DNA of 35,621 nucleotides from an uncultured Chloroflexota bacterium (GTDB lineage Bacteria; Chloroflexota; Chloroflexia; Chloroflexales; Chloroflexaceae): assembly GCA_937120965.1 (NCBI GenBank), contig CAKZKA010000250.1, positions 1 through 35,621 of the forward strand. The letters run 5' to 3'. Position numbers and translations under genes: made by a program. How positions within the stretch are numbered: position 1 is the stretch's first letter; each line of letters starts with the position of its first letter. Below, one piece after another: positions 1 to 35,621 of this stretch. A model generated the notes under the pieces. The model was not told where the DNA came from, did not search any database, and worked only from the letters and a program-made list of their open reading frames with translations.

Positions 1-265
1 CCACGCGCCCCCATCACCGGTTGGGAAATGGGGAAACCGGGTTTCCCCACGCCCCGCCCTGCGAGGGCGCCACGCGCCCCCATCACCGGTTGGGAAATGG
101 GGAAACCGGGTTTCCCCATACCCCCTGCGGGGAGATTCGGAGCGTTCTCCCCTCCCGGCCTCCCCCCGCTGGGGAGAGGAACCCGGTTCCCCACATCCGC
201 CAGAGCGCCTTCCAGCACCGTCGCGGCGGGCTGAGCGCCGAAATCTGCAATCTGACCTGGCGCTC
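1..265. repeat. Two tandem copies of the GGGGAAACC palindromic element plus remnants, downstream of nuoL
   Basis: Two near-identical units 69 bp apart carry the cores GGGGAAACCGGGTTTCCCC at 30-48 and 99-117. Read on the minus strand, the sequence between them resembles the CCAACCGCTGGTGGG spacer of other copies. A degenerate half core (ACCCGGTTCCCCA) lies near 181-195. A heptamer-type remnant (AATCTGCAATCTGAC) at 241-255 sits in the loop of an imperfect inverted repeat (CTGAGCGCC against GGCGCTCTCAG) that overlaps the nuoL stop. No gene is seen here. The next nuo genes (nuoM, nuoN) are expected beyond the left edge. Confidence 0.8.
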
Positions 266-2506
266 TCAGCGCCGGAGCACGTAGAGGTAAAACACCGCCA
301 GCGCCACCACCCCGGCAAAGACATAGCCCACATAATCCTGGGCCTTGCCGGTCTGTGCCCGGCGCGTGTTTTTGCCCGTCGCCACCGTGCCGCCCGCCAG
401 GGCATCGGGGCCGTCGTTGAACAGGGTGTCGTCCACAATAAAGTTGAAGCGCCCCACAAACAGGGTAATCTGGCCGATGCCGTCAATGATCCGGTTGAGG
501 ATCTGGTCAATGAAGGCCCAGAACAGGGCCAGCACGGCTACCAGGCGGCCAAAACTGGCCTGGTAGAGTTCGTCCACCCGATACTTCTCGTGAAGCAATT
601 GAAACAGTGCTGGCGCGCGTTGGGCCAGGGGGTCGCCATCGCTGGCGCGGGCAAAGGCCCCGCTGTAGAACGTCCAGCCCGCCGCGATACCGCCAAGGGC
701 CACCAGGAGCGAAATGCCGGCTACCAGGGGGCTGAAGGGCAGGGCCTCCTGTCCCCACAGGTCACTGAGCCAGTGACTGCCGGGCACGGCGAACGGCAGG
801 TTGAACAGGCCCGCTGCCACGGCGAAGGCGGCCAGCACCACCAGGGCCGCCGTCATCGTCGGGTCTTCGTGCCAGTGGATGCCGTAGTGCTCCTTCTGGT
901 CGTCGTGGTGCTCACCGGCGTGGTGCGCGGCCCTGCGGGGCGCCTCGGGGTTCTGGAACACCACCGGCTGCTCGCCACGAAACGCCCCGAAGAAGACCAG
1001 GCGCCACTGGCGGGTCATGTAGAATGCCGTAAGAAAGGCTGCGGCGAGCAGCACGCTGAAGACGATCCAGTGCCCGCCCTTGAAGGCGTCGGCCAGGATC
1101 TCGTCCTTGCTCCAGAAGCCGGCGAAGGGCGCCACGCCGGCCAGCGCCAGATAGCCTGCGGTGTAGGTCCAGAAGGTCCAGGGCAGGTGGGCGCGCAGAC
1201 CGCCCATATTGCGAATGTCCTGGGCGGTCTGTTGGGCGGCGTACTCATCGTGGTGGTGGATGCGCTCGATCGCCGGTGTGGCCTCCATCGCATGGATCAC
1301 CGAGCCGGAGCCGAGGAACAGCAGGGCCTTGAAGAAGGCGTGGGTCAGCAAGTGGAACAGCGCGGCGACCCAGCCCCCGATGCCCAGGGCCGCCACCATG
1401 AAGCCCAGTTGCGAGAGGGTGGAGTAGGCGAGAATGCGCTTGATGTCAAACTGCGCCACGGCGATGGTTGCGGCAAAAAAGGCCGTGAAGGCGCCGATGA
1501 AGGTCACCACTCCCAGGGCCGCGCCGCCATCGGCCAGGAAGATCGGATAGGTGCGGGCCACCAGGAACACACCCGCTGCCACCATCGTGGCCGCGTGGAT
1601 GAGCGCCGACACCGGCGTCGGGCCTTCCATCGCGTCGGGCAGCCAGACGTGCAGAGGGAACTGGGCCGACTTACCGATGGTACCGCAGAAGAGCAGCAGG
1701 GCGATGCCGGTGGCGTGGCTCAAGCCGAAAAAGCCCGTCTCGGCGCCGATCCGCTCCAGAAACGCCGGGTTGAAGATCTCCCCCTCATTGACCCCGAGGG
1801 TCAGGCTGCCGGCCTGGGTGTAGAGGTAAACCAGGCCCAGCAACATGAGCACATCGCCGACACGGGTGACGATAAAGGCCTTGATTGCGGCGCGGTACGC
1901 CTGGGGACGCTCGTACAGAAAGCCGATCAGCAGGTACGAGCAAAGGCCCATGATCTCCCAGGCCATAAAGAAGAGCAGGAGATTATCGGCCATGCTCATC
2001 AGCAGCATCGCTGCCGTGAAGAGCGAGATAAAGCTGAAGAAGCGGCTCTGACGCGCATTGGCGGCCATGTAGCCCAGCGAGAAGAGGTGGATGCAGGTTG
2101 ACGTGATCGTCACCATCGCCAGCATGGCCGCCACAGGGCCATCCACGTAGATCCCCATTGCAAACACGCTCGTCCCGGTAGGCGCCCAGGTAATGCGCTG
2201 GACCAGATTCGGCTCCGGGAAGGCGAAGGCCCCGTGCCCGGCACTCTTGCCGTGCTCCTCGGCGCCGTGCCCCTCCTCGGCGCCGTGGCCGGTCGCCAGG
2301 CTCACCACCTGCCCCTCGCGGAGCGCCAGGCCCTGCGCCGTCGCAGCGAGCAGGCCCACGGCCAGTACCGTTGCCAGCAGCATGAGCGCGATGGCCGTCC
2401 AGCCGCTGGCGGGCTTACTGTGTCGCAGGGGCGTAAAGGTGATCAGCGCGCAGCCGAGCAGGGGCAGCGCCGGAATGAGCCAGGCCAGTTGGAGAAAGAG
2501 AGGCAT
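266..2506 (-). CDS. nuoL: NADH-quinone oxidoreductase subunit L (NuoL)
   Basis: Large antiporter-like, proton-pumping membrane subunit of complex I. The 746-residue product has the family signatures: MAWEIMGLCSYLLIGF with the conserved Glu, GKSAQFPLHVWLPDAMEGPT with the pump-site Lys, and SALIHAATMV. A C-terminal segment is compatible with the lateral helix. It is longer than the usual 610-650 residues, partly because of two His-rich hydrophilic inserts: residues about 73-92 (GHGAEE repeats) and about 526-548 (HHAGEHHDD, HWHED). ATG at 2506 is preceded by CAGGA, which lies just past the end of a repeat element. It is the last nuo gene in the window and follows nuoK after a 223-bp gap filled by that element. 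Confidence 0.97.
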   Translation of the reverse strand: MPLFLQLAWLIPALPLLGCALITFTPLRHSKPASGWTAIALMLLATVLAVGLLAATAQGLALREGQVVSLATGHGAEEGHGAEEHGKSAGHGAFAFPEPNLVQRITWAPTGTSVFAMGIYVDGPVAAMLAMVTITSTCIHLFSLGYMAANARQSRFFSFISLFTAAMLLMSMADNLLLFFMAWEIMGLCSYLLIGFLYERPQAYRAAIKAFIVTRVGDVLMLLGLVYLYTQAGSLTLGVNEGEIFNPAFLERIGAETGFFGLSHATGIALLLFCGTIGKSAQFPLHVWLPDAMEGPTPVSALIHAATMVAAGVFLVARTYPIFLADGGAALGVVTFIGAFTAFFAATIAVAQFDIKRILAYSTLSQLGFMVAALGIGGWVAALFHLLTHAFFKALLFLGSGSVIHAMEATPAIERIHHHDEYAAQQTAQDIRNMGGLRAHLPWTFWTYTAGYLALAGVAPFAGFWSKDEILADAFKGGHWIVFSVLLAAAFLTAFYMTRQWRLVFFGAFRGEQPVVFQNPEAPRRAAHHAGEHHDDQKEHYGIHWHEDPTMTAALVVLAAFAVAAGLFNLPFAVPGSHWLSDLWGQEALPFSPLVAGISLLVALGGIAAGWTFYSGAFARASDGDPLAQRAPALFQLLHEKYRVDELYQASFGRLVAVLALFWAFIDQILNRIIDGIGQITLFVGRFNFIVDDTLFNDGPDALAGGTVATGKNTRRAQTGKAQDYVGYVFAGVVALAVFYLYVLRR

Positions 2507-2514
2507 ATTTCAAG

Positions 2515-2660
2515 TCCTGATGTGAACATATGGGGAAACCGGGTTTCCCCACCTGCGGTGAGCCTGTCGAACCGCACCCCTGCCTGTTGGGGCGCCAGGC
2601 GCCCCCGACGCCGGTTGAGGGCTGGGGAAACCGGCTTTCCCCAGCCCCTTCCGTGGGAAT
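2515..2660 (-). repeat. Palindromic element with D module, between nuoK and nuoL
   Basis: Cores at 2532-2550 and 2624-2642 lie 92 bp apart. The usual 50-bp spacer between them carries the extra 23-bp hairpin module (GGTGAGCCTGTCGAACC in this orientation). The terminal GTGAACATATG lies against the nuoL ribosome-binding region. The second core is GGGGAAACCGGCTTTCCCC. The element sits inside the nuo operon in the direction of transcription, so it should be present in the nuoK-nuoL mRNA as one or more hairpins. Confidence 0.85.
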
Positions 2661-2729
2661 GACATGAACCATTCCAGCGGAAGTGGTCGAGGCCGACAAC
2701 CCTTCGCCTCAACTGCGGATCTCCGGCGC

Positions 2730-3047
2730 TCACCCCCTCAACGAATCCACCGCATCGGCATTCACGGTGAGCCAGTTGCGGTAGATGGCGATCACCATCG
2801 CCAGCCCCACGGCAGCCTCGGCGGCAGCGACGCAGATGATAAAGATCGCGAAGGTCTGCCCCGAAATGAACCGCGGCTCCAGGTAGCGCCAGAAGGCCAC
2901 CAGATTGATGTTCACGGCGTTGAGCATCAACTCGATGCCCATCAGCACCCCGACCAGGTTACGTCGTGACAGCGCGCCAAACAGGCCAATGCAGAACAAC
3001 GCCCCGGCGACGACGAGCACCGCCTCGAGCGGAACCGCGGCAGTCAT
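2730..3047 (-). CDS. nuoK: NADH-quinone oxidoreductase subunit K (NuoK)
   Basis: Small antiporter-like membrane subunit of complex I, 105 residues, the usual size, with three predicted transmembrane helices. The two buried glutamates of the family are in place: [10 protein letters not shown] in helix 2 and [10 protein letters not shown] in helix 3. The start codon overlaps the nuoJ stop in an ATGA four-base overlap, which implies translational coupling. The next gene, nuoL, is separated by a repeat element. Confidence 0.97.
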
Positions 3048-3712
3048 TGCTGAACCTCTCCTTCACTGATCGGCGTGGCCCGCGGCGCAGGCGCCGGTTC
3101 GCCCGCAGGCGCTTCCACAGGAGGGGGATGCGCCAGCCGTTTGCGGAGTTCGTGTTCTTCGGCAAGGGTAAGCACGCGGCGGCGGCGCGCGCGTTCTTCA
3201 AAGGCGATCACAATCGCGCCGATAAGCGCCACGGTGAGGAGCACCCCCGCCACCTGGAACTGCAACAGAAACTCGTAGACGAAGGCGCGCCCCAGTTCCG
3301 CCACGCCGGCCAGGGGCTCGGGCGTGCCTGGAGGAGCGGGCGGCGCAGGGACGTTCCAGGAGTGCGAGATGACGGTCGGCACGATTGCTACGGCGAAGAG
3401 GAGCGCGCTGATCGCCGCGGTAAGCCAGAGACGCCACCCGCCGACCAGTTGCCGCACCCCCTCCCCGGTAACCTGGCGCGTCAGCATAATCGCGAACAGA
3501 ATGAGAATAGAGATCGCGCCGACGTAGACCAGCACCTGCACGACGGCCAGAAACTCCGCCTCCAGCAACAGGTACAGCGCGCCAACCCCGAAGAAGCAGG
3601 CGATCAGCCACAGGGCTGCGTGAATGACGTTCCGCACCGTCACCACCATCACTGCCGCGCCAACGATCAGGGCTGCGATCAGCCCGAAGATGATCTGGAT
3701 GACCGTTGCCAT
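3044..3712 (-). CDS. nuoJ: NADH-quinone oxidoreductase subunit J (NuoJ)
   Basis: Membrane subunit of complex I, 222 residues with five hydrophobic segments. The conserved block [19 protein letters not shown] followed by [10 protein letters not shown] is the helix 3 region of NuoJ. The last 50 residues are a hydrophilic tail: a basic RARRRR stretch and then a Pro/Ala-rich end, which is longer than in most homologues. ATG at 3712 lies 7 bp after the nuoH stop behind a TAGGGGGG purine run. The stop overlaps nuoK. Confidence 0.96.
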
Positions 3713-3719
3713 ACCCCCC

Positions 3720-5057
3720 CTACCGCAGCGTGGCGGTCAGCGTATCGCGGTACTCATCAAGGTCAATCCGGCCCTGCTCGGCCTGCGAGGCGGCGAAGAT
3801 GCGTGCGAGCGCAATATAGGCTACAATGTTCACGGCCAGGGTGACCGCGAAGGCCACGCCCCAGCGCAGGATGGGCGTCCAGTTCTGGGTAAAGGTGATG
3901 CCCTGCTCCGGACCCCAGCGGAGAAGCGCCACCCAGATCGCGGCGCTCACGATGTTCACCAGCGTGAGCGGGATGAGGAACTTCCAGCCAAAGTCCATCA
4001 ACTGGTCCACCCGCAAGCGGGGGAAGGCGCCACGCAGCCAGACCATAACAAAGAAGAAGGCGTAGGTTTTGGCCAGCAGGTAGAACACGCCGAGGAAGCC
4101 GGCCAGGAGGTTAAACACCCAGTTGCCGTCGGGGTTGGCCGGCGAGATGGCCCGGTCATAGAGCCAGCCCACGCCGGGCCCCTGCCATCCTCCGAAGAAG
4201 ATCACCGCCGCGATGGCGCAGAGGAGGAAGTTCAGCACGTACTGGGCCAGGTAGAACAGGCCGAACTTCATACCGCTGTATTCGGTCATGTACCCGGCGA
4301 CGATCTCCGAGTCAGCTTCAGGAATATCGAAGGGCGTGCGCTCGCCTTCGGCCAGGGCAGCAATGAAGAAGACAATAAAGGCCAGGAGGCCCACAGGCGT
4401 GAAGATGAACCAGCCCAGACCCAGATCAGGCACACCGGGCACATCGGCGCTGCTGATGAACAGGCCCGCCTGGGCCTCGATCAGTTGCACAATCGAGAGC
4501 GTGCCGGTCAGCATCACGACCGCCAGCAGGCTCAGCACGGCAGGGATCTCATAGCTGACCATCTGGGCCACGGCGCGCATGGCCCCGAGCAGCGCGAACT
4601 TGTTGCTCGAAGCCAGGCCGGCCATCAGCAGACCCACCGCGCTGATTGACGAAATGGCAAAGAAGAACAGCAACCCTACGTTCAGATCTACCGGCACCAT
4701 ACCCGGCCCCCAGGGCAGCACGGCAAACATCAGCATGGTCGGCGCGACCACCACACAGGGCGCCAGAAAATGAACCCACCTGTCAGCGGCGGCGGGAACG
4801 ATGTCCTCCTTGGTGAACATCTTCACCCCGTCGGCGATGGGCTGGAGCAACCCCGCAGGCCCAACCCGGTTCGGGCCGATGCGATCCTGCATACGCGCGA
4901 TAGCGCGCCGCTCGTAGTAGGTGAGGAAGAGCATCTGGAAGGGCGCAATCGCGAACAGGAGCGTGGTGACGAGGAGGTGACTGATCAGCGCGATGACCCA
5001 ACCGGGCCAGTTCCAGCCAAAGGTCGTATTGATCAGGCCATTGACGATGTCGTACAT
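3720..5057 (-). CDS. nuoH: NADH-quinone oxidoreductase subunit H (NuoH)
   Basis: Membrane subunit at the quinone-chamber junction of complex I. Signatures are ERRAIARMQDRIGPNRVGP, LQPIADGVKMFTKED and AEGERTPFDIPEADSE with its acidic quinone-site loop. At 445 residues it is longer than the common 325-350, with extra sequence between the fifth and later helices and at the C terminus. I chose ATG at 5057 because GGAG lies six bases upstream; the in-frame TTG at 5063 is only three bases from that Shine-Dalgarno sequence. It lies 86 bp after nuoI and 7 bp before nuoJ. Confidence 0.96.
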   Translation of the reverse strand: MYDIVNGLINTTFGWNWPGWVIALISHLLVTTLLFAIAPFQMLFLTYYERRAIARMQDRIGPNRVGPAGLLQPIADGVKMFTKEDIVPAAADRWVHFLAPCVVVAPTMLMFAVLPWGPGMVPVDLNVGLLFFFAISSISAVGLLMAGLASSNKFALLGAMRAVAQMVSYEIPAVLSLLAVVMLTGTLSIVQLIEAQAGLFISSADVPGVPDLGLGWFIFTPVGLLAFIVFFIAALAEGERTPFDIPEADSEIVAGYMTEYSGMKFGLFYLAQYVLNFLLCAIAAVIFFGGWQGPGVGWLYDRAISPANPDGNWVFNLLAGFLGVFYLLAKTYAFFFVMVWLRGAFPRLRVDQLMDFGWKFLIPLTLVNIVSAAIWVALLRWGPEQGITFTQNWTPILRWGVAFAVTLAVNIVAYIALARIFAASQAEQGRIDLDEYRDTLTATLR

Positions 5058-5143
5058 GGGCAACTCCGGGGCCGATCTCGCAAGCGAAGCTATAGCAGGG
5101 GAAACCTTACCCTCTCCACCCCTCCCGGTTGTGAGATTACTCC

Positions 5144-6430
5144 TTAACTCAGTGCCGCATCATCGGAGGCGCCCGGCCCCCCGCTGTCAACATTCCCCGT
5201 GGTCGTCGGGGCCGCCGCATCGCTCCCGCCCCCGGCAGCCTTTCTGGCGGCGTTCTTCGCCCGAATCGCCGCCAGACGGGCGGCCTTCTCGTCGGCAGGA
5301 GCAGTGGCAGCCTCTGCCGCGGACGTGGCAGCCCCGGCGGCAGGCGGCGCGGCGGCAGGCTCGGTCGCGGCCACATTCGCCTCAACCGGCGCGCCATCCG
5401 ACCCTTCGGCAGCCTTTCTGGCGGCATTCTTCGCCCGAATCGCCGCCAGGCGCGCGGCCTTCTCATCGGCAGGCGGAGCTTCGCCCGCCGGCTCGCCAGC
5501 AACAACAGGAGGAGCGTCCGGCGCCTCTCCCTTTCTGGCGGCATTCTTCGCCCGAATCGCCGCCAGGCGCGCGGCCTTCTCATCGGCAGGCGCCGCCCCG
5601 GCAGGAGCGACCGGCGGCTCGACCGTATCGCCGGCCTTTTTCGCCGCATTGGCAGCCTTGATTGCCGCCAGTTTGGCCGCCTTCTCCTCGGGAGTCAGCT
5701 TGCGCCCTTCGGCAGGGGCGGCGGCGGGCGCCGCGGGCGCCGTGGCCGCGGCAGCCGCGGCCTCCAGCTCGCGCCGGCGCGCAGCGATCTTCTCGGCCAG
5801 GTTCGGAGCCATCCCGATCACATCCGGACGGCGCTTGATGTTGCCCTGCAACTTCTTCATCGCCCCATCGCGCACCTCGGCCCACATTGTCGGCGCAATC
5901 CGCTCGTAGTACGAGATCGGGCGGTTCAACTGCTCCTTGAACACCGTCAACTTCTGATGGTCCGCCGTTGACAGCTCAAATTCGTGGTCCATCTTGATCG
6001 CGTCGAAGGGGCAAACCTCCGCGCAGAATCCGCAACTCATACAGGCATCGTACTCGATCACGAACTCGGCCACGGCGGGCACCGGCTTCCCGGTCGCCGG
6101 GTCTTTGGCCTGGGTCATATGAATGACCTGGGGCGGGCAGATCCGTTCGCACTGAAAGCACGAAGTACAGAGTTCGTGACTGGTCTCATCGTCGTAGAGA
6201 AGGATGGGCATGTTGCGATAGGCTTCGGGCAACTTCGGGCGCTCCTCGGGATACTCGTAGGTAAAGACCCCGTGGATATCGTTAAAGCCCTGGTTCTTAC
6301 GAAACGATCCCGCCCAGTGCTTCCACACAACCGCCATGCCATCGAGCAGGCCCATGCCGGGGAGCCGGCGCGCCGTTCGCTTCCCTCGCTCGACCGTCAC
6401 TATCTGACCGCGTTCGATCTTGACCGTCAT
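5144..6430 (-). CDS. nuoI: NADH-quinone oxidoreductase subunit I (NuoI) with a long repetitive basic C-terminal tail
   Basis: Peripheral-arm ferredoxin-like subunit carrying clusters N6a and N6b. The two 4Fe-4S motifs are complete: Cys88, 91, 94 and 98 followed by Pro, and Cys130, 133, 136 and 140 followed by Pro. The NuoI core ends near residue 210. A further 220 residues rich in Ala, Pro, Lys and Arg follow, so the product (428 residues) is about twice the usual length. The tail holds four copies of an 18-residue basic helical module: EEKAAKLAAIKAANAAKK at 248-265 and DEKAARLAAIRAKNAARK at 283-300, 322-339 and 380-397. Pro/Ala/Gly linkers separate them. The DNA repeats are nearly identical, which suggests recent amplification. 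The gene lies between nuoD and nuoH. Confidence 0.95.
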   Translation of the reverse strand: MTVKIERGQIVTVERGKRTARRLPGMGLLDGMAVVWKHWAGSFRKNQGFNDIHGVFTYEYPEERPKLPEAYRNMPILLYDDETSHELCTSCFQCERICPPQVIHMTQAKDPATGKPVPAVAEFVIEYDACMSCGFCAEVCPFDAIKMDHEFELSTADHQKLTVFKEQLNRPISYYERIAPTMWAEVRDGAMKKLQGNIKRRPDVIGMAPNLAEKIAARRRELEAAAAAATAPAAPAAAPAEGRKLTPEEKAAKLAAIKAANAAKKAGDTVEPPVAPAGAAPADEKAARLAAIRAKNAARKGEAPDAPPVVAGEPAGEAPPADEKAARLAAIRAKNAARKAAEGSDGAPVEANVAATEPAAAPPAAGAATSAAEAATAPADEKAARLAAIRAKNAARKAAGGGSDAAAPTTTGNVDSGGPGASDDAALS

Positions 6431-6661
6431 AGCACTCTATATCCTCAATCACCGCTGGTGCGGTTCCGGGCGGCCTTACGTCTTTCCGGGAGAGCTGCAC
6501 CCTCCCGGACCCTGCGCCGGGAGAAGTGTGGGAACTCCGGTTGCCCCTCTGTTCGTCAGGCCCCTCAGCGCGCTTCCAGGCGACCTGTTCGGGCATCGGC
6601 GCAACGTCCACCGCGTTCAGATACGCCAGGCCCGATCCGCAATCGCAAATCTGCGACTGCG
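6431..6661. repeat. Degenerate palindromic element between nuoD and nuoI
   Basis: The gap holds decayed pieces of the window-wide element. A CCGGGAGAGCTGCACCCTCC hairpin-like stretch (module A type) at about 6487-6506 is followed by a damaged core (GGGAACTCCGGTTGCCCC) near 6529-6546. Near 6640-6657 a TCGCAAATCTGCGACTGCG piece resembles the heptamer repeats and lies against the nuoD stop. No open frame here looks coding. Confidence 0.55.
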
Positions 6662-7771
6662 CTAGCGATCCACCTCGCCCATCACAATATCAATACTACC
6701 CAGGATCACCACCACATCGGCCACCTTGTAGCCCCGGCACATATCGCCAAGGGGCGTCAGGTTGATAAAGGAGGGCGCGCGCACCTTATAGCGGTACGGC
6801 CTGGGGCTGCCATCACTCACCAGGTAGAAGCCCAGTTCCCCTTTGGGCGACTCGATCCGCGCATAGGCATCGCCGACGGGGGGGCGCACGTTCTGGCGTG
6901 CCCTGGGGTTAATGTGCCCGCCTCTGGCATCAGGCAACTGCTCGACAATCTGTTCAATAATGCGCTTGCTCTGCCGCATCTCCTCGATCCGCACCAGGAA
7001 GCGATCGTAGACATCGCCGACCGAGCCGACGGGCACATCAAAATCGAAGCGGTCGTAGACACTGTAAGGTTCGGCCTTCCGAATATCGTAGGGTACCCCC
7101 GACCCCCGCAGCACCGGACCGGTGACACTATAGGCCAGGGCCAGTTCTTTGGGGAGAATGCCGATACCTTCCGCCCGCTGCATCAGAATCTCGTTCTCGC
7201 GCAGGAGCCGTTCAAGCTCATCCACAAACGCGGGCATGGCCACCAGCAGTTCTTTCAATTTAGGCATAAACTCTGGCGGCAGGTCGCGCACCACGCCGCC
7301 AAAGCGGAAGTAATTGCACATCATACGCGCGCCGGAGGCCATCTCGAAGAGATCCAGGATCTTCTCGCGTTCGCGCATCCCGAAGGCCAGTTGGGTCTGC
7401 CACATGCCCATATCGTTGATGAGGAAGCCCAGCGCCCCGGCGTGGTTCAGGATGCGCGTCAACTCGACCATCAGCACGCGAATATACTCGGCTCGCTCGG
7501 GCACCTCGATGCCGGCCAGTTTTTCCACCGCCATTGCATAGGCCTGATTATTGGCCATCGAGTTGAAATAGTCGAGCCGATCGGTGTAAGGCATATTCTG
7601 GAGATAGGTGTTCTGCTCGGCGATTTGCTCGTGGTTGCGGTGGAGGTAGCCAAACACCGGCTTGAGATCGATGATCGTCTCCCCGTCAACCGTCACCAGC
7701 ATGCGGAACACCCCGTGGGTGGACGGGTGCTGCGGGCCAATGTTGATCTGGAGTTCTTCGGTCTTGAACAT
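6662..7771 (-). CDS. nuoD: NADH-quinone oxidoreductase subunit D (NuoD)
   Basis: 49-kDa-type subunit of the complex I Q module, 369 residues. It opens with the family hallmark [15 protein letters not shown] (quinone-site His19), followed by [12 protein letters not shown] with the quinone-site Tyr. It ends in the invariant block [11 protein letters not shown] followed by [20 protein letters not shown] place the start at ATG 7771. The longer frame to 7972 only adds translated repeat DNA. No clear Shine-Dalgarno sequence precedes this ATG, so homology decides it. The gene is separate from nuoC (not fused, unlike E. coli) and lies 264 bp downstream of it. Confidence 0.96.
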
Positions 7772-7784
7772 AGCGGGGTCTTTT

Positions 7785-8035
7785 GTACTACAGCCGTCCA
7801 CGCGGCTGCGCCGCACACTAATGCGAACAGGTTTTTCCTGGGAGGTCTGACCCTCCAGCCCTCCCGGCGCAGAGGGCGTGCCGACCCCGGCGGGCAGGGG
7901 CATGGGGAAAGCGAGTTTCCCCGTATTCATACCAGCCCGTCCACGCGGCTGCGCCGCGCAACGCCAGGTCATCGTTCCTGGGAGGGCACAGCCCGCCCGA
8001 ACCCTCCCACCAGGGAGGGAGGGTCGCGTTCCCGC
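7785..8035. repeat. Composite element (modules F, A, core, F, A) between nuoC and nuoD
   Basis: Two copies of the hairpin module GCGGCTGCGCCGC lie at about 7803-7815 and 7949-7961, each preceded by GTCCAC. They alternate with GGGAGG/CCCTCCC hairpin modules (around 7841-7870 and 7979-8025). One core, GGGGAAAGCGAGTTTCCCC, lies at 7904-7922 and is followed by an end sequence (GTATTCATACC). This is a long version of the element inside the nuo operon. Confidence 0.75.
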
Positions 8036-8557
8036 TCACTCCTCCGCGCCGATATACTTATCGCCCTGTTTGGGGAAATCTTTGCGCATTGGCCAGCCCT
8101 CAAACTCATCCCACATATAGATCCGCCGGAGGTAGGGATGGTCGGTAAAGACGATGCCGAAAAGATCGAAGGCCTCACGCTCGTGCAGGTTAGCCCCCGG
8201 CCAGTACGGAGTCAGCGAGGGCACCTCGGGCGTTTCACGCGGAACGCGCACCTTCAACACCAGGCCATCGCCGCCCTCAATCGTGTAGAAGCGGTAGACC
8301 AGTTCAAAGATCCCATCGGCCAGATAATCAACCACAGCGATATCCGAGAGAAAGGCGTAGCCGAGGGTATCGCGGAGGTAGAGCGCCGCCTCGACGATCT
8401 GCCCGGCCGCCACCACCGTATCGCTGGTGACGAAGGGCGCCGGTTGCGGGCCATGAGCCGGTGGCGGCGCGACGCGCAACGGCGTGGCCTCCAGCACTGC
8501 GCCGGGCAGATCCCGAGCCATACGCTCGCGCAATTCTTCGGGGCTAAGCCTGGGCAT
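8036..8557 (-). CDS. nuoC: NADH-quinone oxidoreductase subunit C (NuoC)
   Basis: 30-kDa-type subunit of the complex I Q module, 173 residues. The C-terminal part carries the family signature: [20 protein letters not shown], then [25 protein letters not shown] chose ATG 8557 (protein beginning MPRLSPEEL) because GAGG lies six bases upstream; the in-frame ATG at 8569 is part of that same Shine-Dalgarno region. The start overlaps the nuoB stop by 14 bases, which implies coupled translation. Confidence 0.95.
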
Positions 8558-9341
8558 CGCCAACCTCATTCCGCTTCAGATCGTCCACAGCGATCTCCGG
8601 GGCTATGCCCCGCGCCTTGAGAATGTTCTCCAGTTCCACCGTCGCGTCCATGATCGGGAAGGTACGCACGATCTCGGGATGTTCGATCTGCCCGCTGCGC
8701 TGTTCTCCCTGCTCCGGTGAGGTGTACGGGCTAACAAGCGGCAGCCCGCCCACCGGGTCAATCAACTTCCCGTCCACCTCAAGGCCCTGCGCGCCGAAGG
8801 TGGGTACGGGAAAATCGCTGGTCTGCGGCTTCTCGCCCTCGCCATACCAGCGCACACGCCCGAGTTTCTGTCGGTCGATCTGCTCCTGGAGCGTTATCAG
8901 CGCGTGTAGCAAGGCTTCGGGGCGGGGCGGGCAACCGGGAACATACACATCCACCGGGATGAGCAGGTCAATCCCGCGCAGCACGTTGTAGCCGTCACGA
9001 AAGGGACCGCCCGAGGTGGCGCAGGCGCCCATGGATATCACGTAGCGCGGCTCGGCCATCTGGTTATAGAGCCGCACCACCTGAGGCGCCATCTTCTTGG
9101 TGACCGTGCCGGCAACGATCATCAGATCGGCCTGCCGCGGCGAAGCGCGGAACAGCTCGGCCCCGAAGCGGGCTACATCGTAGCGGCTGAGGCCGAAGGC
9201 CATCATCTCGATGGCGCAACAGGCCAGCCCGAAGGCCATTGGCCAGATCGATGAGCGTCGGCCCCAGTTGTAAAAGCGATTGAGCGTGGAGAGAAAAATG
9301 CCCTGCCGCTCCAGATCAAGCTGAATCTCATGCTCGCTCAT
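8544..9341 (-). CDS. nuoB: NADH-quinone oxidoreductase subunit B (NuoB)
   Basis: PSST-type subunit that holds cluster N2, the last electron donor to quinone. All four ligands are present: the tandem Cys41-Cys42 in [10 protein letters not shown], Cys107 in GACATSGG and Cys137 in [11 protein letters not shown]. The 265-residue product is longer than the usual 160-220 because of a hydrophilic C-terminal extension after the GCPPRPE block. The start is uncertain: ATG 9341 ([14 protein letters not shown]) fits homologues, ATG 9377 is possible, and neither has a good Shine-Dalgarno sequence. It overlaps nuoC at its 3' end. Confidence 0.95.
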
Positions 9342-9433
9342 AGCTCGTACCGGACCGGAGGGCTGCACATCGCGCATCAGGACGGCCGCGCAGCGCGGCG
9401 CCCGTTGTTTCGGCTACACGTCCTCCTCCGATC

Positions 9434-9790
9434 CTACACCCATTCTAGGGCGCCTTTGCGCCATTCATAGATCAGCCCGGCGGTCAGAATAATCAGGAAC
9501 ACCGCCGCAGCCGTGAAGCCGTAGAGCCCGAGCTGATTAAAGGCGACCGCCCAGGGGTAGAGGAAGACAACCTCGATGTCGAAGATGACGAAGGCCAGAG
9601 CGTAGAGGTAGTACTGCACCTTGAATTGCACGCGCAGATCGCCGATGGCCTCCAGACCACATTCGTAGGTTGACTGCTTGATCGGCGTCGGACGCTTGGG
9701 GCGCAGGAAGAAGGCAAGCACCAGGGGCGCCAGAGGGAACGTCACCGCAGCGACGAAGAAAATGGCAATGAAAGCATAGTTCGCAAGCAT
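9434..9790 (-). CDS. nuoA: NADH-quinone oxidoreductase subunit A (NuoA)
   Basis: Small three-helix membrane subunit of complex I, 118 residues. The conserved loop [20 protein letters not shown] and the block [20 protein letters not shown] are both present. ATG at 9790 has a strong AGAGAGGTAGAG purine-rich site upstream. The open frame runs further to 9880, but that extension has no family similarity. This is the first gene of the nuo operon, and a candidate promoter lies 46 bp upstream. No nuoE, nuoF or nuoG is present in the window. Confidence 0.97.
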
Positions 9791-9835
9791 GGCCGTCTCT
9801 ACCTCTCTGGCGCGGTCTTCGCGTGGAACGCGGCA

Positions 9836-9865
9836 AGTATAGCATAGTTTTGAACTTACGCGCAA
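9836..9865 (-). promoter_or_regulatory. Candidate promoter of the nuo operon
   Basis: On the minus strand a TATACT box at 9836-9841 is preceded directly by TGC (extended -10). TTGCGC lies 18 bases upstream at 9860-9865. Transcription would begin around 9829 and leave a short leader of about 40 bases before nuoA. The -10 region is convincing; the -35 match is weak. Confidence 0.5.
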
Positions 9866-9984
9866 ACGTCCCCTTTGCAAAAACCCGCATCAGAAAGAGG
9901 CGAAAGCCCTCTTGCGATCTATATCACAAGGGAATTACATTCTTATCTATGTGGAATATCCTGAGTGTGGTGACGATCTGCTCG

Positions 9985-10150
9985 CCCAGACAGGCTGCGC
10001 CCTCCCACGCCCTTCCCTCAAGGAGGGGAATGGGAGTCCGGTTTCCCCATGTCCCAACCGCTGTTGGGTGCGGCTGGCGCCCCCACAGGCAGGGGTGCGG
10101 TTCGACAGGCTCACCGCAGGTGGGGAAACCCGGTTTCCTCATATCTTCAG
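9985..10150 (+). repeat. Palindromic element with D module, between nuoA and fhaB
   Basis: This fills most of the 362-bp gap between nuoA and fhaB. The order is module A (GCTGCGCCCTCCC, then CCCTCAAGGAGGGG), core 1 (GGGAGTCCGGTTTCCCC, 10032-10048), the CCAACCGCTGTTGGG spacer, the 23-bp D module (GGTTCGACAGGCTCACC, about 10099-10115) and core 2 (10122-10139). Core spacing is 90 bp, as expected for a copy with D. The end (CATATCTTCAG) stops next to the fhaB stop codon. Confidence 0.85.
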
Positions 10151-10152
10151 AC

Positions 10153-10605
10153 CTACGCGGTAAGCAGCTTCAACTCCACGCGCCCAACCCGGATCACGTC
10201 GCCGTCGTGTACCTCAGTGCTGGAGCGGACCTCGAAACCGTTCAGGTAGGTGCCGTTGGTGCTCTTGAGATCCTCGAGGTGCCACACGCCGTTGCGCCAT
10301 TGCAGCCGGGCGTGCTCGGCCGAAAGGAAGGTATCGTTGAGCGAGACCTCGGCCTCGGTGCTGCGACCGATCACGGTGACGGGCGCCAGAGGAAAGCTCT
10401 TGCCCACGGGGATGCCCGTCTGCCCGGCGGAGACCACCACCAGTTGCCCGTACTGGCTCGCCGGAGCGGGCGCCGGGGCAGCTCCGCGGAGGTCGCGGGC
10501 CACCACGCGCAACACCTGCCAGAGGAAGAAGTAGAGCAGGAACACCACCGCTACACGCAGCAGGAGGAGCAAAACGCCGATCGAGAGGTTGGCAATGTCA
10601 AACAT
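10153..10605 (-). CDS. fhaB: Membrane-anchored FHA-domain protein (FhaB-like)
   Basis: 150-residue protein with one N-terminal membrane segment (about residues 9-34), an Ala/Pro linker (40-50) and a C-terminal forkhead-associated domain (about 56-150). The phosphothreonine-binding residues are present: Gly80-Arg81 (VIGRS), Ser95 and His98 (LSAEHARL), and STNGTYLNG at 115-123. Its size and order match FhaB/FipA proteins that link Ser/Thr-kinase signalling to cell-wall synthesis. That role is inferred from family architecture, since no kinase or division gene is adjacent. It lies downstream of fhaA in the same direction, with a repeat element between them. The Shine-Dalgarno sequence is weak (GGAAG). 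Confidence 0.88.
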   Translation of the reverse strand: MFDIANLSIGVLLLLLRVAVVFLLYFFLWQVLRVVARDLRGAAPAPAPASQYGQLVVVSAGQTGIPVGKSFPLAPVTVIGRSTEAEVSLNDTFLSAEHARLQWRNGVWHLEDLKSTNGTYLNGFEVRSSTEVHDGDVIRVGRVELKLLTA

Positions 10606-10679
10606 CTACACGCTTCCACAGAGAAGCTACCGCAGACACGCACGCGGCGTCACCGCGTAACCACACAATACAACGAGAT

Positions 10680-10832
10680 GTTCCTGGGAGGGCTTCGCCC
10701 TCCCAAACCCTCCCGCCAGGGAGGGGTGTGGGGAAACCCGGTTGCCCCATGTCCCAACCGCTGGTGGGAGCGGCTGGCGCCCCCCACAGGCAGGGGGACA
10801 GGGAAACCCGGTTTCCCCGTATGTTCACCTCA
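10680..10832 (+). repeat. Full palindromic element (A-core-spacer-core-end) between fhaA and fhaB
   Basis: This is the cleanest single copy. It starts with a perfect hairpin GGGAGGG-CTTCG-CCCTCCC (10686-10704), whose loop would be a stable C(UUCG)G tetraloop in RNA. Then come AAACCCTCCC and GGGAGGGG, core 1 (10730-10748, right arm GGTTGCCCC), the spacer CCAACCGCTGGTGGGAGCGG and core 2 (10800-10818). It ends in ATGTTCACCTCAG, whose last bases overlap the fhaA stop codon. Core-to-core distance is 70 bp. Confidence 0.9.
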
Positions 10833-11546
10833 GCTATCGCGAAAGGTCATTTCCAGGCCGCCGAGGGAAATGGTGTCGCCGTCTCGCAGGGCCGTTTCGC
10901 TGACCCGCGCGCCGTTGACAAAGGTGCCGTTCGTGCTGCCCAGATCGGTGATCCAGAAGCGCCGTTGCCGGTAGCGCAGTTGGGCATGGTGGCGTGAGAC
11001 GCGGCTGTCTTCGAGAATAATATCGTTGCCGAGGCCGCGCCCGATAGCGATGGCTGTGCTCTCCAGAGGGATCGAGCGCGGGCCTTCGGGCGTTTGCAGT
11101 AGCAGCAGGGCGTGGCTCTTGCGCGCGGGCGGCGCCGCCGTGGCTGGCGGAATGACCTGGGTGGTCTCTGCGCCCTGGCTGCTGGTCATCTCCGCGACAA
11201 CCTGGATGGAGCGTTTTGGCACCGCGGCGTCTTCGGCCAGAACGACACGAGGGTGTTCAAGCATGGCAAAGCCGCGCTCCTGGGCCAGTTCGCTCAGGTA
11301 GGTGGCCATTTCCTGTTCCAGTTGGCCCCGCACCGGCTCGAAGGCGGCGAAATCTTGCGGGTTGAGGTAGGCGCGGTAGAAGCTCGGCACAATCACCCGC
11401 CGGACACTGATGGATTGCTGGCTCTCCATGGCCCGCTCCAGGCGCCGGGCGATCTCTACCGGCTGCACCGGGCTGCGGAAGAGCCGCGCCACCGACCCCT
11501 CCACCAGTTGCTCCATGAACTGCTCAAAGCGGCTCAGCGCCGACAT
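10830..11546 (-). CDS. fhaA: FHA-domain protein with N-terminal DUF3662 (FhaA-like)
   Basis: 238-residue soluble protein. Residues 1-115 match the DUF3662 domain typical of FhaA (ARLFRSPVQPVEIARRLERAM, then VIVPSFYRAYLNPQDF). A linker follows, then an FHA domain at about 145-238 with GRGLGNDIIL, SRVSRHHAQL and DLGSTNGTFVNG. It probably binds phosphothreonine on partner proteins. ATG 11546 is chosen because GAGGAG lies upstream at the right distance and the family starts here. The frame open to 11708 is translated repeat sequence. It is likely co-transcribed with fhaB. Confidence 0.9.
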   Translation of the reverse strand: MSALSRFEQFMEQLVEGSVARLFRSPVQPVEIARRLERAMESQQSISVRRVIVPSFYRAYLNPQDFAAFEPVRGQLEQEMATYLSELAQERGFAMLEHPRVVLAEDAAVPKRSIQVVAEMTSSQGAETTQVIPPATAAPPARKSHALLLLQTPEGPRSIPLESTAIAIGRGLGNDIILEDSRVSRHHAQLRYRQRRFWITDLGSTNGTFVNGARVSETALRDGDTISLGGLEMTFRDS

Positions 11547-11589
11547 AGACCGCTCCTCGCGTAAAAGCAGATTCTTCTGGTCGAGCTGC

Positions 11590-11725
11590 GTCCGCCCCCT
11601 CTCCACAGAGAGAGGGATGGGGAAACCAGGTTTCCCCATCCCCCAACCGCTGGTGGGGGCGCCGGGCGCCTCAGCAGGCAGAGGCATGGGGAACCCCGGT
11701 TGCCCCACATGTTCATCTCGGATGG
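11590..11725 (+). repeat. Palindromic element between tsaB and fhaA
   Basis: Cores at 11619-11637 (GGGGAAACCAGGTTTCCCC) and 11688-11706 (GGGGAACCCCGGTTGCCCC) are 69 bp apart, separated by a CCAACCGCTGGTGGGGG spacer. The leading A module is reduced to CCCCCTCTCCACAGAGAGAGGG. The end ATGTTCATCTCGG lies close to the tsaB stop. On the minus strand its translation produces the false N-terminal extension of fhaA. Confidence 0.85.
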
Positions 11726-11739
11726 TCCAGACGATAGTA

Positions 11740-12411
11740 TTATTCCGAACGCGGCTTCACCGGCTCGCCGAGGTAGATCGGCTCCAGGGTCACCAGGTCA
11801 TCCCGCTCGCCGCCGGTCAGGCGCCGCCAGGCCAGTTCGGCCAGAAAGGCTGGACGGCGCAGGTTTGCCGCCGGGCGCGGAAAGCGCGCCCGCGGGCCAA
11901 GCGCGCGCTGGATCTGAGCGATTGCGCCCTCATCGAGGTCGCCACAGAAGAGGCCCCGGTCCTCCACTTCGGCGCAGAGTTCGGCCAGCGTCAGGTTGCG
12001 ATCTGGCCCCTGGCGCGCCAGGTCGTCCTCGAACTGGAACATCGCCGTGGCAAAGCGCTCGCGCCCCAGACGAATCAACGGGTAGATCGGCACCCCGGCC
12101 TGCGCGTGCTGGTAGGCCAGGGCCTCCAGGGTGCTGATCCCCAGCAGCGCCAGCCCGCCCGCCAGGGCCAGGCCTTTGGCCACGCTCATCCCGACCCGCA
12201 GCCCGCTCCAACTACCCGGCCCCAGGGCCACCCCTACCGCCCGCAAGGCCCCGCGCTCCACCCCGGCATAGCCGAGCAGCCGGTCGAGTTGCGGCAACAG
12301 TTGGGCAGTGTGGTTGCGCCCCGATTCCCAGACACACTCGGCCAGCGGGCCACGCCCATCGTACAGCGCGATCCCCGTGAGACTGGTCGCCGTGTCAATC
12401 GCCAGCAACAT
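11740..12411 (-). CDS. tsaB: tRNA t6A biosynthesis protein TsaB
   Basis: Partner of TsaD and TsaE in making N6-threonylcarbamoyladenosine at tRNA position 37. The 223-residue product begins MLLAIDTATSLTGIALYDG and has GRNHTAQLLPQLDRLL and the signature VALGPGSWSGLRVGMSVAKG of the ASKHA-fold TsaB family. I start it at ATG 12411, because the longer open frame to 12777 is antisense to tsaE. It lies 73 bp downstream of tsaE, which supports the assignment. Confidence 0.95.
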   Translation of the reverse strand: MLLAIDTATSLTGIALYDGRGPLAECVWESGRNHTAQLLPQLDRLLGYAGVERGALRAVGVALGPGSWSGLRVGMSVAKGLALAGGLALLGISTLEALAYQHAQAGVPIYPLIRLGRERFATAMFQFEDDLARQGPDRNLTLAELCAEVEDRGLFCGDLDEGAIAQIQRALGPRARFPRPAANLRRPAFLAELAWRRLTGGERDDLVTLEPIYLGEPVKPRSE

Positions 12412-12484
12412 GTCCAATCTGTCTATGCTACAGCTCAGGCACCGTTCAACAGCGGGCGTTTTAACTTTTCCCCGGGTTCTTTCA

Positions 12485-13009
12485 TCAGCTATGGAACGCC
12501 GTTTCTTTGAACGCCGTGACCAGTTCAACGTAGCGCCGCCCGTGGGGCACAAAGCGGAGCCGACGCTTGGTTTCACTGAGGTGCTGCATATAGATCGCCA
12601 GGTGGTCGGCAGGGATATGCGTAAGGGCCCGTTCGGGCCACTCAACCAGACAGACGCCCTCGCCGGACCAGAGTTCATCGAGGCCGATGGTGGCCAGCTC
12701 GCGCTCCTCGGCGATGCGGTAGAGATCGACGTGGTAAATCGGGATGCGCCGATGACGCGGGCCGGCTCGGTACTCATTCACCAGCACAAAACTGGGGCTG
12801 GTTACCAGATCGGGCGAATCAAGACCCCGCGCGACCCCGCGCACGAACTGGGTCTTCCCCACGCCGAACGTGCCCACCAGCAGCACCAGATCGCCCGCGC
12901 GCAACTGCTCGCCGAGCCGCTGGCCGATGCGCTCGGTCTGCGCGGGGCTATGGCTAATAAAATCAAGCTCGTGGGCGGTCTGGGCCGCCGGCAGGCGCTG
13001 GTCGCTCAT
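12485..13009 (-). CDS. tsaE: tRNA t6A biosynthesis ATPase TsaE
   Basis: P-loop ATPase of the TsaBDE complex, 174 residues. The Walker A is GTFGVGKTQF at about 46-55; the family usually has an acidic residue where this Thr stands, followed by LGAGKTT. Other family blocks are intact: SPSFVLVNEY, IYHVDLYR and LVEWPER. The ATG at 13009 lies inside the 3' end of the upstream glycosyltransferase-like gene (47-base overlap) and has no strong Shine-Dalgarno sequence. Confidence 0.93.
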   Translation of the reverse strand: MSDQRLPAAQTAHELDFISHSPAQTERIGQRLGEQLRAGDLVLLVGTFGVGKTQFVRGVARGLDSPDLVTSPSFVLVNEYRAGPRHRRIPIYHVDLYRIAEERELATIGLDELWSGEGVCLVEWPERALTHIPADHLAIYMQHLSETKRRLRFVPHGRRYVELVTAFKETAFHS

Positions 13010-13985
13010 CGGCTGTATTGTAGCACGGCGGGGCGTACCTGCGGATCGAAGGGAACGGCAGGCGCGGCAGCAGCCCGGCGAGGAGACCGGTGGCGATGAT
13101 GGCCTGGGTTAGCCCGGCAATCGTATTCGGCGTGCGCTCGCTGAGGATAAACACCGCGGGGATGAGCCAGCTCAGTCCCAGCGGGTACCAGGGCCAGGTA
13201 GGGCGCCAGCGGATAACCACGAAGGCAATCCCAACGGCGATGTAGATCACCGAGAGCGGGTAGAGCAGCGTATTCAGCAGCACCAGGGCGCCGAAGTGAT
13301 CGTGGCGCCCGTGGCGCCACCACAGGGCCACGGCCAGCAAGCCCAAACCAGGGCCAAAGGGCAACGCGAGCAGTGGCCGGTCAGGCAGGGCAACGCGATA
13401 GGCATTGAGGCCGTGGTACCACTGCACATAGATCTGCGGGCCGGCGATGAGCGCCACGCCCCCCCAGAGCAGCGCGCACAGGCCGGCAAAGGCGCCGAGC
13501 AACTGCCAGCGACGCTCGCGCAGGGCCAGCAGCAGCAGCCATCCGGCCCCCAGGATGGTTGCCTGGGGTTTGAGCAGGCACAGGGCCAGCAGTAATGCCG
13601 CGCGACGGTCGTGGCCAGCGCGCAGCGCCTGCTCAGCGAGCATCAGGCCCACCAGGGCCAGCAGCGTGGTTTGTCCGATCACCAGCCCCTGCATCAACGG
13701 CAACCACAGCAGGAGCCAGGGCAGGGCTACCCGCCCGCTCATCCGGCTGGCCCAGCGCTCAAAGCCGAAGATCGAGAGGAGTTGCACCAGCACCCCGCTG
13801 ACCTGCCACGGCAGCAGCGCCAGGGGCGCGACCAGTACCAGCGTCGCCGGTGGGTAAGCGTACCAGCCGGCCTCATAGACGGTGCCGTCGGGCATGCTGA
13901 ATGCGCCGTACGGATCGCCCCCGCTCAGCCAGTGCCACACGGCTCCCATTAACGAACGCCAGTCCGACAGCCAGAATTGCTCCAT
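12963..13985 (-). CDS. GT87/DUF2029-like polytopic membrane glycosyltransferase
   Basis: 340-residue protein with about eight to ten hydrophobic helices. It has features seen in the DUF2029/GT87 polyprenol-phosphate-sugar-dependent mannosyltransferase family: an aromatic N-terminal loop ending YAYPPATLVLVAPLALLP, a GQTTLLALVGLMLA helix and a CLLKPQATIL helix. The substrate cannot be read from the sequence. ATG 13985 is chosen over 14021 because GGAGAGG precedes it. The last 16 codons overlap tsaE. The C terminus beyond YAPPCYN has no recognisable helix and may be unconserved. Confidence 0.75.
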   Translation of the reverse strand: MEQFWLSDWRSLMGAVWHWLSGGDPYGAFSMPDGTVYEAGWYAYPPATLVLVAPLALLPWQVSGVLVQLLSIFGFERWASRMSGRVALPWLLLWLPLMQGLVIGQTTLLALVGLMLAEQALRAGHDRRAALLLALCLLKPQATILGAGWLLLLALRERRWQLLGAFAGLCALLWGGVALIAGPQIYVQWYHGLNAYRVALPDRPLLALPFGPGLGLLAVALWWRHGRHDHFGALVLLNTLLYPLSVIYIAVGIAFVVIRWRPTWPWYPLGLSWLIPAVFILSERTPNTIAGLTQAIIATGLLAGLLPRLPFPSIRRYAPPCYNTADERPAPAGGPDRPRA

Positions 13986-14039
13986 CGGTGCACCTCTCCG
14001 CGCACGCCGCGTCTGAACCACCCCCAGACCCAGGGTAGC

Positions 14040-14440
14040 ACAGTACCATTACGACGCCAGAGCTGATGTGAACATATGGGGAAACCGGGTTTCCCCACCT
14101 GCGGTGAGCCTGTCGAACCGCACCCCTGCCGGTGGGGAGGTGCCAACCGCTCCCAACCGCGGTTGGGCCATGGGGAAACCCGGTTTCTCCATACTCCTGC
14201 CGGTGGGGGGGGCCAGCCGCTCCCAACCGCGGTTGGGCCATGGGGAAACCCGGTTTCCCCATACTCCTGCCGGTGGGGGGGGGCCAGCCGCTCCCAACCG
14301 CGGTGGGGACATGGGGAAACCGGGTTTCCCCACCTGCGGTGAGCCTGTCGAACCGCACCCCTGCCGGTGGGGAGGTGCCAGCCGCTCCCAACCGGGAGGG
14401 TCTGGGAGGGCATAGCGCTCCCAGGAAACAACCTGTTTTC
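14040..14440 (-). repeat. Four-core tandem palindromic array upstream of the GT87-like gene
   Basis: Part of a 760-bp stretch without genes (13986-14745). On the minus strand, cores lie at 14078-14096, 14172-14190, 14242-14260 and 14313-14331. Spacings of 70-71 bp apply to plain spacers and 94 bp where a D module (GGTGAGCCTGTCGAACC) is inserted. A second D module follows the last core, then a spacer piece and a CTGGGAGCGC/GCCCTCCCAG module A. The outer end is GTGAACATATG, the same as upstream of nuoL. Poly-G runs in the spacers differ by one base between copies. Confidence 0.88.
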
Positions 14441-14534
14441 AAATGTGCCGGGTTGAAGAGCAAGCCGGGAGTATCAGACTGTCTCGGTACCGGCGCACTA
14501 TAGGCGCTCATACGCCTGATCGATATACTTGTCT

Positions 14535-14700
14535 GGCAGGGGGCAGTTTTTGGGATGGTTGCGCCCTCCCAAAAAACCACGCGCCCGGATGCGCGTGGGG
14601 AAACCCTTTTTCCCCTATGCCTACGTCAGACGCCCATGCGGCTGCGCCGCACATCAGCGAGGAGTGTGGGTAAACCCGGTTTCCCCGATGTTTACGTTAG
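14535..14700 (+). repeat. Composite element just upstream of the AAA+ ATPase gene
   Basis: Order: module A-like GTTGCGCCCTCCCAAAAAACC (14557-14577), a small GCGCCCGGATGCGC hairpin and a damaged core (GGGGAAACCCTTTTTCCCC, near 14597-14615). The first end sequence TATGCCTACGTCAG leads into module F (GCGGCTGCGCCGC, 14638-14650). A second core (AAACCCGGTTTCCCC) ends near 14684 and is followed by the end sequence ATGTTTACGTTAG at 14688-14700. That TAG is in frame with the ATPase gene. Confidence 0.78.
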
Positions 14701-14745
14701 TGGAGGCCTACGCGCTACCTGCTCGATCAACAATCCTATGACGAA

Positions 14746-16326
14746 ATGCTCCGCCGCAAGGGCCACCCGCGCGATTGCTACGTTCGTGACAACGAATACC
14801 TGCACCATCTGTATATTGACGGCGTCAAATACACCGTTGCGCGCGCGGTCTATGCCAGTCTCAAGGAAGCTCAGACCAGGGGTGACAGCGATGCTATCCT
14901 CCACCTCCAGATGCACGTGCAGGATCTGGAGCACCTGATCGCCGAAGCCCGCGCGCGGGGCGAGAACATCGCCAGCCTGCGCGCCATCGGCGACCCGCCG
15001 CCGTCCGATGACGAAGCGCGACCTCAACTGAACAATAGCTTCCTGCCCGCCCCGCCCCAGACCCTGGCGGAGACCGGCTTGAACCGCACCTTTCTAACCG
15101 AGCACCTCCTGCGCGTGCTCTACAATCGCGGGCGTATGACCGGCCGCGAGCTGGCCGATGCGCTCTGTCTCTATTACCGGATCGTCGAGGAACTGATCGC
15201 CGATCTGCGACGGGTTGAGCAGATTGACATCATCGGCCAGAAGGGCTTTGGCGACATCAACTACGAGTACGTGCTCACCCCCCGCGGGCAGGAAGCGGCC
15301 CAGGCGGCCCTGGAGAAGACCCAGTACACCGGGCCGGCCCCTGTGCCAATTAACGACTGGATCGCCTCGGTCAAAGCCCAGACGGTCAAGAATGTCAAAG
15401 TAACGCGCAAAAACATCCGTGACGCCTTCCAGGGCCTGGTCATAGACGAGTCGATCCTGAACTCGGTCGGCCCGGCGGTCAACTCGGGGTCATCGGTCAT
15501 GCTCTTCGGCTATCCTGGCAATGGCAAGACCACCATCGCCGAACGCATCACCCACCTGATGGGTGATGACATCTTTATCCCGCACACCATTTACGCCGAT
15601 GGCGCGATCATCAAAATGTACGACGCCATCGTGCACGAGCCGCCGAAGCGCCCCTGGGACGATCAGCAGGAGTTCGACCAGCGCTGGGTGCGCATCAGCC
15701 GCCCGGTGGTGATCGTCGGCGGCGAGTTGACCCTGGAGCAGTTGAACCTCATCTACAATGCCACTTCAAAGATCTACGAAGCGCCATTCCAGATGAAGGC
15801 CAACTGTGGCATCTTCTTGATTGACGACTTCGGGCGGCAACAGGTGCGCGTCTTCGACCTGCTCAACCGCTGGATCGTGCCCCTGGAGAAACGCTTCGAC
15901 TACCTGAACACCGTCACAGGGCAGAAAATCCAGATCCCCTTCGACCAGTTGATCATGTTCTCAACCAATCTGGACCCGAAGGATCTCGGTGATGAGGCCC
16001 TGTTACGGCGCATTAAGTTCAAGTTCGAGATCATCGACCCGACCGAGGAGCAGTGGCGCGAGATCTGGAAAATTATGTGCAAGGTTCGCGGTGTGCGCTA
16101 CGACGATCGGGCGATCGATTACCTGGTCAACAAGTGGTACAAGCCAGATAATCGCCCCTTTCGGATGTGTCAACCCCGCGATATTCTCGACCAGTTGATT
16201 TCGATCGCAAAATACAATATGGAGCAACCGGCCCTCACCGCCGATCTGCTCGACGATGCCTGTTTGACCTACTTTCCCAGTAAGGAAAAGAAGAACTTCG
16301 GAGCCAAGGTGCGACTGGATCTGTAG
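14746..16326 (+). CDS. AAA+ ATPase with helical and winged-helix-like N-terminal region
   Basis: 526-residue P-loop ATPase of unknown function. Residues 1-100 are charged and helical. Residues about 115-185 look like a winged-helix unit (FLTEHLLRVLYNRGRMTGRE, then YVLTPRGQEAA). The AAA+ module has Walker A GYPGNGKTT at 255-263, Walker B IFLIDDFGR at 356-364 and a sensor-1-type MFSTNLDPKDL near 403-412. DEALLRRIKFKF is a likely arginine-finger region. The frame stays open upstream of the first ATG to the stop at 14698-14700, reading a plausible TRYLLDQQSYDE, and there is no Shine-Dalgarno sequence before ATG 14746. The true start may therefore be a non-standard codon upstream, or the original start was lost next to the repeat. 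Confidence 0.85.
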   Translation: MLRRKGHPRDCYVRDNEYLHHLYIDGVKYTVARAVYASLKEAQTRGDSDAILHLQMHVQDLEHLIAEARARGENIASLRAIGDPPPSDDEARPQLNNSFLPAPPQTLAETGLNRTFLTEHLLRVLYNRGRMTGRELADALCLYYRIVEELIADLRRVEQIDIIGQKGFGDINYEYVLTPRGQEAAQAALEKTQYTGPAPVPINDWIASVKAQTVKNVKVTRKNIRDAFQGLVIDESILNSVGPAVNSGSSVMLFGYPGNGKTTIAERITHLMGDDIFIPHTIYADGAIIKMYDAIVHEPPKRPWDDQQEFDQRWVRISRPVVIVGGELTLEQLNLIYNATSKIYEAPFQMKANCGIFLIDDFGRQQVRVFDLLNRWIVPLEKRFDYLNTVTGQKIQIPFDQLIMFSTNLDPKDLGDEALLRRIKFKFEIIDPTEEQWREIWKIMCKVRGVRYDDRAIDYLVNKWYKPDNRPFRMCQPRDILDQLISIAKYNMEQPALTADLLDDACLTYFPSKEKKNFGAKVRLDL

Positions 16327-16645
16327 GAGGGCTTTTCCCTCCCACACCCTCCACACAGGGAGGGGCGCAGGGAAAACCCGGTTTCCTCAATCTCCAACCG
16401 CCGGCGGGGTCGCCTGGCGCTCCGATGGGCAGGGGTGCGGTTCGACAGGCTCACCGCAGGTGGGGAAACCGGGTTTCCCCGCGCCCCCTCGAGAGCGACA
16501 GGAGAGTGCCCAGCCCTCCCAAACCCTCCCCCGGGCAGGGGATTGGGGAAACCCGGTTTCCCCGATCCCCAACCGCGGTTGGGGTCGCCTGGTGCACCCA
16601 TAAGCAGCAGCACAGGGAAACCGGGTTTTCCCTATTTTCACCTCA
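16322..16645 (+). repeat. Two consecutive palindromic elements between the ATPase and GT39-like genes
   Basis: This fills most of a 402-bp gap. The first copy has module A (GGAGGGCTTTTCCCTCCC, next to the ATPase stop), core at 16370-16387, spacer, D module (GGTTCGACAGGCTCACC near 16439-16455) and core at 16462-16480, at 92-bp spacing. The second has module A (CCCTCCCAAACCCTCCC), cores at 16544-16562 and 16614-16632 at 70-bp spacing, and the end CTATTTTCACCTCAAG. Both have the same orientation, so this is a head-to-tail duplication of the whole unit. Confidence 0.88.
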
Positions 16646-16728
16646 AGAACAAACCAGTGACACCTTTAGCAAACCGAACCCTATCGCCGGAGAATGGCCT
16701 TGCCCCAAAAGCACGCCTGGCGTTAACC

Positions 16729-18537
16729 ATGGCGTTGCTGGTGGCGGTGTATCTCGGGTTGCGCTTGCCTGCGCTGCTGGCGCTGCCGCTGTTCAACGAT
16801 GAGGCGGTCTACCTGGTGCGGGCACAGTTCTTTCCGGCGATGGTCAGCGCACCGGGGATTGCCGGCGCAACGCTGCCGGACGGCAAGTTTCTCCAGGAGC
16901 TGGCGCTGGCGGCCCTGGCTCTGCTGCCGGTCGATCCGCTGATCCCCGCTCGCCTGCTGTCGGTGGTCTGTGGCCTTGCGACGGTGCTGGCGCTGGCCGC
17001 AATGGGACGCGCCCTGGGCTGGCCCGGGGCCGGTGTGCTGGCCGGCTTGCTCTACGCTCTGTCACCTCTGGCTGGTCTGCACGACGTGCTGGGCCTGCCC
17101 GACAGCATGCTGACCCTGGTGAGCGCGCTGCTACTGTGGGCCAGCATAGGCTTCGCTACCCGTCCGGCGGTAAGCAGACGCGACGCGCTGCTAGTAGGCG
17201 GGCTGCTGGCAGCGGCAAGTCTGGTCAAGCTATCAGGGCTGTTCCTGTTCACGCTGCCGGTGCTGGCGGTCCTGCTCCTATCCGCAACCTGGTCCGAACG
17301 CTGGCGACGCCTGAGCCTGCTGCGCACGGCCCTGATTGTCGCGCTGCTCTGCCTGGCCTGCCTGGCGCCGTTTCATTATGGTAGCGCCGAGCGGCACAAG
17401 CTCGGCACGAACGAATCGCGCATCTTAGTCGTGCAGCAGCACACCGTCGCCGCTGGCGATTGGCTGCTGCGCTACCTGCCCGGCCCGCTGCTGATTGCAC
17501 CCGTACTGGCCCTGATCCTGCGCCGCTGGCGGCGGACGGCGCTGGTTGAGCCGCTCAATTCTTCCGCAAGCCCGCGTCTGTCTGCCCGCTTCTCTGGCAG
17601 CGTGGACGGTGGGGCGTTGCGAGAAGCCCGACTTCTCCCGACGCCTGCATGTGTCGCCTCTGCGCCACCCGCGCCCCCTGCGATGCAAGCCTGTCATGAC
17701 AGTCAGGCGCAAGGGGAAGCCCCGGTTCCTCACGCCCCGCCCTCAGAGAGTGAAACCCTCCGGTGTGCGCCCGTTGGGCAGACTCCGGACGACCGTCTTG
17801 ACCCTCTATCTGAAATGGATCGAGGGAACCTGTCGGACTCGAGCGCCATCGAAGCCCCGGGTGCAGGCACGGAAGGCTCCACACCCGGCGCAGCCCGTCT
17901 GACAGGTTTTTTGTTGTTGGCGGGGTTGGCGGTGATTGCCAGCTTTGTGCTGATCGGAACCACGCTCTACTCGCGCTACCTGTTGCCCGCGTGGCCACCA
18001 TTGCTCCTTGCGACGGCGCTGGGAACCACCAGTCTGTGGAGCCTCGGGCGGGCGCCGCGGGTCGCGGCGCTGCTGGCTCTGGTGGCGGCAGGCGGGTGGG
18101 GGCTGATCTGGATGGGATGGTTCGCAACTGCGCCGCTTACGGCTCCGCTGGCCCGTCAGGATCGGGGCCAGTATCTGGAGAGCTGGACCGCGGGTCATAA
18201 CCTGGAGGTCTTGCTGGCAGACCTGCGCGTCGCAGCGATGGCCAACGGCCGCCTGACCGTGGTGAACCACAACCAGCCGCGACTGGTCCACCTCGCCACT
18301 GTGCTCTATCTACGAGATATTCCCGCCATACGCCTGGTGGAGGAGGATCTGACCCACCCGGACGCGCCTGAGCGCCTGGCAAACCTTGCCCGGGTAGAAC
18401 CAACGCTGCTGGTGGTTGACCAGCAGGAAGTTGATGTCTTTGCCCTTCGCGAACGTTTTCCCCGTCTCCGGCTTGTGCAGCGCTACCCTCACCCGCAGGG
18501 AAACATGGCCTTTCTGCTCTTCGAGCAGCAACCCTGA
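16729..18537 (+). CDS. GT39-like polytopic membrane glycosyltransferase with in-frame low-complexity insert
   Basis: 602-residue GT-C-type protein. After the first helix (MALLVAVYLGLRLPALLALP) comes the acidic loop motif FNDEAVYLVRAQFF, similar to the catalytic DEA-Y loop of GT39/ArnT-type enzymes that use polyprenol-phosphate sugars. Many Leu/Ala-rich helices follow. A C-terminal domain of about 130 residues (LVNHNQPRLVHLATVLYLR region not fully typical) closes the protein. Residues about 273-392 form a hydrophilic Pro/Ser/Gly-rich stretch between helices whose DNA resembles intergenic repeats. The start is uncertain: ATG 16729 is the first after the repeat element, while a GTG at 16435 would translate the element. 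No good Shine-Dalgarno sequence is visible. The donor and acceptor are unknown. Confidence 0.78.
   Translation: MALLVAVYLGLRLPALLALPLFNDEAVYLVRAQFFPAMVSAPGIAGATLPDGKFLQELALAALALLPVDPLIPARLLSVVCGLATVLALAAMGRALGWPGAGVLAGLLYALSPLAGLHDVLGLPDSMLTLVSALLLWASIGFATRPAVSRRDALLVGGLLAAASLVKLSGLFLFTLPVLAVLLLSATWSERWRRLSLLRTALIVALLCLACLAPFHYGSAERHKLGTNESRILVVQQHTVAAGDWLLRYLPGPLLIAPVLALILRRWRRTALVEPLNSSASPRLSARFSGSVDGGALREARLLPTPACVASAPPAPPAMQACHDSQAQGEAPVPHAPPSESETLRCAPVGQTPDDRLDPLSEMDRGNLSDSSAIEAPGAGTEGSTPGAARLTGFLLLAGLAVIASFVLIGTTLYSRYLLPAWPPLLLATALGTTSLWSLGRAPRVAALLALVAAGGWGLIWMGWFATAPLTAPLARQDRGQYLESWTAGHNLEVLLADLRVAAMANGRLTVVNHNQPRLVHLATVLYLRDIPAIRLVEEDLTHPDAPERLANLARVEPTLLVVDQQEVDVFALRERFPRLRLVQRYPHPQGNMAFLLFEQQP
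17545..17905 (+). repeat. Repeat-like DNA inserted in frame within the GT39-like gene
   Basis: The stretch contains the inverted repeat GAGAAGCCCGACTTCTC (17621-17637), the perfect 12-base palindrome CTGTCATGACAG (17691-17702) and a degenerate core-like GGGGAAGCCCCGGTTCC (about 17713-17729) followed by CACGCCCC, as in element copies at the left edge. The flanking frame is intact. The encoded peptide lacks membrane helices, unlike the sequence on both sides. Confidence 0.6.
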
Positions 18538-18540
18538 CCC

Positions 18541-18625
18541 GCAGGAAGGGGCCTGGGGAAACCCTGTTTCCCCATCGTTTCACCGCACCCGTCCATGCGG
18601 CTGCGCCGCACAATGCCAGGCAGAA
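18541..18625 (+). repeat. Single-core element with module F after the GT39-like gene
   Basis: A core GGGGAAACCCTGTTTCCCC at 18554-18572 begins 17 bp after the stop codon. It is followed by an end-like CATCGTTTCACCG and module F (GCGGCTGCGCCGC, 18598-18610, within ATGCGGC...GCACAATGCC). It could act as a 3' hairpin for this gene. The rest of the 518-bp gap up to sdhC (about 18626-18845) shows no gene or clear repeat. Confidence 0.8.
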
Positions 18626-18845
18626 CGCTCCAGACCCTCTCCGCCGGGAGTGACAAGCGAGCTGGCGCTCGCCGCCCCTCTGCCCCCATCTTCACCCCCT
18701 CGTCCGACTTCGTGATCGTCACGTCTCTCCGGGCCTCAGACGGGACTGCAACCCACCATTTCTCGTGCATGAAAAGACAAGTTTGGCATTGCTTCAAGAT
18801 CGCGCAGTTCTGGAGGGGCTTTGCGGCGTCAGTAAGCCCTGTGCC

Positions 18846-18908
18846 TTGTGTCACAATTTCGCGCAGATTTTGCACAGGTTAGACAAGCGGATCGCGTTAG
18901 GATATAAT
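18846..18908 (+). promoter_or_regulatory. Promoter of the sdhCAB operon with a short upstream palindrome
   Basis: TAGACA at 18880-18885 and TATAAT at 18903-18908 are separated by exactly 17 bases, a near-consensus housekeeping promoter. Transcription would start near 18915, leaving a leader of about 140 bases before sdhC. Twenty-three bases upstream of the -35 box is the 11-base palindrome TTGTGTCACAA (18846-18856), which could be an operator or activator site. Its regulator is unknown. Confidence 0.7.
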
Positions 18909-19055
18909 TCCCTATGCAAGCAAACAGCGTCTAACGCAAGCGCCTCGAACCCAGCCCCCGGCGTGAGAGGGTGAAAAGCCGTTCGCGACCCGCTGCGGCG
19001 GTGTATGGATAGTTCTGTTCCAGTCGTGCGAGGATTGCAAGGGAAGGAAGCGACG

Positions 19056-19784
19056 ATGACAGGGGTCCTCACGCTTTACCGGACGTCGGTCGGCAAAAAG
19101 GTGATCATGGCGGTCACGGGGTTCATCCTTGTCGGTTTCGTGGTCTTTCACATGTACGGCAACCTGAAGATGTACCAGGGGCCAGAGGTGTTCAATGCTT
19201 ACGCCGCGGGGCTGCGCGAGCTTGGCTATCCCGTTTTCGGACACGAGCACCTGCTCTGGCTGGCCCGCGTCATCCTGCTGGTCTCGGTGGTGCTGCACAT
19301 CTGGTCGGCCACGATGCTGACGATGCAGAGCCAGAAGAACACCTTCGCCAACGGTGTGAGTGGCATGAGACGCTACGGCGAAAAGAAACGGCAGACGGGC
19401 TATGCCGCTTACACTATGCGCTTTGGCGGGATCGTCATTTTTCTGTTCATTATCTATCACCTGCTGCACCTGACCTTCGGAGTCGTGGGGTACGGGCCTG
19501 GTGAGTTCAAGCACCCGCACGGCGGCGAGTACGAGGTTTACAGTAACGTCGTCATTGGTTTTCAGAATCCGCTGATCTCGGCCTTTTACCTCTTTACTAT
19601 GGTCTTCCTGGGGTTCCACCTGTACCACGGGGTATGGAGCATGTTCCAGACCCTCGGCCTCAACAGCGCCATTTACACGCGCCTGCTGCGCGGTCTGGCG
19701 GTTCTCATTGCACTGGCAGTGGTGATCGGCAACATTTCGTTCCCGATCGCGGTGATGGCGGGGATCGTCGGCCCGGCAGCGTAA
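19056..19784 (+). CDS. sdhC: Succinate dehydrogenase cytochrome b558 subunit (SdhC)
   Basis: Membrane anchor of succinate:quinone oxidoreductase, 242 residues with five hydrophobic helices, typical of the single-subunit b558 family (one anchor protein, usually two hemes). Histidines suited to heme ligation lie within or at the ends of helices: FHMYGNLKMY (His32), VVLHIWSA, IIYHLLHLTFG and FHLYHGVWSMFQ. ATG 19056 is chosen for the GGAAGGAAG site just upstream; the frame extends back to 19005 without support. sdhA follows after 26 bp. No separate sdhD is seen or needed. Confidence 0.95.
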   Translation: MTGVLTLYRTSVGKKVIMAVTGFILVGFVVFHMYGNLKMYQGPEVFNAYAAGLRELGYPVFGHEHLLWLARVILLVSVVLHIWSATMLTMQSQKNTFANGVSGMRRYGEKKRQTGYAAYTMRFGGIVIFLFIIYHLLHLTFGVVGYGPGEFKHPHGGEYEVYSNVVIGFQNPLISAFYLFTMVFLGFHLYHGVWSMFQTLGLNSAIYTRLLRGLAVLIALAVVIGNISFPIAVMAGIVGPAA

Positions 19785-19810
19785 CAGATCTGGTGAGGAG
19801 CAGTTGAGCG

Positions 19811-21784
19811 ATGAGCGAGATCAAGAATGAGACGACTACTCGCACCGGCGTCCGTTCGGTCGAGTTTGTCAAGAGTCTGGAGTCGAAGGCCCCCGGCGGC
19901 CCGATCGAGCAGCGCTGGGATAAGCATCGCTTCGAGATGAAGCTGGTCAACCCGGCCAACCGTCGCCGCTACACGATCATCGTGGTGGGGTCGGGCCTGG
20001 CTGGCAGCGCGGCCGCCGCGACCTTCGGCGAGCAGGGCTACAATGTCAAGTGCTTCTGCTACCAGGATAGCCCGCGCCGCGCCCACTCCATCGCGGCCCA
20101 GGGCGGCATTAACGCTGCCAAGAACTACCGCAACGACGGCGATAGCATTTTCCGCCTCTTCTACGATACGGTGAAGGGCGGCGACTTTCGCGCCCGGGAG
20201 AGCAACGTCTACCGCCTGGCCCAGGTGTCGGTGAACATTATTGACCAGTGCGTGGCCCAGGGCGTGCCCTTTGCCCGCGAGTACGGCGGCTACCTCGACA
20301 ACCGCTCCTTCGGCGGCGCCCAGGTGAGCCGCACCTTCTATGCCCGCGGGCAGACCGGCCAGCAGCTCCTGCTCGGCGCCTACCAGGCCCTTTCACGGCA
20401 GATCGCCGCCGGAACGGTCAAGATGTTCCCCCGCACCGAGATGCTCGACCTGGTGGTGGTTGACGGTCGCGCCCGCGGGATCATTACCCGCGACATGGTC
20501 ACCGGCAAGATCGAGCGCCACGTGGGCGACGCGGTGGTGCTGGCTACCGGCGGCTACGGCAATGTCTTCTATCTCAGCACCAATGCCAAGGGCTGCAATG
20601 CCACCGCCATCTGGCGCGCCCATCGCCGGGGCGCGTTCTTCGGCAACCCCTGCTTTACCCAGATCCACCCCACCTGCATCCCCGTCACCGGCGACCACCA
20701 GAGCAAGCTCACGCTGATGAGCGAGTCGCTGCGCAACGACGGGCGCATCTGGGTGCCTAAGAAGAAGGGCGATACCCGCCGGCCCCAGGATATCCCCGAG
20801 AGCGAGCGCGATTATTACCTGGAGGAGCGCTACCCGGCCTTCGGGAACCTGGTGCCCCGCGATGTGGCCTCGCGCAACGCCAAGCAGGTGTGCGACGAGG
20901 GCCGCGGCGTGGGACCGGGCGGCCAGGGGGTGTACCTCGACTTCGCCGACGCGATCAAGCGGCTGGGTAAGCAGAAGATCGCCGAACGCTACGGCAACCT
21001 CTTCGATATGTACCAGCAGATCACCGGTGAGAACCCCTACGAGGTGCCGATGCGCATCTACCCCGCCGTGCATTACACCATGGGCGGTCTGTGGGTGGAT
21101 TATAACCTCATGAGCACCGTCCCCGGTCTGTTCGTGGCCGGCGAGGCGAACTTCTCCGACCACGGCGCGAACCGCCTGGGCGCATCGGCGCTCATGCAGG
21201 GCCTCGCCGATGGCTATTTTGTGCTGCCTTATACCGTCGCCAACTTCCTGGCCGGCGTGAAGCCGGGTGGGTTGAGCACCGACCACCCCGCGTTCGCCGA
21301 GACTGAGGCCGAGGTGAGCGACCGGGTCAAGCGGCTGCTCAGCATCAATGGCAAGCGTACCGTCGACTCCTTCCACCGCGAGCTGGGCCGCTTGATGTGG
21401 GACGAGTGCGGTATGTCCCGCAATGATGCTGGCCTGCGCAAGGCCCTCCGGCGCATTCCCGAGTTGCGCGAGGAGTTCTGGCAGAACGTGAAGGTGCCGG
21501 GCGATGGCGGTGAATTGAACCAGGAACTGGAGAAGGCCGGACGTGTGGCCGACTTCTTCGAACTGGCCGAGTTGATGTGCATTGATGCCCTGCACCGCAC
21601 CGAGTCCTGCGGCGGCCATTTCCGCGAAGAGAGCCAGACTGAGGACGGCGAGGCCAGGCGCGATGACGAGAATTTCTCCTATGTCGCCGCGTGGGAATAC
21701 ACCGGTAACCTGGCCAAACCCGAATTGCACAAGGAACCTCTGGTTTTCGAGTACGTCAAGCCGTCGCAGCGCAGCTATAAGTGA
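19811..21784 (+). CDS. sdhA: Succinate dehydrogenase/fumarate reductase flavoprotein subunit (SdhA)
   Basis: FAD-binding catalytic subunit, 657 residues. The dinucleotide motif GSGLAG is at 60-65, and the flavinylation His92 is in [13 protein letters not shown]. Substrate-site blocks include [24 protein letters not shown] and [16 protein letters not shown]. The C-terminal capping and helical part contains [16 protein letters not shown] and [20 protein letters not shown]. It resembles the longer flavoproteins that pair with b558 anchors. GAGGAG lies nine bases before the ATG. The reaction is succinate to fumarate with electrons passed to SdhB; the direction in vivo is not decided by the sequence. 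Confidence 0.97.
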
Positions 21785-21798
21785 TGTTCAAGTGCCGA

Positions 21799-21865
21799 TT
21801 GCAGATTGCAGAGTGCGGGCTGCCGGTGATGATCCGGGTTGGGCGCTGCAAGCTGCAATCTGCAA
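21799..21865 (+). repeat. 13-bp perfect inverted repeat between sdhA and sdhB
   Basis: TTGCAGATTGCAG at 21799-21811 is the exact complement of CTGCAATCTGCAA at 21853-21865, with a 41-base loop. It lies in the 99-bp sdhA-sdhB gap and ends just before the AGGAGCG site of sdhB. The left arm is made of ATTGCAG heptamers, a type of repeat also seen near 241 and 26855. In the mRNA it would form a long hairpin next to the sdhB start. Confidence 0.75.
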
Positions 21866-21883
21866 CCAGGAGCGATAGCGATT

Positions 21884-22666
21884 ATGAAGCTCACCCTCAA
21901 GGTCTGGCGCCAGAAGAATGGCAAGACGCCAGGCGAGTTCAAGACTTACCAGGCCGAGCACATCAGCCCGGATATGTCCTTCCTGGAGATGCTTGATGTG
22001 GTCAATCAGGATCTGATCACGAAGGGCGAAGAGCCGATCGCCTTCGACCACGACTGCCGCGAGGGCATCTGTGGCATGTGTTCGCTGATGATCAACGGCG
22101 TCGCCCATGGCCCCAAGCAGGCTATCACCACCTGCCAGTTGCACATGCGTAGCTTCAACGATGGTGACACGATCACCATCGAGCCCTGGCGCGCCCTGCC
22201 CTTCCCGATTATCAAGGACCTGGTGGTGGACCGTTCGAGCTTCGACCGGATCATCCAGGCGGGAGGTTACATCAGCGTGTCCACCGGTTCCGCGCCGGAT
22301 GCCAACACCATCCCTGTGCCCAAGCCCGACGCCGATAAGTCTATGGACGCCGCCGCCTGCATTGGCTGCGGGGCCTGCGTCGCGGCGTGCCCGAATGGTT
22401 CGGCGATGCTCTTTGTGGCTGCCAAGGCTGCCCACCTGAGCTTCCTGCCCCAGGGCCAGGTGGAGCGCTACCAGCGGGCGGTCAACATGGTGATGCAGCA
22501 GGATCTCGAGGGCTTCGGCAATTGCACCAACATTGGTGAATGCTCCGCCGTTTGTCCGAAGGAGATCAGCATGGATACGATCGCCCGCCTCAACCGCGAT
22601 CTGATCGTCGCCGCCCTCAAGGGTATTGAGCCCGCGGCGCAACCCGCCGAGGCCAGGGCAGGCTAA
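21884..22666 (+). CDS. sdhB: Succinate dehydrogenase iron-sulfur subunit (SdhB)
   Basis: 260-residue electron-transfer subunit. The 2Fe-2S ligands are Cys58, 63, 66 and 84 ([20 protein letters not shown], then TTCQLHM). A 4Fe-4S set follows at Cys159, 162, 165 and 169 before Pro. A last set at Cys214, 220 and 224 ([20 protein letters not shown]) serves the third cluster together with the Cys-Pro region. This GICGMC-type protein is characteristic of b558-anchored enzymes. ATG 21884 is chosen for the AGGAGCG site; the frame back to 21839 lies in the inverted repeat. Confidence 0.96.
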
Positions 22667-22669
22667 GCA

Positions 22670-22697
22670 GGGTGGGGCAACCCCGGTTGCCCCACCC
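22670..22697. terminator. Perfect 13-bp stem-loop just after sdhB
   Basis: GGGTGGGGCAACC, CC, then GGTTGCCCCACCC form a perfect stem with a two-base centre (so a slightly shorter stem with a small loop in RNA), starting four bases after the sdhB stop. There is no T tract. It is a variant of the window's core palindrome in which both arms changed together (GGGGCAACC/GGTTGCCCC). It probably ends or protects the sdh transcript. Confidence 0.6.
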
Positions 22698-22758
22698 TCT
22701 GCTGTCTCATCCTGCGGGGCAGGCACACGCCGGCAACGCCCGCTCAACTCGATCTGCC

Positions 22759-22791
22759 GGGGTGTGGGGGAACGCCGTTTCCCCACACCCC
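22759..22791. terminator. Second stem-loop between convergent sdhB and GT4 genes
   Basis: GGGGTGTGGGG (22759-22769) pairs perfectly with CCCCACACCCC (22781-22791). Inside, AAC and GTT can extend the stem. It stands between two convergent genes and could work on both strands. Its middle (GGGGGAACGCCGTTTCCCC) is again a paired variant of the core element. Confidence 0.6.
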
Positions 22792-22839
22792 GACCACACC
22801 TTCGCCATCCGATATGCGTGACTGCTGACGCCAATCGAC

Positions 22840-24006
22840 TCAACGCAGCCGGCGATTGGCCGATGCGGCTCGCTCCAACACCCGTAGCGTCTCTTCGGCC
22901 ACCCTGCGATAGGAAAAGCGAGCCGCACGCTCCAATCCGTGGGCGCGCAATTCGGCCTGCAGGTGCGCGTCACTCAGCACGCGCCCCAGGGCCGCGGCCC
23001 ACCCCACCACGTCATCGGGCGCGACACGCAGCGCCGCGGTGCCAACCACTTCGGGCAAACTACTGGCGTCGCTCGTTACCACCGGCGCGCCGCAGGCCAT
23101 CGCCTCCAGCGGCGGCAAGCCGAAGCCCTCGTAGCGCGAGGGGAAGGCAAAGACACTGCACGCCCGGTAGAAGAGCGGACCATCCGCCGCCGGCACATCA
23201 ACCCGCCTGACACACGAATCAAGCTCCAGGTCGGTAATCAGCGCATCGAGGTCGGGAAACAGGTGCGGGTCGCGGCCCAGCGGCCGGCCAGCAATCACCA
23301 GGTGCGCCTGCACCCCGCGCGAGCGTAACAGGGCAAAGGCGCGCACCAGCGTCGCAACGTTCTTGCGCGCGTCGAGACCGCCGACGTAGTAAATGAACGG
23401 CCCGCGGATACCGTAGCGTCGAGCCAGCTCGTCGCGAGCGGCTTCAGCGTCGCCAGGCGTAAACTGTTCACCTGCGGCGAGCGGCACGACACTGACGCGT
23501 TCGGGCGGCAGACCGAGATGGGTGATAATATCGGCGCGACTGTGGGCCGAGAAGGTGAGCACGTGCGCGCTGCGGCGCACAGCCCGGCGCACCAGCGCCA
23601 GATAGGCGCGGACACGCGCTCCGTCGCGATACTCGGGCAACACCAGGGGAATGATGTCGCCAACCGTCGTCACCACCGGCAACCGGCAGCGGAGCGGGGG
23701 CGCGAAGTATGGCACCAGGGCCACGGCAACGTTGCGCTTCGTCAGCCGGGCCGCCGCGCGGGGAAACGCCACCTGCTCAAACCAGAGCTTGGCCAGATTG
23801 CGGTTCAAGCGGTCAAATGGCGTCGGCAGACAGACTCCGTCTACACCGGGAGGAAGCGCCGGGCCGGGAGGCAAATAGGCCGGCGTCAGCAACAGGTAGC
23901 GATGCTCTGCGGCCACCTGTGGCAGGCAGCGCAGCAACCCATGGAGATACTGCCCGCTCCCAACCGTCGGCTGGGACCAGAAACTCCCACTGATGACTAC
24001 TCGCAC
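22840..24006 (-). CDS. GT4-family (GT-B fold) glycosyltransferase
   Basis: 388-residue cytosolic or membrane-associated retaining glycosyltransferase. The N-terminal half holds SGSFWSQPTVGSGQYLHGLL, a typical acceptor-side GSGQY loop. The C-terminal half has the nucleotide-sugar binding motifs YYVGGLDARKNVATLVRAF and SRYEGFGLPPLEAMACGAPVV (the E-x7-E motif), then SDASSLPEVVG. I use GTG 24006 as the start, with AGGGAG six bases upstream; the frame extends to a TTG at 24072 without support. It is a single gene on the minus strand facing sdhB. The sugar and acceptor are unknown. Confidence 0.9.
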   Translation of the reverse strand: MRVVISGSFWSQPTVGSGQYLHGLLRCLPQVAAEHRYLLLTPAYLPPGPALPPGVDGVCLPTPFDRLNRNLAKLWFEQVAFPRAAARLTKRNVAVALVPYFAPPLRCRLPVVTTVGDIIPLVLPEYRDGARVRAYLALVRRAVRRSAHVLTFSAHSRADIITHLGLPPERVSVVPLAAGEQFTPGDAEAARDELARRYGIRGPFIYYVGGLDARKNVATLVRAFALLRSRGVQAHLVIAGRPLGRDPHLFPDLDALITDLELDSCVRRVDVPAADGPLFYRACSVFAFPSRYEGFGLPPLEAMACGAPVVTSDASSLPEVVGTAALRVAPDDVVGWAAALGRVLSDAHLQAELRAHGLERAARFSYRRVAEETLRVLERAASANRRLR

Positions 24007-24099
24007 ATGCGCTCCCTGGCGCTCTTGATGGTCCTGGCGGGTGTATAAACGTATAGTACCACTCTTATGCAAATGCTGGGTATACTACAGACATACGTC

Positions 24100-24345
24100 G
24101 AACGTGCCCTCTGGGGAACCGGGCGTGCCGGCAGACAGACGCCCGTGCGGCTGCGCTGCTACCCTGCGGGGTTGAACGCTCCTGGAAGGGCTGCGCCCTC
24201 CCAAACTCTCCCCGCCAGGAAAAGGCTCAGGGACCGCGGGTCTTGCCGCCCCCAACCGCTGCCGGGGGCGATGGGAAAACCGGTTTCCCCTCTGGTTCCA
24301 ATGAGGGAGATGAGGCAACCGGGTTGCCCTCAGGCGCATGGTACG
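24100..24345 (+). repeat. Degenerate composite element in the GT4/HD intergenic region
   Basis: The 390-bp gap between divergent genes holds a decayed module F (GTGCGGCTGCGCTGC, about 24148-24162) and module A (GGAAGGGCTGCGCCCTCCC, 24184-24202). These are followed by a CCCAACCGCTGCCGGGGG spacer piece, a core (GGGAAAACCGGTTTCCCC, about 24271-24288) and a near-palindrome TGAGGCAACCGGGTTGCCCTCA at 24311-24332. The last shows the paired CAACC/GGTTG variant. No confident promoter was found. Confidence 0.65.
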
Positions 24346-24396
24346 TCACCGGCTGTTGCGCGTTCGCCAGCAAACTCCAGAGGATGAGGAGGCTTC

Positions 24397-24966
24397 ATGG
24401 ATGACTGCGCGGTTGCGACCCTGGCCGAATTACAGATCCGCTTGCAGACGCTCAAGCTCCTACCGCGCACGGGCTGGCTGCAGCGCGGCCTGGGCGATGT
24501 GGAAAGTGTCGCCGAGCATAGTTTTGGTGTGGCAATTCTGGCGCTGATCATCGGCGATCAGCACCCCGAGCTGGACCGGGAACGGCTCCTTGCCACGGCG
24601 TTGATCCACGACATGGCCGAGGCGCTCATTGGCGATCTCCCGGCCTCGGCCCGGCGGCTCTTCGGAGCAACGGCCAAGCAAGAAGCGGAGCGCAAGGCGC
24701 TGCTCGAACTGCTCAACGGGCTACCGCAGGCCGCACGCTATCTGACGCTCTGGGAAGAGTACAGTCAGGGAACTACGCCCGAGGCCCGGCTGGTAAAGGC
24801 GCTTGACCGGTTGGAGATGCTGGGCCAGGCGTTAGTCTACGAACGGGCTGGCGCCCGCACCCTCGCTGAGTTCTGGGAGGATCGCAACGGCTGGTTCGAT
24901 GAGTTTCCCCTGGTGCGCGCTCTGGCTGACCGGCTGTACGCCGAGCATGACCGGCACGCCGGGTAA
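24397..24966 (+). CDS. HD-domain protein, YfbR/HDDC2-like 5'-nucleotidase
   Basis: 189-residue metal-dependent phosphohydrolase of the HD superfamily. Metal ligands are visible as His41 (SVAEHSFGVA), His71-Asp72 (ALIHDMAEALIGDLP) and Asp137 (KALDRLEM). The N-terminal LLPRTGWLQRG resembles the substrate-binding Arg/Trp segment of YfbR, a deoxynucleoside-5'-monophosphatase. The assigned substrate is an inference from that similarity. The ATG has a strong GAGGAGG site. The gene stands alone, followed by a nine-core repeat array. Confidence 0.88.
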   Translation: MDDCAVATLAELQIRLQTLKLLPRTGWLQRGLGDVESVAEHSFGVAILALIIGDQHPELDRERLLATALIHDMAEALIGDLPASARRLFGATAKQEAERKALLELLNGLPQAARYLTLWEEYSQGTTPEARLVKALDRLEMLGQALVYERAGARTLAEFWEDRNGWFDEFPLVRALADRLYAEHDRHAG

Positions 24967-25009
24967 AACGCGGAACGATTCTGGGGATCTGGTCTGCTCA
25001 AATGCTCCC

Positions 25010-25608
25010 CTGAGCAGGGGTGTCAGGGAAAACCCGGTTTCCCCGGTTCCCAACCGCTGCTGGGAGCGGCTGGCACCCCCACAGGCAGGGGGTTGGGGAA
25101 ACCCGGGTTCCCCGGTTCCCAACCGCTGCTGGGAGCGGCTGGCACCCCCACAGGCAGGAGTATGGGGAAACCCGGGTTCCCCGGTTCCCAACCGCTGGTG
25201 GGAGCCGCTGGCACCCCCACAGGCAGGGGCATGGGGAAACCCGGGTTCCCCGGTTCCCAACCGCTGGTGGGAGCCGCTGGCACCCCACCGGCAGGGGATT
25301 GGGGAAACCCGGGTTCCCCGGTTCCCAACCGCTGGTGGGAGCCGCTGGCACCCCACCGGCAGGGGCATGGGGAAACCCGGGTTCCCCGCTTCCCAACCGC
25401 TGCTGGGAGCGGCTGGCACCCCCACAGGCAGGGGGTTGGGGAAACCCGGGTTCCCCGCTTCCCAACCGCTGCTGGGAGCGGCTGGCACCCCCACAGGCAG
25501 GGGGTTGGGGAAACCCGGGTTCCCCGGTTCCCAACCGCTGGTGGGAGCCGCTGGCACCCCACAGGCAGGGGCATGGGGAAACCCGGGTTCCCCATATGTT
25601 CACATTAG
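25010..25608 (+). repeat. Tandem array of nine palindromic cores (68-69 bp period)
   Basis: Cores begin at 25026, 25095, 25164, 25233, 25301, 25369, 25438, 25507 and 25575. Cores 2-9 are GGGGAAACCCGGGTTCCCC; core 1 is GGGAAAACCCGGTTTCCCC. The eight 49-50 bp spacers are of two kinds: CCAACCGCTGCTGGGAGCGG after cores 1, 2, 6 and 7, and CCAACCGCTGGTGGGAGCCG after cores 3, 4, 5 and 8. The array ends in CATATGTTCACATTAG, which contains the mutM stop codon. It occupies the whole gap between the convergent HD and mutM genes. Several reading frames stay open throughout because the period is close to a multiple of three. Confidence 0.95.
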
Positions 25609-26433
25609 CGGCGACGGTTGGCACGTGGGGCAGAAAAAGGTGCTGCGCTGGCCAACCACGATGCGTTCGATCGGCGTGCCGCACCGCTGGCAGGGATGGC
25701 CGCGGCGGTCGTAGGCCAGAAAGTGTTCCTGGTTCTGGCCGCGCAGACCGTAGCCATTGCGGTAGTTGCGTAACGAACTGCCCTCATGCTCGATGGCGCT
25801 GGTCAACACCTGGCGGATAGCGGCATGCAGCGCCGTCACGTCGGCGGCCTCGATGGCGCAGGCCGGGGTCAGGGGGTGAATGCGCGCCAGCCAGAGAGCC
25901 TCGCTGGCGTAGATGTTGCCCATACCGGCGATCATCCGCTGGTCGAGCAGGAGTGGCTTGATGCGCGTGCGTCGCCCGTGGAGGATGCGCCCCAGATCGG
26001 CAGCCGTGAAGCGGTCATCGAGTGGCTCCGGGCCATACGCCGCATCGAGGGCGGCCAGCCCGGCGGCGTCCAGGAGCCGCACCCGGCCGAACTTGCGCTC
26101 GTCGTCGAAGAACAGGCGCTGCTGGTTGTCCAGGCGCAAAACCAGATGGACGTGGGAACGGGCACTGTCGGCGGGGGAGTGGATCTCCAGGCGCCCCGAC
26201 ATGCGCAGATGGATCGCCAGGGTCCAGCCGGCATCCAGATCGAAGAGCAGCCATTTGGCGCGCCGCCGCGCAGCGCCAATGCGGCGGCCGGCGATTGCCT
26301 GGCGAAACGCGCTGGCCGAGGGGGTCTCGACCATGCGTTCCCAGTCGAGGTGCTCAACGTCCAGGATCGTGCGCCCGACCAGTTGCGGCGCCAGCGAACG
26401 GGCAATGATTTCGACTTCGGGTAACTCGGGCAT
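25600..26433 (-). CDS. mutM: Formamidopyrimidine-DNA glycosylase (Fpg/MutM)
   Basis: Bifunctional glycosylase/AP lyase that removes 8-oxoguanine and formamidopyrimidines. The 277-residue product begins with the essential Pro and Glu (MPELPEVEIIARSL). It has the GMGNIYASEALWLARIHP block and ends with a complete four-Cys zinc finger (CQRCG, then FFCPTC). ATG 26433 is set by the catalytic N-terminal Pro; the frame open to 26451 would bury it. The last codons and the TGA lie in the end of the adjacent repeat array (CTAATGTGAACAT), so the final Leu-Met after SP may come from the repeat. Confidence 0.96.
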   Translation of the reverse strand: MPELPEVEIIARSLAPQLVGRTILDVEHLDWERMVETPSASAFRQAIAGRRIGAARRRAKWLLFDLDAGWTLAIHLRMSGRLEIHSPADSARSHVHLVLRLDNQQRLFFDDERKFGRVRLLDAAGLAALDAAYGPEPLDDRFTAADLGRILHGRRTRIKPLLLDQRMIAGMGNIYASEALWLARIHPLTPACAIEAADVTALHAAIRQVLTSAIEHEGSSLRNYRNGYGLRGQNQEHFLAYDRRGHPCQRCGTPIERIVVGQRSTFFCPTCQPSPLM

Positions 26434-26890
26434 GGGATGCGCGACATCCATACGGCGGCGTCGCCCACCACCAGGATGACCATGTTGCGGGAAGGGCTAT
26501 CCCTTCGCGAACCTCCCCGCGGGGCGAGGATTGAAGAACGCGGCTTTCTCTCCCTGGCAAATACTGCTGGCAAACCCCGTTTTGTCCCCGCGGGGCGCGG
26601 GCGTCTAATCCTCGTGCAGGCCGGAGGCCCACGTACCCGGGTTTGTCAACAGTATCCTTGCAAAACGCGCCTGGCGCCACTCATACCAATTACCGTTGAT
26701 GATGCCGCATTGCCTGAAGCGATTTCAGGCGTTGTGCTGCCCAGCGTGGCAATCCACAATCCAAAATCTAAAATCCAAAATGGTATCATACCAATTTCAC
26801 TTGAACATTCCGCAAGCAGCGTTGCGTCAAAGCGCACCTGGACGCCTTGCGCGACAATCTGCAATCCAAAATCTACAATCTGAAATGGTA
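26434..26890. repeat. Heptamer-type repeats and hairpin remnants between mutM and moaE
   Basis: 457 bp without a gene. A module-A-like hairpin GGGAAGGGCTATCCCTTCGCG lies near 26490-26510, and CCCCGCGGGG palindromes lie nearby. Two heptamer tracts follow: 26750-26781 (AATCCAAAATCTAAAATCC) and 26855-26887 (CAATCCAAAATCTACAATC). Each leads into ATGGTATCA. The first is completed to the palindrome TGGTATCATACCA (26781-26793). The second runs directly into the moaE stop codon (26891-26893). Confidence 0.75.
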
Positions 26891-27313
26891 TCACTCGTGG
26901 CGCCACTCAGCCTCACCATCGGCCCAGTGCTCTTTTTTCCAGATCGGGGCGATTTCCTTGATCCGGTCCATAATGTAGGCCGCGGCCTGAAAGGCTTCCT
27001 GGCGGTGCGGCGCGGCAACGACGACGAGCACGGCGGTTTCGCCGATTTCCAGGGTGCCGATGCGGTGGTGTATCGCCACCCGGCCAATCGGCCAGCGCGC
27101 GCGGGCTTCCTCGGCGATCCGGGCAAGCACCGGCACGGCCATCTCGGCATAGGCTTCGTAGCTGAGAAACGCGGTCGAGCGACCGCCGAACTGATTGCGG
27201 GCCACGCCAGCGAAGGTCACAACCGCGCCGTCATCTGGCGTCTGCGCGTAGGCGACCAGAGGCGCCGGGTCGAGGGGCGCCGCGGTGATCACAAAGGGTT
27301 GAAACGGTTGCAT
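26891..27313 (-). CDS. moaE: Molybdopterin synthase catalytic subunit MoaE
   Basis: Large subunit of molybdopterin synthase, which inserts sulfur carried by MoaD into precursor Z (cPMP). The 140-residue product has DDGAVVTFAGVARNQFGG, HRIGTLEIGETAVLVVVAAPHR and the active-site segment RIKEIAPIWKKEHW with catalytic lysines. The start (MQPFQPFVITAAPLDP) lies inside the end of moaD (25-base overlap). Its TGA is provided where a heptamer repeat (ATGGTATCA on plus) abuts the gene. Confidence 0.95.
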   Translation of the reverse strand: MQPFQPFVITAAPLDPAPLVAYAQTPDDGAVVTFAGVARNQFGGRSTAFLSYEAYAEMAVPVLARIAEEARARWPIGRVAIHHRIGTLEIGETAVLVVVAAPHRQEAFQAAAYIMDRIKEIAPIWKKEHWADGEAEWRHE

Positions 27314-27585
27314 ACCTGACCGGGTTCAATGCGGCGCGCGCCGCCACTTACGGGGGGAATGATCGCGACCTCGTCGCCGTCCTGGAGCACAGCGCCCGGC
27401 TCGGCAAACTGCTGGTTAACGGCGTAGAGGAGGCGACCGGTGTAGCGGCCGAGGGATGGATATTCCGCGACCAGGCGCTCCCACACCGCGCCGACGGTGG
27501 CTCCCGTTTCCTGCTGCACGGTCATTTCCGCCCGGCCAACGATATCGCGGTGGGCCGCAAATAACCTGACGTGGATGGTGATCAT
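27289..27585 (-). CDS. moaD: Molybdopterin synthase sulfur carrier MoaD with a C-terminal extension
   Basis: Ubiquitin-fold sulfur carrier, 98 residues. The family C terminus IIPPVSGG is present at residues 75-82, but the frame continues for 16 more residues (ARRIEPGQVCNRFNPL) into moaE. Normally the second Gly is the terminus that is adenylated and thiocarboxylated, so this protein would need trimming after Gly82 to work. No single-base change near the GG gives an immediate stop except a +2 shift (reaching TGA within four codons). It lies 14 bp after the upstream membrane-protein gene. Confidence 0.9.
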   Translation of the reverse strand: MITIHVRLFAAHRDIVGRAEMTVQQETGATVGAVWERLVAEYPSLGRYTGRLLYAVNQQFAEPGAVLQDGDEVAIIPPVSGGARRIEPGQVCNRFNPL

Positions 27586-27599
27586 AGACCTGGTTCAGA

Positions 27600-28007
27600 T
27601 CAGACAGCGTCGCTGACCGGGCTGGCCACATCGCGCGGCTGATCAGCGCCGAGGGACCGTCGCCGCGCCTTGCGTTCCAGCCACCACCAGCGCAGGCGGC
27701 GGTGCTGCCGGGAAATCTCTTGCGCCGAACGCTGCGCAATACGGCCAACCCGGCCGATCAACGGGTAGGGGTGCGTTGCCCAGGCCTTGAGAAACAACTT
27801 GAGATGCACCCGGCTCCAGCGGATCACCCGGTTGCGCGGGCCGACCAGCGCCAGCCCGATCAGCAAAAAGATCAACCCGTTGACAATCGGCATAGGCATG
27901 CCGATCAGGCCGATCACAATAAAGAACCATCCCAGCACCGGCTTCAGTACGAGCCAGGTGGCGAGCAATGCGGCGCGCAGTAGCGAAATCATCAGTGCAA
28001 GGCCCAT
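27600..28007 (-). CDS. Small membrane protein, possibly PGPGW-like
   Basis: 135-residue protein of unknown function. It has two or three hydrophobic segments (about residues 5-25, 27-38 and 42-56), with the second turn reading IGMPMPIVNGLIFLLIGLALVG. This resembles the PGPGW family of predicted membrane proteins, but the match is loose. The C-terminal half is strongly basic (RQHRRLRWWWLERKARRR) and would lie in the cytosol. CCAGGA precedes ATG 28007. It is the first gene of an apparent operon with moaD and moaE; no functional link is evident. Confidence 0.7.
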   Translation of the reverse strand: MGLALMISLLRAALLATWLVLKPVLGWFFIVIGLIGMPMPIVNGLIFLLIGLALVGPRNRVIRWSRVHLKLFLKAWATHPYPLIGRVGRIAQRSAQEISRQHRRLRWWWLERKARRRSLGADQPRDVASPVSDAV

Positions 28008-28346
28008 CGTTGTCCTGGTACAATGCGCTTCTCAGCGGACGGGTCACCCTGACGGTGCAGACCTCGCGCGAGGCCCTGCATGGAGTATACCATGTTCCCG
28101 GAGCGTTACCAGGGAAATGCATCACGATATTTATCAGGGCGAAGGGCCGGTCAGTTCCAGGCAACCGGTTCGTGACCCGGCCCGACAGCGGCTCAGGGGC
28201 GCGACGAGCGACCATCTGGCGCGTCGAGGCCACCGAAAGATGCAGCCTTCCTACGTCTGGTCGCACCATTGTATGATCTTATGTGTATAATGGCTATGCC
28301 CACCGCCTCGCTCAGGGCGAAGCGTGTCGCAAGGAGAGCATGAGAG
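28008..28346. other. Divergent intergenic region between the moa operon and the roadblock cluster
   Basis: 339 bp with no credible gene. On the plus strand a TATAAT box at 28286-28291 lies 55 bp before the first roadblock gene, but no good -35 is visible. On the minus strand TATACT (complement of 28084-28089), inside the near-palindrome CATGGAGTATACCATG (28079-28094), is a possible -10 for the moa operon. No copy of the GGGGAAACC element is recognisable here, unusual for this window. Confidence 0.4.
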
Positions 28347-28712
28347 ATGAGTGGCAAGTTGCAACACCTGTTGGGTCGCTTCCGCACGGTTGAAAGCGTG
28401 GAACTGGCCGCGGTCGTCGCCACCGATGGGTTGCTGATCGAGAGTGTAGCCAGCCCTGAGGTGGACGTAGACGCCGTGTGCGCGGTGGCCTCGAACGGCC
28501 TCGCCATGGCCGAGGCCCTGGGACGCGAAATCGATAAGGGCGGAGCCATTCAGACCTTGCTCGAGTACGAGAATGGGATCGTGCTGATCGAGCCGATCAG
28601 TGGGGACGCAATGCTGCTGCTGCTCGCCGGCGCCCGCGAGGATCTGGGTTACGTGCGCTTCCTGGTGGCAAAACATCGTGATGACATGCTTGATGCGCTC
28701 AGCGCCATCTGA
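28347..28712 (+). CDS. Roadblock/LC7-domain protein
   Basis: 121-residue single-domain protein of the roadblock/LC7 superfamily: LGRFRTVESVELAAVVATDGLLIES, an acidic second strand, a long helix (AMAEALGREI) and the last strands IVLIEPISGDAMLLLLAG. Such proteins dimerise and often act as activating partners of small GTPases (MglB for MglA). AAGGAG lies ten bases before the ATG. It is followed by a second roadblock gene and an MglA-like GTPase, which supports a role in the same pathway. Confidence 0.88.
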   Translation: MSGKLQHLLGRFRTVESVELAAVVATDGLLIESVASPEVDVDAVCAVASNGLAMAEALGREIDKGGAIQTLLEYENGIVLIEPISGDAMLLLLAGAREDLGYVRFLVAKHRDDMLDALSAI

Positions 28713-28781
28713 GGCGGATCTGGCCGTGGAGCGCCGCTCCGCGGTCAGCTTCCTATCGTCCCCGGGTTGTTGCTGTCTCTG

Positions 28782-28790
28782 TGCTATAAT
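28782..28790 (+). promoter_or_regulatory. Extended -10 promoter before the second roadblock gene
   Basis: TGCTATAAT at 28782-28790 is a perfect extended -10 box (TGn plus TATAAT). No convincing -35 is present at 17 bases, as often seen with extended -10 promoters. The start point would be near 28797, about 50 bases before the roadblock-mglA genes. Confidence 0.5.
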
Positions 28791-28847
28791 TTTGGGGAGC
28801 AAGCGTCTGGCGGTTCCCTGCACTAGCTCTCAATAAGGTAGGCCGCG

Positions 28848-29342
28848 ATGGATCCACAGCTGACAAGTATCATTGTTCCTTCAGAGGAGTTGGTCCAGAT
28901 AGAGGAGTGCCTTGGCCGGCTGGTCGAAGATACGTCCAGCGATTATGCTCTGCTCCTCGATAAGAGTGGCCAGGTGATCTCCTCGAAGGGTGACGCTGAT
29001 CGGCAGGATATCACCGCTCTGGGTGCGCTGATCGCGGGCGTCTTTGCTTCATCCCGTGAGGTGGCCAAACTGCTGCGCGAGCGGGATTTTCGGAACACCT
29101 TCCAGCAGGGGGTGCGCGAGAACATTTTCATCGCGCTGATTGAAGAGCAGTGGATCCTGTGCATCATTTTCAACAAAGGCACCCATATCGGTCTGGTGAA
29201 GGTGTTAACGAAAAAAGCTACCGATGAACTGGCCACGGTGCTTGAGCGTGTTCGGCAACAACATAAGGCCCGTGACGAGGTGCTCGGCTCGTCGTTCCGC
29301 ACTTCAATGGAAGATACGATCGACCTGCTGTTCCGCGATTAA
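28848..29342 (+). CDS. Roadblock/LC7-domain protein, MglB-like
   Basis: 164-residue protein. The roadblock core runs from about residue 15 to 130: LVEDTSSDYALLLDKSGQVIS, ITALGALIAGVFASSREVAKLL, NIFIALIEEQWILCIIF and HIGLVKVLTKKATDEL. A C-terminal helix of about 35 residues ends in SFRTSMEDTIDLLFRD. The length and extra helix resemble MglB-type GTPase-activating proteins. It lies 105 bp before the MglA-like GTPase. AAGGTAGG precedes the start. Its biochemical role is inferred from family and position. Confidence 0.88.
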   Translation: MDPQLTSIIVPSEELVQIEECLGRLVEDTSSDYALLLDKSGQVISSKGDADRQDITALGALIAGVFASSREVAKLLRERDFRNTFQQGVRENIFIALIEEQWILCIIFNKGTHIGLVKVLTKKATDELATVLERVRQQHKARDEVLGSSFRTSMEDTIDLLFRD

Positions 29343-29447
29343 CTGGCGGCGGTTCCGGGTACCTGCGAGGCGCTGCCCCGTGCTGTGGCCGACGCCGTTG
29401 CAGGTCGCCCCGCCCCTCTTCCTCTCAACAGGCATGCGAGCGAACCT

Positions 29448-30035
29448 ATGGCGCTAATCAACGTTGCGGCACGCGAAATTCACTGCAAGATCGTCTACTA
29501 TGGCCCCGGTATGTGCGGCAAGACGACGAATCTGCAGTACATTCACAGTCAGGTGCCAAAAGAGATCAAAGGTGACCTGCTGTCAATCGCGACGGAGACA
29601 GAACGGACTCTGTTCTTCGACTTTTTGCCCCTCGATCTGGGAAAGGTCCGCGGATTTCAGACTCGCTTTCATCTGTATACCGTGCCCGGTCAGGTGTTGT
29701 ACGAGCGCACCCGGGTAGCCGTGCTCAACGGCGCCGATGGGGTGGTGTTTGTTGCCGATTCCCACAAGAAGAAGATGCAGGAGAATGTCAATAGTCTCCG
29801 CGAACTGGCGCAGAATGTGACGCGGCAAAACAAGAAGTTTTCCGAGTTTCCGATTGTGGTGCAGTACAACAAGCGCGATCTGCCCGAGGATGTCCTGGTC
29901 TCGGTGCAGACGATGGATCATTACCTGGGCGTAACCCGGATGAACTGGCCACGGATCGAAGCCGTTGCCACGACGGGCGCAGGGGTCTTCGAGACGCTGC
30001 GCGCCATCAGCCGGGCGGTGATCAGTAAACTCTAA
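29448..30035 (+). CDS. mglA: MglA-like small Ras-family GTPase
   Basis: 195-residue GTPase. The P-loop GPGMCGKTTNLQ is at 19-30, the intrinsic arginine segment TERTLFFDFLP includes Arg53, and the switch region reads LYTVPGQVLYERTR at 77-89. NKRD (141-144) gives guanine specificity. MINVAAREIHCKIVYYGPG-type openings and TVPGQV are hallmarks of MglA, which controls cell polarity and gliding or pilus-based motility in myxobacteria and is widespread in other phyla. I start it at ATG 29448; the frame back to 29385 is unsupported and no good Shine-Dalgarno sequence is visible. A roadblock gene precedes it. Confidence 0.92.
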   Translation: MALINVAAREIHCKIVYYGPGMCGKTTNLQYIHSQVPKEIKGDLLSIATETERTLFFDFLPLDLGKVRGFQTRFHLYTVPGQVLYERTRVAVLNGADGVVFVADSHKKKMQENVNSLRELAQNVTRQNKKFSEFPIVVQYNKRDLPEDVLVSVQTMDHYLGVTRMNWPRIEAVATTGAGVFETLRAISRAVISKL

Positions 30036-30067
30036 GGCGCTGAGCACGATGATTGAGCCGCTGAGAG

Positions 30068-30111
30068 CACCAGACCATCTGGTGCGTCTCGCGCGCCAGC
30101 CTGAGGCTGGC
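30068..30111 (+). repeat. Two small perfect hairpins between mglA and the DUF4388 gene
   Basis: CACCAGA-CCA-TCTGGTG (30068-30084) and GCCAGCC-TGA-GGCTGGC (30095-30111) are perfect seven-base stems ten bases apart, starting 33 bp after the mglA stop. There is no T tract. They may be an mRNA processing or stability signal, or a weak terminator. Confidence 0.55.
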
Positions 30112-30208
30112 TCAGGTGGTCTGCCCGGCGCTGTGGCGGGTGTCGGTTCGCGGGAGCGACGGCTAGCGTTAGATGCTGGCCGCGCGACTCCCTTTTTACG
30201 GTGAGACC

Positions 30209-31048
30209 ATGGCCCTCTCCGGCGATTTGAGCGAGTTTCCGCTGACGGATATCATTCAACTCGTTGCCCTGAGCAAGAAGACCGGCGGGGTGCATATCCG
30301 CGGGCAGCGCACCGGGCAGACGTTGGAGGGCTGGTTGTACTTCCGCGACGGGCAGATCATCGGCGCCAGCGTGCCCGGAATGCGCCCCCTCGATGCTGTC
30401 CTGGCCTTCTTTACCCTCGCCTCGGGTCCCTTCCGCTTCTACGACGACCGGCGCCTGGATACGCCGACGATCACCCTCTCGAATGAGGCGATCATTATGG
30501 AGGGGATCATGCACCAGGAGGCCTGGGCGGCCCTGCAACAGCAGATCCCCTCCCTGGCCCTGGTGCCGCGCCTGGTGCCAAACCCGGCCTCCGGCTCGGG
30601 CGAGATCAACCTGGAGGCTGAGGAGTGGCGCGTGCTGACGATGGTGAACGGGAAGAATACCGTTGCCCAGATTGCGCAGCGCAGCGGCCTGGGTGAGTTT
30701 CGCACCTGCGAGATCATCGGGCAACTGCTGCGGAACGGCCTGGTCGAGTTGCGCGAGCCAAGCTTCGGTGAGACCCTCGCCCCTGAGTTTGAACGCATCG
30801 CTGCCACCTTTGTCGGCGCGGGCGCGTCGGCCCTGCTCGAGGCTGCCTATCGGCACGTCGGCGTCGCCGATGTGAGCCGCGCCACGGTGGCCCAGATGCT
30901 GGCAGCCGTCAATCGCTTTGAACAGAGCGCCACACGGATGATCGGCTCCGAGCGCGCCCGCGCCGCCGCTTCCGCCCTCCGCGCCCGCGCCGAGGAACTG
31001 CGCGCTGCCTCGGCCTTGCACGAATCCCCTCCAGGTGTGATAGAATAA
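30209..31048 (+). CDS. DUF4388 (PATAN)-domain protein
   Basis: 279-residue protein. The N-terminal ~100 residues are a DUF4388 domain (MALSGDLSEFPLTDIIQLVA, KKTGGVHIRGQR, GWLYFRDGQIIGAS), found in bacterial signalling proteins and often near MglA/MglB genes. The middle (about 130-190) looks like a winged-helix unit (VLTMVNGKNTVAQIAQRSGL, then EIIGQLLRNGLVELREP). The C terminus is Ala-rich and helical. I start it at ATG 30209, where the domain begins; ATG 30173 is possible. A likely adaptor of the neighbouring GTPase module. Confidence 0.85.
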   Translation: MALSGDLSEFPLTDIIQLVALSKKTGGVHIRGQRTGQTLEGWLYFRDGQIIGASVPGMRPLDAVLAFFTLASGPFRFYDDRRLDTPTITLSNEAIIMEGIMHQEAWAALQQQIPSLALVPRLVPNPASGSGEINLEAEEWRVLTMVNGKNTVAQIAQRSGLGEFRTCEIIGQLLRNGLVELREPSFGETLAPEFERIAATFVGAGASALLEAAYRHVGVADVSRATVAQMLAAVNRFEQSATRMIGSERARAAASALRARAEELRAASALHESPPGVIE

Positions 31049-31061
31049 GCTCCGGCTGCGA

Positions 31062-31091
31062 CCCTGCCCGTCGCCAGGGGAGGGCTTTTTT
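31062..31091 (+). terminator. Rho-independent terminator after the DUF4388 gene
   Basis: CCCT-G-CCC pairs with GGG-AGGG across an eight-base loop (one bulged G), followed directly by C and six T residues (31086-31091). It begins 13 bp after the stop codon and ends 17 bp before the purH start, so it separates the GTPase cluster from the purine gene or attenuates read-through. Confidence 0.65.
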
Positions 31092-31108
31092 CGTTGTATG
31101 GAGCATCT

Positions 31109-32626
31109 GTGCGCGCATTACTCAGTGTGTACGATAAGTCGGGCGTGATTGACCTGGCTCGCGAGTTGCTGGGCCTCGGTGTTACGCTGATTTCGACCGG
31201 CAATACCTGGCGCATGCTGGTCGAGGCCGGGCTGCCTGCCCAGCCGGTCAGCGAAGTCACCGGTTTTCCCGAAATCCTCGATGGCCGCGTCAAAACGCTG
31301 CATCCCGCCATCCACGCTGGCCTGCTCGCCCGGCGTGATCGGCCCGCCCATATGGCCCAACTGGCCGAGTATGGCCTGGCGCCGATTGACCTCCTGGTGG
31401 TCAATCTGTATCCCTTCCAGCAAACCATCGCCCGTCCCGAGGCGACGCTCGATGAGGCCATCGAGCAGATTGACATCGGCGGCGTGGCTCTGCTGCGCGC
31501 GGCCGCCAAGAACTTTGCCCACGTTGTGACTCTGGTCGATCCGTCCGATTATTCCCCAACCCTTGCTGAGTTGCGCGCGGGCGCGGTGAGCTTCGCGACG
31601 CGCCAGCGCCTGGCCGCGAAGGCCTTTGCTCATACTGCCGCTTACGATGCTGCTATCGCCACCTACCTGGCCGCCGATCCCTTCCCCGAGACGCTGGTCG
31701 CAGCCTGGCCTCGCGTCCAGTCGTTGCGCTACGGCGAGAATCCGCACCAGCGCGCCGCTCTCTATGGCGCGTTCCAGCGCCTGTTTACGCAATTGCACGG
31801 CAAGGAGCTTTCCTACAACAATATCCTCGATACTGGCGCCGCGGCGGAGTTGATCGGCGAGTTCCCCGCCGCCGAGGGCGCCGCTGTCGCGATTATCAAG
31901 CACACCAATCCCTGCGGTGTCGGCGTGGCTCCCTCCCTCCTGGAGGCCTGGGAGAAGGCGTTCGCAACTGACCGCGATGCGCCGTTCGGCGGGATCATTG
32001 CCGTTAATCAGCCCCTCGACCTGGCTCTGGCCCGGGCGATCGGCGAGATTTTTACCGAGATCATCATTGCCCCCGAGTTTCTCCCCGAAGCCCTGGAGCA
32101 TCTCCAGAAGAAGAAGAACCTGCGCCTGCTCAAAGCGCTCCAACCCATCGGTATGAACCCGGAAATCGTGCTGCGGAGCGTTCCCGGCGGCGTGCTGGCC
32201 CAGGAGGCCGACCGGGCGCCCCTGGCCGCTGAGGAGTGGCGCGTCGTAACACGGCGCGCCCCAACCCCCGATGAGGAACGGGCCCTGCGCTTCGCCTGGC
32301 GCGTGGTCAAGCACGTGAAGTCCAACGCTATTGTCTATGCCGGCCCCGATCGCACCCTTGGCATCGGAGCCGGGCAGATGAGCCGGGTTGACAGCTCGCG
32401 CCTGGCGGTCTGGAAGGCCCAGCAGGCCGGCCTGTCACTCGCCGGTAGTGTGGTGGCGAGTGATGCGCTGTTCCCCTTTGCCGATGGCGTGGAAACGGCC
32501 CTGCGCGCCGGCGCCACGGCGGTGATCCAGCCCGGTGGCTCGGTCCGCGATGCGGAGGTGATTGCCGCCGCCAATGCCGCCAGCGCAGCTATGGTCTTTA
32601 CCGGTCGGCGGCATTTCCGCCATTAG
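31109..32626 (+). CDS. purH: Bifunctional AICAR formyltransferase/IMP cyclohydrolase (PurH)
   Basis: Catalyses the last two steps of IMP synthesis. The 505-residue product has the N-terminal IMP cyclohydrolase (MGS-like) domain: [40 protein letters not shown] and [13 protein letters not shown]. The formyltransferase domain follows: [15 protein letters not shown], the catalytic Lys-His in [10 protein letters not shown], and [15 protein letters not shown], with RRHFRH at the end. I choose GTG 31109 because GGAG lies five bases upstream; a TTG at 31094 is in frame but sits at the terminator T tract. It is 130 bp before hisIE. Confidence 0.96.
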
Positions 32627-32654
32627 GGGCCTGCCGGTGGTCTGCCACGATAAT

Positions 32655-32710
32655 TGTGATGCACGTGGCGGGAGGGGGCGTGGGAGGGCGAAGCCCTCCC
32701 CGCAAAAAAC
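32655..32710 (+). repeat. Module-A hairpin between purH and hisIE
   Basis: A perfect stem GGGAGGG-CGAAG-CCCTCCC at 32682-32700 is the reverse complement of the hairpin at 10686-10704, here without a core palindrome. On the plus strand it is followed by CGCAAAAAAC, so a T tract is present only for minus-strand transcription. It may be a solitary module of the element. Confidence 0.7.
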
Positions 32711-32755
32711 TATTCCATCACAACCTGGTTGACAAACCACTAGCACGAGAGATCC

Positions 32756-33373
32756 ATGGAAGTCCGCTTTGACCAGCAGGGCCTGGCGCCAGCGATTGTG
32801 CAGCACGCGCGTAGTGGCGAGGTGTTGATGCTCGGCTATATGAATGCCGAGGCGCTTGAATTGACTCGCACAACCGGCCTGGTGACCTTCTGGAGTCGTT
32901 CCCGGCAGGCGATCTGGCGGAAAGGCGAGACCAGCGGGAACGTGTTGCGCCTGGTTGACCTGCGGGTTGACTGTGATGGCGACGCGCTGCTGGTGCTGGC
33001 TGAACCCGCCGGGCCTACTTGCCACACCGGCGAGCGGAGTTGCTTTCACTACGATGCCAGCGGAACACTTACCCGGCGTCTGGCGCCTGCCGGCGCCGTG
33101 CTCAGCCGACTGGCCGACGGGGTGCGTGAGCGGCGCGCTGTGGCGCCTGAAGCCTCCTACACCGCCCGATTGCTTCGGGATGGGGTGGATCGGATCGGGA
33201 AGAAAGTTGGCGAGGAAGCGGTGGAAGTGATTATCGCGGCGAAAAATGCCTCTCACGCCGAACTGGTCTATGAACTGGCCGACCTGCTGTACCATATTGT
33301 TGTGTTGCTCGAGGATCAAAACGTGTCCCTTGAGGCGGTCTGGCAGGAGCTTGAACGGCGGATGAAGTTGTGA
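32756..33373 (+). CDS. hisI: Bifunctional PRA-CH/PRA-PH histidine biosynthesis protein (HisIE)
   Basis: Performs the second and third steps of histidine synthesis. The 205-residue product has an N-terminal HisI domain with metal sites ([18 protein letters not shown], then [10 protein letters not shown]). A C-terminal HisE domain (about 110-205) has the motif [16 protein letters not shown] and [14 protein letters not shown]. The fusion is common in bacteria. The start has a weak GAGAGA site. Its TGA overlaps the GTG start of the following kinase. No other his genes are present. Confidence 0.95.
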
Positions 33374-35433
33374 GCGCCATAGAGGGTTCACCCCTATCAC
33401 GCTCGCCCTATCCTATGAGTTACCATTCCGGGCATGCCCTGGTGATCGATGGTGACGCGATCACCCGTGAAGTCTGTGCGGTAACGCTGCGCGAAGCCGG
33501 CTTTGTCGTTCAGACCACGGCTTCCCCCGCTGCGGCCCGCGATGCGCTTCTGGCACACTCGTATGATGTGGTGTTGCTCGATGGCCCCACGACAGACGGC
33601 GCTGGGCTGGCTCTGCTCCAGCAGTTGCGCGAGCAGCACGTGAGTGCGCCAATTCTCCTGATGTGCAGCAACGCTTCGGTCGAGTTTATCGCTCAGGCGA
33701 TGCGTTTGGGGGCGCGGGGCTTGTTGCTCAAACCCTTCACCGCCGACGATCTGCGCGCCACGGCCCTGGAACTTGCCAGCGAGCGGCGCGCGGCCCGCTC
33801 ACACGACCGGGTAGCGGCCCTGCGCCCGGTGGTGCGCATCGGCCAGCGTCTGCTCGGCGAACTCGATCTGCAACGCCTGCAGGATCTGATCATCGAGACC
33901 GTGCGCACCGAGCTTGACGCCGACCGCGCCTCGCTGATGCTGTTCGAGGACGATGGGCAGTGGCTGCGCATCGTTGCCTGTTCCGGTCTCCCCGCCCAGG
34001 TGCGCGTGGGCCATCGTGTGGCAACCGAGCGCAGTCTGGCTGGCTGGGTGGCGATGCGCCGCCAGCCGGTACGCCTCGACTTCAGCGGCGATCTGGCTCT
34101 CCCCGTTGACGACCTGCGCGGCGCGTTCCTGACCGAAGAGGTCGGCTCGGCCCTGTCGGTGCCGGTACTGGCCGGCGAGCGGGTGCTGGGGGTGCTCAAT
34201 GCCGCGAAGGGGCACACGCGCCAGCCCTTTACCGAGGACGATCAGGAACTCTTGATGCTGCTGGCGGCCCAGGCCGCGGTCGCGATTGAGAATGCGCGCC
34301 TCTACACACGCGTCGCCTCCTCCGAGGGCCGCTATCGGGCCTTGCTCCAGCATGCCAGCGATGCGGTGCTGCTGGTTGACGCCACCGGACGGACGATCCT
34401 CGATGCCAATCTGGCCCTGGAACAACTCAGCGGCTATAGTCACGCCGAGTTGGTGGCCATGCCCCTCGATCACCTGTTGCCGGCCCTGGCCGAACTGGTG
34501 CAGAGGACCCGTGAGGGCAACAGTAGCGCGTCGGTGCCCGAGGGTCCGGAAATCGAGATGGACCTGCGCACCCGGCAGGAGCAGACCACCCCGGTCGCGG
34601 TCAGCCTCAGCGCCGTGTCCCACGCCGGTGAGCGCCTGATCCTGGTGATCGCCCGGGACGTGAGCGAACGCCAGCGCATCGCCAAGCAACTGGTGCAGGC
34701 GGAGAAACTCGCGGCCCTGGGCCGTCTGTCGGCGTCGCTGGCCCACGAGATCAACAACCCCCTCCAGGCCATCCACAACTCGGTGTACCTGCTGTTGACC
34801 CGACCCCTTCCCGAGGAGAAGCGGCAGCGCTACCTGAAAATGACCCAGGAGGAGATCGAGCGGCTGATCAGCATCGTCCAGCGCATGCTCGACTTCTACC
34901 GCCCCAGCCGGGAGGGGATGCGCCCGGCGGATGTGGACGAGATCCTCGATGCGGTGCTGACCCTGACCGAGACGCAACTCGCCGAGCAGCGGGTGCAGTT
35001 GGTCCGCCAGCGGGCAGGGCAACTACCGCGGGTGTTCGCCGTTAGCAATCATCTCAAACAGGTATGTTTCAATCTGATCTTCAACGCCCTCGAGGCCATG
35101 CCCGAAGGCGGCGAACTCCACGTGAAAACCGCTGTGGTCGAAGGGGAAGCGGAGCTTGACACCGAGGGCTTCGTGACGGTTCTAGCGGGGGGGGCGGCGG
35201 AGCGGGCAGGCAGGGCGATGGTGGTCATCGAGATCAGCGATACCGGCAGCGGCATCCCGGCCCACGATCTGTCGAAGATCTTCGAACCCTTTTTCACCAC
35301 GCGCACCAAAGGCACCGGCCTGGGGCTGGCGGTGAGTTACAGCATCATCGAGCAGCACCACGGCGATCTGGCGGTGCGTTCGGTGGTCGGCGAGGGAACA
35401 ACTTTCCGCATCGCGCTGCCCGTGGCGGAATGA
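33370..35433 (+). CDS. REC-GAF-PAS hybrid sensor histidine kinase
   Basis: 687-residue soluble kinase with no membrane segment. Domains: receiver (about 20-135) with acidic pair Asp27/Asp29, phosphoacceptor Asp71 ([11 protein letters not shown], not the usual MP motif) and Lys121; GAF (about 160-312); PAS (about 320-435); HisKA with His459 in [19 protein letters not shown]; and HATPase with N box FNALEAM (Asn572), G1 DTGSGIP (624-630), FEPFFTT and GTGLGL (648-653). It probably integrates a phosphorylation input with small-molecule sensing; its output partner is not in the window. The GTG at 33370 overlaps the hisIE stop (GTGA), suggesting coupling; ATG 33415 is an alternative start. Confidence 0.93.
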
Positions 35434-35454
35434 TGGGACGCGACACAGCCGCCG

Positions 35455-35621
35455 GGGGCAGGTTGTTCCTGGCAGGGATGCGCCCTCCCAAACCCTTCCC
35501 TCAGTGAGGGGCATGGGGAAACCCCATTTCCCTGTATACTCACGTTAGACGGTCATGCGCATGGCGCACAACGCCGCGATGAACATAGGGCGTCTTCGGG
35601 AGGGCCGCCCCCTCCCTGGCC
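35455..35621 (+). repeat. Palindromic element with modules A, core, end and F at the right edge
   Basis: Module A (GGGATGCGCCCTCCC, then CCCTCAGTGAGGGG) and a core with a weakened right arm (GGGGAAACCCCATTTCCC, near 35515-35532) are followed by the end GTATACTCACGTTAG. A changed module F (ATGCGCATGGCGCA) and another GGGAGGG/CCCTCCC piece reach the window edge. It lies 20 bp after the kinase stop. No gene is seen after 35433. Confidence 0.78.

Follow-up and report, generated by a model that had tools for sequence, protein, structure and literature searches.

At a probability of about 80%, the nine palindromic cores packed between two convergent genes belong to a single copy of a modular element that is non-coding and dispersed between genes, and in which the internal unit of core plus spacer has multiplied in place. 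The repeat lies between genes hundreds of times in the genome studied here and is far rarer in sister species, making this genome a well-sampled case of bacterial invasion by a small modular repeat. The array, the longest intact one found in its intergenic repeat family, is one locus where growth from one unit to nine can be read against orthologues. Its membership in a modular dispersed family was missed by the initial annotation of the window, as we call the whole 35,621-nt stretch of DNA that was analysed.

The nine-core array and its neighbouring genes

Nine 19-bp palindromic cores fill 568 bp (25026-25593) at exactly the positions, and with the 68-69 bp steps, that had been reported initially (from core 1 to core 9: 69, 69, 69, 68, 68, 69, 69 and 68 bp; Table 1), and TRF returned a period of 69 with a score of 947. 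They take up the gap between an HD-domain gene and mutM, whose product has its closest relatives in Chloroflexaceae/Chloroflexales MAGs and Oscillochloris-like organisms. The remnant to the left of core 1 agrees with the left module CTCTCGCCAGGCAGGGGTAT of single-core relatives. A single T-to-G change in the shifted cores creates a CCCGGG centre and breaks palindrome pair 7/13. This shift had been noticed before, and it holds for cores 2-9 but not for core 1; the accompanying claim that it sets the array apart from dispersed copies is incorrect, since the genome contains 63 copies of the shifted core, 8 of them in the array.

Table 1. Coordinates of the array, its flanking genes and the other elements in the window
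Feature	Position	Strand	Remark
HD-domain gene (HD_3 / YfbR-like)	24397..24966	+	stop codon 59 bp before core 1
Left remnant	25004..25025	+	hairpin GCTCCCCTGAGCAGGGG + TGTCA before core 1
Core 1	25026..25044	.	GGGAAAACCCGGTTTCCCC, right half unshifted
Core 2	25095..25113	.	GGGGAAACCCGGGTTCCCC
Core 3	25164..25182	.	GGGGAAACCCGGGTTCCCC
Core 4	25233..25251	.	GGGGAAACCCGGGTTCCCC
Core 5	25301..25319	.	GGGGAAACCCGGGTTCCCC
Core 6	25369..25387	.	GGGGAAACCCGGGTTCCCC
Core 7	25438..25456	.	GGGGAAACCCGGGTTCCCC
Core 8	25507..25525	.	GGGGAAACCCGGGTTCCCC
Core 9	25575..25593	.	GGGGAAACCCGGGTTCCCC
Eight U-type spacers	25045..25574	+	49-50 nt each, interleaved with cores 2-8
Tail module	25594..25608	+	ATATGTTCACATTAG, after core 9
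mutM/fpg, formamidopyrimidine-DNA glycosylase	25600..26451	-	convergent with HD-domain gene
Second element	10684..10833	+	hairpin-core-unit-core-tail
Third element	14063..14424	-	four cores, tail at left, 92-bp-type + 69-bp-type units
Fourth element	16323..16646	+	hairpin-core-unit-core-hairpin-core-unit-core-tail

The spacers follow the pattern CCCAACCGCTG.TGGGAGC.GCTGGCACC.. ..GGCAGGGG and are 86-100% alike in pairs (0-7 differences in 50), with variable sites at G[G/C]TTCCC, CCCC/CCCCC and ACA/ACC and in the last 3-5 bases. Regular palindromic repeats and near-constant spacer length recall a CRISPR array, which these spacers rule out, being alike rather than unique. The initial division into two subtypes in the order I-I-II-II-II-I-I-II is reproduced for 13-mers, whereas the eight full spacers comprise seven distinct sequences, with units 6 and 7 as the only identical pair. 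The two diagnostic bases change together inside the array, as had been claimed, but outside it the commonest states are G..G (33) and T..G (27). The subtypes therefore look like two separate derived changes, and the same common states rule out compensatory pairing as the cause of the linkage. Block duplication, which had been preferred to single-unit slippage, was not borne out: four runs among eight units are ordinary (runs P = 0.37), an offset of 5 units, the best one for blocks, gave an uncorrected P of 0.06, and the identical adjacent units 6 and 7 are what single-unit duplication would produce.

Cores are common where contigs begin, 37 of 78 sampled contig starts having one within 400 bp compared with 13.5% of random 400-bp stretches. 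This excess shows that cores break the assembly, which is in 307 contigs, and the repeat family thus helps to explain its break points. A nine-copy length that the assembly itself created over these 568 bp is nevertheless highly improbable: seven of the eight spacer sequences can be told apart, the flanks of the array are unique and syntenic with sister species G003, and short-read assembly is likelier to collapse diverged copies than to create them. At the starts of contigs C147 and C265 (L054) of this genome (G000), regular core arrays with steps of 68 bp and 91-92 bp reach the contig ends, so longer arrays may exist that were cut by assembly.

On its opposite strand the tail module reads CTGAGGTGAACATA, with TGA in two frames, and its minus strand gives mutM its stop codon (TGA, 25602-25600). 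In a 1.12-Mb sample of contigs, with genes called by a simple codon model, 54 genes including mutM end in the tail, the first TGA serving 34 of them and the second 20.

A dispersed family of modular elements

The exact core GGGGAAACCSGGTTTCCCC has 1156 copies in the 5.18-Mb genome, compared with 0 for a reversed-pattern control, which shows that its abundance is not due to chance. Four congeners carry 5, 68, 74 and 132 exact cores, and genomes of other genera in a 61-genome set mostly 0 and at most 3. Although some of the sampled contigs were picked for carrying known cores, the sample and the whole genome have similar densities of exact cores (0.24 and 0.22 per kb). With up to 3 mismatches the sample contains 682 cores, 544 of them intergenic, 135 at sequence edges outside called genes and 3 within called genes; 679 of the 682 thus lie outside called genes, although these make up 76% of the sequence. 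Extrapolated to 5.2 Mb, the sample gives an estimate of 2,900 cores. Gaps in tandem, divergent and convergent orientation all carry cores, most densely the convergent ones (3.89 per kb, compared with 2.04-2.35 per kb in the others).

Annotation of modules gave the grammar (head - hairpin) - core - (69-bp unit + core)n - tail, in which n is mostly 0 or 1 but 8 in the nine-core array, and the left module is frequently absent. In the sample, the tail follows one core in 87 cases, two in 42, three in 4, four in 2, five in 2 and nine in 1, the array. Core-to-core spacing has two maxima, at 69 bp and at 92 bp, and the longer unit is a 69-bp unit with a nested hairpin, TGCGGTTCGACAGGCTCACCGCA. In the third window element and at many other loci, the 92-bp unit arises from a hairpin, GCGGTTCGACAGGCTCACCGC, that always occupies the same place in the 69-bp unit; this motif had no match in the literature searched. 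Core flanks are mostly RTATKTTCAC, ACCCCTGCC or ATGTCCCAACC. A sharp element boundary was found on the right only, where elements end in core-RTATKTTCACMTCAG and base agreement drops from 0.96 to 0.32 (background) past TTCAC.TCAG. Exact tails number 860 in this genome and 7-35 in congeners.

Rfam gave no match in the window at gathering score. The core sequence was not found in the literature searched, nor was any paper joining Chloroflexus with repetitive extragenic palindromic sequences.

Several properties of the core would suit host-maintained sites, for instance for a dimeric nucleoid or regulatory protein on GGGGAAACCNGGTTTCCCC, with the array as a selected site cluster. The core is an odd palindrome with a free central base, its central CC.GG is conserved (at least 90% at each base) even though a hairpin would have these bases in its loop, and cores turn up in gaps of all three orientations. 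Compensatory changes at core pairs 5/15 (22/494) and 7/13 (40/494) could reflect a dyad binding site as well as gene conversion among copies; shared descent inflates their counts. Because core copy number is ~9- to 230-fold apart between congeners and mostly zero in other genera, and because the cores are embedded in larger elements with a fixed tail, we consider maintenance by the host unlikely.

It is similarly doubtful that the elements act as RNA, as 3'-UTR hairpins that end transcription or stabilise the mRNA of convergent genes, in which case the array would be a strong bidirectional terminator or insulator. Its position between convergent genes and the peak of core density in convergent gaps are consistent with such a role, as is an RNA fold of two units far better than shuffles (z -5.4), but DNA parameters also gave a strong result (z -3.7) and 54% of divergent gaps bear cores. 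No U-tract terminator was found in 24900-25700. In the transcribed orientation, G-U mismatches were not in excess over A-C mismatches (55 versus 51, P = 0.77), a strand test on which we dismissed selection for RNA hairpins. The array probably has no dedicated function beyond filling the convergent 3' UTR with hairpins.

Probable growth in place and comparison with sister species

Units within the array have an identity of 0.917, compared with a mean of 0.705 to other units and 0.902 for the best outside match, and for each of the eight units the nearest neighbour is another array unit. A marker, G[GC]TTCCCAACC, occurs in the sample only in the array. That array units are closest to each other argues that the array grew in place. 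Other arrays behave likewise: in 10 of 12 arrays with three or more units, all nearest neighbours are internal. Both ends of arrays are cores whatever the spacer type (69, 72, 80 and 85-92 bp here; 44 bp in sister species G002), as predicted by recombination or slippage between cores.

The window is syntenic from end to end with one G003 contig. Across the 35 gaps shared with this species, we counted 42 cores and 15 tails here against 8 and 2 there, in a total gap length of 9267 bp against 5492 bp. The orthologous gap between the HD-domain gene and mutM contains nine cores in this genome and none in G001 and G002, while G003 and G004 each have a single decayed core. The locus is therefore variable in length between species (9, 1, 1, 0 and 0 cores), in agreement with the initial suggestion. 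In G003, mutM terminates in GATGGTCACGTCGG, which resembles the tail in altered form, and the gene ends of G002 and G004 are similar to it. These tail-like mutM ends suggest that the element inserted at mutM probably before the species split.

In a likely history, an ancestral element with a single core would have inserted into this gap ahead of the divergence of the genus, and its tail, extending into the 3' end of mutM, would have provided the gene with its stop codon. The element would next have gained a second core, formed there or brought in from elsewhere. Between the 19-bp palindromes that flank the units, replication slippage or unequal recombination could then have added and removed units, as the similarity of the units suggests. 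Homogenisation alongside this gain and loss would have led to the nine cores.

Elsewhere in the window, the 10608-10832 gap is missing from G003, which carries only ATGTCGAACATCTAGCTATCTCG at the position of the second element. This is the only near-clean empty site that we found; the 224-bp difference includes ~75 bp to the left of the element that lie outside assigned modules. A concrete tail, a head and this candidate empty site provide leads to the mobiliser.

A candidate mobile frame and known repeat systems

The element is probably a selfish miniature mobile element. Of the 65 cases in which a head comes after a tail, 63 share one 6-bp junction, which indicates elements joined head to tail. 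Head-to-tail lengths cluster near 98, 122, 146, 168, 191, 215 and 243 bp, a period of ~24 bp (R 0.66 versus a null maximum of 0.30, with R inflated by related copies). GATGAAAATA and TATTTTCAC may be subterminal inverted repeats of the element. The tail also closes elements that carry CCCGCGCGGG hairpins where the core would be, and G023 and G035, which belong to a different genus of the family, have this tail and the head on either side of an 8-bp satellite, (GGCTATCG)n. In G023 the tail follows the satellite GGCTATCG at L146:46-240, L145:1972 and L148-L151, and head-to-tail copies lie 97 bp apart.

Tentatively, and with the odds somewhat against it, the tail TATKTTCACMTCAG and the head CATGCG..CGCACAAC..GATGAA could form a mobile-element frame, present in at least two genera of the family, whose interior is freely swapped; a non-Y1 enzyme would copy it head to tail with a fixed junction, and the frame would act as a nursery of tandem arrays. 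The swapped interiors would conceivably be palindrome arrays here, (GGCTATCG)n in G023/G035 and another hairpin in G004.

The end layout of hairpin, short tail and TCAG had suggested a RAYT/IS200-IS605 system, a candidate rejected because this genome has no Y1 gene: Y1 transposase (Y1_Tnp, PF01797) gave 0 matches here, compared with matches in 5 of 14 control genomes; G002-G004 likewise gave none, and G001 one weak match. Neither head nor tail was found in the fetched loci around the Y1 matches of G023, G030 and G008. A search for IS91-type Y2 (Y2_Tnp) was uninformative, as it matched no control genome. Among candidate autonomous copies, ten of the genes enclosed by a head and a tail at 1.2-2.9 kb from each other were scanned, and all were of host type.

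By behaviour, the closest known kind are the BOX elements of Streptococcus pneumoniae, which supply stop codons to 36 adjacent genes (54 for the element here, in the sample) and whose mobiliser is not established (Croucher et al. 2011, PMC3049150). Both are composite, intergenic and hairpin-rich, and large copies of both are open to ORFs on both strands. The BOX-like layout, in which two end modules enclose a variable number of tandem internal units, is found here as well. In contrast to BOX, the element comes from another phylum and has a repeated unit delimited by a 19-bp palindrome, ~24-bp length steps and head-to-tail joining.

REP/BIME repeats are likewise abundant short palindromes outside genes that often form mosaic clusters (Nunvar 2010, PMC2817692; PMC3733652), but the repeat unit here is much longer and the genome is without a Y1 transposase match. 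The element closes with TCAG, following a tail of ~14 nt, rather than with the GTAG or CGTC of the families in PMC3733652, so that both the transposase and the end tag place it outside REP/RAYT. ERIC, RUP and MITEs are likewise small non-coding intergenic mobile repeats; unlike them, the element has a tandemly variable internal unit, and no terminal inverted repeats or target duplication are confirmed.

A second dispersed repeat, ACAATCCAAAATCTAAAATCCAAAATGGTATCA, has two copies in the window (26739-26893), with relatives in other contigs (ATACCAATT.. and TTTTGGATTTTAGATT.., near L024:3349 and L081:6014). Four imperfect 72-nt repeats at 5233-5700 lie within a long minus-strand ORF (5144-6430), possibly encoding an Ala/Lys-rich repeat protein. 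At 28848-30035, a Roadblock/LC7 gene is followed by an Arf/Ras-like GTPase gene.
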